A DNA stretch of 64,000 bases, taken from contig NZ_CP041387.1 in assembly GCF_007005445.1 (NCBI RefSeq), forward strand, positions 3,001,001 to 3,065,000, read 5' to 3'. Shown here piece by piece: positions 1 through 64,000 of the stretch. Numbering within the stretch: the first letter of the stretch is position 1; each line of letters opens with the position of its first letter. Made by a program: the position numbers and the translations under genes. Under the pieces are notes generated by a model that worked only from the letters and a program-made list of their open reading frames with translations, ran no database searches and had not been told where the DNA came from. Source of the DNA: Rhodopseudomonas palustris. Lineage in GTDB: Bacteria > Pseudomonadota > Alphaproteobacteria > Rhizobiales > Xanthobacteraceae.

Positions 1-84
1 GCCGCTCTTCAGCGTGCCGGCCTTGCGCTTCTTCATCGCGCGGCCGACCTTGGCGGACGCCTTCTTGGAATATTTCCGGGCCAT
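1..84 (-). CDS. Partial gene: small basic DUF6496-like protein (N-terminal part)
   Basis: Only the first 28 codons lie in the window and the rest runs off the left edge. The translation begins MARKYSKKASAKVGRAMKKR and is extremely Lys/Arg rich. That resembles the small DUF6496-type basic proteins of Rhizobiales, whose function is unknown. The ATG at 84 is preceded by a strong GGGAGGAG ribosome site, which supports the start. I rely on memory of the family for the name; the composition and start are seen directly. Confidence 0.6.
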   Translation of the reverse strand, partial: MARKYSKKASAKVGRAMKKRKAGTLKSG

Positions 85-147
85 GATCTCCTCCCTACGG
101 AACGAAGATCAATGATGCCGGTCGGCGATGGTTCCTTGGCGGAGCTA

Positions 148-405
148 TCAGTCCTGCGCACCGTCCACAGCCGGTGCGCTGGCGAGCTTCTCGATGACGA
201 ACACGATCATCTCGTCGCTGCGTTCACTCGCGGTGATGCGATCGCCGGTCTCGCCGATCAGCACCGGAATATCGATCAGCGCCATCGGATCGGTGCAGCG
301 GACTTCCAACACATCGCCGGGCTGCAAACGCGGCAGCGCCTTGCGGGTCTTGAGCACCGGCAGCGGGCATTTCAGCCCGGTGAGATCGAGAACAGTCTTG
401 GCCAT
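148..405 (-). CDS. TusA/SirA-family sulfurtransferase-like protein
   Basis: An 85-residue protein of typical TusA-family size. The family signature CPxP is present near the N-terminus (LKCPLPVLKTRKAL), with Cys13 as the expected persulfide carrier, followed by the usual two-layer alpha/beta sandwich sequence ending in an FVIEK strand. TusA-type proteins relay sulfur to tRNA thiolation, molybdenum cofactor or other acceptors in the cytoplasm. Its divergent neighbour is mobA, so a role near molybdoenzyme maturation is possible but is only inferred. The actual acceptor cannot be told from sequence. Confidence 0.85.
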   Translation of the reverse strand: MAKTVLDLTGLKCPLPVLKTRKALPRLQPGDVLEVRCTDPMALIDIPVLIGETGDRITASERSDEMIVFVIEKLASAPAVDGAQD

Positions 406-531
406 GGCGGCGGACGATGACGAAGCCGCGACGCGCGGTCAATTGCCTTCGGCCTCGTTCTTATTGCCGAGCCGCGCCATGGTGAGCTAACCACGGGCAT
501 TGCCGAGTGACGACGTGGCGCGGAGTGCGCA

Positions 532-1152
532 ATGGCTGATGTTCGACCACCCGCCGTCATCCTGGCCGGCGGCCTTGCCCGCCGGATGGGCGGCGGCGAC
601 AAGCCCCTGCGGTCGATCGCCGGCCGGCCGCTGCTCGCGCATGTGATCGACCGCCTGCAGCCGCAATGCGGCGTGCTGGCGCTCAACGCCAATGGCGATC
701 CGAGCCGGTTCGGCCCGTTCGGCCTGCCGGTGATCGCCGATACGGTGCACGGCCTCCCCGGCCCGCTCGCCGGCGTGCTGGCCGCGATGCAATGGGCCGC
801 GACGGCACAGCCGGACGCGCATCATGTTCTGACCGTGCCGGGCGATTGTCCGTTTCTGCCGCGCGATCTGGTGGCCCGGCTCGATCAGGCCCGACGCGCC
901 GGGAGTGCCGAGATCGCCGTGGCGGCGTCGGGGGGCCATCTGCATCCGGTGATCGCGCTATGGCCGATCGCGCTGCGCGACGCATTGCGAACCGCCCTGA
1001 TCGACGAGGACATCCGCAAGGTCGAACGCTTCACCGCGCGTTCTCCGCGCGCCGAGGTGGAGTGGCCGGTCACGCCATTCGATCCGTTCTTCAACGCCAA
1101 CACGCCGGAGGACGTCGCGGAAGCCGAGCGCATCGCCGCTGGCGATCAATAG
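532..1152 (+). CDS. mobA: Molybdenum cofactor guanylyltransferase MobA
   Basis: A 206-residue protein that transfers GMP from GTP to molybdopterin-Mo to give the MGD cofactor of DMSO-reductase-family enzymes. The N-terminal nucleotide-binding signature [14 protein letters not shown] (about residues 11-24) is clear. A DxP-type motif follows (VPGDCPFL), and the C-terminal FFNANTPED block is typical of MobA. Length matches the family (about 200). It stands alone on the plus strand and is followed by a palindromic repeat and a convergent alcohol dehydrogenase. Its product would serve molybdoenzymes such as nitrate reductase, none of which is in the window. Confidence 0.92.
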
Positions 1153-1166
1153 CAGGACATCTCCCC

Positions 1167-1246
1167 GTCATTGCGAGCGGAGCGAAGCAATCCAGCCGCG
1201 TGCACCGAACTGGATTGCTTCGTCGGCTTCGCCTCCTCGCAATGAC
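1167..1246. repeat. Dispersed palindromic repeat, family A (CATTGCGAG type)
   Basis: An imperfect inverted repeat of about 80 bp begins GTCATTGCGAGCGG and ends CTCGCAATGAC, with internal arms GAAGCAATCCAG and CTGGATTGCTTC. It sits between the convergent mobA and alcohol dehydrogenase genes. A degenerate second copy is at 44538-44619. RNA from either strand would fold into a long hairpin, so it could act as a terminator or mRNA stabiliser. Confidence 0.85.
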
Positions 1247-1264
1247 GAAGGCGATGTTCGAGGC

Positions 1265-2317
1265 CTACGGCGTCAGCACCGCGCGGCCGACCAGCTTGCC
1301 CTTCTGCAGATCGAGCAGCGCGTCGTAGGCTTGCGGCAAGGTCACCTTGGTGACCGGGATCGGCGACACCTTCTTGGCGCGGACGAGGTCGAGCAATTCC
1401 TGCGTCTCGGCAAGATTGCCGACATAGCTGCCCTGGATGGTGATGGCGCGCATCGGGATGAACGGCAGCGCCCATGGCGCGCCGCCGCCGAACAGGCCGA
1501 CGATCACCAGCTTGCCGCCCTTGGTGAGACAATCGAAGCCGAGCTGCGCGGTCTGCGGATTACCGACCAGATCGAGCGCGCCGCGCACCGGACCTTTGGC
1601 GATGGCCGCGATCTGCGCCAGCGCGTCCGGCGATGCCGCGTCGACGGTGCCGAGCGCGCCAGCTTTCTGTGCCGCGTCGCGCTTGGCTGCGTCGATATCG
1701 ACCATGATGGCGCCCTTGCCGCCCATTGCTTTAAGCAGCTCCAGCGCCATCAGTCCGAGTCCGCCGGCGCCGAAGATCACGATCGGGCTGTCGAGGCAGA
1801 AGTCGAGCTTCTTCAGCGCGCTGTAAGTGGTGATGCCGGAGCATGCATAGGGCGCCGCGGTGACCGGATCGAGACCATCGAGGCTGAGCAGATAGCGCGG
1901 ATGCGGCACGATCAGTTCGTCCGAATAGCCGCCGTCGCAATACACGCCGAGAAACCGCGGTTTCAGGCACATGTTCTCGTCGCCGGCCTTGCAGACGTCG
2001 CATTCGCCGCAACCGATCCACGGATACACCAGCGCGACCTCGCCGATCTTGGCGTCCTTGGCATCAGGACCGGCGGCGACGATTTCACCGACGGTCTCGT
2101 GCCCCATCGTCAGCGGCAGCGCGACGCCGCGGTCCTGCAGCGACAGCCGCTTCCGGCCGTGGCCGAGTTCATACCCGCCTTCCCATATGTGCAGATCGCT
2201 ATGGCAGATGCCGGCGGCCTTGACGCGCACCAGCACCTGCGTGCCGGTCAGTTCCGGCGTCGGCCGGTTGTCTTCGCTCAACGGTTTGCCGAAATCGGTG
2301 ACGCGAAAGCTCCTCAT
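1265..2317 (-). CDS. Zinc-dependent alcohol dehydrogenase (MDR family)
   Basis: A 350-residue medium-chain dehydrogenase. The catalytic-zinc motifs GICHSDLH and MGHETVGEI are present, as is the structural-zinc four-Cys lobe CGECDVCKAGDENMC. The Rossmann motif GAGGLGLMALELLKAMG follows, with the acidic residue at the end of the next strand (IMVDIDAA) favouring NAD over NADP. It should oxidise primary alcohols or reduce aldehydes in the cytoplasm; the substrate is unknown. The ATG at 2317 has a GGGAGA ribosome site. It is separated by about 80 bp from the nitronate monooxygenase gene on the same strand. Confidence 0.88.
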   Translation of the reverse strand: MRSFRVTDFGKPLSEDNRPTPELTGTQVLVRVKAAGICHSDLHIWEGGYELGHGRKRLSLQDRGVALPLTMGHETVGEIVAAGPDAKDAKIGEVALVYPWIGCGECDVCKAGDENMCLKPRFLGVYCDGGYSDELIVPHPRYLLSLDGLDPVTAAPYACSGITTYSALKKLDFCLDSPIVIFGAGGLGLMALELLKAMGGKGAIMVDIDAAKRDAAQKAGALGTVDAASPDALAQIAAIAKGPVRGALDLVGNPQTAQLGFDCLTKGGKLVIVGLFGGGAPWALPFIPMRAITIQGSYVGNLAETQELLDLVRAKKVSPIPVTKVTLPQAYDALLDLQKGKLVGRAVLTP

Positions 2318-2396
2318 GGCGTAGTCTCCCGAGAGTGTTCTTGTTTATCGCCGAAGCATGCCACGGCGCCGCACGGCCGTCGATGGCCGGCGCAGC

Positions 2397-3359
2397 TTAC
2401 GCCGCGTTGCGGAATTCGGCCGAGGTCTGCGCCACCAGCTCGGCGATCGGCACGATGCCGCCGATGCCGGACGCCGAATGGCCTGCGCTCCAGATGTCGC
2501 GCCACCGCTTCGGCCGATCCTCGCGTGCGCCGACATCGATGTCCTTGCCGATATCGATGCCGCCGCGCTCCGGCAGATCGTCCGGGTCGAGCCCGGCGGC
2601 GACGATCGAGGGCCGCAACATGTTGGTCTGTAGCCCGGTGAACGCTTTGGTGAGCAGGATGTCGTCGGCGCTCGCCTCTACCAGCATCGCCTTGTAGCGC
2701 GGGTCGGCGAGGCTCTCTTCGGTGGCGATGAACTTGGTGCCCATGTAGCCGAGATCGCAGCCGAGCGTCATCGCGGCGCGCAGCGCGACGCCGTCGCTGA
2801 TGCCGCCGGCAAGCACGATCACGCCGTCGAAGAATTGCCGCACCGCACGCACGAAGGCGAACGGATTGAGCCACCCGGTTTGTCCGCCGGCACCGGCGGT
2901 GAGCAGCACCAGGCCGTCGACGCCGGCCGCTGCCGCGCGTTCGGCATGACGGATGCTCGCAACGTCGGCCAGCACCATCGCGCCGACATCGTGCAGCGGC
3001 GCGATCACCGGCTGCGGCGAGCCGACGCTGGTGATCACCACCTCCGGCCGTTGCTGCAGCAGCAGCTTCAGATCGTCGGCGAGCCGCGCGTTGGAGCGAT
3101 GCACGATCAGGTTGGGGCACCACGGCGCGGCGCGCCGGCCGCTCGCCTGCTCGTGTGCCGCGATTCGGCGGTTGATCTCGCCGAGCCAGTCACCGAGTTG
3201 TTCCGTCGTACGGCAATTCACCGTCGGGAACGATCCGATCACGCCGCTACTACATGCCGCAGCCACTAGATCGACGCCCGATACAAGAAACATTGGTGCC
3301 GCAATCAGCGGCAAACTGAGACGATCACCGAAGCGCGCCAGACGGTCGGATGATTTCAC
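2397..3359 (-). CDS. Nitronate monooxygenase (2-nitropropane dioxygenase family)
   Basis: An FMN-dependent TIM-barrel enzyme of the NPD family that oxidises alkyl nitronates to carbonyl compounds and nitrite. Visible signatures are the N-terminal PLIAAPMFLVSG, the FMN-phosphate stretch GVDGLVLLTAGAGGQTG, and VLAGGISDGVALRAAMTLG with MGTKFIATEES. I place the start at GTG 3359 (MKSSDRLARF), about 320 residues, because a strong AGGAGG lies 8 nt upstream; the ATG at 3386 would put that ribosome site inside the gene. It is divergent from the acyl-CoA ligase. The physiological substrate is not apparent. Confidence 0.88.
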   Translation of the reverse strand: MKSSDRLARFGDRLSLPLIAAPMFLVSGVDLVAAACSSGVIGSFPTVNCRTTEQLGDWLGEINRRIAAHEQASGRRAAPWCPNLIVHRSNARLADDLKLLLQQRPEVVITSVGSPQPVIAPLHDVGAMVLADVASIRHAERAAAAGVDGLVLLTAGAGGQTGWLNPFAFVRAVRQFFDGVIVLAGGISDGVALRAAMTLGCDLGYMGTKFIATEESLADPRYKAMLVEASADDILLTKAFTGLQTNMLRPSIVAAGLDPDDLPERGGIDIGKDIDVGAREDRPKRWRDIWSAGHSASGIGGIVPIAELVAQTSAEFRNAA

Positions 3360-3470
3360 GGCAGTTTCCTCCTGCTCTGTTTGCATCGGCAGTGGTCTGC
3401 CGTGCTAGTGTCGTTGCCGAACATTGGCACGCCCAATAGCCGATGACAAAGACAAGGGAGACACGACGCC

Positions 3471-5033
3471 ATGACTGCCGAGCTCAACGCTTTTCCGACC
3501 GCAAGCACGCAGACATTGCGGGCACTGGCGCGCTATCCGTCGCGCACCGCGTTCGCCTGGCCCGGCGGCAGCTTGAGCTATCGCGGCGCCACCGACATGA
3601 TCGGCAGTATCCAGAAGGTGTTCATGGGGCTCGGCCTGCCGCCCGGCACGCGGGTCGCGCTGCTTACCGCCAACCGTGCCGAGACCTGGTGCGCCGGCGT
3701 CGCGGCGCAGCTCTGCCGCTTCGCCATCACCTGGCTGCATCCGCTCGGCTCGCGCCAGGATCAGCTCGATCAGATCGAGGACTCCGAAGCCGCGGTGCTG
3801 ATCGTCGACGCTGCGGCTTTTCTGGAGCGCGGCGGCGAGCTTGCCGCCCAGGCGACCGGCCTGCGCCACGTCTTCACCATCGGCCGTGCCGACTACGGAC
3901 TCGATCTGCTGATCGCGCTGGATCAGGCCGGCAGCGCCACGGCGCGCGACTTTGCGCGGCTCGATGACGTCGCGGTGCTGAACTACACCGGCGGCACCAC
4001 CGGCAAGTCGAAGGGCGCGCTGCGCCACCATCGCGAGAACGCCGGCTTCGCCAATGCGATCCTGGCCGATTTCGAAATCCCGTTCGATCCCCGCTATCTC
4101 ACCGTCGCGCCGATCAGCCACGTCGCCGGCACCAAGGTGCTGCCGTCGCTGATCCGCGGCGGCACCATCCACATGATGAAGGGGTTCGATCCCGAAGCGG
4201 TACTGCAGACGATCGAGCGCGAGAAGATCAATTTTACGCTGTTCGTGCCGACCATGGTCTATGTGCTGCTCGACCATCCGTCGCTCGCCAAGACCGATCT
4301 GTCGTCGCTCGATCTGGTGCTGTACGGCGCCTCGCCGATGTCGCCGACGCGGCTGATCGAAGGCATCGAGCGGATTGGCCCGGTGTTCTCGCAGCTCTAC
4401 GGCCAGACCGAGTGCTATCCGGTGTCGGTGCTGCGCAAGGCCGATCACGATCCGAAGCAGCCGGAGCTGTTCCTGTCGTGCGGCTTCCCGATCGCGGCCT
4501 GCGATGCCCGGATTCTCGATGAGAACGATCAGGAAGTGCCGCTCGGCGAGGCCGGCGAGATCTGCGTGCGCGCGCCACACGTGATGGCGGAATATTGGAA
4601 GCGCCCGGAGCAGACCGCCGAAACGCTGAAGAGCGGCTGGCTGCACACCGGCGATATCGCCAAGCAGGACGACCGCGGCTACATGTACATTCTCGACCGC
4701 AAGAAGGACATGATCGTGTCCGGCGGCTTCAACATCTTCCCGCGTGAGGTCGAAGACGTGTTGTCGACGCATCAGGATGTCGCGATGGTCGCGGTGGTCG
4801 GCGTGCCGGACGACAAATGGGGCGAAGCCGTCACTGCGGTGGTGGTCGCCAAGCCAGGCACCAAGCCCGATGAGCGCGAACTGATCGAACTGGTGAAGAC
4901 CCGCAAGGGCTCGGCGCATGCACCGAAACAGGTCAAGTTCGTCCCCGAACTGCCGATGACCGGCGTCGGCAAGATCGACAAGAAAGTCCTGCGCGCCGGC
5001 TTCTGGGCCGGCCGCGACCGGATGGTGGGGTAG
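3471..5033 (+). CDS. AMP-forming acyl-CoA synthetase/ligase
   Basis: A 520-residue ANL-superfamily enzyme that activates a carboxylic acid to acyl-AMP and then acyl-CoA. The P-loop-like A3 motif YTGGTTGKSKGA, the A5 motif YGQTE, the A7 motif (GWLHTGDIAKQDDRGY), the A8 hinge (DRKKDMIVSGGFNIFPREVE) and the C-terminal catalytic lysine in MTGVGKIDKK are all present. The overall form is like medium- or long-chain fatty acid ligases, but the substrate cannot be fixed from sequence. AGGGAGA precedes the ATG. It ends at a family B palindrome that separates it from the convergent ureF. Confidence 0.9.
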   Translation: MTAELNAFPTASTQTLRALARYPSRTAFAWPGGSLSYRGATDMIGSIQKVFMGLGLPPGTRVALLTANRAETWCAGVAAQLCRFAITWLHPLGSRQDQLDQIEDSEAAVLIVDAAAFLERGGELAAQATGLRHVFTIGRADYGLDLLIALDQAGSATARDFARLDDVAVLNYTGGTTGKSKGALRHHRENAGFANAILADFEIPFDPRYLTVAPISHVAGTKVLPSLIRGGTIHMMKGFDPEAVLQTIEREKINFTLFVPTMVYVLLDHPSLAKTDLSSLDLVLYGASPMSPTRLIEGIERIGPVFSQLYGQTECYPVSVLRKADHDPKQPELFLSCGFPIAACDARILDENDQEVPLGEAGEICVRAPHVMAEYWKRPEQTAETLKSGWLHTGDIAKQDDRGYMYILDRKKDMIVSGGFNIFPREVEDVLSTHQDVAMVAVVGVPDDKWGEAVTAVVVAKPGTKPDERELIELVKTRKGSAHAPKQVKFVPELPMTGVGKIDKKVLRAGFWAGRDRMVG

Positions 5034-5080
5034 TTCCGATCACTCGCCGTCCTGCGGCGAGTTCTCATTCCCCCACCGTG

Positions 5081-5176
5081 GTCATTCCGGGGCGCGCGCA
5101 GCGCGAACCCGGAATCTGACACGCATGCAAGTTCGAGATTCCGGGTTCGCTTGCTGTGCAAGCGCCCCGGAATGAC
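5081..5176. repeat. Dispersed palindromic repeat, family B (CATTCCGGGGCG type)
   Basis: About 96 bp with terminal arms GTCATTCCGGGGCG and CGCCCCGGAATGAC, and inner arms GAACCCGGAATC and GATTCCGGGTTC. It lies between convergent genes (acyl-CoA ligase and ureF). Other copies in the window are at 6955-7053, 61761-61860 and 62690-62782. Confidence 0.88.
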
Positions 5177-5185
5177 GGCGTAATC

Positions 5186-5908
5186 CTACGACCGAAACAG
5201 CCGGGTGTACTGTGTCTCGTGGCGGAGGCTGGCGAGGTCGGCGCGGAAGGTGGCGCTGCCGAGGTCGTCGAGTGAGGCTGCGAGCGCGCGGCTGCCGGTG
5301 GCGATCACCGCGGGCTCCAATGCTGCGAGCACGCGCTGGCTGTCGGTCTGGCCGAGCGGGATCAGCCGCGCGCCGGCCGAGATCCAGTTTGACGTCACCG
5401 CATGCAGGAAGCCGTGCAGCGTCGCCGGCAGTGGCACGCCATGCGAGGCGCTGACGAGACCGACAGCGACCGGATAGGCGATCGCCTCGCCGCATGCCGC
5501 CACCGCACGGCCGAGGCCATCGCTGTCCCAGGCCTTGCGGGCGATCTCGATGAAGGCGCGGCCCTGCGACAGCGTTTCGAGCTGGCGCTCCACCGAGGTG
5601 ACGAACGCCGCGGCGAGTTCGGCGACGGCGGACAGGCCCGCGTCGTCGCCGCGCTCGGTCGCACGATAGGCGTGGCTGAGCAGCACCGCGTCACAGAACC
5701 CGGCGCCATGCTGCAGCATCGCGTCGAGCCAATCGCGCAGCGTCGCAGCGTCGGTGATGTCGCCCGCCTCCACCGCCCATTCGATGCCGCTGGAATACGA
5801 GAACGCGCCGACCGGAAACGCCGGCGATAGCCAGGTCATCAGCCGGAACAGCGCGGCGCTCTGCTCCGCCGGCAGCGGCTGCGCCGACGCCTCCGGCTCA
5901 GTGCTCAT
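5186..5908 (-). CDS. ureF: Urease accessory protein UreF
   Basis: A 240-residue accessory protein that binds UreD on the urease apoenzyme and gates GTP-dependent nickel delivery. Family features are [27 protein letters not shown] near the N-terminus, the helical middle with HAYRA, and the C-terminal TRLFRS. The start MSTEPEAS at 5908 overlaps the end of ureE by 11 bp, indicating translational coupling; an upstream open extension in this frame to 6055 is only the His-codon-rich ureE tail read in another frame. ureG, which normally follows, is missing: the next feature is a palindrome and then a convergent gene. Confidence 0.93.
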
Positions 5909-6524
5909 GCTTGTGCGAGTGGCCGCAGTGCTCGTCATGGACATGATGGTCGTGGCCATGATGATCATGCCCGCAGCAGCCGCCATCAGCGTGATCGTGG
6001 TCGTGATGCGCGTGACCATGATGGTGATCGTGGTGAGCATGATCATGCTGACCATTATCGTGGTGCGCGTGCGCCGCCTCGCCGCTGTCGTGCGCCGGTG
6101 CGTACGCGCCGCCTTCCGGATCGAACGGCGCTTCGATCTCCACCACCTTGCCGCCGAGGCCGCGGACCATGTCGGCGATGACGTGGTCGCGGCGGATGCG
6201 CAGCGCTTTGGCCATCAGCTGCGTCGGCAGATGGCGGTTGCCGAGATGCCAGGCGAGCCGCACCAGATGCAAGGGATCCCGCCCGCGGATCTCGAGCAGC
6301 GGCTCCGGAGCCGCGACCACTTCCACCAGCCGCCCGTCTTCCAGCACCAGCGCGTCGCCGCCGCGCAGCGCCACCGCCTGCTCCAGATCGAGCAGGAACG
6401 ACAGTCCCCGCGTCCCGGTCATCGCCATGCGGCGGCGATGCCGTTCGTCGAAATCGAGCACGACGGTGTCGGCCGGGGTATCGGTCCAGCGATGCTGGCC
6501 GCGGACGGCGGTGGCGCGGATCAT
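5898..6524 (-). CDS. ureE: Urease accessory protein UreE, nickel chaperone with very long His-rich tail
   Basis: A 208-residue nickel metallochaperone. The N-terminal peptide-binding domain (about residues 1-75) is followed by the metal-binding domain, with the conserved [11 protein letters not shown] containing the dimer-interface His. The last 64 or so residues are a metal-binding tail in which I count 28 histidines, many Asp and three Cys (GCCGH and EHCGH). This tail is far longer than in many UreE proteins, which suggests nickel storage as well as delivery. The ATG at 6524 starts 8 bp after the ABM monooxygenase gene, so the two are co-transcribed, and the end overlaps ureF. Confidence 0.93.
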
Positions 6525-6532
6525 GGTGTCTC

Positions 6533-6832
6533 CTATCTGGTCACGACGTTCGCCGGCGTGATGATCTCGATCTTGGGCGGCGCCGCGAAGCAGGTGACGG
6601 CGACGCGGCCGAACGTCTTCATGTGCTCGGCCTTGCGATGCGGCTCCAGCGCTTCCGCGTTTTCCCACTGCTCGACGAACACCATCTTGGACGGCTCGGT
6701 GACGCTCTCGTGCAGGTCGTAGGCGATGTTGCCGGGCTCCTTGCGCGTCTCGGCGATGCAGGCTTTGGCAGCGGCGATCAGTTCGGCACGCATTTCGGGC
6801 TTCACGGTCAAAGTGGCGACGACATAGATCAC
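6533..6832 (-). CDS. ABM-domain quinol/antibiotic-biosynthesis-type monooxygenase
   Basis: A 99-residue protein of the dimeric ABM (YgiN-like) fold: [20 protein letters not shown] at the start, then [12 protein letters not shown], the [20 protein letters not shown] core and a C-terminal strand. Members oxidise quinols or polyketides without a cofactor, or degrade haem. The start is GTG at 6832 with a strong GGGAGGA site. It sits inside the urease operon between ureC and ureE, 8 bp before ureE. Nothing in known urease biology requires such a protein, so its placement is unexplained. Confidence 0.8.
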
Positions 6833-6954
6833 GGATATTCCTCCCGGCGGTTTGTGTCTGCAAGGCCGGACATGAGGCCGGCGCGCGGGACATTAGGCGG
6901 ATGCCGCCGGGATGCAAAGGGGCCTCTACCGCGTCACCGCACCACCGCGCGACG

Positions 6955-7053
6955 GTCATTCCGGGATGCGCGCGACAGCGCGCAGACCCGGAATCCCGAA
7001 GTTTGTGCGGATCGAGATTCCGGGTTCGCCGCTTCGCGGCGCCCCGGAATGAC
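6955..7053. repeat. Dispersed palindromic repeat, family B
   Basis: About 99 bp with arms GTCATTCCGGGATGCG and CGCCCCGGAATGAC, in the 271-bp gap between ureC and the ABM gene. It interrupts the operon, so it could reduce readthrough or protect the ureC message 3' end. No other signal was seen in this gap. Confidence 0.85.
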
Positions 7054-7103
7054 GGGCGGAGAGGTTGCGCGCAACAGGCCCGTGTTGATGAACGAGAAGC
7101 CCC

Positions 7104-8816
<1,713 letters not shown>

Positions 8817-8817
8817 C

Positions 8818-9123
8818 TCAGAGTTTCCCCATCACGTCGCCGCGGAAGCCGTAGATCGTGCGCCGGCCGGCGAGCGCGACGAGCTGCACGTCTCGGCTCT
8901 GGCCGGGCTCGAAGCGGACGGCAGTGCCGGCGGCGATGTCGAGCCGCATGCCGCGCGCTTTGTCGCGGTCGAATTGCAGCGCCGGGTTGGTTTCGAAGAA
9001 ATGATAGTGAGAGCCGACCTGGATCGGCCGGTCGCCGGCGTTGGCCACCGTCAGCGTCACCGTGGCACGCCCGGCGTTGAGCTCGATCTCGCCGTCTTCG
9101 ATGAACAGTTCACCGGGGATCAT
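8818..9123 (-). CDS. ureB: Urease subunit beta
   Basis: A 101-residue beta subunit beginning [19 protein letters not shown], with the family motif [18 protein letters not shown] and the C-terminal [11 protein letters not shown]. It forms the outer layer of the urease trimer and has no catalytic residues. A strong GTAGGAGAAGG lies before the ATG. It is separated from ureA by about 160 bp that hold a palindromic repeat, unlike ureB-ureC, which nearly touch. Confidence 0.96.
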
Positions 9124-9140
9124 CGACCTTCTCCTACAAA

Positions 9141-9260
9141 CTCATGGTTCAAGACGCCCGACTACGCTCTTCGAGCGCCGCCGGGCTCCTCACCATGAGG
9201 GCTTCGACTCGCACGGCCCTCATCCTGAGGAGGGCCCGCAGGGCGCGTCTCGAAGGATGA
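9141..9260. repeat. Dispersed palindromic repeat, family C (CTCATCCTGAGGAG type), double element
   Basis: Two adjoining palindromic pieces, CTCATGGTTCAAGACGC through CACCATGAG and CTCATCCTGAGGAGG through GTCTCGAAGGATGA, fill most of the ureA-ureB spacer. Related copies occupy the urtE-urtD (11224-11306) and urtC-urtB (13286-13403) spacers of the same transcription unit. Confidence 0.82.
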
Positions 9261-9282
9261 ACGCGACGGAAACGCATGTTTG

Positions 9283-9585
9283 CTACCTGATCGGCTGGTG
9301 CACCGTGACGAGCTTGGTGCCGTCGGGAAATGTCGCCTCGACCTGGATGTCGTGAATCATTTCGGCGATGCCGTCCATGCACTGGTCGCGCGTGATCACC
9401 TGGGCGCCGGCGTGCATCAATTCGGCGACGCTGCGGCCGTCGCGCGCACCCTCGACGATGAAATCGGTGATCAGCGCCACCGCCTCGGGATGGTTGAGCT
9501 TGACGCCGCGCTCGAGCCGGCGGCGGGCGACCATCGCTGCCATCGAGACCAGCAGCTTGTCCTTTTCGCGGGGGGAGAGGTTCAT
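9283..9585 (-). CDS. ureA: Urease subunit gamma
   Basis: A 100-residue gamma subunit, [27 protein letters not shown] at the N-terminus and KLVTVHQPI at the C-terminus, both highly conserved in UreA. It is a separate polypeptide, as in most proteobacteria, rather than a gamma-beta fusion as in Helicobacter. It follows ureD by about 45 bp and is the first structural gene of the urease block. Confidence 0.96.
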
Positions 9586-9631
9586 GAAGGCACTCGATCG
9601 AATGAGCCTGAAATTCGGACGTGACGCGGGA

Positions 9632-10468
9632 TCAACTCAGCCACAGCCGCGGCAGCGCGCGGCCGGCGGCGCGGCCGAGAACGGTCATCATGTCGGCGCG
9701 CAGCTTCGCGGCATTTTGGGCGCAGAACCGGGCCATTGCAAACCCATTCCACGCCGAAATCCCAAGCTCGGCGCCGAACGTATCGGCCGCCTCGCGCAGC
9801 CGTTCGACCAGCGCCGCATCGCCCGGCACGATCAGCGCAGTGCCGATCGCGACACCGGCTTTGGCCACTGCAGGGCGTGCCAAGAGGGCACCGATCTCGC
9901 CATCGAGCCGCACGGTTTCGGCGAACACCAGTTTGCCGCCGCGCCGCATCCGCCAGCGGTCGACGAAGCGGCCGTGCTGCATGGTCTCCCCCATCGCCGA
10001 GCGGCCGAAGATCACCATCTCGGACAGCAGCAGCGAAGCATCGTCCGCAAGCTCGATATCGATCCGTCGCTCGGCGCGGGCCTGATCGAACAGGATGGTC
10101 TCCTGCGGCAGCCACGCCAGATGGCCGCCGCTCGCGACCTTGAGGGTGATATCGAGCTGCGCAGCCGGACCATGGCTGCGATACACCTTCTCGGCCGCCG
10201 CCGTGGTCAGCGTCAGCCGCGCATCGGCCTGAACGTCGAGGCGGATGCTGAAGCGATCGCCACCGGCGACGCCGCCCGCGGTGTTCACCAGCACGGCCGA
10301 CAGCCCCTGCTGCTCCGGCGACGGAAAGCGCACCCGGAGCGATCCGGCTTCGTGCACCGGCCCACGCCGGATGACGCCGCCGTCCGCCCGCACCTCGACG
10401 GCCACTTCGCCGACCGCCCGATTGGCGGCGAAGGTCTGCGATGCCGTGGCGGCCTTGTCCGTCTGCAT
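9632..10468 (-). CDS. ureD: Urease accessory protein UreD
   Basis: A scaffold protein that docks on apo-urease and recruits UreF and UreG for nickel insertion. Conserved blocks are [38 protein letters not shown] and the ARxxxxE-like [13 protein letters not shown] prefer the ATG at 10468 (278 residues) because an AGGGGG ribosome site precedes it. A GTG at 10507 overlaps the urtE stop as GTGA and would add 13 residues, so the start is not certain. Its position directly after urtE ties urea uptake to urease maturation. Confidence 0.93.
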
Positions 10469-10503
10469 AGCCCCCTCGGCAGCGGCCGCTCCGCCGCGCA
10501 ACG

Positions 10504-11199
10504 TCACAGCGCCATCTGCCGGCTGATCTCGGCGGGGTCCAGATTTGCGCGGTCGCAGGTGTATTTCACTGCGCCGCGGTCCATTACCGCGAAACTGTCG
10601 CCGAGTTCGCAGGCGAAATCGAGATATTGTTCGACCAGCACAATGGCGATGTTGCCGAGATTGCGCAAATACGAAATCGCCCGGCCGATGTCCTTGATGA
10701 TCGACGGCTGGATGCCTTCGGTCGGCTCGTCGAGCAGCAGCAGCTTGGGCCGCATCACCAAGGCGCGGCCGATCGCGAGCTGCTGCTGCTGACCGCCGGA
10801 CAGATCGCCGCCGCGGCGGTTCAGCATCGAGTTGAGTACCGGAAACAGCGAGAACACGTCGTCCGGGATCGACTTGTTGGCGCGCTTCAGCGGTGCGTAG
10901 CCGGTCTTGAGATTCTCTTCGACCGTGAGCAGCGGAAAGATCTCGCGGCCCTGCGGCACCAGCGAGATGCCGCGGCGCGCCCGCTCATACGGCTTCAGAT
11001 GTGAGATGTCGGTGCCGTCGAAGGTGATCGCCCCGGACGCGATCGGCTGCTGCCCGACCAACGCGCGCAGTAGGCTGGTCTTGCCGACGCCGTTGCGGCC
11101 GAGCACGCAGGTGACCTTGCCGGGCTCCGCGGCGATCGATACCCCGCGCAGCGCCTGCGCCGCGCCGTAGTAGAGATTGATGTTGTCGACGTTCAACAT
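10504..11199 (-). CDS. urtE: Urea ABC transporter ATP-binding subunit UrtE
   Basis: A 231-residue LivF-type ATPase. The Walker A GRNGVGKTSLL, the signature LSGGQQQQLAIGRAL, Walker B LLLLDEP and the LVEQYLDFA switch region are present. It powers urea import with UrtD through the UrtBC channel. The start MLNVDNINLYYG at 11199 fits the family; longer readings upstream run into a palindromic repeat. It abuts ureD with a 4-bp GTGA overlap at the alternative ureD start. Confidence 0.95.
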   Translation of the reverse strand: MLNVDNINLYYGAAQALRGVSIAAEPGKVTCVLGRNGVGKTSLLRALVGQQPIASGAITFDGTDISHLKPYERARRGISLVPQGREIFPLLTVEENLKTGYAPLKRANKSIPDDVFSLFPVLNSMLNRRGGDLSGGQQQQLAIGRALVMRPKLLLLDEPTEGIQPSIIKDIGRAISYLRNLGNIAIVLVEQYLDFACELGDSFAVMDRGAVKYTCDRANLDPAEISRQMAL

Positions 11200-11223
11200 T
11201 GCATCGCTTTCCTTGCCGCCCGC

Positions 11224-11306
11224 CCTTCGAGACGGTCCTTCGGACCTCCTCAGGGCGAGGCCCTCATCCTGAGGAGCGGCCCGAAGGGCGCGTCTCGAAG
11301 GATGAG
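11224..11306. repeat. Dispersed palindromic repeat, family C
   Basis: About 83 bp between urtD and urtE with CTTCGAGACGGTCC, CCTCATCCTGAGGAG and GTCTCGAAGGATGAG arms. It is intercistronic within an operon, so its RNA would form a hairpin in the polycistronic message. Confidence 0.82.
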
Positions 11307-11309
11307 TTG

Positions 11310-12074
11310 TCACCGCCCCAGATACACTTCCACGACCCGTTCGTTCGCGGACACGTCGTCAATGCTTCCCTCGGCCAGCACGGAGCCTTCGTGCAGGCAC
11401 GTCACCTTGACGCCGAGTTCGCGGACGAAAGTCATGTCGTGCTCGACCACCATCACGGTCTTGTCGTGGCTGTTGATCTCTCGCAAAAGCTCCGCGGTCT
11501 GCTGGGTCTCGACGTCGGTCATGCCGGCGACCGGTTCGTCGACCAGCAGCACCTTGGGGTCCTGTGCCAGCAGCATGCCGATCTCCAGCCACTGCTTCTG
11601 GCCGTGCGACAGCGAGCCGGCGAGCCGGTCGCGAGAGTCGCGCAGGCGGATGATGTCGAGCACGCGCTCGATCCGGTCGCTCTCGTCCCTGCTCCGGCGC
11701 CAGAACAGCGTGCCGCGGACGCGGTGATCGACATTGAGCGCCAGCAGCAGATTGTCCTCAATGGTCTGGCTTTCGAACACCGTCGGCTTCTGGAATTTGC
11801 GGCCGATGCCGAGCTTGGCGATCTCGGTCTCGTCGAGCCTGGTGAGATCGACGGTGCCGTCGAACACCACCTCGCCTTTGTCCGGCTTGGTCTTGCCGGT
11901 GATGATGTCCATCATCGTGGTCTTGCCGGCGCCGTTCGGGCCGATGATCGCGCGCATCTCGCCGGGCTCGAGCGTCAGCGACAGATTGTTGATGGCGTGG
12001 AAGCCGTCGAACGAGACGTGGACGCCGTCGAGATACAGCATCGCCGAGGTCGAGCGGGTTTCAAGCATGCTCAT
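11310..12074 (-). CDS. urtD: Urea ABC transporter ATP-binding subunit UrtD
   Basis: A 254-residue LivG-type ATPase: Walker A GPNGAGKTTMMD, signature LSHGQKQWLEIGM (the LSHG variant typical of UrtD), Walker B VLLVDEPVAGM and the switch EHDMTFV. It pairs with UrtE. The ATG at 12074 overlaps the urtC stop as ATGA. An open reading frame continuing upstream to 13103 is the urtC gene read in another frame and is not part of this protein. Confidence 0.95.
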   Translation of the reverse strand: MSMLETRSTSAMLYLDGVHVSFDGFHAINNLSLTLEPGEMRAIIGPNGAGKTTMMDIITGKTKPDKGEVVFDGTVDLTRLDETEIAKLGIGRKFQKPTVFESQTIEDNLLLALNVDHRVRGTLFWRRSRDESDRIERVLDIIRLRDSRDRLAGSLSHGQKQWLEIGMLLAQDPKVLLVDEPVAGMTDVETQQTAELLREINSHDKTVMVVEHDMTFVRELGVKVTCLHEGSVLAEGSIDDVSANERVVEVYLGR

Positions 12075-13267
12075 GAGGTCGCTCCGCCGGCTTTCGGTTC
12101 GATCACGCCGTCCTCGCGCGCGGCACTTTCCGCGGCTGCAGCGGCGGCGCTGTCGCGCGCAGCGCCCTTCTCCTTGCGGCCTTCCCACCAGGCGTTGAAG
12201 GTGCCGATGATGCCCTTCGGCAGCAACAGCGTTACCGCGACGAACAGCGCGCCGAGCATGAACAGCCAATACGGTGCCAGCGGCCCGGAGGTGAACACCG
12301 TCTTGGCGTAGTTGACCACGACCGCGCCGAGCGCCGCGCCGACCAGCGTGCCGCGGCCGCCGACCGCGACCCAGATCACCGCCTCGATCGAATTGGCCGG
12401 GGCGAATTCGCTCGGATTGATGATGCCGACCTGCGGCACGTACAGCGCGCCGGCGACGCCGGCCATGCAGGCCGACAGCGTGAACACGAACAGCTTGTAG
12501 GATTCGACGCGGTAGCCGAGAAAGCGCGTGCGGCTCTCGGCATCGCGGATCGCGATCAGCACCTTGCCGAGCTTCGACGTCACCACCGCCCGGCAGATCA
12601 GGAAGCCGATCGCCAGCGCCAGGCAGCTCAGCATGAACAGCGCCGCGCGGGTGCCGTCGGCCTGGACGTTGAAGCCGAGGATGTCCTTGAAATCGGTCAG
12701 GCCGTTGTTGCCGCCGAAGCCGAAATCGTTGCGGAAGAACGCCAGCAGCAGCGCGTAGGTCATCGCCTGGGTGATGATCGACAGATACACGCCGGTGACG
12801 CGCGAGCGGAACGCCAGCCAGCCGAAGCAGAACGCCAGCAGCCCCGGCACCACCAGCACCATCAGCGCCGCGAACCAGAACATGTCGAAGCCGTACCAAT
12901 ACCATGGCAGTTCCTTGTAGTTCAGGAACACCATGAAGTCCGGCAGCACCGGATTGGCGTAGACGCCGCGGGTGCCGATCTGGCGCATCAGATACATCCC
13001 CATCGCATAGCCGCCGAGCGCGAAGAACGCGCCGTGGCCGAGCGAAAGGATGCCGCAATAGCCCCAGATCAGATCGATGGAGAGTGCGAGCAGCGCGTAG
13101 CAAACGTATTTGCCAAACAGCGAGATCAGATAGGTCGGCACATGCAGCGCCGAGGTTTCCGGCGTCAGCAGATTGAGCAGCGGCAGCAGGATTCCGACCG
13201 CGGCGAGGATCAGCAGGAAGGCCGTCGCACTGCGATTCAGCGAACGGGTAAGGATGTGCGGGGTCAT
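12071..13267 (-). CDS. urtC: Urea ABC transporter permease UrtC
   Basis: A 398-residue LivM-type inner-membrane permease with about eight to ten hydrophobic segments, for example TAFLLILAAVGILLPLLNLL and AMTYALLLAFF. The family stretch WGYCGILSLGHGAFFALGGYAMGMY is present. The C-terminal 30 residues are hydrophilic and Ala/Glu rich. It forms the urea channel with UrtB. The coupling overlap with urtD is 4 bp; the gap to urtB holds a family C repeat. Confidence 0.95.
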   Translation of the reverse strand: MTPHILTRSLNRSATAFLLILAAVGILLPLLNLLTPETSALHVPTYLISLFGKYVCYALLALSIDLIWGYCGILSLGHGAFFALGGYAMGMYLMRQIGTRGVYANPVLPDFMVFLNYKELPWYWYGFDMFWFAALMVLVVPGLLAFCFGWLAFRSRVTGVYLSIITQAMTYALLLAFFRNDFGFGGNNGLTDFKDILGFNVQADGTRAALFMLSCLALAIGFLICRAVVTSKLGKVLIAIRDAESRTRFLGYRVESYKLFVFTLSACMAGVAGALYVPQVGIINPSEFAPANSIEAVIWVAVGGRGTLVGAALGAVVVNYAKTVFTSGPLAPYWLFMLGALFVAVTLLLPKGIIGTFNAWWEGRKEKGAARDSAAAAAAESAAREDGVIEPKAGGATS

Positions 13268-13285
13268 ACGCGGCCTCCGCGGCAG

Positions 13286-13403
13286 CTCATCCTTCGAGAC
13301 GCGGCCTTCGGCCGCTCCTCAGGATGAGGGCTGTGCTGAGAGCATGCAGCAAGCGAAGTCCTCATGGTGAGGAGCGCCGCATCGCGGCGCGTCTCGAGCC
13401 ATG
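13286..13403. repeat. Dispersed palindromic repeat, family C, double element
   Basis: Two palindromes in tandem fill the 157-bp urtC-urtB spacer: CTCATCCTTCGAGAC through CTCCTCAGGATGAGGG, then CCTCATGGTGAGGAGCG through GTCTCGAGCCATGAG. Confidence 0.82.
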
Positions 13404-13424
13404 AGTTGAATGCGATCATCATCC

Positions 13425-15038
13425 TCATGCCTCCACCGCCCGCCCCTTGAGCGCGAACAGGCCGCGGGGGCGTTTCTGGATGAACAAGATGATCAGCACC
13501 AGGATGGCGATTTTGGCCAGCACCGCGCCGGCGAACGGCTCGAGGAACTTGTTGGCGATGCCGAGCGAGAACGCACCGACCAACGTGCCCCACAGATTGC
13601 CGACGCCGCCGAACACCACCACCATGAAGCTGTCGATGATGTAGCTCTGGCCGAGGTTGGGACTGACGTTGTCGATTTGCGACAGCGCCACGCCGGCGAT
13701 GCCGGCGATGCCGGAGCCGAGCCCGAAGGTCAGCGCGTCGACCCGCGAGGTGGCGATGCCCATCGATGCCGCCATCCGGCGGTTCTGCGTCACCGCGCGC
13801 ATTTCCAGGCCGAGCGCGGTGTAGCGCAGCATCGCCAGCAGCAGCACGAACACCGCCAGCGTGAAGCACAGGATCCACAGCCGGTTGTAGGTAATGGTGA
13901 TCTGGCCGAGTTCGAACGCGCCGCTCATCCAGCTCGGATTGCCGACTTCGCGGTTGGTCGGGCCGAAGATGGTGCGCACCGCCTGCTGCAGGATCAGCGA
14001 CAGGCCCCAGGTGGCGAGCAGGGTTTCGAGCGGCCGGCCATAGAGGAAGCGGATCACGCTGCGTTCGATCAGCACGCCGATCGCGCCGGCGACCAGAAAG
14101 GCCAGCGGCACCGCGATCAGCAGCGAATAGTCGAACAGCGCCGGATACGAGGTGCGGATGGTCTCCTGCACCACAAAGGTGGTGTAGGCCCCGAGCATCA
14201 CCATCTCGCCATGCGCCATGTTGATGACGCCCATCACGCCGAAGGTGATGGCGAGCCCGATCGCGGCCAGCAGCAGCACTGAGCCGAGCGACAGCCCGTA
14301 CCAGGCGTTCTGCACCATCGACCACATCGCCAGATTGCGCTCGATCGCGGCCTTGGCGGCGGCGATGCCGCTGGTGACGGCGGCGCTCTGCCCCGCCGGC
14401 ACGCCGGTCAAGAGCGCCATCGCTTCCCGATCGCCGCGCGCCTTGATCACAGCGATGGCGTCGAGCTTGTCGGCATCGCTGGCGCCCTGCTTGAACAGCA
14501 GGATCGCGGCACGCGCCTCGGCGAACGCCTGCTTCGCGGCGGCGTTCTTCTCCGCTTTCAGCGCGGCCTCGACGGTCTCCAGCATGGTATCGTCGTGCGA
14601 CTTGAACACCGATTGCGCCGCCTGGATGCGCTTGTCGAGGTCCGGCGACAGCAGCGTCAGTCCGGCCATCGCGCCGGAGACGGCGCGGCGCAGCTTGTTG
14701 TTGAGCCGGACCGCGGTGGCCTTGGCCGGCAGCGCACCGACCGCATCGCCGGTCGCCGCATTGGCGATCTTGCCGTCGTCGGCCTTGATGAACGCCGCTG
14801 TGCTGTCCGGATCGGCGTAGAGCTTGCCGTCCTGCAGCGCGGTGATGATCACCGCGGCGCGCGGATTGCCACTGGCGACCAGCTTGCCGATCGCGTCCTC
14901 GGTGTCTGAGAAGGAATCCCGGGCGAATTGCGCGATGGCGTCCTCATAGGGACCGGCCAGCGCCGGCAAGCTCCCCAAAGTGGCGAACGCGATCGCGACC
15001 GCGGCAAACAGAATGCGCGACAGATGGGTGACAGGCAC
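13425..15038 (-). CDS. urtB: Urea ABC transporter permease UrtB, with large N-terminal periplasmic domain
   Basis: A 537-residue LivH-type permease. A signal peptide (to about ALAGPYED) is followed by an Ala-rich, mostly helical soluble region to about residue 240, a feature specific to UrtB among LivH proteins. The membrane domain starts at NAWYGLSLGSVLLLAAIGLAI and contains the conserved GVMGVINMAHGEMVMLGAY and VFGGVGNLWGTLVGA. The start is GTG at 15038. It is preceded by a stem-loop in the urtA-urtB gap. Confidence 0.95.
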   Translation of the reverse strand: MPVTHLSRILFAAVAIAFATLGSLPALAGPYEDAIAQFARDSFSDTEDAIGKLVASGNPRAAVIITALQDGKLYADPDSTAAFIKADDGKIANAATGDAVGALPAKATAVRLNNKLRRAVSGAMAGLTLLSPDLDKRIQAAQSVFKSHDDTMLETVEAALKAEKNAAAKQAFAEARAAILLFKQGASDADKLDAIAVIKARGDREAMALLTGVPAGQSAAVTSGIAAAKAAIERNLAMWSMVQNAWYGLSLGSVLLLAAIGLAITFGVMGVINMAHGEMVMLGAYTTFVVQETIRTSYPALFDYSLLIAVPLAFLVAGAIGVLIERSVIRFLYGRPLETLLATWGLSLILQQAVRTIFGPTNREVGNPSWMSGAFELGQITITYNRLWILCFTLAVFVLLLAMLRYTALGLEMRAVTQNRRMAASMGIATSRVDALTFGLGSGIAGIAGVALSQIDNVSPNLGQSYIIDSFMVVVFGGVGNLWGTLVGAFSLGIANKFLEPFAGAVLAKIAILVLIILFIQKRPRGLFALKGRAVEA

Positions 15039-15080
15039 TGAAATATCCCGGCAAGGATGAAGGTGCGTCGAGGGAGCGAA

Positions 15081-15110
15081 AGGGCGGCGCGCGACCGGCG
15101 TTGCCGCCCT
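15081..15110 (-). terminator. Intercistronic stem-loop between urtA and urtB
   Basis: An AGGGCGGC / GCCGCCCT stem with a 14-nt loop lies 37 bp after the urtA stop and is followed on the minus strand by TTTCGC. It is a plausible partial terminator or 3' stabiliser that would make the binding protein more abundant than the permeases. The T-run is weak, so strong termination is unlikely. Confidence 0.45.
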
Positions 15111-15146
15111 CTCCTGTTGGATGTCAGCGGACGATCGGGCGCACCG

Positions 15147-16469
15147 TCAGGTGCCCTGGCCGCCGCACTTCTTGGTCACGGTGTTGTAGTTGCCGCACTT
15201 CAGCGTCACCCAGTCGCCGATCAGGTCCTTCGAGCCGTCCAACTCTTTCGACCAGGCGTCGCCCGGCACCAGGCCCGGGGTCTTCCAGACCACGTCGAAC
15301 TGGCCGTCGGCCTTGATCTCGCCGATGAACACCGGCTTGGTGATGTGGTGGTTCGGCAGCATTTCAGAGATGCCGCCGGTCAAATTCGGCGCTTTGGTGC
15401 CGGGCAGCGCGTCGATCACCTTGTCCGGATCGACCGAGCCGGCCTTCTCGACCGCCTTCACCCACATGTCGAAGCCGATGACGTGAGCTTCCATCGGGTC
15501 GTTGGTGACGCGCTTCGGGTTCTTGGTGTAGGCCTGCCACGCCTTGATGAACTTCTCGTTCTCCGGCGTCTTGATCGACTGGAAGTAGTTCCAGGCGGCG
15601 AGATGGCCAACCAGCGGCTTGGTGTCGATGCCGGCGAGCTCTTCTTCGCCGACCGAGAACGCCACCACCGGGATGTCGGTGGCCTTGATGCCCTGGTTGC
15701 CGAGCTCCTTGTAGAACGGTACGTTGGCGTCGCCGTTGATGGTCGAGACGACGGCGGTCTTCTTGCCGGCCGAGCCGAACTTCTTGATGTCGGCGACGAT
15801 GGTCTGCCAGTCGGAGTGACCGAACGGGGTGTAGTTGATCATGATGTCTTCGGACTTGACGCCCTTCGACTTCAGATAGGCCTCGAGGATCTTGTTGGTG
15901 GTGCGCGGATAGACGTAGTCGGTGCCGGCCAGCACCCAGCGCTCGACCTTTTCCTCCTTGGCGAGGTAGTCGACCGCCGGGATCGCCTGCTGGTTCGGCG
16001 CGGCGCCGGTGTAGAATACGTTGCGCTCGCTCTCCTCGCCTTCGTACTGCACCGGATAGAACAGGATCGAGTTCAGCTCCTTGAACACCGGCAGCACCGA
16101 CTTGCGCGACACCGAGGTCCAGCAGCCGAACACTACCGAAACCTTGTCCTTGGTGATCAGCTCGCGAGCCTTCTCGGCGAACAGCGGCCAGTTCGACGCC
16201 GGATCGACCACCACCGCTTCGAGCTTCTTGCCGAGCACGCCACCCTTCTTGTTCTGCTCGTCGATCAGAAACAGCACGGTGTCCTTCAGCGTGGTCTCGC
16301 TGATCGCCATGGTGCCGGACAGCGAATGCAGGACGCCGACCTTGATGGTGTCGTCCGCCGCTTTCGCCGGCCCGAACGCCGACAGACCGAGAGCCAGGCC
16401 GGCCGCCGCAGCCAGCCATTTGCGGCGGCTGATCGGCGTCGCGCCTAGTCGCTTTGATGCAATACCCAT
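15147..16469 (-). CDS. urtA: Urea ABC transporter substrate-binding protein UrtA
   Basis: A 440-residue periplasmic binding protein. The export signal ISRRKWLAAAAGLALGLSAFGPAKA has a twin-arginine, so Tat export is possible. Mature family blocks are IKVGVLHSLSGTMAISE, SNWPLFAEKARELI, CWTSVSRKSVLPVF, NSILFYPVQYEGEE and WVLAGTDYVYPRTTNK. I chose the ATG at 16469 (MGIASKRLGA), which has GGAG upstream and an intact signal peptide; readings upstream enter the sigma-54 promoter. It is the first gene of the urt-ure run. Confidence 0.95.
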   Translation of the reverse strand: MGIASKRLGATPISRRKWLAAAAGLALGLSAFGPAKAADDTIKVGVLHSLSGTMAISETTLKDTVLFLIDEQNKKGGVLGKKLEAVVVDPASNWPLFAEKARELITKDKVSVVFGCWTSVSRKSVLPVFKELNSILFYPVQYEGEESERNVFYTGAAPNQQAIPAVDYLAKEEKVERWVLAGTDYVYPRTTNKILEAYLKSKGVKSEDIMINYTPFGHSDWQTIVADIKKFGSAGKKTAVVSTINGDANVPFYKELGNQGIKATDIPVVAFSVGEEELAGIDTKPLVGHLAAWNYFQSIKTPENEKFIKAWQAYTKNPKRVTNDPMEAHVIGFDMWVKAVEKAGSVDPDKVIDALPGTKAPNLTGGISEMLPNHHITKPVFIGEIKADGQFDVVWKTPGLVPGDAWSKELDGSKDLIGDWVTLKCGNYNTVTKKCGGQGT

Positions 16470-16534
16470 GAGGTGTGATCTCCCTGACGCAGACATGATG
16501 CGCGGCCCCAACGGCCGTCTGCGACAAAGTGTTC

Positions 16535-16549
16535 GCAAGAACTATGCCA
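16535..16549 (-). promoter_or_regulatory. Sigma-54 (RpoN) promoter upstream of urtA
   Basis: On the minus strand the sequence reads TGGCATAGTTCTTGC, matching the -24/-12 consensus TGGCAC-N5-TTGC at 14 of the defined positions that matter: GG and GC are correctly 10 nt apart. The predicted transcript start is near 16523, giving a leader of about 55 nt before the urtA ATG. This implies activation by an enhancer-binding protein, most likely NtrC under nitrogen limitation. No convincing NtrC dyad was found; TGTGCCCCAATCCTGG near 16717-16732 is only a partial match. The rest of the 493-bp gap to the divergent helicase gene shows no gene. Confidence 0.75.
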
Positions 16550-16962
16550 TGCCCGGCCGTGCCCCTAAGGCTCTGTTCGGGTGCTTCAATTCGGCCTGGA
16601 CGGAATCCGAGCAAACAGATCGGCTAAAGAATGGGCAGATTTCGTGATCGTCGGGCGGGCAGACGGCTCAATAAATATACAACACGGCCCTGCCTGATTA
16701 ATTATTGCCCTGCCGCTGTGCCCCAATCCTGGCCGACCCCGCAATTCGACCTTGAAAGCAGTGCAGCGATGTTCCATATGACTGTGTGACCTAGAGAATC
16801 CTCAGGTCGTTGCGAGCCGCGTGTTCTGATCCCGCTTTCCGGTAGCGAAGTGCGGTTTCTGGCTTGCCCCTTCAGCTAACCCAGATCGACGCCCCAAACA
16901 CGCGGGTGTCCCGGACACACTCGCGCGCTCCTGGCGAAGATCGTCGGGCGCCTGCTTTCATC

Positions 16963-18384
16963 ATGGAAAGAACCCACCTTTTGACCTCCTTTCAGGATTT
17001 TGGTCTCGCCGATCCGATCTCTCGCGCTCTCAAAGAAGAAAACTACCTGACCCCGACGCCGATCCAGGCGCAGACGATTCCGCTCGCGCTCGCCGGCCGT
17101 GACGTCGTCGGCATCGCCCAGACCGGCACCGGCAAAACCGCGTCGTTCGCGCTGCCGATCCTGCACCGGCTGCTGCAGAATCGAATCAAGCCGACCTCCA
17201 AGACCTGCCGGGTGCTGGTGCTGAGCCCGACCCGGGAACTCTCCGGCCAGATCCTCGACAGCTTCAATGCCTATGGCCGCCACATCCATCTCACCGCCAC
17301 GCTGGCGATCGGCGGCGTGCCGATGGGCCGGCAGGTGCGCAGCCTGATGGGCGGCGTCGACGTGCTGGTCGCGACCCCGGGCCGGCTGCTCGACCTGGTC
17401 CAGGGCAATGCGCTGAAGCTGACCCAGGTCGAGTTCCTGGTGCTGGACGAAGCCGACCGCATGCTCGACATGGGCTTCATCAACGACATCCGGAAGATCG
17501 TCGCCAAACTGCCGATCAAGCGGCAGACGCTGTTCTTCTCGGCCACCATGCCGAAGGATATCGCCGACCTGGCCGAGCAGATGCTGCGGGATCCCGCCCG
17601 GGTTGCGGTGACGCCGGTGTCCTCGACGGTGGAGCGGATCAACCAGCGGGTGATCCAGCTCGACCATTCGGCCAAGCCGGCGGTGCTCGCCCAACTGCTC
17701 AAGGACGAGAAGGTCAATCAGGCGCTGGTGTTCACCCGGACCAAGCACGGCGCCGACAAGGTGGTGAAGGGGCTGGCCCGCGCCGGCATTACCGCCGACG
17801 CTATCCACGGTAACAAGTCGCAGAATTACCGCGAGCGGGTGCTGGCGGCGTTCCGCACCGGCGAACTGCGGACCCTGGTGGCGACCGATATCGCCGCCCG
17901 CGGTATCGACGTCGACGGCGTGTCGCATGTGTTCAATTTCGACCTGCCGAACATTCCGGAGACCTACGTCCACCGCATCGGCCGCACCGCGCGCGCCGGA
18001 GCGGACGGCACTGCGATCTCGCTTTGCGCCGGCGAGGAGATGGCGTATCTGCGCGACATCGAAAAGCTGATCAAGGTGTCGCTGCCCAAGGAAGATCGCC
18101 GTACCCCGGGCGCCCACGCCGCCCCCACCCCGCCGCCGCATCGCGGCCCCCGTCAATCGCCCCACGGCCATCCGCCGCGCAATGGTGATGCACCGACGCG
18201 GGGAAAGAATCGTCGGCGCCGCGGTCCTGCAGCTGGCCCTGCCCGCCAGCCGGAAGCCAGCCGCCACGAGACGGCGGCGCGCCCGCAGCACAGTCGGAAT
18301 GGCGAGGGACTGCAGGGCGTGGCGTTCTTGCAGCGCAAGAACCGCCCGGCCCAGCCGGCCGCGCACCAACGACCGCATCGCTAA
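16963..18384 (+). CDS. DEAD-box ATP-dependent RNA helicase (RhlE type)
   Basis: A 473-residue helicase. Motifs in order: Q motif PTPIQAQTIP, Walker A AQTGTGKT, Ia PTREL, II DEAD, III SAT, IV ALVFTRTKHGADK, V ATDIAARGIDVD, VI HRIGRTARAG. The C-terminal 90 residues are a low-complexity Pro/His/Arg/Gly tail likely to contact RNA. It remodels mRNA or ribosomal RNA, usually at low temperature. I prefer the ATG at 16963 (MERTHLLTSFQDFGL); an in-frame TTG at 16864 would add 33 unlikely residues. It is followed 24 bp later by the IF-1 gene. Confidence 0.93.
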   Translation: MERTHLLTSFQDFGLADPISRALKEENYLTPTPIQAQTIPLALAGRDVVGIAQTGTGKTASFALPILHRLLQNRIKPTSKTCRVLVLSPTRELSGQILDSFNAYGRHIHLTATLAIGGVPMGRQVRSLMGGVDVLVATPGRLLDLVQGNALKLTQVEFLVLDEADRMLDMGFINDIRKIVAKLPIKRQTLFFSATMPKDIADLAEQMLRDPARVAVTPVSSTVERINQRVIQLDHSAKPAVLAQLLKDEKVNQALVFTRTKHGADKVVKGLARAGITADAIHGNKSQNYRERVLAAFRTGELRTLVATDIAARGIDVDGVSHVFNFDLPNIPETYVHRIGRTARAGADGTAISLCAGEEMAYLRDIEKLIKVSLPKEDRRTPGAHAAPTPPPHRGPRQSPHGHPPRNGDAPTRGKNRRRRGPAAGPARQPEASRHETAARPQHSRNGEGLQGVAFLQRKNRPAQPAAHQRPHR

Positions 18385-18408
18385 CGAAAAGCCGATCTGG
18401 AGATACCG

Positions 18409-18687
18409 ATGGCCAAAGAAGAGCTGATCCAGTTCGAAGGACTGGTGACCGAAATTCTCCCCGATGCGCGCTATCGCGTGCAGCTCGATACCGGGCATGA
18501 AATCGTCGCCTACACCGCCGGCAAGATGAAGAAGAACCGCATCAAGACCCTGGCGGGCGACCGGGTGACGGTCGAGATGTCGCCTTACGATCTTGAAAAA
18601 GGCCGGCTGATCTTCCGGCACAAGGACGAGCGGCCGGGCGGCCCGCCGCGCAGCGGCCCGCCGCGCGGCCAGTTCCGCCGCCGCTAA
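18409..18687 (+). CDS. infA: Translation initiation factor IF-1 (paralogue with RG-rich tail)
   Basis: An S1-like OB-fold protein of 92 residues. The IF-1 core is clear: [49 protein letters not shown] and GRLIFRHK. Ordinary IF-1 ends near residue 72; here a tail of about 20 residues rich in Pro, Gly and Arg (ending GQFRRR) follows. A GGAG site precedes the ATG. It is probably co-transcribed with the helicase, so this may be a stress or cold-specific copy of infA rather than the housekeeping one. Confidence 0.92.
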
Positions 18688-18709
18688 GGGCAGACTGCCT
18701 AACGACAAG

Positions 18710-18735
18710 GCGCTTTGCCGTCACCGGCAAAGCGC
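18710..18735 (+). terminator. Hairpin after infA
   Basis: A perfect 11-bp stem GCGCTTTGCCG / CGGCAAAGCGC with loop TCAC starts 22 bp after the infA stop. It lacks a T-run, so it is either a weak terminator or an mRNA 3' stabiliser. Confidence 0.55.
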
Positions 18736-18968
18736 AGACAGCTCCCCACTTGCGGAACCCGCGCGATCAAAAAATCGCGCATGCCAGGATTGTCTTGAGG
18801 GCAGGCTTCGCATAATATCTGTTAATCGATTTTCGGCCGGACGACATTAGCTATCCACCGGTACAGCCGGTTCAGACGCTGACGACCCTTCCAAAAATTC
18901 GATCTCACCAGCCCACCTGAGACCAAGTGGGTATCGACCGTGTCTATATTGAGAAGGGACTACCACCC

Positions 18969-19181
18969 GTGAGCATGGGAACCGTGAAGTGGTTCAACGC
19001 CACCAAGGGCTACGGCTTCATCCAGCCGGATGACGGCGGCAACGACGTGTTCGTGCACATCAGCGCAGTCGAGCGTGCCGGTCTCGGCACCCTGCGCGAG
19101 GGCCAGAAGATCAGCTACGAAATCGTTGCCGATCGCCGCTCTGGCAAGTCGTCGGCCGACAATCTGCGCGCTGCAAGCTGA
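18969..19181 (+). CDS. Cold-shock protein (CspA family)
   Basis: A 70-residue cold-shock-domain RNA chaperone, [18 protein letters not shown] then [10 protein letters not shown]. The RNP1 (KGYGFI) and RNP2 (VFVHI) motifs are intact. I choose the GTG at 18969 because AAGGGA lies 9 nt upstream, and many rhizobial homologues begin MSMGTVKWF; the ATG at 18975 would be two residues shorter. The preceding 230 bp is gene-free and AT-richer (ATCTGTTAATCGATTTT around 18820), as expected for a long cold-shock 5' leader, but no specific structure was identified. Confidence 0.93.
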
Positions 19182-19201
19182 GCAGATTTCGGTTCTGAAC
19201 C

Positions 19202-19240
19202 AAACGGGGCCGCGCCATCAGCGTGGCCCCGTTTCTTTTT
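19202..19240 (+). terminator. Rho-independent terminator of the cold-shock gene
   Basis: A 14-bp stem (AAACGGGGCCGCGC paired with GCGTGGCCCCGTTT, one G-U) with loop CATCA, followed by CTTTTT, 20 bp after the stop codon. A textbook intrinsic terminator. Confidence 0.93.
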
Positions 19241-19321
19241 GCCTCCCGGAATCTGTGCCCGAATAGCCGCCGCTCGACTTGCCGCCGGACGATCCTCGCG
19301 CGATCGACAGGGCGCGGATCC

Positions 19322-19939
19322 TCAGGGGCAGGCGACCGCCTGAGGGTAGTTGACGCATCTGCTTTGCCGCGGCCGTGTGTAGGCCGTGTCGCTCAGGCTC
19401 ACGCCCGCCTTCGGCACCAGATAGCCGATCGCCGGCTGATACAAATAGCTGAACTCGCTGAAGATCAGGAACGTATCGGCGACCTTGAGACCGTCCGGAA
19501 TACCGATGGTGTCGCCCTGACCGTGGGGAGACGCGGTGAGCGCGGCGGAGGCCGTGGTGCCGCTCTGCGTCACCGTTCCCGACTTGCTCCAGAGCACTTT
19601 CGCGACGTTGTTCTTGTCGATGTAGATTTCCGTGATCGTCGCCTTTGCGCCAGCGGTCGGATACGGCGCCAGCACGCTGTAGCTCGCTGCGAACACGCTC
19701 TTCATGTCGTTGTCAGTGACGCTGGTGGCTTGGGACACCAGGTCCGACAGGGTTCGCGCCACCAGCGTCACCTTGCGGTCGGCCGCAATCCCCGAGGTCA
19801 CTTCCACGGTGGCCAGCAACATCAACAACATCAACGGCACGATGATCGCGAACTCGGTCGCCGCCACGCCGCGGCGGTCGGTTCGCAGCCTCCTCAGCAG
19901 CAAGCGCGCACGGCGCAGACGATCAGTGGGGGCGCGCAT
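19322..19939 (-). CDS. TadE/TadG-family pilus assembly protein (TadG-like)
   Basis: A 205-residue pseudopilin-like protein. The TadE-type N-terminus is present: DRRGVAATEFAIIVPLMLLMLLATVEVTSG, a basic stretch followed by one hydrophobic helix with the conserved Glu. The remainder is an extracytoplasmic domain with two late cysteines. There is no von Willebrand domain as in full TadG. The protein should be processed by the prepilin peptidase and help assemble the Flp pilus. It follows the TadE gene by 12 bp. The exact start (19939 ATG or 19942 GTG) is open. Confidence 0.82.
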   Translation of the reverse strand: MRAPTDRLRRARLLLRRLRTDRRGVAATEFAIIVPLMLLMLLATVEVTSGIAADRKVTLVARTLSDLVSQATSVTDNDMKSVFAASYSVLAPYPTAGAKATITEIYIDKNNVAKVLWSKSGTVTQSGTTASAALTASPHGQGDTIGIPDGLKVADTFLIFSEFSYLYQPAIGYLVPKAGVSLSDTAYTRPRQSRCVNYPQAVACP

Positions 19940-19951
19940 CACGGGTCTCGC

Positions 19952-20473
19952 TCAGGGCTCGTTGCGGAACGCGGCGGTCGCCGTCAACAGGCGCTTGCCG
20001 CCGGCCAGGTTCGATGGATCGAAACCGAGCCTGGTGACGAACAGCGGCCACTGATAAAATACCCGCACCACGATGATGTCACCCGGTCCGCCGATGTCGT
20101 ACTTCATATTGTCGATGAAGTTCTTGTCGTTGTCGATCGGGGTGACGAGGCTGACATTGCTGAAGTCGCTGCCGTAGTTCTGCACGTCGACTCGGACGAC
20201 CCCGCAATCGAGCAGCGCCTTGACGCGATTGCAGACCTCGGTCTTGAAGCCCTCCTGGTTCATCGCCGATTCCTGCGCCTGCCTGGTCAGGATCAGACGA
20301 GACGAATCCTGCACCGCGGTTTCAAGCACCTGCCCTGCGAAGAAGATCATCGAGATTTCGATGATCGCGAACAGCAAGGCGAAGAAGATCGGAGCAACCA
20401 TCGCGAACTCGACCGCGGTGGCGCCGCGCCGGTCGCGGCGGAATCTGCGTGCCTGTGAAACGATGGACGGCAT
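19952..20473 (-). CDS. TadE-family pseudopilin
   Basis: A 173-residue protein with the TadE motif RRDRRGATAVEFAMVAPIFFALLFAIIEISMIFFAG: an Arg-rich leader, a cleavage region, Glu at the pseudopilin position and a single transmembrane helix. Two Cys (VCNRVKALLDCG) may form a disulfide outside the membrane. It is paired with the TadG-like gene downstream and belongs to the tad locus, but is on the opposite strand to the pilin and motor genes. Confidence 0.87.
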   Translation of the reverse strand: MPSIVSQARRFRRDRRGATAVEFAMVAPIFFALLFAIIEISMIFFAGQVLETAVQDSSRLILTRQAQESAMNQEGFKTEVCNRVKALLDCGVVRVDVQNYGSDFSNVSLVTPIDNDKNFIDNMKYDIGGPGDIIVVRVFYQWPLFVTRLGFDPSNLAGGKRLLTATAAFRNEP

Positions 20474-20637
20474 CGACCCGCATCCCTCTTCCGTCAGTCG
20501 ACTTGTTCGCCGCCGAAACTAATCGCAACACATTGTTGAAGTGTTTCGCAGGATTGGAGCAAAATGCCACGCGACGTTAGGCGTTCGTCAACCATACGGC
20601 GCCGGCGGGAACCCGGATCGGCCGGCCTCTGCCGTCA

Positions 20638-21126
20638 TCAATTCGTCTTGGGAGTCGATGCGCCGCTCGCCTGCTCGTTGAGCTTCCCGGTCTGATCCAT
20701 GGTCGACTTGAAGTAGTTTTCGGAATCGCCCAGCGTCACCCGACGCTCGCAGATCGGCGCACAACTGTAGGATTCCCGGTCGATACCGCGATACACTGTC
20801 ACGACCTTGTCGGAAGGCCCTTCGACCTGGATCAGCCGATCGGCGACGATCGCGCCCTTGCGGTCCATCGCGATGACGTTGGTGGCGCCGTAGCCCTTGC
20901 CGGTGACGACCACCATGCCACCCGGCTGCAAGGTCACGTCCGCGATCAACGGATTGCCGACCACGATGGTGGCGATGTCCTGCGGCAGCCTGATCAGCTT
21001 GGCCTGATCGACATTGACCGAAATCGAATCCTCGGTGCCGGCGGTCGCCGATGCCGACAGCAAGCCCAGCAGCAGCGAAGGAATGAACAAGGTTGCGCCG
21101 AGGCGGCGCGTGAGGATCGACGACAT
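20638..21126 (-). CDS. Stand-alone pilus assembly N-terminal-domain protein (secretin N0-like)
   Basis: A 162-residue exported protein: signal peptide MSSILTRRLGATLFIPSLLLGLLSASATA, then VNVDQAKLIRLPQDIATIVVGNPLIADVTL and GYGATNVIAMDRKG. This block is the same domain that opens CpaC (compare LPRDIKDVLVADPKIANAVI in the CpaC at 23483), but the secretin barrel is missing. A Cys pair (CAPICERR) follows. I chose the start at 21126 for the signal peptide. Probably a periplasmic accessory of the Flp pilus; the precise role is unknown. Confidence 0.8.
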   Translation of the reverse strand: MSSILTRRLGATLFIPSLLLGLLSASATAGTEDSISVNVDQAKLIRLPQDIATIVVGNPLIADVTLQPGGMVVVTGKGYGATNVIAMDRKGAIVADRLIQVEGPSDKVVTVYRGIDRESYSCAPICERRVTLGDSENYFKSTMDQTGKLNEQASGASTPKTN

Positions 21127-21525
21127 ACTCAACTCCGGGACGTTTACGAGCCGACCTAAGCGATACGCAGCGGTGCCGGCGCCCGATGGAGCGAGGGTGA
21201 CGCCAATTGATGAACGAACTGCAAATCGAATGCTGAGGATTCGATCGAGTTTGTCCGGTTTTGAAGCAGACGATCTTTCGAGGGGCATGAAGCAAGGTAA
21301 CGAGACGCCGGTGCAGCCTGACTTTCGTCGACAATTACTTCAAATTAACAGCACATTTACCGTCCCGGATAAGTGCGGCCGAAACACCCGATCCCCCCAT
21401 TTTTACGCAATCGAATTAACTGCACTGCAATTTCCACCCCATACGGTTAGTTCCATGGTCACGGTGCTGAGAACGCCGGCAAGACCAAACAGAGTTCGAC
21501 AGCCACGTGTACATGGAGCTACCCG
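21127..21525. promoter_or_regulatory. Divergent regulatory region between the secretin-N protein and flp pilin
   Basis: A 399-bp gene-free region that is AT-richer than its surroundings, especially 21330-21440 (for example AATTACTTCAAATTAAC and CATTTTTACGC). It should carry the pilin promoter on the plus strand and the promoter of the divergent operon on the minus strand. I could not assign specific -35/-10 elements. The ribosome site GGAG at 21515-21518, 7 nt before the pilin ATG, is clear. Confidence 0.5.
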
Positions 21526-21693
21526 ATGAAGAACATCGTTGCGCGTTTCATCAAGGACGAATCCGGCGCCACCGCCATTGAGTACGGCCTGATCGCCGCC
21601 GGCATCGCACTGGCGATCATCGCCGCCGTTCAGGGCGTCGGCGGCCAGCTTTCGACCAACTTCACCAAGATCAAGGACGAACTGGCGAAGTGA
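21526..21693 (+). CDS. flp: Flp/Fap-type pilin
   Basis: A 55-residue major pilin subunit. The prepilin sequence reads MKNIVARFIKDESGATAIEY, with processing expected after Gly14 and Glu and Tyr at mature positions 5 and 6, the Flp hallmark. A single hydrophobic helix (GLIAAGIALAIIAAVQGV) and a short hydrophilic tail follow. GGAG lies 7 nt upstream of the ATG and a strong terminator 23 bp downstream, so the pilin is made as its own abundant transcript ahead of the assembly genes. Confidence 0.95.
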   Translation: MKNIVARFIKDESGATAIEYGLIAAGIALAIIAAVQGVGGQLSTNFTKIKDELAK

Positions 21694-21716
21694 CGCGTCG
21701 CGGCTGATTGATAGGC

Positions 21717-21744
21717 AAAGGCCTCGGTTATCCGAGGCCTTTTT
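21717..21744 (+). terminator. Rho-independent terminator after flp
   Basis: An 11-bp stem AAAGGCCTCGG / CCGAGGCCTTT with loop TTAT, followed directly by TTTTT including stem bases. It separates the pilin transcript from the cpa genes. Confidence 0.93.
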
Positions 21745-21789
21745 GCTCCGCGACCGGCTTCAGGACGACAACGGAATGCCTCGGCAATC

Positions 21790-21930
21790 ATGAACAGCGT
21801 GGTTAACCGTGCTTCGAAACAGAGGGTCTCGCGGCTCGACCTCCGAGATCTCGACGCCCGGGCGGCGGTGTGCGCGGCGCTCGTGCTCGGCATCGTGGCA
21901 GTCGCGATACGGATCGCAACGATCTGGTGA
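21790..21930 (+). CDS. Possible small single-pass membrane protein
   Basis: A 46-codon reading frame between the pilin terminator and cpaA: MNSVVNRASKQRVSRLDLRD, then a hydrophobic helix AAVCAALVLGIVAVAIRIATIW. The charge pattern (basic N-terminus, one helix, very short tail) is like real small membrane proteins. The ribosome site is poor. I do not recognise the family; it could be a tad-locus accessory or a chance frame. Confidence 0.35.
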   Translation: MNSVVNRASKQRVSRLDLRDLDARAAVCAALVLGIVAVAIRIATIW

Positions 21931-22037
21931 GCGGCCGCTGTCGTTTCCCGATCATTCACCTCTGCCCACTAAGCTGACCGACGTGGTCGGCGCAAGTCGC
22001 GACCGCCTTTGCCCTGCCTCCTCGGCGAGACCCGATC

Positions 22038-22562
22038 ATGATCGCTGATCTTCTCCGCCTGCTGCTGTTTCCCGCGCTGATGGTGTTCGCGGCGACCAGC
22101 GACCTGCTCACGATGACGATCTCCAATCGTGTATCGCTGCTGCTGCTGGCAGGCTTCCTCGTGCTCGCTCCGATGTCGGGCATGAGCCTCGCCGTGTTCG
22201 GCATGCATATCGGCGCCGGCGCAGCAGTGCTGGCCGTGGCGTTCGGATGCTTCGCGATGGGCTGGATCGGGGGTGGTGACGCCAAGGTCGCGGCGGCGGC
22301 GGCGCTGTGGTTCGGCTTCGGCGACCTGCTGGACTTTCTGCTTTACGCCTCGCTGTTTGGCGGCGCGCTGACGCTGCTGCTGCTGAGCTTCCGGCAGTGG
22401 CCGCTGCCCTATGTGTTCGCCGGCCAGACTTGGCTGCTGCGACTCCATGCCCAGGAGACCGGGATCCCCTACGGCATCGCGCTGGCGATGGGCGCGCTCG
22501 CGGTGTATCCGCAAACCGACTGGATCGGGGCGGTCGACCTCGCCCGGTTCACGCTGCACTGA
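22038..22562 (+). CDS. cpaA: Prepilin peptidase CpaA/TadV
   Basis: A 174-residue polytopic aspartic protease that cleaves the leader from the Flp prepilin and the TadE/TadG pseudopilins at the cytoplasmic membrane face. The two catalytic aspartates are visible: Asp22 in AATSDLLTMTISN and Asp81 in the GGGDAK motif (type IV GxGD signature). Five to six hydrophobic segments follow the usual order. It lacks the N-terminal methyltransferase domain of PilD, as expected for TadV. It heads the cpaABCDEF-tadBC run. Confidence 0.92.
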   Translation: MIADLLRLLLFPALMVFAATSDLLTMTISNRVSLLLLAGFLVLAPMSGMSLAVFGMHIGAGAAVLAVAFGCFAMGWIGGGDAKVAAAAALWFGFGDLLDFLLYASLFGGALTLLLLSFRQWPLPYVFAGQTWLLRLHAQETGIPYGIALAMGALAVYPQTDWIGAVDLARFTLH

Positions 22563-22686
22563 CAGCGCAGGAACTTCCCGTTAACGCGATTTAGATACGC
22601 CTCATTAACCATGCTTTGACGAATAGCTGGTCAACTCGCCTCACTGCGGCGGGTGCGCCGCCCGTGTCATGTGGAAAGTGAAGCGT

Positions 22687-23469
22687 ATGAATACCGCGCG
22701 CATTGTCGTCCTGACCATCGCAGTCGGTGCCGGCGGCGTCGCCGCTTATCTGGCCAGCACCGCCGGGCCGCAGCCGCAGGCCCCCGCCGAGCCGGTCGCA
22801 AAAATGCAAACGGTCGAGGTCCTGGTCGCCAGGAACGATATTCCGCTCGGCCAGGCGGTCGCCCCCGGTGATCTGCAATGGCAGACCTGGCCCGCCGCCA
22901 CGGCCAGCTCGCATTTCATCCGCCGTAACGACCAACCCAACGCCACGACCGATCTCGCCGGATCGATCGCGCGGTCGCCGTTCATCGCCGGCGAGCCGAT
23001 CCGCGAGCAGAAACTGGTCAAGGCCAACGGCTCCGGCTTCATGGCCGCGATCCTGCCGAGCGGCATGCGCGCGATTTCGACCGAGATCTCTCCGGAAACC
23101 GGCGCTGGCGGCTTCATCCTGCCCAATGACCGCGTCGACGTGATCCTGTCCAAGCGAGAAAAGAACTCGGATCGTCCGAGTGGCGAGCAGATCGTGTCCG
23201 AGATCATTCTGAGCAACGTCCGCGTACTCGCGGTCGACCAGACGATCGAGGAGAAGAATGGCCAGAAGGTCGTGGTCGGCAAGACCGCAACGCTGGAGCT
23301 GAAGCCCGAGCAGGCCGAATACCTGGCGCGGGCGCGGCAGAGCGGAACGCTGGCGCTGGCGCTTCGCAGCCTCGCCGACGCCGGTCAGCCGTCCACGACC
23401 GAAAACGACGCCAAGCGCGACTCCGTCAATATCGTGCGCTACGGCGTCACCACCCAGACGTCGAAATGA
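22687..23469 (+). CDS. cpaB: Flp pilus assembly protein CpaB/RcpC
   Basis: A 260-residue periplasmic protein anchored by an N-terminal helix (MNTARIVVLTIAVGAGGVAAYLAS). An SAF/beta-clip domain follows: VEVLVARNDIPLGQAVAPGDL, then SPFIAGEPIREQKLV, and the RcpC domain with AISTEISPETGAGGFILPNDRVDVIL. It likely modulates the secretin pore. The start at 22687 matches typical homologues; an ATG at 22669 has no ribosome site. The end is 13 bp before cpaC. Confidence 0.92.
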   Translation: MNTARIVVLTIAVGAGGVAAYLASTAGPQPQAPAEPVAKMQTVEVLVARNDIPLGQAVAPGDLQWQTWPAATASSHFIRRNDQPNATTDLAGSIARSPFIAGEPIREQKLVKANGSGFMAAILPSGMRAISTEISPETGAGGFILPNDRVDVILSKREKNSDRPSGEQIVSEIILSNVRVLAVDQTIEEKNGQKVVVGKTATLELKPEQAEYLARARQSGTLALALRSLADAGQPSTTENDAKRDSVNIVRYGVTTQTSK

Positions 23470-23482
23470 TCGGGGGACGGAA

Positions 23483-24919
23483 ATGAGTCGCAGAACCGGC
23501 CTTCAATCGACGCGATCCCTGCGCGGCACCGCCATCGCACTGTCCACCGCAGCGGTGCTGACACTGATCCCAGCCTGGACGGCAGCCCACGCAAGCGACT
23601 ACCGCGCCGCGCCGGCTGCGTCCGGCGGGCTGAACGCGCAGTCGGTCGCGCTGGGCATCGGGAAGTCGATGGTGATCGACCTTCCCCGCGACATTAAGGA
23701 CGTGCTGGTGGCCGATCCGAAGATCGCCAATGCGGTGATCCGGTCGGCGCAGCGGGCCTACATCATCGGCGCCGCGGTCGGACAGACCAACATCGTATTC
23801 TTCGATTCGACCGGCCGGCAGATCGCCGCTTACGACATCGCCGTGACCCGTGACCTCAACGGCATCCGGACCGCGCTCAGGCAGACGTTGCCGACCGCCG
23901 ACATCCACGTCGAAGGACTCGGCGAAGGCGTGATGCTGAACGGCTCGGTGGCCTCCCCGATCGAGGCGCAGCAGGCGTTCGATCTGGCCGCCCGTCTGGT
24001 CGGCGACGACAAGAAGGTGGTGAACAACATCGCGGTCCGCGGTCGCGACCAGGTGATGCTGAAGATCACCGTCGCCGAGGTGCAGCGCGACATCGTCAAG
24101 CAGCTCGGAGTCGATCTCAGCGCCAACATGGCCTACGGCACCGCCGTCGTGAACTTCAACAATACCAACCCGTTCACGCAATCGGGCAGCGCCCTTGTGC
24201 CCAACAATGCGCTGACCACCAAATTCGGATCGCTGCCGTCGGTGACCGCGACCCTGCGGGCGATGGAGAGCGCGGGCGTGGTGCGCACCCTTGCCGAACC
24301 GAACCTGACGGCGATTTCCGGCGAGCCCGCGACGTTTCTGGCCGGCGGCGAATTTCCGGTGCCGAGCGGCGTCACCTGCACCAACGGCGTTTGTACCCCG
24401 TCGGTTGTGTTCAAGAAGTTCGGTATCCTGCTCAATTTCACCCCGGTGGTAATGACCGCAGGACGGATCAGCCTCAAGGTGATGACGGAAGTCTCCGAGG
24501 TGTCGAGCGACAACGCCGTCGTCATCAACAGCCTGTCGGTGCCGTCAATCAAGACTCGCCGGGTCGAAAGCACTCTGGAGATCCCCTCCGGCGGCTCGCT
24601 GGCGATGGCCGGCCTGATCCAGGAGCAGACCAAGCAGGCGATCAACGGCATGCCGGGCGCCGCACAACTGCCGATTCTCGGAACGCTGTTCCGCAGCCGC
24701 GACTACATCAATCGCCAGACCGAACTGATGGTGCTGGTCACCCCTTACGTGGTGCGGGCGGTGGCACAGAAAGATCTGTCGCGGCCCGACGACGGCTTCG
24801 CCGACGCGTCCGATCCGCAGAGCGATCTGCTCGGCAGCCTCAACAAGCTCTACGGCGTTCCCGGGCGGAGCGAGCCGGCACGCACCTATCGCGGCCGTTT
24901 CGGCTTCATCACCGACTAG
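23483..24919 (+). CDS. cpaC: Flp pilus outer-membrane secretin CpaC/RcpA
   Basis: A 478-residue type II/III secretin that forms the outer-membrane pore for the Flp pilus. A signal peptide (to about AAHAS) precedes the pil_N domain LPRDIKDVLVADPKIANAVI, a BON-like stretch (EGVMLNGSVASPIEAQQAFDLAARLV), then the secretin domain with VRTLAEPNLTAISGEPATFLAGGEFPVP and the C-terminal signature PILGTLFRSRDYINRQTELMVLVTPYVV. GGGGGACGGAA precedes the ATG. It needs CpaD as partner. Confidence 0.95.
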   Translation: MSRRTGLQSTRSLRGTAIALSTAAVLTLIPAWTAAHASDYRAAPAASGGLNAQSVALGIGKSMVIDLPRDIKDVLVADPKIANAVIRSAQRAYIIGAAVGQTNIVFFDSTGRQIAAYDIAVTRDLNGIRTALRQTLPTADIHVEGLGEGVMLNGSVASPIEAQQAFDLAARLVGDDKKVVNNIAVRGRDQVMLKITVAEVQRDIVKQLGVDLSANMAYGTAVVNFNNTNPFTQSGSALVPNNALTTKFGSLPSVTATLRAMESAGVVRTLAEPNLTAISGEPATFLAGGEFPVPSGVTCTNGVCTPSVVFKKFGILLNFTPVVMTAGRISLKVMTEVSEVSSDNAVVINSLSVPSIKTRRVESTLEIPSGGSLAMAGLIQEQTKQAINGMPGAAQLPILGTLFRSRDYINRQTELMVLVTPYVVRAVAQKDLSRPDDGFADASDPQSDLLGSLNKLYGVPGRSEPARTYRGRFGFITD

Positions 24920-24938
24920 GCGGAGCGAGGACAAGACG

Positions 24939-25667
24939 ATGACATTGCCTACATCCGCCAGAGCGATGCGCGGCCTCGGTCTCGGGGTCGCCCTGATCGG
25001 TTTTTCTCTATCGCTCGGGGCCTGCACCCATACCAAGCGGGAAGTCGAAGTCACCCAGAGCATTCCGACCGACTATCGGCAGCGCCATCCGATCGCGATC
25101 CGCGAGGCCGACCGCACCGTCGAGGTGTTCGTCGGAAACGGCCGCGGCGGTCTCACCGCGCTCCAACGCGCCGAAGTCGCCGAGCTCGGCCAGGCCTGGC
25201 TCCGTGAAGGCACCGGCGCGATCATCGCCGAGGTGCCCTCCGACACGCCCAACGCCCGCGCCGCATCGGATACGATCCGGGAAATCCAATCGGTGCTGTC
25301 CGCCAACGGCGTGCCGCCGCGCGGCGTCACCGTGAAACACTATCGCCCTGCGGATCCGCGCACGTTCGCGACCATCCGTCTGATCTATCCGAAGATCACC
25401 GCCGTCGCCGGGCCGTGCGGGCTGTGGCTGGAAGACATCGGCCCCAGCATCAAGAACAAGGGCTACTACGACAACCGCCCGTATTGGAATTTGGGCTGCG
25501 CCAACCAGCGCAACCTCGCCGCAATGGTCGAGAATCCGGCCGACCTGGTGCAACCGCGGCCGGAGACGCCGGCCTATACCGCTCGTCGCATGGTGACCAA
25601 CGACGTCTATCGCACCACCAAACCGGACACCACCGACAAGACCAAGTTGAGCAACGCCGGACAATGA
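24939..25667 (+). CDS. cpaD: Flp pilus assembly lipoprotein CpaD
   Basis: A 242-residue lipoprotein: the lipobox LSLGAC gives acylation at the Cys. The CpaD core follows (DYRQRHPIAIREADRTVEVFVG, then GCANQRNLAAMVENPADLVQPR). It is thought to help insertion or stability of the CpaC secretin in the outer membrane. It overlaps cpaE as ATGA, showing translational coupling. Confidence 0.92.
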   Translation: MTLPTSARAMRGLGLGVALIGFSLSLGACTHTKREVEVTQSIPTDYRQRHPIAIREADRTVEVFVGNGRGGLTALQRAEVAELGQAWLREGTGAIIAEVPSDTPNARAASDTIREIQSVLSANGVPPRGVTVKHYRPADPRTFATIRLIYPKITAVAGPCGLWLEDIGPSIKNKGYYDNRPYWNLGCANQRNLAAMVENPADLVQPRPETPAYTARRMVTNDVYRTTKPDTTDKTKLSNAGQ

Positions 25668-26935
25668 TCAGCTACTCGCGCCAGAACCAGGACGAATCGG
25701 CGACCGCCGCCCCGGACTCCGGGCCGGACGAGCACATCGCGCCGGCGCCGCGCGTGTCGGTTCAAGCCTTCTGCGAGACCGTCGAAACCGCGACCGCGGT
25801 GCAGGCCGCGGGCGAGGACCGCCGCCTCGCCAAAGCCCACCTGAAGATCCAGATGGGCGGCGTCGCCGCTGCAATCGAGGCCTATCGCTCGGCTCCGACG
25901 CCGAATGTGATCGTGCTCGAGACCGACGCCCGCAGCGACGTGCTGGCCGGTCTCGACCAGCTCGCCACGGTGTGCGATCCGGGGACGCGGGTCATCGTGA
26001 TCGGAAAGGTCAACGACGTCACGCTATACCGCGAGCTGGTCCGCCGCGGCGTCAGCGACTACGCGATCGCGCCGGTGCAGCCGATCGACGTGGTGCGCTC
26101 GATCTGCAATCTGTTTTCGGCGCCGGAAGCCAAGGCGGTCGGCCGCATCATCGCGGTGGTCGGCGCCAAGGGCGGCGTCGGCGCCTCGACGGTCGCCCAC
26201 AACGTCGCCTGGGCGATCGCCCGCGATCTGGCACTGGATTCGGTGGTCGCCGATCTCGATCTCGCCTTCGGCACCGCCGGCCTCGACTACAACCAGGACC
26301 CGCCGCAAGGCATCGCCGAGGCGGTGTTCTCGCCCGACCGGGTCGACACCGCATTCGTCGACCGGCTGCTGTCGAAATGCACCGATCACCTCAGCCTGCT
26401 CGCCGCACCGGCGACGCTGGACCGGGTCTACGATTTCGGCACTGAAGCGTTCGACGCGATCTTCGATACGCTACGCGCCACGATGCCGTGCATCGTGCTC
26501 GACGTTCCGCACCAATGGACCGGATGGGCCAAGCGGTCCCTCATCACCGCCGACGACATCCTGATCGTCGCGACGCCGGACCTCGCCAATCTGCGCAATA
26601 CCAAGAACCTGATCGACCTTCTGAAGGCGGCGCGGCCGAACGACCGTCCACCGCTGTACTGCCTCAATCAGGTCGGCGTGCCCAAGCGACCCGAGATCTC
26701 CACCGCCGAGTTCGCCAAGGCGATCGAGAGCCCTCCGATCGTCTCGATCCCGTTCGATCCGCAGATGTTCGGCGCGGCCGCCAACAACGGCCAGATGATC
26801 GCGGAGATCGCCGCGAATCATAAGACGACCGAGATGTTCCTGCAGATCGCTCAGCGATTGACCGGGCGCGGTGAAGCCAAGAAGTCGAAAGGCTCCTTCC
26901 TGGCACCGATCTTGGAGAAGCTGCGGGCCAAGTAA
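25664..26935 (+). CDS. cpaE: Pilus assembly ATPase CpaE (receiver-like plus MinD/ParA domain)
   Basis: A 423-residue protein. An atypical receiver domain spans about residues 30-150 (NVIVLETDARSDVLAGLDQL, RVIVIGKVNDVTLYREL). A MinD/ParA ATPase domain follows with the deviant Walker A VVGAKGGVGASTVAHN, Walker A' VVADLDLAFGT and switch VLDVPHQWTGW. CpaE localises the Flp secretion apparatus. I use the ATG at 25664, overlapping cpaD by 4 bp; an open frame to 25415 upstream lies inside cpaD. Confidence 0.94.
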   Translation: MISYSRQNQDESATAAPDSGPDEHIAPAPRVSVQAFCETVETATAVQAAGEDRRLAKAHLKIQMGGVAAAIEAYRSAPTPNVIVLETDARSDVLAGLDQLATVCDPGTRVIVIGKVNDVTLYRELVRRGVSDYAIAPVQPIDVVRSICNLFSAPEAKAVGRIIAVVGAKGGVGASTVAHNVAWAIARDLALDSVVADLDLAFGTAGLDYNQDPPQGIAEAVFSPDRVDTAFVDRLLSKCTDHLSLLAAPATLDRVYDFGTEAFDAIFDTLRATMPCIVLDVPHQWTGWAKRSLITADDILIVATPDLANLRNTKNLIDLLKAARPNDRPPLYCLNQVGVPKRPEISTAEFAKAIESPPIVSIPFDPQMFGAAANNGQMIAEIAANHKTTEMFLQIAQRLTGRGEAKKSKGSFLAPILEKLRAK

Positions 26936-26956
26936 GCCTGGTGTTGGAGTATCGAG

Positions 26957-28417
26957 GTGTTTGGTAAGCGCGGACCGGAAAACGACGTCAGACCCCCGAA
27001 ACCGGCGAGCTTCGCGCCGGAGCCGGCGGCGCGCGCGTCCGAATTCCGGCCGGAGGTTCTGTCGCCGCCGATCGCACCCGCACGGGCCGCCCCCACGCCC
27101 CCTCCGCCGGCCACAGTCGAGACCCGCCGCTCCGACACCTACTACCAGGTCAAGGCGACGATCTTCGGCGCGCTGATCGAGGCGATCGATCTTGCGCAGC
27201 TCGCCAAGCTCGACGGCGAATCCGCGCGCGAAGAGATCCGTGACATCGTCAACGAGATCATCGCGATCAAGAACATCGTGATGTCGATCGCCGAGCAGGA
27301 AGAATTGCTCGACGACATCTGCAACGACGTGCTCGGCTATGGACCGCTCGAGCCGCTGCTGTCCCGCGACGACATCTCCGACATCATGGTCAACGGCGCC
27401 GGCACGGTCTACATCGAGGTCGCCGGCCGCATCCAGCGCACCGGCATCCGCTTTCGCGACAATCAGCAGCTCCTCAACATCTGCCAGCGCATCGTCAGCC
27501 AGGTCGGCCGGCGTGTCGACGAATCCTCTCCTATCTGCGACGCGCGCCTCGCCGACGGCTCGCGCGTCAACGCCATCGTACCGCCGCTGGCGATCGACGG
27601 GCCGGCGCTCACCATCCGCAAATTCAAGAAGGACAAGCTGACGCTCGACCAGTTGGTCAAGTTCGGCGCGATCACTCCCGAGGGCGCCCAGATCCTGCAG
27701 ATCATCGGTCGCGTCCGCTGCAACGTACTGATCTCGGGCGGTACCGGCTCGGGCAAGACCACGCTTCTCAATTGCCTCACCAACTACATCGACGACGACG
27801 AACGCATCATCACCTGTGAAGACGCCGCCGAACTGCAGTTGCAGCAGCCTCACGTGGTCCGGCTCGAAACCCGGCCGCCGAATATCGAAGGCGAAGGCCA
27901 GATCACGATGCGCGATCTGGTCCGCAACTGCCTGCGTATGCGGCCGGAACGGATCATCGTCGGCGAAGTCCGCGGTCCGGAAGCGTTCGACCTGTTGCAG
28001 GCGATGAACACCGGTCACGACGGCTCGATGGGCACGCTCCACGCCAACAACCCGCGCGAGGCGCTGTCGCGCTGCGAATCGATGATCACGATGGGGGGAT
28101 TCGCGCTGCCGTCGCGGACCATCCGCGAGATGATCTGCGCCTCGATCGACGTCATCATCCAGGCTGCGCGCCTGCGCGACGGATCGCGTCGCATCACCCA
28201 CGTCACCGAGGTGGTGGGGATGGAAGGCGACACCATCATCACCCAGGACATCTTCGTCTACGACCTGCTGGGCGAGGACGCCAACGGCCACATCGTCGGC
28301 CGACACCGCGCCACCGGCATCGGTCGTCCGCGATTTTGGGAACGCGCCCGCTACTACGGCGAAGAGCAACGACTCGCCGCGGCGCTCGATGCCGCGGAGG
28401 TCGTCGCGACCCCATAA
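26957..28417 (+). CDS. cpaF: Flp pilus motor ATPase CpaF/TadA
   Basis: A 486-residue GspE/VirB11-type ATPase powering Flp pilus extension and retraction. A Pro-rich N-terminus is followed by the all-alpha domain ([20 protein letters not shown]), Walker [15 protein letters not shown], the Asp box ([21 protein letters not shown]), Walker [27 protein letters not shown] and the His box [12 protein letters not shown]. The start is GTG at 26957 ([10 protein letters not shown]). It is followed by tadB after 12 bp. Confidence 0.96.
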
Positions 28418-28429
28418 GGAGCCGGTGCG

Positions 28430-29404
28430 ATGGAGATGCAGACGCTCGCACTCGGCTTCTTCGCGGCGGTCGCCGTCGGCGGGGTGGCGTGGGTCTTCAT
28501 CTATCCGCTGCTGTCCGGCGAGAAGAATGTGGAGAAGCGGCTCACCTCCGTGGCCAGAACGACTCCGGCCGTTCGTCAGGTCGACCGCACCCAGCGATCA
28601 CGTCGCGAGCAGATCGAGGGCTCGCTGAAGGAAATCGAGACCCGCAGCCAGAAGCAGAAGAACGTTCCGCTGGGAATGCGTCTGTCGCAGGCGGGACTGG
28701 ATTGGACGCCCGCCAAGTTCGGCGTGGTCTCCGCCGCGATCGGCGTGGTGGTCCTCGGCATCGCGATCATGATCGGCACCGGGCTTGTGGCCGCGGCCGG
28801 TCTCGGCTTTGCGGCCGGCTTCGGCCTGCCGCGCTGGACACTGGGCTTCCTCAAGCGGCGCCGCGAAAAGAAATTTCTCGCAGCCCTCCCCGACGCGGTC
28901 GACGTCATCGTCCGCGGCATCAAGGCGGGATTGCCGCTGTTCGATTCGATCAAGGTGGTCGCCGCCGACGCGCCGGAGCCGCTCCGCAGCGAATTCAACG
29001 CGATCATCGAGACCCAGGCGATCGGCATGCCGCTCGCCGACGCCTGCGCCCGGCTGTACGAGCGAATGCCACTGCCCGAAGCCAATTTCTTCGGCATCGT
29101 GATCGCGATCCAGCAGAAGTCCGGCGGCAACCTCTCGGAAGCACTCAGCAACCTTTCCAAGGTGCTGCGCGATCGCAAGAAGATGGCCGAGAAGATCCAG
29201 GCGATGTCGATGGAGGCCAAAGCCTCGGCGACGATCATCGGGGCGCTGCCGCTGATCGTGATGCTGCTGGTTTACCTGACCACCCCCGACTACATCTCGT
29301 TACTGTGGACGCATCCCACCGGGCGGCTTCTGCTCGCAGGCTCCGCGCTGTGGATGTCGGCAGGCATCTTCGTGATGAAGAAGATGATCAATTTCGACTT
29401 CTGA
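28430..29404 (+). CDS. tadB: Flp pilus inner-membrane platform protein TadB
   Basis: A 324-residue GspF-family membrane protein. An N-terminal helix is followed by a paired hydrophobic region (FGVVSAAIGVVVLGIAIMIGTG and AAGLGFAAGFGL), the GspF cytoplasmic core (FLAALPDAVDVIVRGIKAGLP to NLSEALSNLSKVLRDRKKM), and two C-terminal helices. It forms the platform contacted by CpaF. AAGGAG precedes the ATG by 9 nt. It is adjacent to its paralogue tadC. Confidence 0.93.
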   Translation: MEMQTLALGFFAAVAVGGVAWVFIYPLLSGEKNVEKRLTSVARTTPAVRQVDRTQRSRREQIEGSLKEIETRSQKQKNVPLGMRLSQAGLDWTPAKFGVVSAAIGVVVLGIAIMIGTGLVAAAGLGFAAGFGLPRWTLGFLKRRREKKFLAALPDAVDVIVRGIKAGLPLFDSIKVVAADAPEPLRSEFNAIIETQAIGMPLADACARLYERMPLPEANFFGIVIAIQQKSGGNLSEALSNLSKVLRDRKKMAEKIQAMSMEAKASATIIGALPLIVMLLVYLTTPDYISLLWTHPTGRLLLAGSALWMSAGIFVMKKMINFDF

Positions 29405-29413
29405 GGGCGATCC

Positions 29414-30388
29414 ATGGTCGATTTTCTGATCGAGAAATTCCACGATACGCGCTTCATGGCGACGCTGCTCGCGGCGATCGCGGCCGCCGCCACCGCCTAC
29501 ACGCTGGTCACCCCGTTCATCGTCGGCGATACCTTGGCCAAGCGGATGAAGGCGGTCGGCAGCGAACGCGAGCGGATACGCCAGCGCGAGCGTGACCGGC
29601 TCGCCAAAGCAGAAAAAGTGTCGCTGCGCCAGGCGCCGAAGAAATTCGTGGCCCGCGTGGTGGAAGACTTTAACCTCGCCAAATGGCTGGCGCAGGAGAG
29701 TGCGCGCGACAAGCTGGTGATGGCCGGCTATCGCGGCCAGGCGCCCTACATCACCTTTCTGTTCTTCCGCCTGGTGATGCCGGTCGTCTTCGGCCTGGCT
29801 TCGGCGCTGTACATCTTCGTGATCACCGATCTGCAGCAGCCGCTCACCGTCAAGATCGGCATTTGCATCGCCGCGATCTTCTTCGGCATGCAGGCTCCCA
29901 TGCTGTTTCTGAAGAACGCGATTCAGAAGCGGCAATTGTCGATCAAGCGGGCGTTTCCCGACGCGCTCGATCTGCTGCTGATCTGCATCGAATCCGGCAT
30001 GTCGATCGAAGCGGCGTTTCGCCGGGTGTCGATCGAGATCGGCTCGCAGTCGATACCGCTCGCCGAAGAGTTCACCCTTACGACTGCCGAATTATCGTAC
30101 CTGCAGGATCGCAAGCAGGCCTACGAAAACCTCGCGCAGCGCACCGGCCTCGACGGCGTCAAATCGGTCTGCCTGGCGCTGCAGCAGTCGGAGCGCTACG
30201 GCACCCCGCTCGGTCAGAGCCTGCGGGTGATGGCACAGGAGAACCGCGACATGCGGATGAACGAGGCCGAGAAGAAGGCCGCCGCGCTGCCGCCCAAGCT
30301 CACCGTTCCGATGATCGTGTTCTTCCTGCCGGTGCTGTTCGTGGTGATCCTCGGCCCGACCGGCATCCGCCTCGCGGCGATGCAGTAA
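29414..30388 (+). CDS. tadC: Flp pilus inner-membrane platform protein TadC
   Basis: A 324-residue GspF-family partner of TadB. The core reads KRAFPDALDLLLICIESGMSIEAAFRRVS and LGQSLRVMAQENRDMRMNEAEKKAAALPPKLTVPMIVFFLPVLFVVILGP, the typical TadC ending. About four hydrophobic segments are visible. It is the last plus-strand tad gene; the next gene (tadD) converges from the other strand after 28 bp. Confidence 0.93.
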   Translation: MVDFLIEKFHDTRFMATLLAAIAAAATAYTLVTPFIVGDTLAKRMKAVGSERERIRQRERDRLAKAEKVSLRQAPKKFVARVVEDFNLAKWLAQESARDKLVMAGYRGQAPYITFLFFRLVMPVVFGLASALYIFVITDLQQPLTVKIGICIAAIFFGMQAPMLFLKNAIQKRQLSIKRAFPDALDLLLICIESGMSIEAAFRRVSIEIGSQSIPLAEEFTLTTAELSYLQDRKQAYENLAQRTGLDGVKSVCLALQQSERYGTPLGQSLRVMAQENRDMRMNEAEKKAAALPPKLTVPMIVFFLPVLFVVILGPTGIRLAAMQ

Positions 30389-30416
30389 CGCATCGAGACC
30401 CGGCCGTGGTTCGCCG

Positions 30417-31208
30417 TCAGCGGCCCGAAGCCATCACGCCGCGGCCGGCACGCGCCGCGTCCTGGCCGCTCACCATCTGCTTGAGATAGGCGACGTTGGC
30501 GGCCGCTTCGTCCGGCGGCAGATCCGCACGGACGATCGACTCCGCCTCGGCGTAGCGGCCCTGCAATCCGATCACCAGCGCCAGATTCTGCCGTACCCGC
30601 TCGTCGGCCCGGCCGCTGGAATAGGCCTGACGCAAGGTCTCTTCGGCCCTGGGCAGTTCCTTGGTCAGCACATAGGACATGCCGAGGTTCGACAGCACCG
30701 AGGGCTCGCCCGGCGCCAGCCGCAACGCGCTGGCATAGTAGCGCCGCGCCTCGTCGTTGCGACCCATCTGGTCCAGCACGGTGCCCTGCACCGACAGAAT
30801 CCGCCAGTCCGGATTGTCCGGGCTGTGTGCCCGCGACAGCGTATCGAACGCGAGTTGGAAATTGCCGTTGTCGGCGAGCGCGCGGCCGTAGGCGGCGCGC
30901 ACGGCCTTGTTGCTCGGATTGGCGAGCGAGGCTTTTTCCAGCACCGCCACCGCCTGGGCGCGCTGCCCGATCGCACGCAGCGCGTTGCCGTAAGCGATAG
31001 CAGCGGCGGGATCGCTCGGTCGCGCCCGGTATCGCTCACCGGTGATATCCGCAGTGCGGCTTGGATCGGCCGGAGCCTCGCTGCGTTCGCCGAGCGCCCC
31101 CGTGACGCCCGACATGCCCACCGTCTTGCAACCTGCGAGACTGACCGCAAGGCTGACGGTCAGCGCCGCGGATGCAACAAACCGGGCAAGACAAGACAGC
31201 TCGCGCAT
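30417..31208 (-). CDS. tadD: TPR lipoprotein TadD
   Basis: A 263-residue TPR protein. The N-terminus MRELSCLARFVASAALTVSLAVSLAGCKTVG has a lipoprotein signal with lipobox LAGC. At least four TPR repeats follow (AIAYGNALRAIGQRAQAVAVLEKASLANPSN, RAAYGRALADNGNFQLAFDTLSRA and similar). TadD is an outer-membrane-associated assembly factor of the Flp pilus. The ATG at 31208 has AAGGG close upstream; a GTG at 31223 would put that site inside the gene. It converges on tadC. Confidence 0.85.
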   Translation of the reverse strand: MRELSCLARFVASAALTVSLAVSLAGCKTVGMSGVTGALGERSEAPADPSRTADITGERYRARPSDPAAAIAYGNALRAIGQRAQAVAVLEKASLANPSNKAVRAAYGRALADNGNFQLAFDTLSRAHSPDNPDWRILSVQGTVLDQMGRNDEARRYYASALRLAPGEPSVLSNLGMSYVLTKELPRAEETLRQAYSSGRADERVRQNLALVIGLQGRYAEAESIVRADLPPDEAAANVAYLKQMVSGQDAARAGRGVMASGR

Positions 31209-31320
31209 GGCACCCTTACTCACAAAGCCGACGACTTCCGGCTCAGCAATAGAGCGTTAACCCTAATGTTGGGTTAATCCGATGGCGTCGCCGCCGCCCA
31301 CGATTCGAAAGACGCAACTC

Positions 31321-32703
31321 ATGCACGCGATGTTTCAATCTGTTTCCGACCAGCCGGCCGTTCCGATCTCGTTCGTCACCAGATCGAGCTGGGACACGAT
31401 CCGCGCCGGGCTGCCCGAAGCCGCGCAGCGGTTTGCGGCGGCGGCGGGCTACAACGGCAAACCCGGGCAGTATCTGGCGCTGCCAACGGCGGAAGGCGAC
31501 ATCGGCCACGTGTTGTTCGGGCTCGACGAGGCGGATGCCAAGGGGCACGACCCGTTCCGTCCCGGCGCCCTGCCCGGCCTGCTGCCGGCCGGCAGCTATC
31601 GCTTCGCCAACGCGCCGCACGACGCCCGGCTCGCGGTGCTGGCCTTCGCGCTCGGGGCCTACAAGTTCGGCCGCTATCGCCACGCCGAGCCCTCGGCCGT
31701 GAAACTGGTGCCGCCGGACGGCATCGACGTGGCAGCGATCAGCCGCACCGCAGAAGCCGTGGCGCTGGCACGGGACCTGATCAACACCCCGGCGAACGAC
31801 ATGGGACCGGCCGAACTTGCCGAAGCGGCGCAGGTTCTGGCGCAACGCTTCGGTGCGACATTCGACACGATCGTCGGCGACGACCTCGCCACCCGCAACT
31901 TCCCGCTGATCCGCGCCGTCGGCATGGCCTCGACCCGCGCGCCGCGGCTGATCGACCTGACCTGGGGCGACGCTTCGCATCCGAGGGTGACGCTGGTCGG
32001 CAAGGGCGTTTGCTTCGACACCGGCGGGCTCGACCTGAAGCCGTCGAGCGCCATGCTGATCATGAAGAAGGACATGGGCGGCGCCGCCAACGTCCTGGCG
32101 CTGGCCTCGATGATCATGGATGCCGGATTGAAGCTGCGGCTGCGCGTACTGATCCCGGCTGTCGAGAACGCCGTCGCCGGCAATGCGATGCGTCCACTCG
32201 ACATCTTCGCCTCACGCAAGGGGCCGACCGTCGAGATCGGCAACACCGACGCCGAAGGCCGCTTGGTGCTGGCCGACGCGCTGGCCTATGCGGATGAAGA
32301 AGCCCCCGACCTGTTGATTGATCTCGGCACCCTGACCGGTGCCGCCCGCGTCGCGCTCGGTCCCGACCTGCCGCCCTACTACACCAACGATGAAGCGCTG
32401 GCGCTGGACCTCGCACGCCACGCGAAGGCCGAGCACGATCCGCTGTGGCGGATGCCGCTGTGGGCCCCGTACGACTCGTGGCTCGACTCCAAGGTCGCGA
32501 ACATCAACAACGCGCCGTCCGGCGGCTTCGCCGGCTCGATTACCTGCGCGCTGTTCCTGCAGCGTTTCGTCGAAGCAGCCAGGAGCTGGCTGCATGTCGA
32601 CATCTACGGCTGGACCCCGAAGGCCAAGCCCGGCCGGCCCGAAGGCGGCGAATGCCAGGCCGCGCGCGCGATCTTCGCGCTGTTGAGCGAGCGCTATGGC
32701 TGA
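31321..32703 (+). CDS. M17-family leucyl aminopeptidase
   Basis: A cytoplasmic di-metal aminopeptidase of about 460 residues. The C-terminal catalytic domain contains GKGVCFDTGGLDLKPSSAML with the metal ligands and the family signature NTDAEGRL, followed by DLGTLTGAARVALG and a GGFAGS loop. The N-terminal domain is shorter than in E. coli PepA, so it resembles PepB/bradyrhizobial leucyl aminopeptidases. The start is uncertain: 31321 (MHAMFQSVSD) or an in-frame ATG at 31282. The stop overlaps the following NlpC/P60 gene by 8 bp. Confidence 0.88.
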   Translation: MHAMFQSVSDQPAVPISFVTRSSWDTIRAGLPEAAQRFAAAAGYNGKPGQYLALPTAEGDIGHVLFGLDEADAKGHDPFRPGALPGLLPAGSYRFANAPHDARLAVLAFALGAYKFGRYRHAEPSAVKLVPPDGIDVAAISRTAEAVALARDLINTPANDMGPAELAEAAQVLAQRFGATFDTIVGDDLATRNFPLIRAVGMASTRAPRLIDLTWGDASHPRVTLVGKGVCFDTGGLDLKPSSAMLIMKKDMGGAANVLALASMIMDAGLKLRLRVLIPAVENAVAGNAMRPLDIFASRKGPTVEIGNTDAEGRLVLADALAYADEEAPDLLIDLGTLTGAARVALGPDLPPYYTNDEALALDLARHAKAEHDPLWRMPLWAPYDSWLDSKVANINNAPSGGFAGSITCALFLQRFVEAARSWLHVDIYGWTPKAKPGRPEGGECQAARAIFALLSERYG

Positions 32704-33553
32704 TCCAGAGTTCGATCGGAGACTGACGCCGGCGCGGCCCGATCTCGCGGCGAGACATCTCGAAGGCCAGGTCGCCGCTGCGCGGTTCGTCGACGGCGAG
32801 ACCTTCGCGATCGGCGCCGCGATCGCACCGCTGCGGCGGACGCCGCACACCGACGCTCCGCTGGAGACCGAGGCGCTGCTCGGCGAACGCGTCGTCATCT
32901 ATGATCGCAACGACGACGGCTGGGCGTGGGGTCAGCTCGTGACCGACCACTATGTCGGCTGGCTGCCGGTTGCGGCCTTGCGTCGATCCGCCTCGAAGCC
33001 GACCCACAGGGTTTCAGCACTCCGCGCCTTTGCTTTCCCCGCTGCGTCGATCAAATTGCCGCCGATCGCGACGTTGCCGCTCGGCGCACGGCTCGCGGTT
33101 CTCGGCGAGGACGCGGGCTTCGCAGTCACGCAGGACGGCTGGTACCTGCCCCTACAGCACCTTGCCGCGCTCGATTGCTTCGAGACCGACTTCGTGGCCG
33201 TCGCCGAGCGCTTCGTCGGCACCCCGTATTTGTGGGGCGGACGTACCAGTCTCGGCATCGATTGTTCAGGACTGGTCCAGACCGCGCTCGCCGCCTGCGG
33301 CATCAACGCTCCCCGCGACAGCGATATGCAGGAGGCAGCGCTGGGGAAACCGTTGCCGCTCACTGGCGGGCCGGCGCTCAAGCGTGGCGACCTGATGTTC
33401 TGGAAAGGCCACGTCGCGATCGTGCGCGACGCGGAGAGCATCGTTCACGCCAACGCGTATCACATGGCGACGGCGATCGAACCGGCGCAGCAAGCGATCG
33501 TCCGGATCGCAGACGGCGGCAGCGCCCTGACCGCGATCAAGCGGCTCGGCTGA
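32696..33553 (+). CDS. NlpC/P60-family peptidase with SH3 domains
   Basis: A 285-residue cell-wall peptidase. Bacterial SH3-like regions span about residues 40-150 (GERVVIYDRNDDGWAWGQL, then VGWLP). The NlpC/P60 domain follows, with catalytic Cys in SLGIDCSGLVQTAL and His in FWKGHVAIVRD. Such enzymes cut gamma-D-Glu-diamino acid bonds in peptidoglycan peptides. I see no signal peptide, so it may act on muropeptides in the cytoplasm. This fits its translational overlap with an aminopeptidase. It converges with, and overlaps by 17 bp, the NUDIX gene. Confidence 0.88.
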   Translation: MADPEFDRRLTPARPDLAARHLEGQVAAARFVDGETFAIGAAIAPLRRTPHTDAPLETEALLGERVVIYDRNDDGWAWGQLVTDHYVGWLPVAALRRSASKPTHRVSALRAFAFPAASIKLPPIATLPLGARLAVLGEDAGFAVTQDGWYLPLQHLAALDCFETDFVAVAERFVGTPYLWGGRTSLGIDCSGLVQTALAACGINAPRDSDMQEAALGKPLPLTGGPALKRGDLMFWKGHVAIVRDAESIVHANAYHMATAIEPAQQAIVRIADGGSALTAIKRLG

Positions 33554-34175
33554 AACACTCCCGCAACTGCGCACGATTCAGTGCCAGCCACTGCATCGCG
33601 GTGACCAGCAGCGCGTTGCTGAACGCGCCCCGGCTCAGCGCCGCGAGCGCCTCGTCGATCGACACGACGAACGGCTCGGTGTCCTCGTCCTCTTCGGCAA
33701 GACCGGCACGTTGCAGCACCGCGCTGGAATCGACGTGGCCGACGAAGAACACGATCTGCTCGTCGGTGATGCCGGGCGTCGGCAGCACGCAGTACAGCTC
33801 CGCGAGCTGATCGGGAGCGACCCCGATCTCCTCGATGCATTCACGTCGCGCGGCCTCGGCATCGGTTTCGTGCGGATCGATCCGCCCGGCAACGATCTCG
33901 ACCATGTCGCCGCGCCCGGTTGCGAAATGCGCCGGCAGCCTGAACTGACGGATCAGCACCACCGCGTCCCGTGCGAGATCGATCGGGATCACCGCGGCGA
34001 CCCGGCTGGCGCGCAGCACATCGCGCTGCTGCAGCAACGGAGGTTCGCCCTCGCGCCGCAGCGAAACCTCGTAGCGTTCGTAGGCCATAAAGCCCTTCCC
34101 GATCGTCTCGGGCACCGACACGGTAACATCGGCCGCGCGATCCGCGAGCTGATCAGTTTCGTCACGTTCGCTCAT
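33537..34175 (-). CDS. NUDIX hydrolase (ADP-ribose pyrophosphatase-like)
   Basis: A 212-residue hydrolase with an exact NUDIX box: G-x5-E-x7-REUxEExGU read in GRIDPHETDAEAARRECIEE followed by IGV. The region before it (VVLIRQFRLPAH) is typical of ADP-sugar pyrophosphatases of the NudF type. The substrate is likely a nucleoside-diphosphate sugar, by similarity only. I start at the ATG at 34175 (MSERDETDQL); upstream codons run into yejF. Confidence 0.87.
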   Translation of the reverse strand: MSERDETDQLADRAADVTVSVPETIGKGFMAYERYEVSLRREGEPPLLQQRDVLRASRVAAVIPIDLARDAVVLIRQFRLPAHFATGRGDMVEIVAGRIDPHETDAEAARRECIEEIGVAPDQLAELYCVLPTPGITDEQIVFFVGHVDSSAVLQRAGLAEEDEDTEPFVVSIDEALAALSRGAFSNALLVTAMQWLALNRAQLRECFSRAA

Positions 34176-34182
34176 CAAGCAC

Positions 34183-35820
34183 CTATTGCGCCGCGGCGAC
34201 GTCCGGAGCGGTTTCGAGCCGGAACGCGGCGGCAAACAGCGCTCGCGTATAATCCGTCTTCGGGTTTTTGAACAGCTCCGCCGCCGGGCCTTCCTCGACG
34301 ACCTTGCCGTGCTTCATGACGATCAGATGACTGGCGAGCGAGGCGACGACTCGCAGGTCGTGGGAAATGAACATGTAAGTGAGATCGCGCTTGCGCTGCA
34401 ATTCGCGCAGCAGGTCGACCATCTGCGCCTGAAACAACATGTCGAGCGCGCTGGTCGGCTCGTCGAGCACGACGAAGTTCGGCTCCAGCACCACTGCGCG
34501 CGCGATCGAGATGCGCTGCCTCTGGCCGCCGGAGAACTCATGCGGATAACGGAAGCGCGTCGCCGGATCGAGACCGACATCCGTGAGCGCCTTGACCACC
34601 CGCGCCTCGCGCTCGGCCTCGCCGATCTGCGGCTGGTGCACGCTCAGTCCCTCGGCGATGATGTCGCCGACCGACATGCGCGGGCTGAGCGCGCCGAACG
34701 GATCCTGAAATACGATCTGCATGTCGCGGCGGAACGGCCGCATCTGCTTGAACTTCAACCCCTGGATATTGTTGGACAGAAACACGATCGGGCCTTCGGA
34801 GGAGATCAGCCGCAACATCGCCAGTCCCAGCGTGGTCTTGCCCGAACCGGACTCGCCGACCACACCGAGCGTCTCGCCCTTGCGGATCGCGAGCGTCACG
34901 CCGTCCACCGCCTTGATATGGCCGACGGTCTTGCGCAGCAGCCCGCGCTTGATCGGAAACCAGACCTTGAGATCGTCGGTCGAAATCACGACCGGCGCGT
35001 CGGGACGCGGCGGGGCCGGATCCGGCTTCGGCTCGGCGGCGAGCAGCGCCTGCGTGTAGGCGTGCTGAGGTGCGGTGAAGACTTGTTCGACAGGCCCCTG
35101 CTCGACGATCTTGCCGGTGTGCATCACGCAGACGGTGTCGGCGATGCGGCGGACGATGCCGAGATCGTGGGTGATGAACAGCATGCTCATTCCGAGTCTG
35201 GCGCGGATGTCGGCAAGCAGCGCCAGAATCTGCGCCTGCACGGTGACGTCGAGCGCGGTAGTCGGCTCGTCGGCGATCAGCAGATCCGGCTCGTTGGCCA
35301 GCGCCATCGCAATCATCACCCGCTGCCGCTGGCCGCCGGACAGTTGATGCGGATAGCTGGCAAGCCGCGTCTCGGGCTCGGGAATGCCGACCTGGGTCAG
35401 CAGTTCGACGATCCGCGCCCGCGCCTTGGCGCCGCGCGGACCGCTGTGCAGTTGCAGGATCTCGCCGATCTGCTGCTCGATCGTGTGCAGCGGATTGAGC
35501 GAGGTCATCGGCTCCTGAAACACGATCGAGATCTCGTTGCCGCGAATGCCGCGAATCTCGTGCTCCGACATCCCGAGCAGCTCGCGGCCCTTGAACCGGA
35601 TCTGACCGGACGGATGCGAAGCGCTCGGATAAGGCAGCAGCTTCAGGATCGACAGCGCACTGACCGACTTGCCCGAACCGGACTCACCGACCAGCGCGAC
35701 GCATTCGCCGCGTTTGATCTGGTACGAAACATGGTCGACCGCGGTGGTGGTGCCGCTCGGCTGGTGAAACGCAACCGACAGATCGCTGACGTCGAGCAGG
35801 GGCTGGTTGATCGCGTCCAT
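34183..35820 (-). CDS. yejF: Oligopeptide ABC transporter dual ATP-binding protein YejF
   Basis: A 545-residue protein with two fused ABC cassettes. First: Walker [13 protein letters not shown], signature [15 protein letters not shown], Walker B LLIADEP. Second: Walker [13 protein letters not shown], signature [15 protein letters not shown], Walker B FVVLDEP. Both are of the Dpp/Opp type. In E. coli YejABEF imports microcin C and peptides; in rhizobia it aids peptide uptake and resistance. The start [14 protein letters not shown] at 35820 is 5 bp from the yejE stop. It is the last gene of the operon. Confidence 0.93.
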
Positions 35821-35825
35821 GCGGC

Positions 35826-37004
35826 TCACCTGAACGTCTTGCGCGGGTCGAAGGCGTCGCGAACGGCCTCGCCGATGAAGATCAGCAGCGACAGCATGAC
35901 CGCAACCGCGAAGAAGCCGGTGAAGCCGAGCCAGGGCGCCTGGACGTTGGCCTTGCCCTGCGCCAGCAGTTCCCCGAGCGACGGCGAGCCGGGCGGCAGG
36001 CCGAAGCCGAGGAAGTCGAGCGCGGTGAGCGTCATCACCGAGGACGAGACGATGAACGGCAGAAACGTCATGGTCGCCACCATCGCGTTCGGCAGCAGGT
36101 GCCGCACCATGATCTTGGCATTGGAAACACCCAGCGCGCGAGCCGCGGTGATATATTCGAAATTGCGGCCGCGCAGGAATTCGGCGCGCACCAGACCGAC
36201 CAGCGACACCCAGGAAAACAGCAACAAAATGCCGAGCAGCACGAAGAAGCCCGGCACCAGCACCGACGACAGGATCAGCAGCAGATAAAGCGACGGGATC
36301 GCGGTCCAGACTTCGATCAAGCGCTGGAAGGTCAGATCGACCCATCCGCCGAAATAGCCCTGGATACCGCCGGCCGCGATGCCGATGATCGACGACACAA
36401 TCGTCAGGCTCAGGCCGAACAGGATCGAGATCCGGAAGCCGTAGATCAGCCGCGCCACCACGTCGCGACCCTGATCGTCGGTCCCGAGCCAGTTGTACTC
36501 GAGGTCTCGACAGCTCTTGACGTCTTTCTTGGCGACCACCGCCGCGCATTCCTGTTCGGTCAGCATCCAGGTCGGTTTCGACGGCGCCGGCGTCGGCAGA
36601 TCGAGATTGTGGGTGCCGTAGGAGTAACGGATCGGAGGCCAGATCACGACGCCTCCCTTGTCGGCGATCAGCTTCTGCAAATATGGGTCGCGGTAATCGG
36701 CCGCCGTCTCGAAATCGCCGCCGAAGGTGGTCTCGGAATACGTCACGACGGCTGGGAAATAGTAATGACCGTCGAGCTTGATCAGCAGCGGCCGGTTATT
36801 GGCGATGAACTCGGCGAACAGCGACACCCCGAACAGCACCAGGAATATCCACAAGGACCAGTAGCCACGGCGATTGGCCTTGAAGTTCTGCCACCGCCGC
36901 TTGTTCAGCGGCGACAGCGCCAGCCGGTTTCGCGTCGGCGGTACTGCCTCGCCCAGCGGCATGTTGGTGGTGCTCTCGATCGGCTCGCGTGCGATCAGCG
37001 TCAT
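35826..37004 (-). CDS. yejE: Oligopeptide ABC transporter permease YejE
   Basis: A 392-residue DppC-type permease. The N-terminal helix (YWSLWIFLVLFGVSLFAEFIANN) is followed by a long periplasmic insert (about residues 60-160) that is characteristic of YejE. The transport domain then has HNWLGTDDQGRD-like YNWLGTDDQGRDVVARLIYG and the EAA loop EYITAARALGVSNAKIMVRHLLPNA. The start ATG shares one base with the yejB stop (TGATG). Confidence 0.93.
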   Translation of the reverse strand: MTLIAREPIESTTNMPLGEAVPPTRNRLALSPLNKRRWQNFKANRRGYWSLWIFLVLFGVSLFAEFIANNRPLLIKLDGHYYFPAVVTYSETTFGGDFETAADYRDPYLQKLIADKGGVVIWPPIRYSYGTHNLDLPTPAPSKPTWMLTEQECAAVVAKKDVKSCRDLEYNWLGTDDQGRDVVARLIYGFRISILFGLSLTIVSSIIGIAAGGIQGYFGGWVDLTFQRLIEVWTAIPSLYLLLILSSVLVPGFFVLLGILLLFSWVSLVGLVRAEFLRGRNFEYITAARALGVSNAKIMVRHLLPNAMVATMTFLPFIVSSSVMTLTALDFLGFGLPPGSPSLGELLAQGKANVQAPWLGFTGFFAVAVMLSLLIFIGEAVRDAFDPRKTFR

Positions 37005-38113
37005 CAGACGTCCCGCGCCTCGAAGTCGATCCGCGGATCGATCCACATATAGGTGAGATCGGAGATCAGGTTCACCACCAGGCCGACCAGCGAAAACACG
37101 AACAGCGTTCCGAACACCACCGGATAATCCCGGTTCAACACGCTCTCGAAACCGAGCAGGCCGAGCCCGTCGAGCGAAAAGATGGTCTCGATCAGCAGCG
37201 ATCCGGAAAAGAACGCGCCGATAAAGGCGCTCGGAAACCCGGCGATCACGATCAGCATGGCGTTGCGGAAGATGTGACCATACAGCACCTGGGTCTGGCT
37301 GCAGCCCTTGGCGCGCGCGGTCATGACGTATTGCTTGCGGATCTCGTCGAGGAATGAGTTCTTGGTCAGCAGCGTCATGGTGGCGAACGCGCCGAGCGCC
37401 ATCGAGATCAGCGGCAAGGTCAGGTGCCAGAAATAGTCGATGATCTTCCAGTACCAGGGAAAATCGCTCCAGCCGTCGGATGTCAGCCCGCGCAGCGGAA
37501 ACCAACTGAAGAACGAGCCGCCAGCGAACAGAATGATCAACAGGATCGCAAACAGGAAGCCCGGGATCGCAAACCCGATGATGATCACCGCCGAAGTCCA
37601 GGTGTCGAACTTCGAGCCGTCCTGGACCGCCTTGCGGATGCCGAGCGGGATCGACACCAGGTAGGTCAGTAGCGTCATCCAGATTCCGAGCGACATCGAG
37701 ACCGGCAGCTTCTCCTTGATCAATTGCAGGACGCTGACGTCGCGGAAGTAGCTGTTGCCGAAATCGAACCGGGCGAAATTCCACAGCATGATCGCAAAGC
37801 GCTCGGGTGCCGGCTTGTCGAAGCCGAACTGTCTCTCCAAACTCTTGACGAATTCGGGATCGAGGCCCTGCGCACCGCGATATTTCGAGTTGACCGCATC
37901 GGCCGACCCCGCCGCTTGCGGCCGCGAACCGAAATCGCCGCCGGACGAGCCGGAGACGCGCGACGATGCGCCTGTGTCGGCACCAGAGATCTGCGCGATC
38001 ACCCGTTCGACAGGCCCGCCCGGCGCGAACTGCACCACGACGAACGACACGAACAGAATCCCGAGCAGCGTCGGAAACATCAGAAGAATGCGGCGGGTAA
38101 TATAGGCGGCCAT
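37004..38113 (-). CDS. yejB: Oligopeptide ABC transporter permease YejB
   Basis: A 369-residue DppB-type permease starting MAAYITRRILLMFPTLLGILFVSFVVVQFAPGG. The EAA motif is EIRKQYVMTARAKGCSQTQVLYGHIFRNAML. A Ser/Gly-rich periplasmic loop follows the first helix, as in YejB. The ATG at 38113 is 1 bp from the stop of the second binding-protein gene, so translation is coupled. Confidence 0.93.
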   Translation of the reverse strand: MAAYITRRILLMFPTLLGILFVSFVVVQFAPGGPVERVIAQISGADTGASSRVSGSSGGDFGSRPQAAGSADAVNSKYRGAQGLDPEFVKSLERQFGFDKPAPERFAIMLWNFARFDFGNSYFRDVSVLQLIKEKLPVSMSLGIWMTLLTYLVSIPLGIRKAVQDGSKFDTWTSAVIIIGFAIPGFLFAILLIILFAGGSFFSWFPLRGLTSDGWSDFPWYWKIIDYFWHLTLPLISMALGAFATMTLLTKNSFLDEIRKQYVMTARAKGCSQTQVLYGHIFRNAMLIVIAGFPSAFIGAFFSGSLLIETIFSLDGLGLLGFESVLNRDYPVVFGTLFVFSLVGLVVNLISDLTYMWIDPRIDFEARDV

Positions 38114-38114
38114 G

Positions 38115-39971
38115 CTATTTCCCTCGGCCGGCGGCCGCCGTATCGGTCGCCCACCACAATTCCGGCACGCCGACGCCGGCATATTTCGGCAGTTTGGACG
38201 GATGGCCGAACACGTCCCAATACGCCAGCCGGTGCGAAGCAGAGTACCATTGCGGCACCCAATAGCGGCCGGCGCGGATCAACCGGTCGAGCGCCCGGGC
38301 GGCGACCACCAGCTTGGCACGGCTGTCGGCGGCGATCACAACGTCGATCATCGCGTCGATCGCCGGATCGGCGATGCCGGCGAGATTGTTGGAGCCCTTG
38401 GTCGCGGCTGCCTGCGACGAGAAGAAGTTGCGGAGGGCGTCGCCCGGCACGGTCGAAAAGCTGTAGCGCTCGATCGCCAGATCGAAATCGAAATCGTCAC
38501 GTCTGGCTCGAAGCTGCACCGGATCGACCTGCCGCAAACTGGCATCGATCCCCAGCGTGCCGAGATTCTTGATGAACGGCATGTGGTGCGGCTGAAATGC
38601 CGGCTCGTCCAGGAGAAACTCGACACGGAACGGTTCGCCCGATGGTGTCAGCCGCTTGCCGCTCTTGATCTCGAATCCCGCCTCGTTGAGAAGCTGCGCC
38701 CCCCGGCGCAACAACGAACGGTCCTGACCGGAGCCGTCGGACGCCGGCGGCGAGAACGGGACAGCGAACACTTCGTCCGGCACCTTGCCGCGGAACGGTT
38801 CGAGCAGCGCCAGCTCCCCCTGCGAGGGTGGGCCCTCCGCCATCATGTCGGAGTTCTGGAACGGCGACACCGTGCGGGCATAGGCGCCGTACATGATCGT
38901 CTTGTTGGTCCACTCGAAATCGAACGCGCAGCCGAGCGCTTCGCGCACGCGTGGGTCCTTGAACTTGTCGCGGCGAGTGTTGATGAACCAACCCTGCGCG
39001 CCCGACGGGGTTTCGTCCGGCAGTATATCGCGCTTGACGCGGCCGTCACGGACCGCCGGGAAGTCGTAGCGGGTGTTCCAGATCCGCGAGGTGAACTCTT
39101 CGCGAAAGAGATAGCTCCGCCCGGTGAAGCCTTCGAAGGCGACGTCGCGATCGCGATAGAATTCGAACCGCACGGTGTCGAAATTGTAAGTCCCGATGTT
39201 GACCGGGAGCTTGGCGCCCCACCAATCAGGCACCCGATCGAATTCGATGTAACGGCCCGATTCCAGCCGGCCGACCTTGTAGGGCCCGCTGCCGAGCGGC
39301 ACGTCCATGGTGGATTCATCGAACCGCTGCTTGGAATAGTAGGCTTCCGAGAACAACGGCAAGCCGGCGACGAACAGCGGCACGTCCCGTCCACGCTTCG
39401 GCTTGAAGGTCGCCACGAGCGTGGTGTCGTCCTCGGCCTTCGCTTCGATGAAGTCACGCAGTTGTTGCGTGATCACTGGATGGCCTTTGGCTTTGAGGAT
39501 GTTGAGCGAGAACGCGGCATCGCGCGCGGTCAACCTACTGCCATCGTGAAACCGCGCTTCGGGTCGCATCGTGAAGCGATAGCTCAGACCGTCGGCGGAG
39601 ATCGCCACCCTGGAGGCGGCGAGACCGTACATCGCGTCCGGCTCGTCACCGGCCCGCGCCATCAGGGTCGTGAAGGTCAGGCCCATGCCCTGGGCTCCGT
39701 CCCCCTTCAGGATATAGGCATTGAGCGAATTGAAGGTCAGAAACGACTGATTGAACGCGCGGACCGACGGGATGGTCGAGAACACGCCGCCCTTCGGCGC
39801 ATCGGGATTGACGTAGTCGAAATGGGGGAAATCGGCGGGGTACTTCAGATCCCCGAACGCCGACATGCCGTGAGCAAGAGTCTCGGCGGCGGCGGCGGCG
39901 GCGCGAAACTGGGCCGCCGCAAGTGCGCCGACGCCAAGAGCGAGCACGTTGCGGCGATTGAGCGGCGCCAT
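38115..39971 (-). CDS. Family 5 extracellular solute-binding protein, YejA copy 2
   Basis: A 618-residue periplasmic peptide-binding protein. The signal NRRNVLALGVGALAAAQFRAA has a twin-arginine. Mature sequence blocks: HGMSAFGDLKYPADFPHFDYVNPDAPKGG, ARFHDGSRLTARDAAFSLNILK and GWFINTRRDKFKDPRVREALG. It is clearly paralogous to the neighbouring copy 1, with similarity along the full length. The pair may broaden substrate range for a single YejBEF channel. The ATG at 39971 lies 14 bp after copy 1. Confidence 0.9.
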   Translation of the reverse strand: MAPLNRRNVLALGVGALAAAQFRAAAAAAETLAHGMSAFGDLKYPADFPHFDYVNPDAPKGGVFSTIPSVRAFNQSFLTFNSLNAYILKGDGAQGMGLTFTTLMARAGDEPDAMYGLAASRVAISADGLSYRFTMRPEARFHDGSRLTARDAAFSLNILKAKGHPVITQQLRDFIEAKAEDDTTLVATFKPKRGRDVPLFVAGLPLFSEAYYSKQRFDESTMDVPLGSGPYKVGRLESGRYIEFDRVPDWWGAKLPVNIGTYNFDTVRFEFYRDRDVAFEGFTGRSYLFREEFTSRIWNTRYDFPAVRDGRVKRDILPDETPSGAQGWFINTRRDKFKDPRVREALGCAFDFEWTNKTIMYGAYARTVSPFQNSDMMAEGPPSQGELALLEPFRGKVPDEVFAVPFSPPASDGSGQDRSLLRRGAQLLNEAGFEIKSGKRLTPSGEPFRVEFLLDEPAFQPHHMPFIKNLGTLGIDASLRQVDPVQLRARRDDFDFDLAIERYSFSTVPGDALRNFFSSQAAATKGSNNLAGIADPAIDAMIDVVIAADSRAKLVVAARALDRLIRAGRYWVPQWYSASHRLAYWDVFGHPSKLPKYAGVGVPELWWATDTAAAGRGK

Positions 39972-39985
39972 ACCCGGAGCGATCC

Positions 39986-41881
39986 TCAAGAGCGCTTGCC
40001 GAGCTTGGCGGCCCTGTCGGCGTCGTACCACCACAGCGACGGCAATCCCGAGCGCGCATATTTAGGCAGCGGCGCGTGGCCGAAGCGGTCCCACCGCGCG
40101 TAGCGCATGAATCCGTAGGTGAATTGCGGCACGACGTAGAAGTTCCACAGCAGGACGCGGTCGAGCGCCCGCGTCGCCGCGACCAGCGAGGGACGATCCT
40201 TGGCGAAGATAACCTTGTCGATCAGCGCATCCACCGCCGGGTTCTTGATACCGATCGTGTTCTGCGAGCCCTGCTGATCCGCCGACTGCGATCCCCAATA
40301 GTCGCGCTGCTCGTTGCCGGGAGACAGCGACTGGCCCCACAGGTCGGTGATGATGTCGAAATCGAACGCACGAGTCCGGTTCTGATACTGCGCATCATCG
40401 ACCACCCGGATCGAGACGGTGACGCCGAGCCGCTCCAGCGAAGGCCGGTAGAACAGCGCGATGCGCTCGGAGGACGGATCCCGTACCAGCATCTCGACCA
40501 CGACCGGCTTGCCGGACGGATCGACCAGCTTGCGATTCTGGATGTCGAAGCCGGCCTCTTTCACCAGCCTGATGGCTTCGCGCAAATTGGCGCGAACCGC
40601 CTCCGGACTGCCGCCGACCGGGTTGGTGTAGGGTTGCGTGAACAGCTCGGCCGGCACCTTGTCGCGCACGGTTTCCAGCAGCGCCAGCTCCTGCCCCTCC
40701 GGCAGGCCGCTGGAGGCAAGCTCGGTGCCCTCGAAGAAGCTCGCGATCCGCGTATACTGGCCGTAGAAGAGCTGCTTGTTCATCTCCTCGAAATCGAACG
40801 CATAATTGAAGGCTCGCCGCACCCGGGCGTCCTTGAACATATCGCGGCGGGTGTTGAGCACGAAGGCCTGCATCCGCCCCGAATCGTTGATCGGAAACTC
40901 CTCCTTGACGACGCGCTTGTCGGTGATCGCCGGAAAATCGTAGGCAGTGGCCCACTGCTTGGCGGAGTTCTCCATGATCCAGTCGGCCTGGTCGGCCTTG
41001 AAGGCTTCGAGCGCCACGGTGTTGTCGCGGAAATACTCGAAGCGCAGTTCGTCGAAATTGTACTGGCCGATCCGCGCCGGCAGCTTCTCGCCCCAGTAGT
41101 CCTTGACTCGCTCCAGCGCGATCGAGCGGCCGGCGACGAAGTCCTTGATCCTGTAAGGCGCCGAGCCGAGCGGCGGCTCCAGCATGGTCGCCGAGACGTC
41201 GCGCTTGCGCCCCTGGGCGTCGGTGCCTTCCCACCAATGCTTCGGCAGGATCATCAATTCGCCGACGATGGTCGGCAGTTCGCGATTGCCCGGAGCATCG
41301 AATGTGAATCGGATGTCCCGCTCCCCGATCTTCTCCGCCTTGACGACGTGACGGTAGTACGAGGCGTAGCGCGGGCTGTATTTCTTCAGCGTGTCGAACG
41401 AAAATACCACGTCGTCGGCCGTCACCGGCTTGCCGTCGTGCCAGCGAGGCTCGGTGCGCAATCGGTAGACGACCCACGAAAAATCGTCGGGATGCGCGGC
41501 GGACTCGGCGAGCAGACCATAGACGGTGCCGACCTCGTCCAGCGACGAGGTCATCAGCGTCTCGTAGAGATACCCGACCGGGGCGGCGATGTTACCCTTC
41601 ACGCCCGCGACCGCCAGATTGAAATTGTCGAAGGTGCCAAGCGCGATCTGCCGCGCCGCGCCTCCCTTGGGCGCGTTCGGATCGACATAGTCGAACCGGG
41701 CGAACCCAGCCGGATATTTCAGGTCGCCGAACAGCGACAGGCCGTGCCGCCACTTCGCCCCCTCCAGCGCAGCCTCGGCATGCGCCGCGCCGACCGCGAA
41801 CAGGCCGGGGCTGAGGTTGAGAGCCGGGGTCGCAGCGACCAGCAGGCCGCCCTGGAGAAGATGTCGTCGGGTCAACGTCAC
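39986..41881 (-). CDS. yejA: Family 5 extracellular solute-binding protein, YejA copy 1
   Basis: A 631-residue binding protein, first gene of the yej operon. The signal TLTRRHLLQGGLLVAATPALNLSPGLFAVGAAHAEA carries a Tat-like TRRHLL. The mature N-terminus HGLSLFGDLKYPAGFARFDYVDPNAPKGG parallels copy 2. Family motifs include PRWHDGKPVTADDVVFSFDTLKKY and VLNTRRDMFKDARVRRAFNYAFDFE. The start is set at GTG 41881, which gives an intact signal peptide; the ribosome site is weak, so the exact start is unsure. Confidence 0.9.
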   Translation of the reverse strand: MTLTRRHLLQGGLLVAATPALNLSPGLFAVGAAHAEAALEGAKWRHGLSLFGDLKYPAGFARFDYVDPNAPKGGAARQIALGTFDNFNLAVAGVKGNIAAPVGYLYETLMTSSLDEVGTVYGLLAESAAHPDDFSWVVYRLRTEPRWHDGKPVTADDVVFSFDTLKKYSPRYASYYRHVVKAEKIGERDIRFTFDAPGNRELPTIVGELMILPKHWWEGTDAQGRKRDVSATMLEPPLGSAPYRIKDFVAGRSIALERVKDYWGEKLPARIGQYNFDELRFEYFRDNTVALEAFKADQADWIMENSAKQWATAYDFPAITDKRVVKEEFPINDSGRMQAFVLNTRRDMFKDARVRRAFNYAFDFEEMNKQLFYGQYTRIASFFEGTELASSGLPEGQELALLETVRDKVPAELFTQPYTNPVGGSPEAVRANLREAIRLVKEAGFDIQNRKLVDPSGKPVVVEMLVRDPSSERIALFYRPSLERLGVTVSIRVVDDAQYQNRTRAFDFDIITDLWGQSLSPGNEQRDYWGSQSADQQGSQNTIGIKNPAVDALIDKVIFAKDRPSLVAATRALDRVLLWNFYVVPQFTYGFMRYARWDRFGHAPLPKYARSGLPSLWWYDADRAAKLGKRS

Positions 41882-42037
41882 GATACGGAAATCCCTGTTC
41901 GCTGCGGTGATCGGCCAGACCGGACCTGCCTGAGGATTCGTCCGATTATGGCGATTTTGGCGGAGGATAACACCCCGCACACGGCCGACTTGCGGCGAAA
42001 GGTCCCGGTTACCGATGTTTAATCCGCACCGGCGCGC

Positions 42038-42066
42038 AAACAAAACGGCCGGGCAGAACCCGGCCG
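42038..42066 (-). terminator. Rho-independent terminator after cycM
   Basis: On the minus strand: stem CGGCCGGG / CCCGGCCG with loop TTCTG, followed by TTTTGTTT. It begins 27 bp past the cycM stop and separates it from the yej operon. Confidence 0.88.
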
Positions 42067-42092
42067 CTCAAACGCCAACATTGGGAAAATCG

Positions 42093-42647
42093 TTACTTCT
42101 CTGCCGTCGCCGGCAGCGGCTCGGGCTTGTCGGAATTCTTGTTGAGATAGGCGATCAGGTCGGCCCGCTCCTTGTCGTTCGGGATGCCGGCGAAGCTCAT
42201 CGCGGTCCCGGGGATGTACCCCTTCGGGTTCGCGAGGAACTTGTTCAGTTCGTCGAACGTCCAGGCGCCGCCCTTGGCCTTCATGGCCGCCGAGAAATTG
42301 AAGCCACCGCGACCTTCGCCACGGTGGTCGCCGACGATCCCGTAAAGATTGGGGCCGACGCGGTTCGGGCCGTCCTTCTCGAAGGTGTGGCAGGCCGCAC
42401 ACTTCCTCGCAGCTTTGGAGCCCTGGTCGACCGATGCGGTTTGCAGCAGCTTCTCGATCGGCTCGTCGGCCTTCGGTGCGGCATCCTTGCTGGGAGCAGG
42501 CTCCGCCTCCTTCACCGCGATTGCATAGCCCTGCTTCTCGGGTTTGGTCGGGGAAAAGATCGCCTGGGCGGCGAAGTTCGACAACAACAGGATCAGGCAG
42601 GTGCCGAAGATCGCCCCGACGATTTTGTTGAGTTCGAAAGTATCCAT
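42093..42647 (-). CDS. cycM: Membrane-anchored cytochrome c, CycM type
   Basis: A 184-residue class I cytochrome c anchored by an uncleaved N-terminal helix (MDTFELNKIVGAIFGTCLILLLSNFAAQAIF). After a charged linker rich in Ala/Pro/Glu comes the haem site CAACH (Cys83, Cys86, His87), the NLYGIVG block and the axial Met in GTAMSFAGI. In Bradyrhizobium CycM passes electrons from the bc1 complex to the aa3 oxidase at the periplasmic face; length and layout agree. It stands alone, with its own terminator, and is divergent from kdsB. Confidence 0.92.
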   Translation of the reverse strand: MDTFELNKIVGAIFGTCLILLLSNFAAQAIFSPTKPEKQGYAIAVKEAEPAPSKDAAPKADEPIEKLLQTASVDQGSKAARKCAACHTFEKDGPNRVGPNLYGIVGDHRGEGRGGFNFSAAMKAKGGAWTFDELNKFLANPKGYIPGTAMSFAGIPNDKERADLIAYLNKNSDKPEPLPATAEK

Positions 42648-42874
42648 TTTCGCTCGCGTTTCAGAACCGGCCCGTGAGCGGGCATTGTTCATCGGAGGCA
42701 TTCTCAACGCTACTTTAGTCGAGATGAGATATCGGTTTGCCCCCGCGCTGGCAACCCGTATAAACGCCTCACGCGCGCCGCATCGGGCAGCCTGATACCA
42801 GTTCCGGGCTGTCGTTGCGTTGCACCATTCGCGACATGCGATCCTCGCTTTCGCGGCAATGCGATTCCCCGACG

Positions 42875-43612
42875 ATGACAGCTCCCGAGACCCTGGTCCT
42901 GATTCCTGCCCGGATGGCCGCGACGCGCCTGCCCGGCAAACCGCTGCTCGACATCGCCGGTTTGCCGATGGTGGTGCAGGTGCTGCGCCGGGCGCAGGCG
43001 GCGGAAATCGGTCGGGTGGCGGTGGCCACCGACACCCCGGAGATCGCCGCTGCCGTGACCGCCCATGGTGGCGAGGTGGTGATGACCCGCGCAGATCATC
43101 CTTCCGGATCGGACCGCATCTTCGAGGCGCTGCAGACGCTGGATCCGGAGGGCCGGATCCAGACCGTGATCAACCTGCAGGGCGATTTCCCGACCATCCG
43201 GCCCGAGCAGATCGGGGCCGTGCTGTCGCCGCTCGCCGATCCCGCCGTCGACATCGCCACGCTGGCGGCCGAGATCCATACCGACGAAGAGGCCACCAAT
43301 CCCAACGTGGTCAAGGTGGTCGGCTCGCCGCTGGCTGCGGACCGGTTGCGGGCGCTGTACTTTACCCGCGCCACCGCTCCCTGGGGCGACGGGCCGCGCT
43401 ACCACCACATCGGCCTGTACGGCTACCGCCGCGCCGCCCTGGAGCGCTTCGTGGCGCTGCCCCCTTCTCCGCTGGAAGGTCGCGAAAAGCTCGAACAGCT
43501 CCGTGCGCTGGAGGCCGGCATGCGGATCGACGTCGGCATCGTCGACAGCGTGCCGCGCGGGGTCGATACGCCGGCCGATCTCGAGACCGCGCGGCGCGTG
43601 CTGGTCGGCTGA
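42875..43612 (+). CDS. kdsB: 3-deoxy-manno-octulosonate cytidylyltransferase
   Basis: A 245-residue enzyme that makes CMP-Kdo from CTP and Kdo for lipopolysaccharide core synthesis. The nucleotide-binding motif [16 protein letters not shown], the ATDTPEIA and NLQGDFPTI blocks, and the C-terminal [12 protein letters not shown] are typical. The ATG at 42875 ([13 protein letters not shown]) is chosen; readings further upstream lack similarity. It is followed 59 bp later by pheA, a common rhizobial gene pair. Confidence 0.94.
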
Positions 43613-43671
43613 GCCGCCCCTCTGGCGAAAACCGCTGCGGCTGCTAGAACGCCCGCCAGACACAGGACGCT

Positions 43672-44526
43672 ATGACCCAGACCATGAAAATCGCATTCCA
43701 GGGCGAACCCGGCGCCAATTCTCACATCGCGATCAGCGACGCCTACCCCACCGCCGAGGCGATGCCTTGCGCCACTTTCGAGGACGCGCTGAGCGCGATC
43801 TCCTCGGGCGAAGCCGATCTCGGCATGATCCCGATCGAGAACTCGGTCGCCGGCCGCGTCGCCGACATCCATCACCTGCTGCCGACCTCGAAACTGTTCA
43901 TCGTCGGCGAATGGTTTCTGCCGATCCGGCATCAGCTCGTGGCGGTGCGCGGCGCCAAGCTCGAAGACATCAAGACGGTCGAAAGCCACGTCCACGCGCT
44001 CGGCCAGTGCCGGCGGATCATCCGCAAATTCGGCCTGAAGCCGATCGTCGCCGGCGACACCGCGGGCTCGGCCCGCGTCGTCGCCCAGCGCGGCGACAAG
44101 AGCTGCGCGGCGATCGCCTCGCGGTTGGCGGCGCAGATCTACGGCCTCGACATCCTCGCCGAGGACATCGAAGACGAGACTCACAACACCACCCGCTTCG
44201 TGGTACTGGCCCGCGAGCCGCGCTGGGCGCAGCAGGGCTCTGGCCAGCTCGTCACCACTTTCGTCTTCCGTGTCCGCAACCTGCCGGCGGCGCTGTACAA
44301 GGCGCTCGGCGGCTTCGCCACCAACGGCGTCAACATGACCAAGCTGGAAAGCTACATGGTCGACGGCAATTTCTTCGCCACGCAGTTCTACGCCGACGTC
44401 GAAGGCCACCCTGAGGATCGCAACCTCGCTTTCGCGCTCGACGAACTGAAGTTCTTCTCCCGCGAATTCCGCATCGTCGGCGTCTATCCAGGACACCCGT
44501 TCCGGGCGACGTTCAGCGAGCGCTGA
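43672..44526 (+). CDS. pheA: Prephenate dehydratase
   Basis: A 284-residue monofunctional enzyme converting prephenate to phenylpyruvate in phenylalanine synthesis. The catalytic domain begins KIAFQGEPGANSHIAI and contains IPIENSVAGRV and ESHVHALGQC; the TRF motif is NTTRFVVLAREP. The C-terminal ACT domain has GALYKAL-like AALYKALGGFATNGVNMTKLESYMV, the phenylalanine-binding ESR-like segment, so feedback inhibition is expected. No chorismate mutase domain is fused. It ends at a family A palindrome. Confidence 0.95.
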   Translation: MTQTMKIAFQGEPGANSHIAISDAYPTAEAMPCATFEDALSAISSGEADLGMIPIENSVAGRVADIHHLLPTSKLFIVGEWFLPIRHQLVAVRGAKLEDIKTVESHVHALGQCRRIIRKFGLKPIVAGDTAGSARVVAQRGDKSCAAIASRLAAQIYGLDILAEDIEDETHNTTRFVVLAREPRWAQQGSGQLVTTFVFRVRNLPAALYKALGGFATNGVNMTKLESYMVDGNFFATQFYADVEGHPEDRNLAFALDELKFFSREFRIVGVYPGHPFRATFSER

Positions 44527-44537
44527 CTTCGGGTAGC

Positions 44538-44619
44538 GCCATTGCGAGAAGCGTAGCGACGAAGCAATCCAGCTCCGTGCACGGAGCCTCTGGATTACGT
44601 CGCTGCGCTCGCAATCACG
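44538..44619. repeat. Dispersed palindromic repeat, family A (degenerate copy)
   Basis: About 82 bp with CATTGCGAGAAGCG and CGCTCGCAATCACG arms, internal GAAGCAATCCAG and CTGGATTACGTC. It lies between the convergent pheA and luciferase-like gene; arms have diverged more than in the 1167 copy. Confidence 0.8.
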
Positions 44620-44639
44620 AACTTTGCGACAGCACCGAA

Positions 44640-45662
44640 CTATGCCGCCACGCGCTGCAGCTCGAACGCGTCGGCCAGCAAGCTATAGCTCCGCTTGCGC
44701 GCTTCGTGGTCGTAGGTCGCGGTGATCACCATCAGCTCGTCGGCGCGGCTGGCGGTGATCAGCGGCTGCAACGCCTGCCGCACCGTCGCCGGACTGCCGA
44801 CGAACAGACGCGAGCGATTGCGCGTGATCGAGGCACGGTCGGCTTCGGTGTACGAATAGGACAGCGCCTCCTCGACGCTCGGCAGCGGCACGTAGCGGCC
44901 GCGGTCGCGCAGAAGGCGGCTGAGATCCATCGAGCTCGCCAGCCGCTCCGCCTCTTCGTCGGTGTCGGCCACCACGGCGGCAACGGCGAGAATGCCGTGC
45001 GGCGTCGAGCGCCAGCGGGTCGGACGGAAGTTGCTGCGGTAGTGCGTCAGCGCCTCGACCGCGTCGTGCGAGGCGAAGTGATGCGCGAACGCGAAGCCCA
45101 TGCCGACCTGGGCGGCGAGTTCGGAGCTGTAGTCGCTGGAACCCAGCAGCCAGATCGGCGGCAACGGTGTGTCGTCGGGCATCGCCACGACGCTGTTGTA
45201 GGGATGACGCGGCGGAAAGCCGCGCGTTTCCCACAGGGTCAGCTCCTGCAGCCGCTCCAGAAAATCGTCGCCTTCGCGGCCGTCGAGTCGGCGGCGGAGC
45301 GCGTGCATCGTTGCCTGATCGGTGCCCGGCGCGCGGCCGATGCCGAGATCGATCCGGCCTGGGAACAGCGCTTCCAGCATCTTGAATCGCTCGGCCACCA
45401 TCAACGGTGCATGGTTGGGAAGCATCACGCCGCCGGAACCGACGCGGATGCGCTCGGTCACCGCCGCGATCTGTCCGATCATGATCTCGGGCGCCGGACT
45501 GGCGACCGATGGCAGATTGTGATGCTCGGCCAGCCAGTAACGCACATAGCCCAGCGAATCCGCGTGGCGCGCCAAGTCGATCGAGTTGCGCAGGGCGACC
45601 GCCGGTGGTGTGCCGGTGGTGACGACAGACAGGTCGAGGATCGAGAGCGGCAACATGTCCAT
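44640..45662 (-). CDS. LLM-class flavin-dependent oxidoreductase (luciferase-like)
   Basis: A 340-residue bacterial-luciferase-family protein. The start [14 protein letters not shown] and [23 protein letters not shown] are the hallmark of the YhbW-like subgroup, followed by [23 protein letters not shown] and [14 protein letters not shown]. It should use FMNH2 or F420 analogues to oxidise an unknown substrate. Isolated; the adjacent 403 bp upstream holds no gene. Confidence 0.88.
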
Positions 45663-46065
45663 AACCTAGTGCTCAACCGAGGCCTGCGCAAAGGTAATGG
45701 GCTAGGCAATTCGGTGATGCTTTGCCTCCTATTCTCGGAGTGGGCAGAACGACCGCAAGCTTGGAGGAGTCTGATGGACCTCGCTCTGCGCGGATCGCTG
45801 CACTGCACATAAACATCTGTCATATCGTAGATTTTTAAAGCATGCGCGCCGCATATCCTGCCCACTATCACACAGCTCACGCCCCCATAGAGCGAACTAA
45901 ATTGACTATTTTGGGCAACTTCCCAAGCCACCACCTCCCAAAGTGGGCTGGCCGCCGAAAGCAGTTCGGCCTAATTTAACGCGGTTCGTGGAGGTTCCTG
46001 ATCGTTGGGCAGCCGCACGTGCCTGTGGACACCCGAACCGCCCTTTCAAACTGGATGACCATCAG
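45663..46065 (+). promoter_or_regulatory. metF upstream region with hairpins and a 12-codon reading frame
   Basis: A 403-bp gap lacking a full gene. Visible: a very strong ribosome site GGAGGAG 4 nt before an ATG at 45774 that opens only 12 codons (MDLALRGSLHCT, stop at 45812); an inverted repeat TTGGGCAACTTCCCAA at 45911-45926; a hairpin GCCGAA/TTCGGC at 45954-45970; and a long-range 8-bp stem GCGGTTCG (45981-45988) with CGAACCGC (46034-46041) closing a 45-nt domain ending 24 nt before the metF ATG. It does not match SAM-II, SAH or cobalamin riboswitch cores as I know them. Confidence 0.4.
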
Positions 46066-46953
46066 ATGAGCGACCTGCCGCAACAGCTTCCGGCAATTTC
46101 TTTCGAGTTCTTCCCGCCGAAGACCGAAGAGATGGAACGCAATTTGTGGCAGGCGATCAGCCGGCTGGCGCCGCTGCATCCGAGCTTCGTCTCCGTCACC
46201 TACGGGGCCGGCGGCTCCACCCGGGAGCGTACCCACGCCACCATCGCGCGCATTCTGAAAGAAACCGATCTGACCCCGGCGGCGCATCTGACCTGCGTCG
46301 ACGCTCCGTGTGGCGATGTCGACGAGGTGGTGACGCGGTATCACGACATCGGCGTCCGACATATCGTGGCGCTGCGCGGCGATCCGACCACCGGCCTCGG
46401 CGGCACCTACACGCCGCATCCGCAGGGCTATCGCAGCTCGGCCGACCTCGTCGCCTCGATCAAGCGCCGCTATCCGGACATCGACGTCACGGTGTCGGCC
46501 TATCCGGAGAAGCATCCGGAGAGCACCGGCTTCGATGCCGACCTCGATATCCTGAAAGCCAAGGTCGATGCCGGCGCGACGCGCGCCATCACTCAGTTCT
46601 TCTTCGATAACGACCTGTACTTCCGCTACCTCGACCGCGTCCGCGCCCGCGGCATCGGTATCCCGATCGTGCCGGGCATCCTGCCGGTGCAGAACTTCAA
46701 GCAGGCCGCGGGCTTTGCGGCCCGCGCCGGCGCCAGCGTGCCGGACTGGCTGGCCAAACAATTCGAAGGGCTCGACGACGATCCCGACACCCGCAAGCTG
46801 GTGGCTGCCACCGTCGCGGCCGGCCAGGTGCACAAGCTCGCCAAGCACGGCGTCAACAATTTCCACTTCTACACCATGAACCGCGCGGACCTGGTGTTCG
46901 CCATCAGCCATCTGCTGGGCTTCCGGCCGCAGGCGGCAAGGCAAGCCGCGTGA
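46066..46953 (+). CDS. metF: Methylenetetrahydrofolate reductase
   Basis: A 295-residue FAD enzyme reducing 5,10-methylene-THF to 5-methyl-THF, the methyl donor for MetH. The TIM-barrel signatures are SFEFFPPKTEEME, SVTYGAGGSTRERT, HLTCVD, HIVALRGDP, YPEKHPES, ITQFFFDND, VPGILPV and FHFYTMNR. The ATG at 46066 is chosen because MSDLPQQLPAISFEFFPPK is the family N-terminus. metH normally follows directly; here a DUF559 cassette is inserted between them. Confidence 0.95.
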   Translation: MSDLPQQLPAISFEFFPPKTEEMERNLWQAISRLAPLHPSFVSVTYGAGGSTRERTHATIARILKETDLTPAAHLTCVDAPCGDVDEVVTRYHDIGVRHIVALRGDPTTGLGGTYTPHPQGYRSSADLVASIKRRYPDIDVTVSAYPEKHPESTGFDADLDILKAKVDAGATRAITQFFFDNDLYFRYLDRVRARGIGIPIVPGILPVQNFKQAAGFAARAGASVPDWLAKQFEGLDDDPDTRKLVAATVAAGQVHKLAKHGVNNFHFYTMNRADLVFAISHLLGFRPQAARQAA

Positions 46954-46986
46954 GTTTGCAACTGAACTCTCCAAGCGCACCGCCCG

Positions 46987-47025
46987 CCCCCTCTCCCCTT
47001 TGGGGAGAGGGTTGGGGTGAGGGGG
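46987..47025. repeat. Family D palindrome (CCCTCTCCCC type), left inverted copy
   Basis: A CCCCTCTCCCC / GGGGAGAGGG hairpin followed by TTGGGGTGAGGGGG. It is the reverse complement of the copy at 47391-47428, and both flank the DUF559 gene. Confidence 0.85.
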
Positions 47026-47036
47026 CACAGGCGCCA

Positions 47037-47438
47037 ATGATCGTCCGCACCACGCGTACACCGATCGCCAGACGCCTGCGGGCTCAGCCGACGCAGGCTG
47101 AAACGTTGCTGTGGCGGCGTCTGCGCAATCGCCAGCTCGATGGCTGGAAATTCAAACGCCAATTCCCGATCGACCGATTTATCGTCGACTTCTGCTGCAC
47201 CGAAGCGCGGCTCGTCGTCGAACTCGACGGCGGACAACATGGACAACAGACCGAGCAAGATGCGGCGCGGACGGAAGTACTCTCCGCGATGGGCTATCTG
47301 GTCATTCGGTTCTGGAACAACGACGTGCTGTCGAACATCGACGGCGTACTCGAAACGATTGCTCGAACGATCAGACCGCATGCGTTCGATCCCCCTCACC
47401 CCAGCCCTCTCCCCGACGGGGAGAGGGAGCCGCGCTGA
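47037..47438 (+). CDS. DUF559 (Vsr-like endonuclease fold) protein
   Basis: A 133-residue protein. The DUF559 pattern is clear: [21 protein letters not shown], then [16 protein letters not shown] and [10 protein letters not shown], then VIRFWNNDV. These give the PD-(D/E)xK-like core Asp, Glu and QH that place the family near Vsr mismatch endonucleases; the cellular role is unknown. The final 14 residues ([14 protein letters not shown]) are encoded by the right-hand inverted repeat and the duplicated junction. An upstream GTG at 46950 overlapping metF would add 29 repeat-encoded residues. Confidence 0.8.
47391..47428. repeat. Family D palindrome, right inverted copy
   Basis: CCCCCTCACCCCAGCC followed by a CTCTCCCC / GGGGAGAG hairpin. 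It is inside the 3' end of the DUF559 reading frame and mirrors the left copy. Confidence 0.85.
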
Positions 47439-47449
47439 GTAATTTGCAA

Positions 47450-51331
<3,882 letters not shown>

Positions 51332-51401
51332 CAGCGGGGCGGCCTTCTTGCAGGCGTGATCGCCTGCGCAAGCCGCCGTCACCGCATCAGCCGCCTCCGC
51401 C

Positions 51402-51524
51402 GTCGTCCCCCGCGCAGGCGGGGGACCCAGTATGGCAGAGAGCGCGTAGTGAGCCTCGAGCGATGCAGCGGGCGCTCTGGGATACTGGGTCGCCCGGCTC
51501 GTTGTATGGCCCGGGCGATGACGG
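51402..51524. repeat. Dispersed palindromic repeat, family F
   Basis: About 120 bp: CGTCGTCCCCCGCGCAGGCG and GGGGGACCCAGTAT on the left; ATACTGGGTCGCC, CCCGGGCGATGACGG on the right. It follows metH by 70 bp and may end its transcript. Only this copy is seen in the window. Confidence 0.75.
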
Positions 51525-52060
51525 TGGAAAGTCGGGCGAGCGCGTGCGTGATCGCGAGGCTTGTCGCGAGCTTCGGCTCGAACTGCGTTGTTCCGATTCA
51601 GCCTGTCAAACAGCCACGGCGTCGCGATCTCGCGGCTCGAACGAGCCCGAGCTATGCGCCCGTCGTCATCACGACGAGGGGCGGGGGCGCGCCGCGCGGC
51701 GCAAAGTTGGTGGTTGGTCGCGATGGCTTGCGAACCATCGCGCGACGCCGTCACGGCGCGCCCACCAGCGGCGATCTTTTGGCGTCGGGACCGTTCTTCC
51801 GGGCGCGGGGAGCACGGGGATTTCTCCCGCCTCGTTCCGTCCCGTCCAGCCTCGCGATGGGCAGCCGCTCATAGTAGCGGCGGACGGCGACCTTCTGCCT
51901 CCCGGACGATCGGCTTGCGAGGCCGCTCGCGCAGGACGCCGCGTCAGGCTCGGCGCCGCTGCACCATGCAGCTTCGCCAAACCCTCACCGGCCGGTCTCC
52001 CGGCCGACGATCTGTCCCGCTTCCAAGCGCCCTTGAGAAGCGCCCCTCACGGACAGGACG
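51525..52060 (-). ncRNA. Candidate structured RNA downstream of a strong promoter (no recognisable gene)
   Basis: About 540 bp on the minus strand, from a predicted start near 52060. No family-recognisable protein is encoded; the only fair open frame (51669-51980, TTG start) is low-complexity and Arg/Pro-rich. Many perfect stems occur on this strand: GGCCGG-GAGA-CCGGCC, GCTGCA-TGG-TGCAGC, GCGATGG-8-CCATCGC, GTCGT-GATG-ACGAC, GGCTCG-TT-CGAGCC and GAGC-CGAA-GCTC. GC alone makes some hairpins likely. From memory, the block AGCCTGTCAAACAGCC with its surroundings recurs in intergenic DNA of Bradyrhizobium-type genomes; I could not check this. The 3' end is undefined. Confidence 0.4.
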
Positions 52061-52064
52061 ACAC

Positions 52065-52097
52065 GGACTATAGTCCTTGTAGGAATATTGTCAATAT
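52065..52097 (-). promoter_or_regulatory. Strong sigma-70-type promoter overlapped by two palindromes
   Basis: On the minus strand: -35 TTGACA (52094-52089), 16-bp spacer, -10 TATAGT (52072-52067). The -35 lies within the perfect inverted repeat ATATTGACAATAT (52085-52097) and the -10 within the 12-bp palindrome GGACTATAGTCC (52065-52076). These AT-rich 33 bp stand out in the GC-rich surroundings. Such placement is typical of repressor operators, though no regulator is suggested by the context. Confidence 0.65.
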
Positions 52098-52196
52098 GCG
52101 GCGCAACTTCGCATGGCCGAGGCTGATCCGACGATCAGCCTCATGGACCCCGCGCGCGATCAGGCAACCGGACGTGCTGTCGCCCTCCTCCCCCGC

Positions 52197-52829
52197 CTAT
52201 GCCGGCGTCGGCGGGATCAGCGGCTGTACGATCTCGCGAAACGCCGGCAGGGCTTCGCAGCGCGCCGCATGGGCCGCGAGCGCGGGATGGCGCGCGGCAT
52301 CGAACAGATGCGGATGCGCCTCGCCGGTGAAGCGCAGCACGCAGGCGACCGCGATATCGGCGTGGCCGATGGTGTCGCCGAACCAGAACGGCGTCGCGAT
52401 CGCGGCGCGTTGCGCCTCCAGCACGTCGAGCACACTGCCGATCTGCGCCTCGCAGCGCGCGACCCAGACGTCGGATTGCTGCTGGCGCAGCACCCGCTCG
52501 TAGACCAGGCTGACCGCCTTGTCGCCAAGCCCGGTCGCCAGCGCGCAGACTTTCAGCACCTGCCGCCGCGCCGATCCGCTCTCCGCGATCATGGCCATGG
52601 CAGGCCCGACCAGTTCGTCGAGATAATCCAGGATCGCGGTGCTCTCGATCAGCGCCTCGCCATCGTCCAGCACCAGCGTCGGCACCCGGCGCAGCGGATT
52701 GTATGGCGCAATCTTGTCGGCATCGCCGAAGGTCGACCACGGCCGGTGCTCGAACGGCAACTCATACAGCCGCAGCGCGAGCGCGACGCGGCGCACGAAG
52801 GGGGAGTCGTATTGGCCGATCAGGATCAT
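52197..52829 (-). CDS. Glutathione S-transferase family protein
   Basis: A roughly 210-residue GST. The thioredoxin-like N-terminal domain reads MILIGQYDSPFVRRVALALRLY with the active-site Ser/Tyr region, then RRVPTLVLDDGEALIESTAIL, the cis-Pro and Glu-Ser that hold glutathione. The C-terminal helical domain has FWFGDTIGHADIAVACVLRF. Substrate unknown. Two starts are possible, ATG 52829 or GTG 52838. It is isolated, between the candidate RNA promoter and the DUF2442 gene. Confidence 0.9.
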   Translation of the reverse strand: MILIGQYDSPFVRRVALALRLYELPFEHRPWSTFGDADKIAPYNPLRRVPTLVLDDGEALIESTAILDYLDELVGPAMAMIAESGSARRQVLKVCALATGLGDKAVSLVYERVLRQQQSDVWVARCEAQIGSVLDVLEAQRAAIATPFWFGDTIGHADIAVACVLRFTGEAHPHLFDAARHPALAAHAARCEALPAFREIVQPLIPPTPA

Positions 52830-52970
52830 CGCGGGCACCGTGGGGTTAATACAGCATAATCGTCGTCCGGCTGCCGGTGCGGCTCAAGCGCGAAATAGCC
52901 GACGGTGCTCGGCGAGGACGTCATGACGTGGCGTGCTTGGGCAATGACGCGCCAGTCGTCCGCCCCTGCG

Positions 52971-53234
52971 CTAAGCTTGTGAAGCGCGTGTCGCAGATCG
53001 ACCGCGTAGCATACCTGCAATGCCGAGGTCTTCGTCGAGCTCCGGCCAGTGAATGCCCATCGGCATCAACTCGAAATTGGTGCGCGCCGTCGCAGACGCG
53101 TGTAGCAGGCTGGGGTACCAATCGAGCGGCGTTGCGATCCGCCGGCCATCGGCGAGCGTCACGACGAGTTCGTCCGCGGTGAACTCCACCGCAACCGGTC
53201 TGATGTCACCGACATCAATTTCCAAAGTGCTCAT
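52971..53234 (-). CDS. DUF2442-domain protein (possible antitoxin)
   Basis: An 87-residue protein: IDVGDIRPVAVEFTADELVVTLADGRRIATPLDWYPSLLHASATAR, then GIHWPELDEDLGIAGMLRGR, the full DUF2442 pattern. DUF2442 proteins usually pair with DUF4160 proteins and are regarded as toxin-antitoxin-like. The start at 53234 overlaps the end of the DUF4160 gene by 20 bp. The function has not been shown for this pair, to my knowledge. Confidence 0.82.
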   Translation of the reverse strand: MSTLEIDVGDIRPVAVEFTADELVVTLADGRRIATPLDWYPSLLHASATARTNFELMPMGIHWPELDEDLGIAGMLRGRSATRASQA

Positions 53235-53451
53235 GCCACTTGCCTTCCAGCAACTCACGATGCGCGCGGAGGTGACGAAGAATAGCGCCGATCTCGTGAG
53301 CGGGAAATCCCGCATTCACCGCAATCGAGAGATCGTGCAACCAGAACTTGGCTTCGCTGTTGCCGGCGCGGACATGCACGTGAGCAGGTTCTCCGGATTC
53401 ATTCGAGTAGAAGAACGCCCGGTACGGCCCCCAGCGCAGCACGGTCGGCAT
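53215..53451 (-). CDS. DUF4160-domain protein (possible toxin)
   Basis: A 78-residue protein with the DUF4160 pattern: MPTVLRWGPYRAFFYSNESGEPAHVHVRAGNSEAKFWL, then NAGFPAHEIGAILRHLRAHRELLEGKWHEHF. The EPAHVHV and His-rich C-terminus suggest a metal or nucleotide site. It is the first gene of a two-gene overlapping unit with DUF2442. It lies just downstream of glpK on the same strand. Confidence 0.82.
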   Translation of the reverse strand: MPTVLRWGPYRAFFYSNESGEPAHVHVRAGNSEAKFWLHDLSIAVNAGFPAHEIGAILRHLRAHRELLEGKWHEHFGN

Positions 53452-53469
53452 TGCGACGAAGCTCCCCTG

Positions 53470-54972
53470 TCACTCCCCCTCATCCGTCGCCAGCAGCCCC
53501 TTCACCGCCCTCGCCCAGCCCGCCAATTTGCGTTCGCGCGTCGCCGCGCTCATGGCGGGGCGGAAGCGGTGGTCGAGGCGCCAGTTGTCGGCGAATTTTT
53601 GTGGCTCGGGGAAGACGCCTGCACTGAGGCCGGCGAGGTAGGCGGCGCCGAGCGCGGTGGTTTCCTGGATCACCGGGCGGTCGACCGGGGCGTCGAGCAG
53701 ATCGGCGAGGCGCTGCATGGTCCAGTCGGAGGCGGTCATACCGCCGTCGACGCGGAGCACGGTGGTGGCGGCGTCAGCGTCCGGCCAGTCGGCGCGCATC
53801 GCCGCCCACAGGTCGAAGGTCTGGTAGCACACGCTCTCCAGCGCGGCGTGGGCAAGTTCGGCCGGGCCGGTGTTGCGCGTCAGGCCGAACAGCGCACCGC
53901 GCACCCGCGGATTCCAATACGGCGCGCCCATGCCGACGAAGGCCGGCACCAGATACACGCTCTGCGCCGAATCCGACTTGTCGGCGAGCGGCCCAGTCTC
54001 GGAGGCATGCTTGATGACGCCGAGGCCATCGCGCAGCCATTGCACCGCGCTGCCGGCAACGAAGATCGAGCCTTCCAGCGCATAGGTGCGCTTGCCGTCG
54101 AGCTGATAGGCGACGGTGGTGAGCAGCTTGTTGTTCGACTTCACCGGCGTCGCACCGGTGTTGAGCAGCGCGAAGCAGCCGGTGCCGTAGGTCGACTTGA
54201 TCATGCCCGGGGTAAAGCAAGCCTGGCCGATGGTCGCCGCCTGCTGGTCGCCGGCGATGCCGCGGATGGTGATCGAACCGCCGAACAGCTCCGGCACGCT
54301 GTCGCCGAAATGCGCCGAGGAATCCTTCACCTCCGGCAGCATCGAGCGCGGCACGCCCAGCAGCTTGAGCAGTTCGTCGTCCCAGGCGCCGTCATGGATG
54401 TTGAACAGCAGCGTGCGCGAGGCATTGGTGGCGTCGGTGGCGTGAACCTTGCCGCCGGTCAGCCGCCACAGCAGATAGCAATCGACGGTGCCGAACTTCA
54501 GCTCGCCGCGTTCGGCGCGAGCCCGCGCGCCGGGCACGTTGTCGAGCAGCCAGGCGACCTTGGTGCCGGAGAAATACGGATCGATGATCAGCCCGGTCTT
54601 GGCGGTGACCATCGGCTCCAGCCCCTCGGCCTTCAGCCGGGTGCAGAACTCCGCGGTGCGGCGGTCCTGCCAGACGATGGCGCGGTGGATCGCCTGGCCT
54701 GAGACGGCATCCCACACCACCACGGTTTCGCGCTGGTTGGTGATGCCGATCGCGGCGATATCGGCGGCGGTCGCGCCGGCCTTGTCCATCGCCGCGCGGC
54801 AGGTGGCGATGGTTGTCGCCCAGATGTCCTCGGGCTCGTGCTCGACCCAGCCGGACGCCGGGAAATGCTGCGGGAATTCCTGCTGCGCGGAGGCCGCGAT
54901 CGAAATGTCGGAGCGGAACAGAATCGCCCGCGACGAGGTGGTGCCCTGATCGATGGCCATGACGAAAGGCAT
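53470..54972 (-). CDS. glpK: Glycerol kinase
   Basis: A 500-residue FGGY kinase phosphorylating glycerol to glycerol-3-phosphate. [15 protein letters not shown] opens the ATP-binding domain; [23 protein letters not shown] and [14 protein letters not shown] are typical; and GRALFG-like [26 protein letters not shown] and [20 protein letters not shown] close it. The start [10 protein letters not shown] at 54972 fits the family. No glpF or glpD is adjacent, so glycerol use is not clustered here. Confidence 0.95.
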
Positions 54973-55180
54973 CAGCGTTCTTCCCGGAGATGATGACGGA
55001 ACGGTTTTGCCCACCCCACCCGATCGCGGTTTCGCCGTCAATATCGGCGGAAAATCTGGGCCGCGCCCGCTGCCGGGTTTGAACCTGGGAGCGCCGGCGG
55101 TGCACAATCAATCTGCTTCAATTGCCGACCGGGATGTGGTTTGTGCTGCCATCAACCCTCCATAGGTACCGCCTCGACTG

Positions 55181-55765
55181 ATGGACCATTCGCTCAACAT
55201 CGTCATCGTCGATGAGAACCCGGTGCGCGCCGCGATTCTGACCGAGGGCCTGCGCGAGGCCGGGATGACAGAGATCACCCATCTCGAAGGCACCACCAAT
55301 CTGTTGGCGCGGATCTACCAGATCGATCCCGACGTGATCCTGATCGACCTCGAGAACCCCAGCCGCGACATGCTGGAGCAGATGTTCCAGGTCTCGAGGA
55401 TCGTGAAGCGGCCGATCGCGATGTTCGTCGACCAGAGCGACACCGCCTCGATCCAGGCCTCGGTCGATGCCGGCGTGTCCGCCTACATCGTCGACGGGCT
55501 GAAGAAGGAGCGGATGAAGCACATCCTCGATCTGTGCATCTCGCGCTTCAATGCCTTCGCCAAGCTCGAGACCGAACTGAGCAACGCCCGCTCGGCGCTG
55601 GAGGACCGCAAGGTGATCGACCGCGCCAAGGGCATCCTGATGAAGGCCAAGGGCCTCACCGAGGAGCAGGCCTACGTGCTGCTGCGGACCACCGCGATGA
55701 ACGAGAAGAAGAAGATCGCCGAGATCGCCCAGTCTGTGATCACGGCTTCGGAGATGCTGAAATGA
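55181..55765 (+). CDS. nasT: Nitrate-responsive ANTAR antiterminator NasT
   Basis: A 194-residue response-regulator-like RNA-binding protein. The receiver domain (IVIVDENPVRAAIL, then VILIDLENPS with Asp56) is followed by a C-terminal ANTAR domain (ALEDRKVIDRAKGILMKAKGLTEEQAYVLLRTTAMNEKKKIAEIA). NasT binds leader RNA hairpins and lets RNA polymerase pass a terminator; NasS holds it back when nitrate or nitrite is absent. The likely target is the leader at 57738-57795. It is followed by nasS after a palindrome. Confidence 0.93.
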   Translation: MDHSLNIVIVDENPVRAAILTEGLREAGMTEITHLEGTTNLLARIYQIDPDVILIDLENPSRDMLEQMFQVSRIVKRPIAMFVDQSDTASIQASVDAGVSAYIVDGLKKERMKHILDLCISRFNAFAKLETELSNARSALEDRKVIDRAKGILMKAKGLTEEQAYVLLRTTAMNEKKKIAEIAQSVITASEMLK

Positions 55766-55798
55766 TGCGTCGCGCCATCAACACCATCCTCTCCACGC

Positions 55799-55886
55799 GT
55801 CATGGCCGGGCTCGTCCCGGCCATCCACGCCTTTCTCGCGTTGCCGTCAGCAAGGCGTGGATGCCCGGCACAAGGCCGGGCATGAC
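55799..55886. repeat. Dispersed palindromic repeat, family E (TCATGGCCGGG type)
   Basis: About 88 bp between nasT and nasS with TCATGGCCGGGCTCGTCC and GGCCGGGCATGACG ends and an internal ATCCACGCCTT / AAGGCGTGGAT stem. The single copy in this window lies inside the nasTS transcript. Confidence 0.8.
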
Positions 55887-55910
55887 GAGTGGAAAGCTGG
55901 AGCGCCTGAA

Positions 55911-57071
55911 ATGAGCGAGCGGCTGCGCATCGGATTCATCCCGCTGGTCGACGCTGCTGCGCTGATCGTCGCCGCCGACAAAGGCTTCTGCGCCGCCGAA
56001 GGGCTCGACGTCGAGCTGGTCCGCGAAATCTCCTGGGCCAACGTTCGCGACAAGTTCAATATCGGGATGTTCGACGCCGCGCATCTGCTCGCCCCGTTGG
56101 CGGTCGCCTCCAGCCTCGGCATCGGCCACGTCAAGGTGCCGGTGATTTCCGGCTTCGGCCTCGGCGTCAACGGCAACGCCATCACGGTGTCGCCGGACCT
56201 GCACGCCGCAATCGTCGCGATGGCCGACGGCGACGTTGCCGATCCGGTGGTGTCGGCGAAGGCTCTGGCGCGGGTCGTCGCCGAGCGCCGCGCCAAGGGC
56301 CAGGAGCCGCTGACCTTCGGCATGACCTTCCCGTTCTCCAGCCACAACTACGATCTGCGGTTCTGGATGGGCACCGGCGGCGTCGATCCGGACGAGGATG
56401 TGCGGCTGGTGGTGCTGCCGCCGCCGTTCATGGTCGAGAGTCTGGCCAGCAAGCATCTCGACGGCTTCTGCGTCGGCGCGCCATGGAATTCGGTGGCGAT
56501 CGATCTCGGCATCGGCACCATCCTGCATTTCACCAGCGAGCTGTTCCAGCGCGCCGCCGAGAAGATGCTGACGGTGCGGGCGAACTGGGCCGCGCAACAC
56601 CCCGAGGTGCTGCAAGCCTTGATCCGCGCCCATGCCCGCGCCGCCGACTACATCGAGGACGTCGCCAACCGCGACGAGGTCTGCGGCCTGCTCACCGCGC
56701 CGGGCCGGATCGAGGTGACGCCGGAGCTGATCCGCCGCACGCTGGACGGGCGACTCAAGGTCGCGGCGGACGGCACGATCCGCGCGACCGACCGCTATCT
56801 GCTGGTCGGGCGCGAGGCCGCGGCGCGGCCCGATCCGGTGCAGGGTGCCTGGAACTACGCCCAGATGGTGCGGTGGGGACAGGCGCCGCTGTCGGCCGAT
56901 CTGCTCGCCGCCGCCAAAGCGGTGTTCCGGCCGGACCTGTATGACGCAGCGGTCGGCACGGCTCCTGCGTTGCCGAGCGCGCCCGCCGACGGCATCGGCG
57001 AGTGCACCGGCGCGCCGTTCGATCCCGACGACATCGCCGGCTATCTGGCGCGGATGACGATCCGGCGCTGA
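55911..57071 (+). CDS. nasS: Nitrate/nitrite sensor NasS (NrtA/CmpA-like, cytoplasmic)
   Basis: A 386-residue protein related to the periplasmic nitrate-binding NrtA/CmpA, but with no signal peptide (start MSERLRIGFIPLVDAAALIVAADKGF), as expected for the cytoplasmic sensor NasS. Conserved blocks: SWANVRDKFNIGMFDAAHLLAPL, FPFSSHNYDLRFWMG, VESLASKHLDGFCVGAPW. NasS binds nitrate or nitrite and releases NasT. The neighbour nasT and the downstream nitrite-reductase operon support the role. Confidence 0.92.
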   Translation: MSERLRIGFIPLVDAAALIVAADKGFCAAEGLDVELVREISWANVRDKFNIGMFDAAHLLAPLAVASSLGIGHVKVPVISGFGLGVNGNAITVSPDLHAAIVAMADGDVADPVVSAKALARVVAERRAKGQEPLTFGMTFPFSSHNYDLRFWMGTGGVDPDEDVRLVVLPPPFMVESLASKHLDGFCVGAPWNSVAIDLGIGTILHFTSELFQRAAEKMLTVRANWAAQHPEVLQALIRAHARAADYIEDVANRDEVCGLLTAPGRIEVTPELIRRTLDGRLKVAADGTIRATDRYLLVGREAAARPDPVQGAWNYAQMVRWGQAPLSADLLAAAKAVFRPDLYDAAVGTAPALPSAPADGIGECTGAPFDPDDIAGYLARMTIRR

Positions 57072-57091
57072 GCCCCGCACGAGACCGCGTC

Positions 57092-57531
57092 ATGAGTCCG
57101 CTCGCGACCCTCAGTCCCGCCGACATCCACCGGGTGCGGACCTCGTTCGACCTGATGTGGCCGCGCTCGACCGAGATGGCCGATCAGTTCTACGCCCGGC
57201 TGTTCGAGATCGCGCCGGACAGCCGGACGCTGTTTCGCAGCGACATGACCCGGATGAAGGATAAGTTCATCCAGACCCTGGCGGTGCTGGTCGGCAGCCT
57301 CGACAATCTCACCGGTCTGTACGCGGTCGCCGGCAAGCTCGCGTCGATCACGTCCGCTACGGCGTCCGCCCCGATCACTACGCGCCGGTCGGCGAAGCGC
57401 TGCTCTGGAGTCTCGGCCGGCAGCTCGCCGGGTTCTGGGACGACGACGTCGAGCAATCGTGGCGCAAGGTCTATGCGGTGATCTCGGCGCGGATGATCGG
57501 CGCCGCTTATCCGAACCACCACCCTGCCTGA
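57092..57531 (+). pseudogene. Frameshifted single-domain globin
   Basis: The first 84 codons from the ATG at 57092 (MSPLATLSPADIHRVRTSFDLMWPRSTEM, DQFYARLFEIAPDSRTLFRSDM) are a good globin, but the frame is lost near 57341-57344. In the -1 frame from 57343 the globin continues perfectly (VDHVRYGVRPDHYAPVGEALLWSLGRQLAGFW to YPNHHPA, stop at 57531). One missing base explains it: the repaired gene would be 146 residues, normal globin length. The proximal haem His (DHVRYG) lies after the shift. It could be a pseudogene, a strain polymorphism, a sequencing error or programmed frameshifting. It begins 20 bp after nasS. Confidence 0.85.
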
Positions 57532-57670
57532 GAGCTGCTGCGCTGCACATTTCATCGCCACGCTGCTCAGCCGGGCAGCGCAGGACGGCGGCTTCGAGCA
57601 GGCGCCGGCATCCCCCACGCGAGCCGCTAAGCGCCTGATAATCCGGCCAAATCCCTCTCCTGCCAGCAAT

Positions 57671-57685
57671 TGGCACGAAATTCGC
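57671..57685 (+). promoter_or_regulatory. Sigma-54 (RpoN) promoter of the globin-nirA operon
   Basis: TGGCACGAAATTCGC matches TGGCAC-N5-TTGC with one mismatch in the TTGC box; GG and GC are 10 nt apart as required. The predicted transcript start is near 57697, giving a leader of about 190 nt that contains an ANTAR-like hairpin and a terminator. The upstream part of the 357-bp gap (57532-57670) shows no gene. Nitrogen-limitation control through NtrC is the natural inference. Confidence 0.75.
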
Positions 57686-57737
57686 TGAGCTATCGTTGCG
57701 GGATGCCGGTGGGGCGTCCTGGCGTCATCGAAACTCC

Positions 57738-57755
57738 GACAGCAACGCCGCTGTC
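57738..57755 (+). promoter_or_regulatory. ANTAR-type hairpin (NasT target) in the nitrite operon leader
   Basis: A perfect 6-bp stem GACAGC / GCTGTC closes the hexaloop AACGCC at 57744-57749. The loop has A at position 1 and G at position 4, the hallmark of ANTAR-protein RNA targets. Its 3' arm shares bases 57747-57755 with the 5' arm of the terminator, so the two structures exclude each other. The upstream first hairpin of the usual pair was not clearly resolved. Confidence 0.7.
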
Positions 57756-57795
57756 CTGGCCTCGCTCCGCGAGCAACCAGGCAGCGGCTTTTTTT
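57747..57795 (+). terminator. Leader terminator controlled by antitermination
   Basis: A three-part stem (GCCGCTG/CAGCGGC, CCTGG/CCAGG, CTCGC/GCGAG) with loop TCC, followed by TTTTTTT at 57789-57795. It sits 93 bp upstream of the globin start, between promoter and genes, where a constitutive terminator would silence the operon. It overlaps the ANTAR hairpin. Confidence 0.88.
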
Positions 57796-57888
57796 CGTCG
57801 GTTCGAGGCGCCCCGTGCAAAGGGGATTGGTCGATGCAGCGCTTCGTGTACGGATGTCGGCGAAACCACATCGCAAGCAAGGATCGTG

Positions 57889-58311
57889 ATGACGCCGCAG
57901 GCGATCGCATTGGTGCAACAGAGCTTCGCGCGGCTGACGCCGATCTCGGACGAAACCGCGACGCTGTTCTACGAGCGGCTGTTCACGACCGCGCCGGAGC
58001 TGCGGGCGCTGTTTCACGGCGACATGCGCCGGCAGGGCAAGAAGCTGATGAGCACGCTGAACGTGGTGGTGACCGGCCTGACCGCCCTCGACACCATCCT
58101 GCCGGCCACGGGGCGGCTGGCGCGGCTGCACATCGCTTACGGCGTCAGCGCCGCGCACTACACGCCGTTCGGTGCAGCGCTGCTGTGGACGCTGGAGCGC
58201 GAGCTCGGCGCGAACTGGACGCCGGAGCTGGCGGCGGCCTGGCGCGACGCCTACGCGATGCTGTCCGAGACGATGCTGGCGGCGGCTTACGGCGATACCA
58301 CGCCGAGCTGA
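57889..58311 (+). CDS. Single-domain haemoglobin (Bjgb-like)
   Basis: A 140-residue globin: SFARLTPISDETATLFYERLF, then the proximal His81 in LARLHIAYGVSAAHYTPFGAALLWTLE and a WRDAYAMLSETMLAAAY H-helix. In Bradyrhizobium a related haemoglobin is encoded with nitrate-assimilation genes and detoxifies nitric oxide; the same role is likely here, as nitrite reduction can generate NO. It is the first gene after the leader terminator and is 42 bp before nirA. The start at 57889 removes unrelated leader-encoded residues. Confidence 0.9.
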   Translation: MTPQAIALVQQSFARLTPISDETATLFYERLFTTAPELRALFHGDMRRQGKKLMSTLNVVVTGLTALDTILPATGRLARLHIAYGVSAAHYTPFGAALLWTLERELGANWTPELAAAWRDAYAMLSETMLAAAYGDTTPS

Positions 58312-58353
58312 TAAGCGCCCTGCTCCTCTCCGTGCAAGCGGCGTGAGGCGGCG

Positions 58354-60126
58354 ATGGGCAGCGAATTCTCGATCGACCAGAAGCGCTATCTCGAAGGCTT
58401 CGCCACTGGCGTCACTGCGGCGCGCGCCGCGCGCGGCAGCCTGCCGGCCGGCGGCGCCGCGTCACCCAGCGGCCCGGACGCGATCCACATTGCAGCGCAG
58501 GACCGCGTCACCGCGTCGGGCAAGAAGCTCAACGACCAGGAGAAGTGGAAGCGCGAGCAGCACCCATTCGATGCCTACGCCCGACTGAAGCAGCAGGCGA
58601 AGGATAACGCCGCGCCGAAGCCGGCGGACAATTTCCGCTGGCGCTACTACGGGCTGTTTTACGTCGCACCAGCGCAGACTTCGTATATGTGCCGCCTGCG
58701 TATTCCCAATGGCATCCTGACATCGTGGCAGATGGCCGGGCTTGCCGATCTGGCCGACACGCTCGCGGGCGGCTACGCGCATGTCACGACGCGCGCCAAT
58801 TTGCAGATGCGCGAGATCGCGCCGAAGAACGCCGTGCTGCTGCTGCAGGGCATCGAAAGCCTCGGGCTGTGGGCGCGCGGCTCCGGCGCCGACAACATCC
58901 GCAACGTCACCGGCTCGGCGACCGCCGGGATCGATCCGCAGGAACTGATCGATACGCGGCCCTACGCCCGCGACTGGCACTTCCACATTCTCAACGAACG
59001 CGCGCTGTTCGGGCTGCCGCGCAAGTTCAACGTCGCATTCGACGGCGGCGGACTGATCCCGACGCTGGAGGACACCAACGACATCGCATTCCAGGCGGTG
59101 CAGATCGCGGACGGTCACGGCGTCGCGCCCGGCATGTGGTTTCGCCTCGCGCTCGGCGGCATCACCGGCCACAAGGACTTCGCCCGCGACACCGGCGTGA
59201 TCGTGGCGCCGGACGAGGCGACCGAGGTGGCGGATGCCATCGTGCGGGTGTTCATCGAGCACGGCGACCGCACCGACCGCAACAAGGCGCGGCTGAAATA
59301 CGTGCTCGATGCGTTCGGCTTCGACAAGTACTTGGAGCTTGTCGAGGAGAAGCTCGGCCGCAAGCTGATCCGAGTGCCCACCGAAGCTGCGGCACCGCGC
59401 CCGGCGCAGGATCGCGCGGCGCATCTCGGCGTGCACCCGCAACAGCAGGAAGGGCTGAACTGGATCGGCGTCCGGCTCGCGACCGGCCATCTCACCTCGG
59501 CACAGATGCGCGGGCTCGCCGAGGTCGCGCGCAATTTTGGCGACGGCGATCTGCGGCTGACGGTGTGGCAGAATCTCTTGATCTCCGGCGTGGCGGATCC
59601 GCGCGTGACTGAGGCTACCGCGGCGATCGAGGCGCTGGGACTGGCGATCACCGCCTCGCCGCTCCGCGCCGGACTGATCGCCTGCACCGGCGCCAGCGGC
59701 TGCCGCTTCGCAGCCGCGCATACCAAGGAAACCGCGGAAGCGATCGCGCAATATTGCGAGCCGCGCGTGCCGCTCGACACGCCGATCAACATCCATCTCA
59801 CCGGCTGTCATAACTCCTGCGCCCAGCACTTCATCAGCGACATCGGCCTGATCGGCGCCAAGGTGGCGATCTCGGATGAAGACAGCGTCGAGGGCTTTCA
59901 CATCCATGTCGGCGGCGGCTTTGGCCCGGACGCGGCGATCGGCACCGAGGTGCTGCGCGACGTCAAGCAGGACGATGCACCACGCGTGATCGAGCGGATG
60001 CTGCAGACGTACCTCGCGCAGCGCACCTCGCCATCCGAAACCTTCCTCGCCTTCGCCCGCCGCCACGATGCGGCGACGCTGCAGCAACTGTTCGCAGCCG
60101 AACCATCACCGGAGACCGTGGCATGA
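58354..60126 (+). CDS. nirA: Assimilatory nitrite reductase, sirohaem/4Fe-4S (NirA type)
   Basis: A 590-residue enzyme reducing nitrite to ammonium. The two-fold repeated ferredoxin-like and sirohaem domains are visible (RIPNGILTSWQM, HVTTRANLQMREI; later VRLATGHLTSAQM, LTVWQNLLI). The cluster/sirohaem cysteines are Cys444, Cys450, Cys485 and Cys489 (CTGASGC and GCHNSC). Sulfite reductase hemoproteins are close relatives, but the NasST setting favours nitrite. An N-terminal extension of about 60 residues precedes the core. It overlaps the reductase gene by 4 bp (ATGA). Confidence 0.9.
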   Translation: MGSEFSIDQKRYLEGFATGVTAARAARGSLPAGGAASPSGPDAIHIAAQDRVTASGKKLNDQEKWKREQHPFDAYARLKQQAKDNAAPKPADNFRWRYYGLFYVAPAQTSYMCRLRIPNGILTSWQMAGLADLADTLAGGYAHVTTRANLQMREIAPKNAVLLLQGIESLGLWARGSGADNIRNVTGSATAGIDPQELIDTRPYARDWHFHILNERALFGLPRKFNVAFDGGGLIPTLEDTNDIAFQAVQIADGHGVAPGMWFRLALGGITGHKDFARDTGVIVAPDEATEVADAIVRVFIEHGDRTDRNKARLKYVLDAFGFDKYLELVEEKLGRKLIRVPTEAAAPRPAQDRAAHLGVHPQQQEGLNWIGVRLATGHLTSAQMRGLAEVARNFGDGDLRLTVWQNLLISGVADPRVTEATAAIEALGLAITASPLRAGLIACTGASGCRFAAAHTKETAEAIAQYCEPRVPLDTPINIHLTGCHNSCAQHFISDIGLIGAKVAISDEDSVEGFHIHVGGGFGPDAAIGTEVLRDVKQDDAPRVIERMLQTYLAQRTSPSETFLAFARRHDAATLQQLFAAEPSPETVA

Positions 60127-61742
60127 GCCAGAACCTGCCGCCGCCGATCCCGCTCCTGGTGCCGGAGACCGCGCCGTTCTCCGAGGAGCAGCGCGCCTGG
60201 CTCAACGGCTTCTTCGCCGGACTGGTGTCGCTCGATGGGCAAGGCGTCACCGCGCTGTCGCCCGATCAGGCCGCAGCATTGCTCGCCGGCGGCCCGGCGC
60301 CAGCGGCCGAAGACGACGACGGCGGCGCGCCGTGGCACGATCAGAGCCTGCCGATTGGCGAACGGATGCAGCTTGCGGAAGGCAAGCCGCTGCGCTGGAG
60401 GCTGATGGCCGCGATGGCGCAGCAGGATTGCGGCCAATGCGGCTACGACTGCCGCAACTACTCGGGCGCGATTTTCGACGGCAAGGAGACGCGGCTGAAC
60501 CTGTGCGCCCCCGGCGGCAAGGACACCGCGCGGATGGTGAAGGCGCTGGCCGAACAGATCGGCGCGGCGCCGACGCTGGAGCATGCGCCCTCGCTGGCCG
60601 CCGATGCCGCCCCAGTTGCGGCGCTGCCGCCGCGCGGCACCTCGCGCGACAATCCGGCAACCGCGAAAGTGCTGTCACGGCGCCGGCTCAACAAGCCGGG
60701 CTCGGAGAAGGAAACCTGGCACGTCGAGTTCGAGCTGGAGGATTGCCTGAGCTACGAGGCCGGCGATTCGTTCGGGCTGTTTCCGACCAATGATCCATCG
60801 CTGGTCGATTCGATCATCGCGGCGCTCGGCGCACCGGCGGAGTTGCCGATCGGCCAACGGACCTTGCGCGAGACGCTGCTCGACAGCGTGTCGCTGTCGC
60901 CCGCACCCGACACGCTGTTTCAGTTGATCAGCTACATCACCGGCGGCGACAAACGGAAGAAGGCCCGCGCGCTCGCCAGCGGCGAGGATCCCGACGGCGA
61001 CGCCGCAACGCTCGACGTGCTCGCCGCGCTGGAGAAATTCCCTGGCCTTCGCCCCGATCCGGAAGCGTTCATCGAGGCGCTCGATCCCTTGCAGCCGCGG
61101 CTGTACTCGATCTCGTCGTCGCCGAAGACCACGCCCGGCCGGCTGTCGCTGACGGTCGATTGCGTGCGCTACAAAATCGGCAAGCGGCAGCGGCTCGGCG
61201 TCTGCTCCACCGGCCTCGCCGAGCGGGTGCAGCCCGGCGACACGCTCCGTGCCTACATACAGAAGGCGCACAATTTCGCGCTGCCGTCCGATTCCAGCCA
61301 GCCGATCATCATGATCGGCCCCGGCACCGGCGTCGCGCCGTTCCGTGCCTTCCTGCACGAACGCCAGGCGATCCAGGCGCCGGGCAAGAACTGGCTGTTC
61401 TTCGGGCATCAGCGCTCCGCCTCGGACTTCTTCTACGAGGACGAATTGAAGGCGATGAAAAACGCCGGCCATTTGACACGCCTGACGCTGGCATGGTCGC
61501 GCGACAGCGGCGAGAAGATCTATGTCCAGGACCGGATGCGCGAAGTCGGCCGCGACCTTTGGAGCTGGCTCACCGAAGGCGCCAGCCTCTACGTCTGCGG
61601 CGACGCCAAGCGCATGGCCAAGGACGTCGAGCGCGCATTGGTCGACATCGTCGCCCAGCACGGCGCCCGTTCAGCGGCGGAGGCGACGGCGTTCGTGTCG
61701 GAGCTGAAGAAGCAGGGGCGCTATCAGCAGGATGTATACTAA
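60123..61742 (+). CDS. Fe-S/FAD reductase, CysJ-like, electron donor to NirA
   Basis: A 539-residue protein. Residues 1-60 are a CysJ-like linker (SEEQRAWLNGFFAGLVSL). A 4Fe-4S motif resembling RnfB follows: CGQCGYDC with a later Cys in LCAPGG (about residues 100-130). Then comes a CysJ-type FAD domain (RLYSISSSPKTTPGRLSLTVDCVRY, GVCSTGLAERV) and an NAD(P) domain (IMIGPGTGVAPFRAFL, LYVCGDAKRMAKDVERAL). The FMN flavodoxin domain of true CysJ is absent. I infer NAD(P)H to FAD to Fe-S to NirA, supported by the translational overlap. Confidence 0.85.
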   Translation: MSQNLPPPIPLLVPETAPFSEEQRAWLNGFFAGLVSLDGQGVTALSPDQAAALLAGGPAPAAEDDDGGAPWHDQSLPIGERMQLAEGKPLRWRLMAAMAQQDCGQCGYDCRNYSGAIFDGKETRLNLCAPGGKDTARMVKALAEQIGAAPTLEHAPSLAADAAPVAALPPRGTSRDNPATAKVLSRRRLNKPGSEKETWHVEFELEDCLSYEAGDSFGLFPTNDPSLVDSIIAALGAPAELPIGQRTLRETLLDSVSLSPAPDTLFQLISYITGGDKRKKARALASGEDPDGDAATLDVLAALEKFPGLRPDPEAFIEALDPLQPRLYSISSSPKTTPGRLSLTVDCVRYKIGKRQRLGVCSTGLAERVQPGDTLRAYIQKAHNFALPSDSSQPIIMIGPGTGVAPFRAFLHERQAIQAPGKNWLFFGHQRSASDFFYEDELKAMKNAGHLTRLTLAWSRDSGEKIYVQDRMREVGRDLWSWLTEGASLYVCGDAKRMAKDVERALVDIVAQHGARSAAEATAFVSELKKQGRYQQDVY

Positions 61743-61760
61743 GTACCCTGCCCCTCACCG

Positions 61761-61860
61761 GTCATTCCGGGGCGCGCGCAGCGCGAACCCGGAATCCAAA
61801 GGTTGTTTCCAACGAAGAGAGATTCCGGGTTCGCTCACTTCGTGAGCGCCCCGGAATGAC
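61761..61860. repeat. Dispersed palindromic repeat, family B
   Basis: About 100 bp, GTCATTCCGGGGCGCG to GCGCCCCGGAATGAC with inner GAACCCGGAATCC / GATTCCGGGTTC. It lies between the convergent reductase and SDR genes. Confidence 0.87.
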
Positions 61861-61886
61861 GGAGGAAGGGTGCGTGACCGCGACGC

Positions 61887-62660
61887 CTACACCGACGCGG
61901 TCGTGACCCCGCCGTCGATCACGATGGTCTGGCCGGTCATGAAGGTCGAGGCGTCGGAGCCCAGATAGGCGACGGCGCCGGCGATTTCGTGCGGTTCGCC
62001 GATCCGGCGCAGCGGGGTGCCGGCGGTGCGGCGCTTCAGATTGGCCTCGTCTTCCCACAGCGCACGGGCGAAGTCGGTCTTGACCAGGCCCGGCGCGATG
62101 GCGTTGACGCGGACGCCCTTCGGGCCCCATTCGCCGGCGAGGCTGCGGCACAGCGCGAAATCGGCCGCCTTGGAGATGCCGTAGGCGCCGATCACCGTGG
62201 AGCCGCGCAGGCCGCCGATCGACGAGATGATCACCACCGAGCCGTTGCCGCGCTCGGCCATCTGCGGAATCGCGCGGGCGCACAGCCAGATATTGCTCTT
62301 GACGTTCGACGCCATGATCTTGTCGAACGCCTCGTCGGCGATATCGAGCAGCGGGCCGTAATACGGATTGACCGCGGCGTTGCAGACCAGGATGTCGACC
62401 TTGCCGTATTTGGCAGTTGCGCCGTCGATCAGCCCGTCGACCTCGGCCTTGCGCGAGATGTTGCAGGCGATGACGTGCGCATCGCCGCCGTCCTTGCGGA
62501 TGCCCTCGGCGACCTCTTCACATGCATCGGCCTTGCGGCTGGATACAACCACCTTGGCGCCGAGCTTGGCGAGCAGCTCCGCAGACGCCCGCCCGATGCC
62601 GCGCGACGATCCGGTGATGACGGCGACCTTGCCGGACAGATCGAACGGATTGACGGTCAT
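61887..62660 (-). CDS. SDR-family NAD(P)-dependent oxidoreductase
   Basis: A 257-residue classical short-chain dehydrogenase. The cofactor motif TGSSRGIGRASAELLAKLG is followed by NNAG-equivalent VCNAAVNPYYG, the catalytic Ser (IISSIGGL), Tyr-x3-Lys in YGISKAAD and the C-terminal GGVTTASV. The Arg/Lys after the second strand (SSRKAD) favours NADP. It follows the acyl-CoA dehydrogenase on the same strand, so a hydroxyacyl or related substrate is conceivable, but a family B repeat lies between them. Confidence 0.9.
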   Translation of the reverse strand: MTVNPFDLSGKVAVITGSSRGIGRASAELLAKLGAKVVVSSRKADACEEVAEGIRKDGGDAHVIACNISRKAEVDGLIDGATAKYGKVDILVCNAAVNPYYGPLLDIADEAFDKIMASNVKSNIWLCARAIPQMAERGNGSVVIISSIGGLRGSTVIGAYGISKAADFALCRSLAGEWGPKGVRVNAIAPGLVKTDFARALWEDEANLKRRTAGTPLRRIGEPHEIAGAVAYLGSDASTFMTGQTIVIDGGVTTASV

Positions 62661-62689
62661 GGCGAGGCTCCCTGAGTATTTTTGTTGTC

Positions 62690-62782
62690 GTCATTCCGGG
62701 GCGGAGCGGAAGCTCGCGAACCCGGAATGACGGAGGTGAGAGATTCCGGGTTCGCTCACTGTCGTGAGCGTCCCGGAATGAC
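62690..62782. repeat. Dispersed palindromic repeat, family B
   Basis: About 93 bp between the SDR and acyl-CoA dehydrogenase genes, with GTCATTCCGGGGCGGAGCG and GTCCCGGAATGAC ends. The two genes are on the same strand, so the element is intercistronic or interoperonic. Confidence 0.85.
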
Positions 62783-62793
62783 TCGTGCAGAGA

Positions 62794-63936
62794 TCAGATC
62801 AGCCCACCACCCGCGCTGACGCGGGCGAGGTTGTAATCGGTATCGCCGAAGGTCTGCTCGATCATGGTCAGCCGCTTGAAATAGTGGCCGATCTTGGTTT
62901 CCATCGTCATGCCGATGCCGCCATGAAGCTGGATCGACTGCTGGCCGACGAACTTGCCGGACTTGCCGATCTGCACCTTCGCGGCCGCAATCGCGCCGGC
63001 GCGTTCCTTGGCGTCCTCGAACTCGGCCGCCATGGTGGCGAACATCGCCATCGAGCGGGCCTGCTCGGTGGCAACGAACATGTCGGCAGCGCGATGCTGC
63101 AGCACCTGGAAAGAGCCGATCGGCACGCCGAACTGTTTGCGGGTCTTGATGTACTCGACCGTGGTGGTGAGCGATTCATCCATCAGGCCGACCGCTTCGG
63201 CGCACAGCGCGGTGCGGGCATCGTCGACCACCGCCTCGACCAGCTCCAGCGCGTTCTCCGGATCTCCGATCGCCGCATCGGCGCCGACCTGGACGCCGGT
63301 AAAGGTGATGTCGGCGGCGTGCAGCCCGTCCTGGGTCGGATAGCCCTTGCGGGTGATGCCCGTGGCATCGGCCGGCACCAGGAACACACCGACGCCGGCG
63401 CGGTCACGCTGGCCGCCCTTGGTGCGAGCGGTGACGATCAGCGTGTCGGCGGCTTCGCCGTTCAGCACCACGAACTTTTCGCCATCGATCACCCAGCCGT
63501 CGCCATTCTTCTTGGCGGTGGTGGAGACGTCGCCGAGATCCCAGCGCGAGTTCTTTTCGAGCTGGGCGAACGCAAAGGTCTTGCTGCCGTCGATGATGCC
63601 GGGCAGATGCGCCGCCTTCTGCGCGGCCGAGCCGGCACGACGAAGGAAGCCGCCGCCGATCACCACGGTCGGCAGATAGGGTTCGAGCACCAGCGCGTGG
63701 CCGAGCGCTTCCATGACGATCATGGTCTCGACCGCGCCGGCGCCGAAGCCGCCATCTTCTTCCGAGAACGGCAGGCCGAGCAGGCCCTGCTCGGCGAACT
63801 TGCCCCACACCGCGCGGCTCCAGCCGCCCTTCTCCTTGGCGTACTTCTTGCGGCTGTCGAAATCGTAAGAGCCCTTCAGCAGGCCTTCGACGCTTTCCTT
63901 GAGGAGACGCTGCTCCTCCGACAAATCAAAATCCAT
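62794..63936 (-). CDS. pimD: Acyl-CoA dehydrogenase, probable pimeloyl-CoA dehydrogenase small subunit
   Basis: A 380-residue FAD acyl-CoA dehydrogenase. Landmarks: MDFDLSEEQRLLKESVEGLL, GLLGLPFSEEDGGFGAG, FALAQ-like FAFAQLEKNSRWDLG, then YIKTRKQFGVPIGSFQVLQHRAADM and IQLHGGIGMTMETKIGHYFKRL. The sequence agrees with my memory of PimD of R. palustris, which with PimC oxidises dicarboxylyl- and acyl-CoA in pimelate and fatty acid breakdown. pimC would lie just outside the right edge; this is not visible. If wrong, it is a generic acyl-CoA dehydrogenase. Confidence 0.8.
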   Translation of the reverse strand: MDFDLSEEQRLLKESVEGLLKGSYDFDSRKKYAKEKGGWSRAVWGKFAEQGLLGLPFSEEDGGFGAGAVETMIVMEALGHALVLEPYLPTVVIGGGFLRRAGSAAQKAAHLPGIIDGSKTFAFAQLEKNSRWDLGDVSTTAKKNGDGWVIDGEKFVVLNGEAADTLIVTARTKGGQRDRAGVGVFLVPADATGITRKGYPTQDGLHAADITFTGVQVGADAAIGDPENALELVEAVVDDARTALCAEAVGLMDESLTTTVEYIKTRKQFGVPIGSFQVLQHRAADMFVATEQARSMAMFATMAAEFEDAKERAGAIAAAKVQIGKSGKFVGQQSIQLHGGIGMTMETKIGHYFKRLTMIEQTFGDTDYNLARVSAGGGLI

Positions 63937-63967
63937 CGTGATGCTTCCTTAAGAAATCCGGTTGCCT

Positions 63968-64000
63968 CGCTCCCTCTCCCCGCTTGCGGGGAGAGGGTTG
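63968..64000. repeat. Family D palindrome, cut by the window edge
   Basis: CTCCCTCTCCCCGCTTGCGG followed by GGAGAGGGTTG. It has the same orientation as the left repeat of the DUF559 element at 46987 and shows that family D is dispersed and not restricted to that element. Confidence 0.8.

Follow-up and report, generated by a model that had tools for sequence, protein, structure and literature searches.

The window, the 64,000-nucleotide stretch of the Rhodopseudomonas palustris genome analyzed here, contains an 865-bp gap without a recognizable gene, flanked by metH (ending at 51331) and a GST gene (ending at 52197), in agreement with an earlier, sequence-only reading of this DNA that had found no recognizable protein between them. 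That reading had also placed the best sigma-70 promoter of the window in the gap, and a scan of the whole window gave the same result: the minus-strand site at 52094-52067, TTGACA-16-TATAGT, matches the consensus at 11 of 12 positions, as opposed to 9 of 12 at each of the four other sigma-70-like sites. Both promoter boxes had been said to lie within perfect palindromes, which holds for the -10 box (GGACTATAGTCC) but not for the -35 box, where the palindrome is interrupted (ATATTG A CAATAT). The tight repression proposed on this basis is unsupported, because the -10 palindrome is present in only 8 of the 54 aligned copies described below, and the -35 palindrome is made of flanking sequence that is not conserved. 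Between metH and the putative RNA gene lies a REP-like palindromic repeat (51400-51520), which has many short matches in the same genome.

Copies of the unit and their common ends

A blastn search with the region returned at least nine matches in the genome of the window, with full or partial copies at no fewer than about eight places. Across 61 genomes, blastn detected the unit in at least 14 of the 16 Rhodopseudomonas genomes, as well as in one genome of another genus (G020), with short matches in at least four others; because this search scored the best 10 candidates per genome, the copy numbers it gives are minima. With R1, a covariance model built on the 3′ domain, there were 7 matches in the genome of the window and 128 in the genus as a whole, distributed over 14 of the 16 genomes with 4 to 19 matches each, and none in G009 and G014 (4.1 Mb, same genus), which were likewise without a match in the 61-genome search. 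In genome contigs, a 19-base pattern occurred in 52 stretches, 48 of them in Rhodopseudomonas, and the other four (from Nocardiopsis, Nitratireductor, Rhodobacter, and Rhizobiales AFS010580) gave no profile match at E ≤ 1. The same was true of L191, one of three stretches from a viral scan. The predicted viral contigs L192 (IMGVR_UViG_642555153_000003) and L193 carry a copy or its 5′ part, possibly as host flank included in a prophage prediction. A plasmid or phage origin was rejected, the window copy having no blastn match among 72,556 plasmid and 50,697 phage records.

In the 58 full-length copies, collected from 14 genomes (G020 and 13 members of the genus), conservation sets in with the -35 hexamer, upstream of which the sequence differs from locus to locus, and stops near GTGGCTGTTTGACA. 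In an alignment of 54 of them (A1, from which L067, L075, L076, and L089 were omitted; alignments A2 and A3 comprise 37 and 35 of the 54 copies, respectively), the -35 box is exactly TTGACA in 48 copies, and a -10 pattern was found in 50, as TATAGT in 34 and TATAAT in 13, with a spacer of 16 in 49 of the 50 copies that have a recognized -10 box. Given this conserved start and the retention of both boxes and their spacing, the promoter belongs to the unit. No terminator-like site was found at the window copy, and the 3′ end is therefore merely the point at which conservation stops. The parts of the window copy are listed in Table 1. Stretches limited to the promoter plus a portion of the 5′ hairpin were recurrent among the matches listed (for instance, G008:C50:26150-26206 and G015:C22:77891-77964).

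Table 1. Predicted parts of the promoter-plus-RNA unit in the window
Feature	Positions	Strand	Basis
Conserved unit, promoter and structured RNA gene	51604..52094	-	Profile match and common ends, 58 full-length copies
-35 box TTGACA, where conservation of the unit begins	52089..52094	-	48 of 54 aligned copies
-10 box TATAGT	52067..52072	-	Pattern found in 50 of 54 copies
Predicted transcript, ~457 nt	51604..52060	-	Start inferred ~7 nt past the -10 box; end is the end of conservation
5′ hairpin P1, conserved GAGGGGCGCTTC, two stacked stems	52012..52056	-	Helices 1 and 2; two double-changed pairs
Accessory hairpin (CCGG...CCGG)	51991..52004	-	Helix 3
Accessory hairpin, inner stem 51958-51972	51949..51980	-	Helices 4 and 5; six double-changed pairs
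Core hairpin Pa, loop type CTCGCAA	51910..51926	-	Helix 6; covarying pairs in tree-based and family-wide tests
Core hairpin Pc, loop type ACTA(C/T)GA	51864..51881	-	Helix 7; covarying pairs in tree-based and family-wide tests
Core hairpin Pd (GCC...GGC)	51849..51862	-	Helix 8; covarying pair 103-115, family-wide core
Conserved stretch CGGAAGAACGGTCCCGA...AAAAGATCGCCG, 3-bp closing stem	51769..51801	-	Helix 10; pairs invariant
3′ domain, long stem GGTGGGCGCGCC/GGCGCGCCCCC and inner hairpins	51683..51766	-	Helices 11-13
Hairpin CCCTCG...CGACGG	51659..51681	-	Helix 15
Terminal hairpin CTCGGGCTC...GAGCCGCGAG	51629..51651	-	Helix 16
3′ end motif GTGGCTGTTTGACA, conserved	51604..51617	-	Common ends of full-length copies

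Secondary structure and strand

The predicted RNA of the window copy folds to -257.7 kcal/mol (z = -3.9), and none of 100 shuffled sequences was as stable, consistent with the initial description of the region as stem-rich. The accompanying count of at least six perfect hairpins was not reproduced with arms of 8 or more, for which an inverted-repeat scan yielded two pairs only, one of them the promoter palindrome; shorter arms alone could satisfy it. Double compensatory changes occur at 24 of the 92 pairs in the RNAalifold consensus. Long-range pairs that RNAalifold proposed, linking the core to the 3′ end, were excluded from the named 85-pair structure, because these pairs show almost no variation and would form at the expense of the local terminal hairpin. 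In the 85-pair structure, 97.7% of the pair cells are kept, 26 of the 85 pairs are changed on both sides, and 277 cells are double-changed, compared with a mean of 83.8 in shuffles that do not preserve relatedness (the structure itself being derived from the same sequences) and with 12-42 when the partners are slid. Under a tree-preserving null of our own making, in which substitutions are replayed on the tree, E fell below 0.05 for 4 of 121,278 column pairs, three of which are helix pairs. In the family-wide core, for which 93 of 99 sequences from many genera were used (91 distinct), the same threshold was passed by 4 of 7,021 pairs, each of them a helix pair, located in three different hairpins, against a background in which 4.9% of 3,141 variable column pairs are equally complementary. 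Compensatory changes between copies, the kind of evidence to which the sequence-only reading had pointed, are thus present. Conserved secondary structure extends over hundreds of nucleotides, with the 5′ hairpin by itself remaining below significance (0 of 2,016 pairs in the family-wide alignment, the automatic version of which is poor in this part). Within the 3′ domain, helix 13 covaries, and helices 11 and 12 are nearly invariant in the genus, so that the long stem is neutral evidence for pairing, as is the closing stem of CGGAAGAACGGTCCCGA...AAAAGATCGCCG, whose pairs are invariant. Overall, the alignments show a predicted fold with a 5′ hairpin domain, a central core of short hairpins, and a 3′ long-stem domain.

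With the long-range pairs included, the paired positions contain 421 G-U and 29 A-C cells. This is the asymmetry expected of RNA, in which G-U is tolerated and A-C is not, and the promoter strand is therefore the RNA strand. Some features of the copies, namely their intergenic location and the REP-type palindromes that adjoin several of them, would suit a DNA-level repeat, that is, a palindrome cluster of the REP or BIME type with any RNA being incidental. However, a DNA function does not explain the G-U excess, and the consensus promoter within the unit and the asymmetrical architecture also argue against such a repeat, which we consider very improbable.

A protein-coding gene was ruled out, since any one frame stays open in at most 7 of the 58 full-length copies, and the lack of a conserved frame also speaks against a decayed protein gene. 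The window copy is located 3′ of GST and is co-oriented with it, as might be expected of a 3′ UTR element or cis-acting leader belonging to a neighboring gene, but metH, which lies downstream, is convergent, and across the 54 copies the neighbors, defined by a longest-frame rule rather than by annotation, are oriented ++ in 18, -+ in 13, +- in 13, and -- in 8 (two copies without assignment), a distribution that is not significantly biased (p = 0.17 and 0.27). This disfavors a cis-regulatory leader, which was rejected for want of a consistent co-oriented downstream gene, and we give next to no credence to either a cis-acting element or a decayed gene. The copies and their common ends, together with the pairing data, show a discrete, multicopy promoter-plus-RNA unit with a predicted fold, strand, and lack of coding capacity, and the unit in the window is, with high probability, a member of a family of structured RNA genes that are ~460 nt long and dispersed in the genome. 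The original proposal of a promoter-driven, multicopy structured RNA is supported by the further copies in the same genome and its relatives, by the compensatory changes, by the absence of a conserved coding frame, and by the inclusion of the promoter in the unit.

Distribution and turnover of the copies

Among 149 sampled genomes of the taxonomic family of the host, R1 matched at least 38, representing at least 18 of 47 genera. Four further genomes of the family that R1 had missed (G027, G071, G097, and G168) proved, by accident, to contain profile matches, and the spread is therefore wider than R1 shows. In 25 distant loci that were fetched, the parts follow the same order where complete; a motif similar to the 3′ end GTGGCTGTTTGACA is present in 12 of them, and the accessory hairpins (51991..52004 and 51949..51980 in the window) are absent from the profile matches of most. 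Two genomes from two other families of the order had 2 and 3 R1 matches, respectively, and at these loci the 5′ hairpin, core, and 3′ domain are again in the same order, the middle being diverged in G219. Sequence resembling the 5′ hairpin was recognized by eye in the distant genera as well as in these two genomes from other families. A class-wide sample scan with strict filters matched the genome of the window alone, of 289. By eye, the distant members L220, L225, L229, L302, L305, and L308 have another leader at the place of the promoter, of the TTATCCCCG...TTA type.

A 17-base search pattern, which we take to derive from Bradyrhizobium repeats, occurred in 5 of the 149 family genomes, with 22 occurrences in one; four of the matched genomes are members of genus g49, presumably Bradyrhizobium. 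Of ten Bradyrhizobium-like loci, which include two pairs identical over the compared stretch, all have a terminal CTCGGG...GCCGCGAG hairpin and nine (all except L294) have a 5′ GAGGGGCG-like motif. At the genome scale, R1 had no match in the Bradyrhizobium-like genomes among the matches listed; on the fetched loci its scores were weak (E of 0.002-0.08), with L292 and L296 matching better outside the element. Because the stems and promoters are unlike the Rhodopseudomonas form and the R1 scores are weak, this branch is connected to the family through short shared motifs and the arrangement of the parts. In L292, L297, L298, and L301, a different leader, TTTACCGAAATTCGG, was seen by eye at the place of the promoter. 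The multicopy blocks that the sequence-only reading had placed at several intergenic sites of Bradyrhizobium-type genomes are thus found both in Rhodopseudomonas, with its 128 R1 matches, and in the Bradyrhizobium-like genus. Collectively, the matches show a predicted RNA family that is spread within one bacterial order.

At the site downstream of metH, compared in 16 genomes, the unit is present in 4, and neither the unit nor a stub was found in ten. In the remaining two, G003 (L194) and G006 (L195), there is only a promoter stub, TTGACAATATTCCTA plus a few bases, which looks like the outcome of a deletion in each of these genomes. At a second locus, the arrangement is REP-element-REP in G010 and G015, as well as in G004, and a single REP at the joint in G000; G003 has no element there but different upstream sequence. 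Most simply, the empty site in G000 would have arisen by recombination between the REPs, loss being the simpler reading. Copies may thus be lost by deletion, in one case through recombination between flanking palindromic repeats. Since REP recombination or deletion explains these cases, presence and absence in close relatives alone is no proof of transposition.

The closest relative of a copy resides in the same genome for 29 of the 54 copies, is the orthologue, defined by a shared upstream flank, for 4, and lies elsewhere for 21; restricted to the 32 copies with an orthologue among those compared, the numbers are 14 in the same genome, 4 orthologues, and 14 at another locus elsewhere. A PHI-type test rejected the absence of recombination (0 of 200 permutations). 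Copies in the same genome have mean identities of 0.79-0.93. Orthologues from near species, with flanks 88-94% identical, are 0.88-0.97 alike, above most of the mean paralogue values, and those from more distant species are 0.75-0.83 alike, at or near the paralogue level. These comparisons show exchange or turnover of sequence between what appear to be recombining copies, and make a partial case for their homogenization.

As the ends are set here, the unit does not have the terminal inverted repeats and target-site duplication of a transposon or MITE: taken as inverted repeats, the ends match at a mean of 5.8 of 20 bases, approximately the chance level, and an abutting direct repeat of at least 3 bases was found in none of the 44 copies (of 54) with a TTTGANA end, with 0.5 expected. 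A target-site duplication derived from TTGACA at both ends was also rejected, because the hexamer varies at the 3′ end (GACA, GATA, GAAA) and is mostly constant at the 5′ end, and the abutting repeat was not found. A ~40-nt palindromic insert with a ACAAGTTTACGCAGTYTGCG core is present inside several RNA copies at varying positions, for example, at 1313-1332 of L060 (3847112-3847131 of the genome of the window). The core was detected in 27 of the 149 family genomes and, in 17 of 30 fetched loci, lies in the RNA or within 150 nt of it; several of the other ACAAGTTTACGCAGTYTGCG loci split the tips of REP-type hairpins, as if palindromes were targeted.

The unit could nonetheless be a selfish, nonautonomous mobile element whose own spread requires the structured RNA. 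Its movement would have to be that of DNA, since every copy brings along the promoter, a part not included in the transcript. Its multicopy and patchy occurrence in every orientation, its presence and absence between close relatives, the many 5′ fragments, and the 91-93% similarity of copies with different flanks (the latter two among the matches listed) are what mobility would produce. However, the unit encodes no protein, lacks the abutting repeats (0 of 44) and inverted-repeat ends (5.8 of 20), and is without a match in plasmid or phage records for the window copy; the absences that could be resolved, that is, the stubs in G003 and G006 and the single REP versus REP-element-REP, resemble losses; and full-length copies with intact promoter and pairing are common, with some loci common to several species. 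We regard a selfish element as the principal alternative, possible but somewhat doubtful.

Known RNA families and the possible role of the RNA

A search of the whole window against Rfam 15 (4,227 models) at the gathering score returned nothing at the RNA unit and one match far away, to RF02514 (5′ ureB sRNA; 8376-8663, plus strand, 106.6 bits), which may reflect merely the conserved ureB coding sequence. At E ≤ 5, the region had three subthreshold matches, two outside the unit and one on the opposite strand. Among 12 distant loci searched at E ≤ 0.1, L220 has a cobalamin riboswitch ~100 nt past the element and L225 has three subthreshold matches to miRNA models; 7 Bradyrhizobium-like loci searched at E ≤ 0.5 yielded only tRNAs outside the element and subthreshold matches. 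Identity with a known RNA family was rejected, as neither the element nor any of the scanned relatives corresponds to an Rfam 15 family. A description of the ~460-nt RNA was not found among the results listed by searches of the openly accessible literature, and we make no claim that it is unpublished.

As described in the accessible text of PMC12286853, OLE, GOLLD, and ROOL are large, ornate structured bacterial noncoding RNAs. The ~460-nt RNA is, as predicted from its sequence, likewise large, structured, bacterial, and noncoding but differs in its 4-19 dispersed copies per Rhodopseudomonas genome, and none of the Rfam 15 families matches it. The mobile or repeat candidates of the GC-IGR pipeline are presented, in the available portion of PMC11109978, as structured, covarying, and oriented independently of their neighbors, with several copies per genome, and the ~460-nt RNA shares these traits. 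One of them, MRSC-65-2, is described there as a single long stem, often in dozens of copies, whereas the ~460-nt RNA has many hairpins and a built-in promoter; Rhodopseudomonas, Bradyrhizobium, Nitrobacter, and Afipia go unmentioned in the available main text of that paper. Br-REP1 and Br-REP2, as characterized in the accessible part of PMC5082802, are palindromes of 20-40 bp at ~200 and at least 50 sites, respectively, in USDA 110, and, similar to the RNA unit, recur between genes in Bradyrhizobium and Rhodopseudomonas and could form hairpins. Neither consensus had a match in the window with up to 3 mismatches, and identity with these repeats was rejected. According to the same text, Br-REP2 belongs to a bigger repetitive element that its authors left undescribed (data not shown) and that is probably not the ~460-nt RNA, because the Br-REP2 consensus has no match in the window. 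For B. japonicum, the accessible part of Cuklina 2016 reports mapped transcription starts.

With its own sigma-70 promoter, each copy would form an independent transcription unit, read from the minus strand in the window. The folded RNA would act in trans, most likely as a scaffold for a ribonucleoprotein or for an RNA oligomer. A trans-acting RNA fits best, because the unit is stand-alone and heavily folded, with conserved loops and many similar copies, and a host-serving RNA of this kind has, in our estimate, an even chance of being correct. rRNA-like multigene families consist of dispersed copies of structured-RNA genes that exchange sequence. The RNA unit resembles them in being dispersed and in the exchange between its copies, and, as with rRNA, a large number of copies that recombination keeps alike could supply the required RNA dosage; unlike rRNA genes, the copies are far from identical (mean identity of 0.79-0.93) and are missing in two genomes of the genus. 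We tentatively suggest, at somewhat less than even confidence, a new class of large, trans-acting Hyphomicrobiales RNA with up to ~20 promoter-driven, recombining copies that serves as a scaffold for RNP or RNA assembly. If so, its gene number and copy exchange would be nearer to those of rRNA than to those of any regulatory RNA. A large, conserved, multicopy RNA without an Rfam 15 match would also mean that a substantial part of the makeup of these cells may have been overlooked. The patchy occurrence, with no match in G009 and G014 and at least 38 of the 149 family genomes matched, and the frequency of 5′ fragments would suit a dispensable or selfish element just as well as a host-serving RNA. 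The two genomes without a match of the RNA, G009 and G014, would be useful for a screen for protein partners lost together with it.
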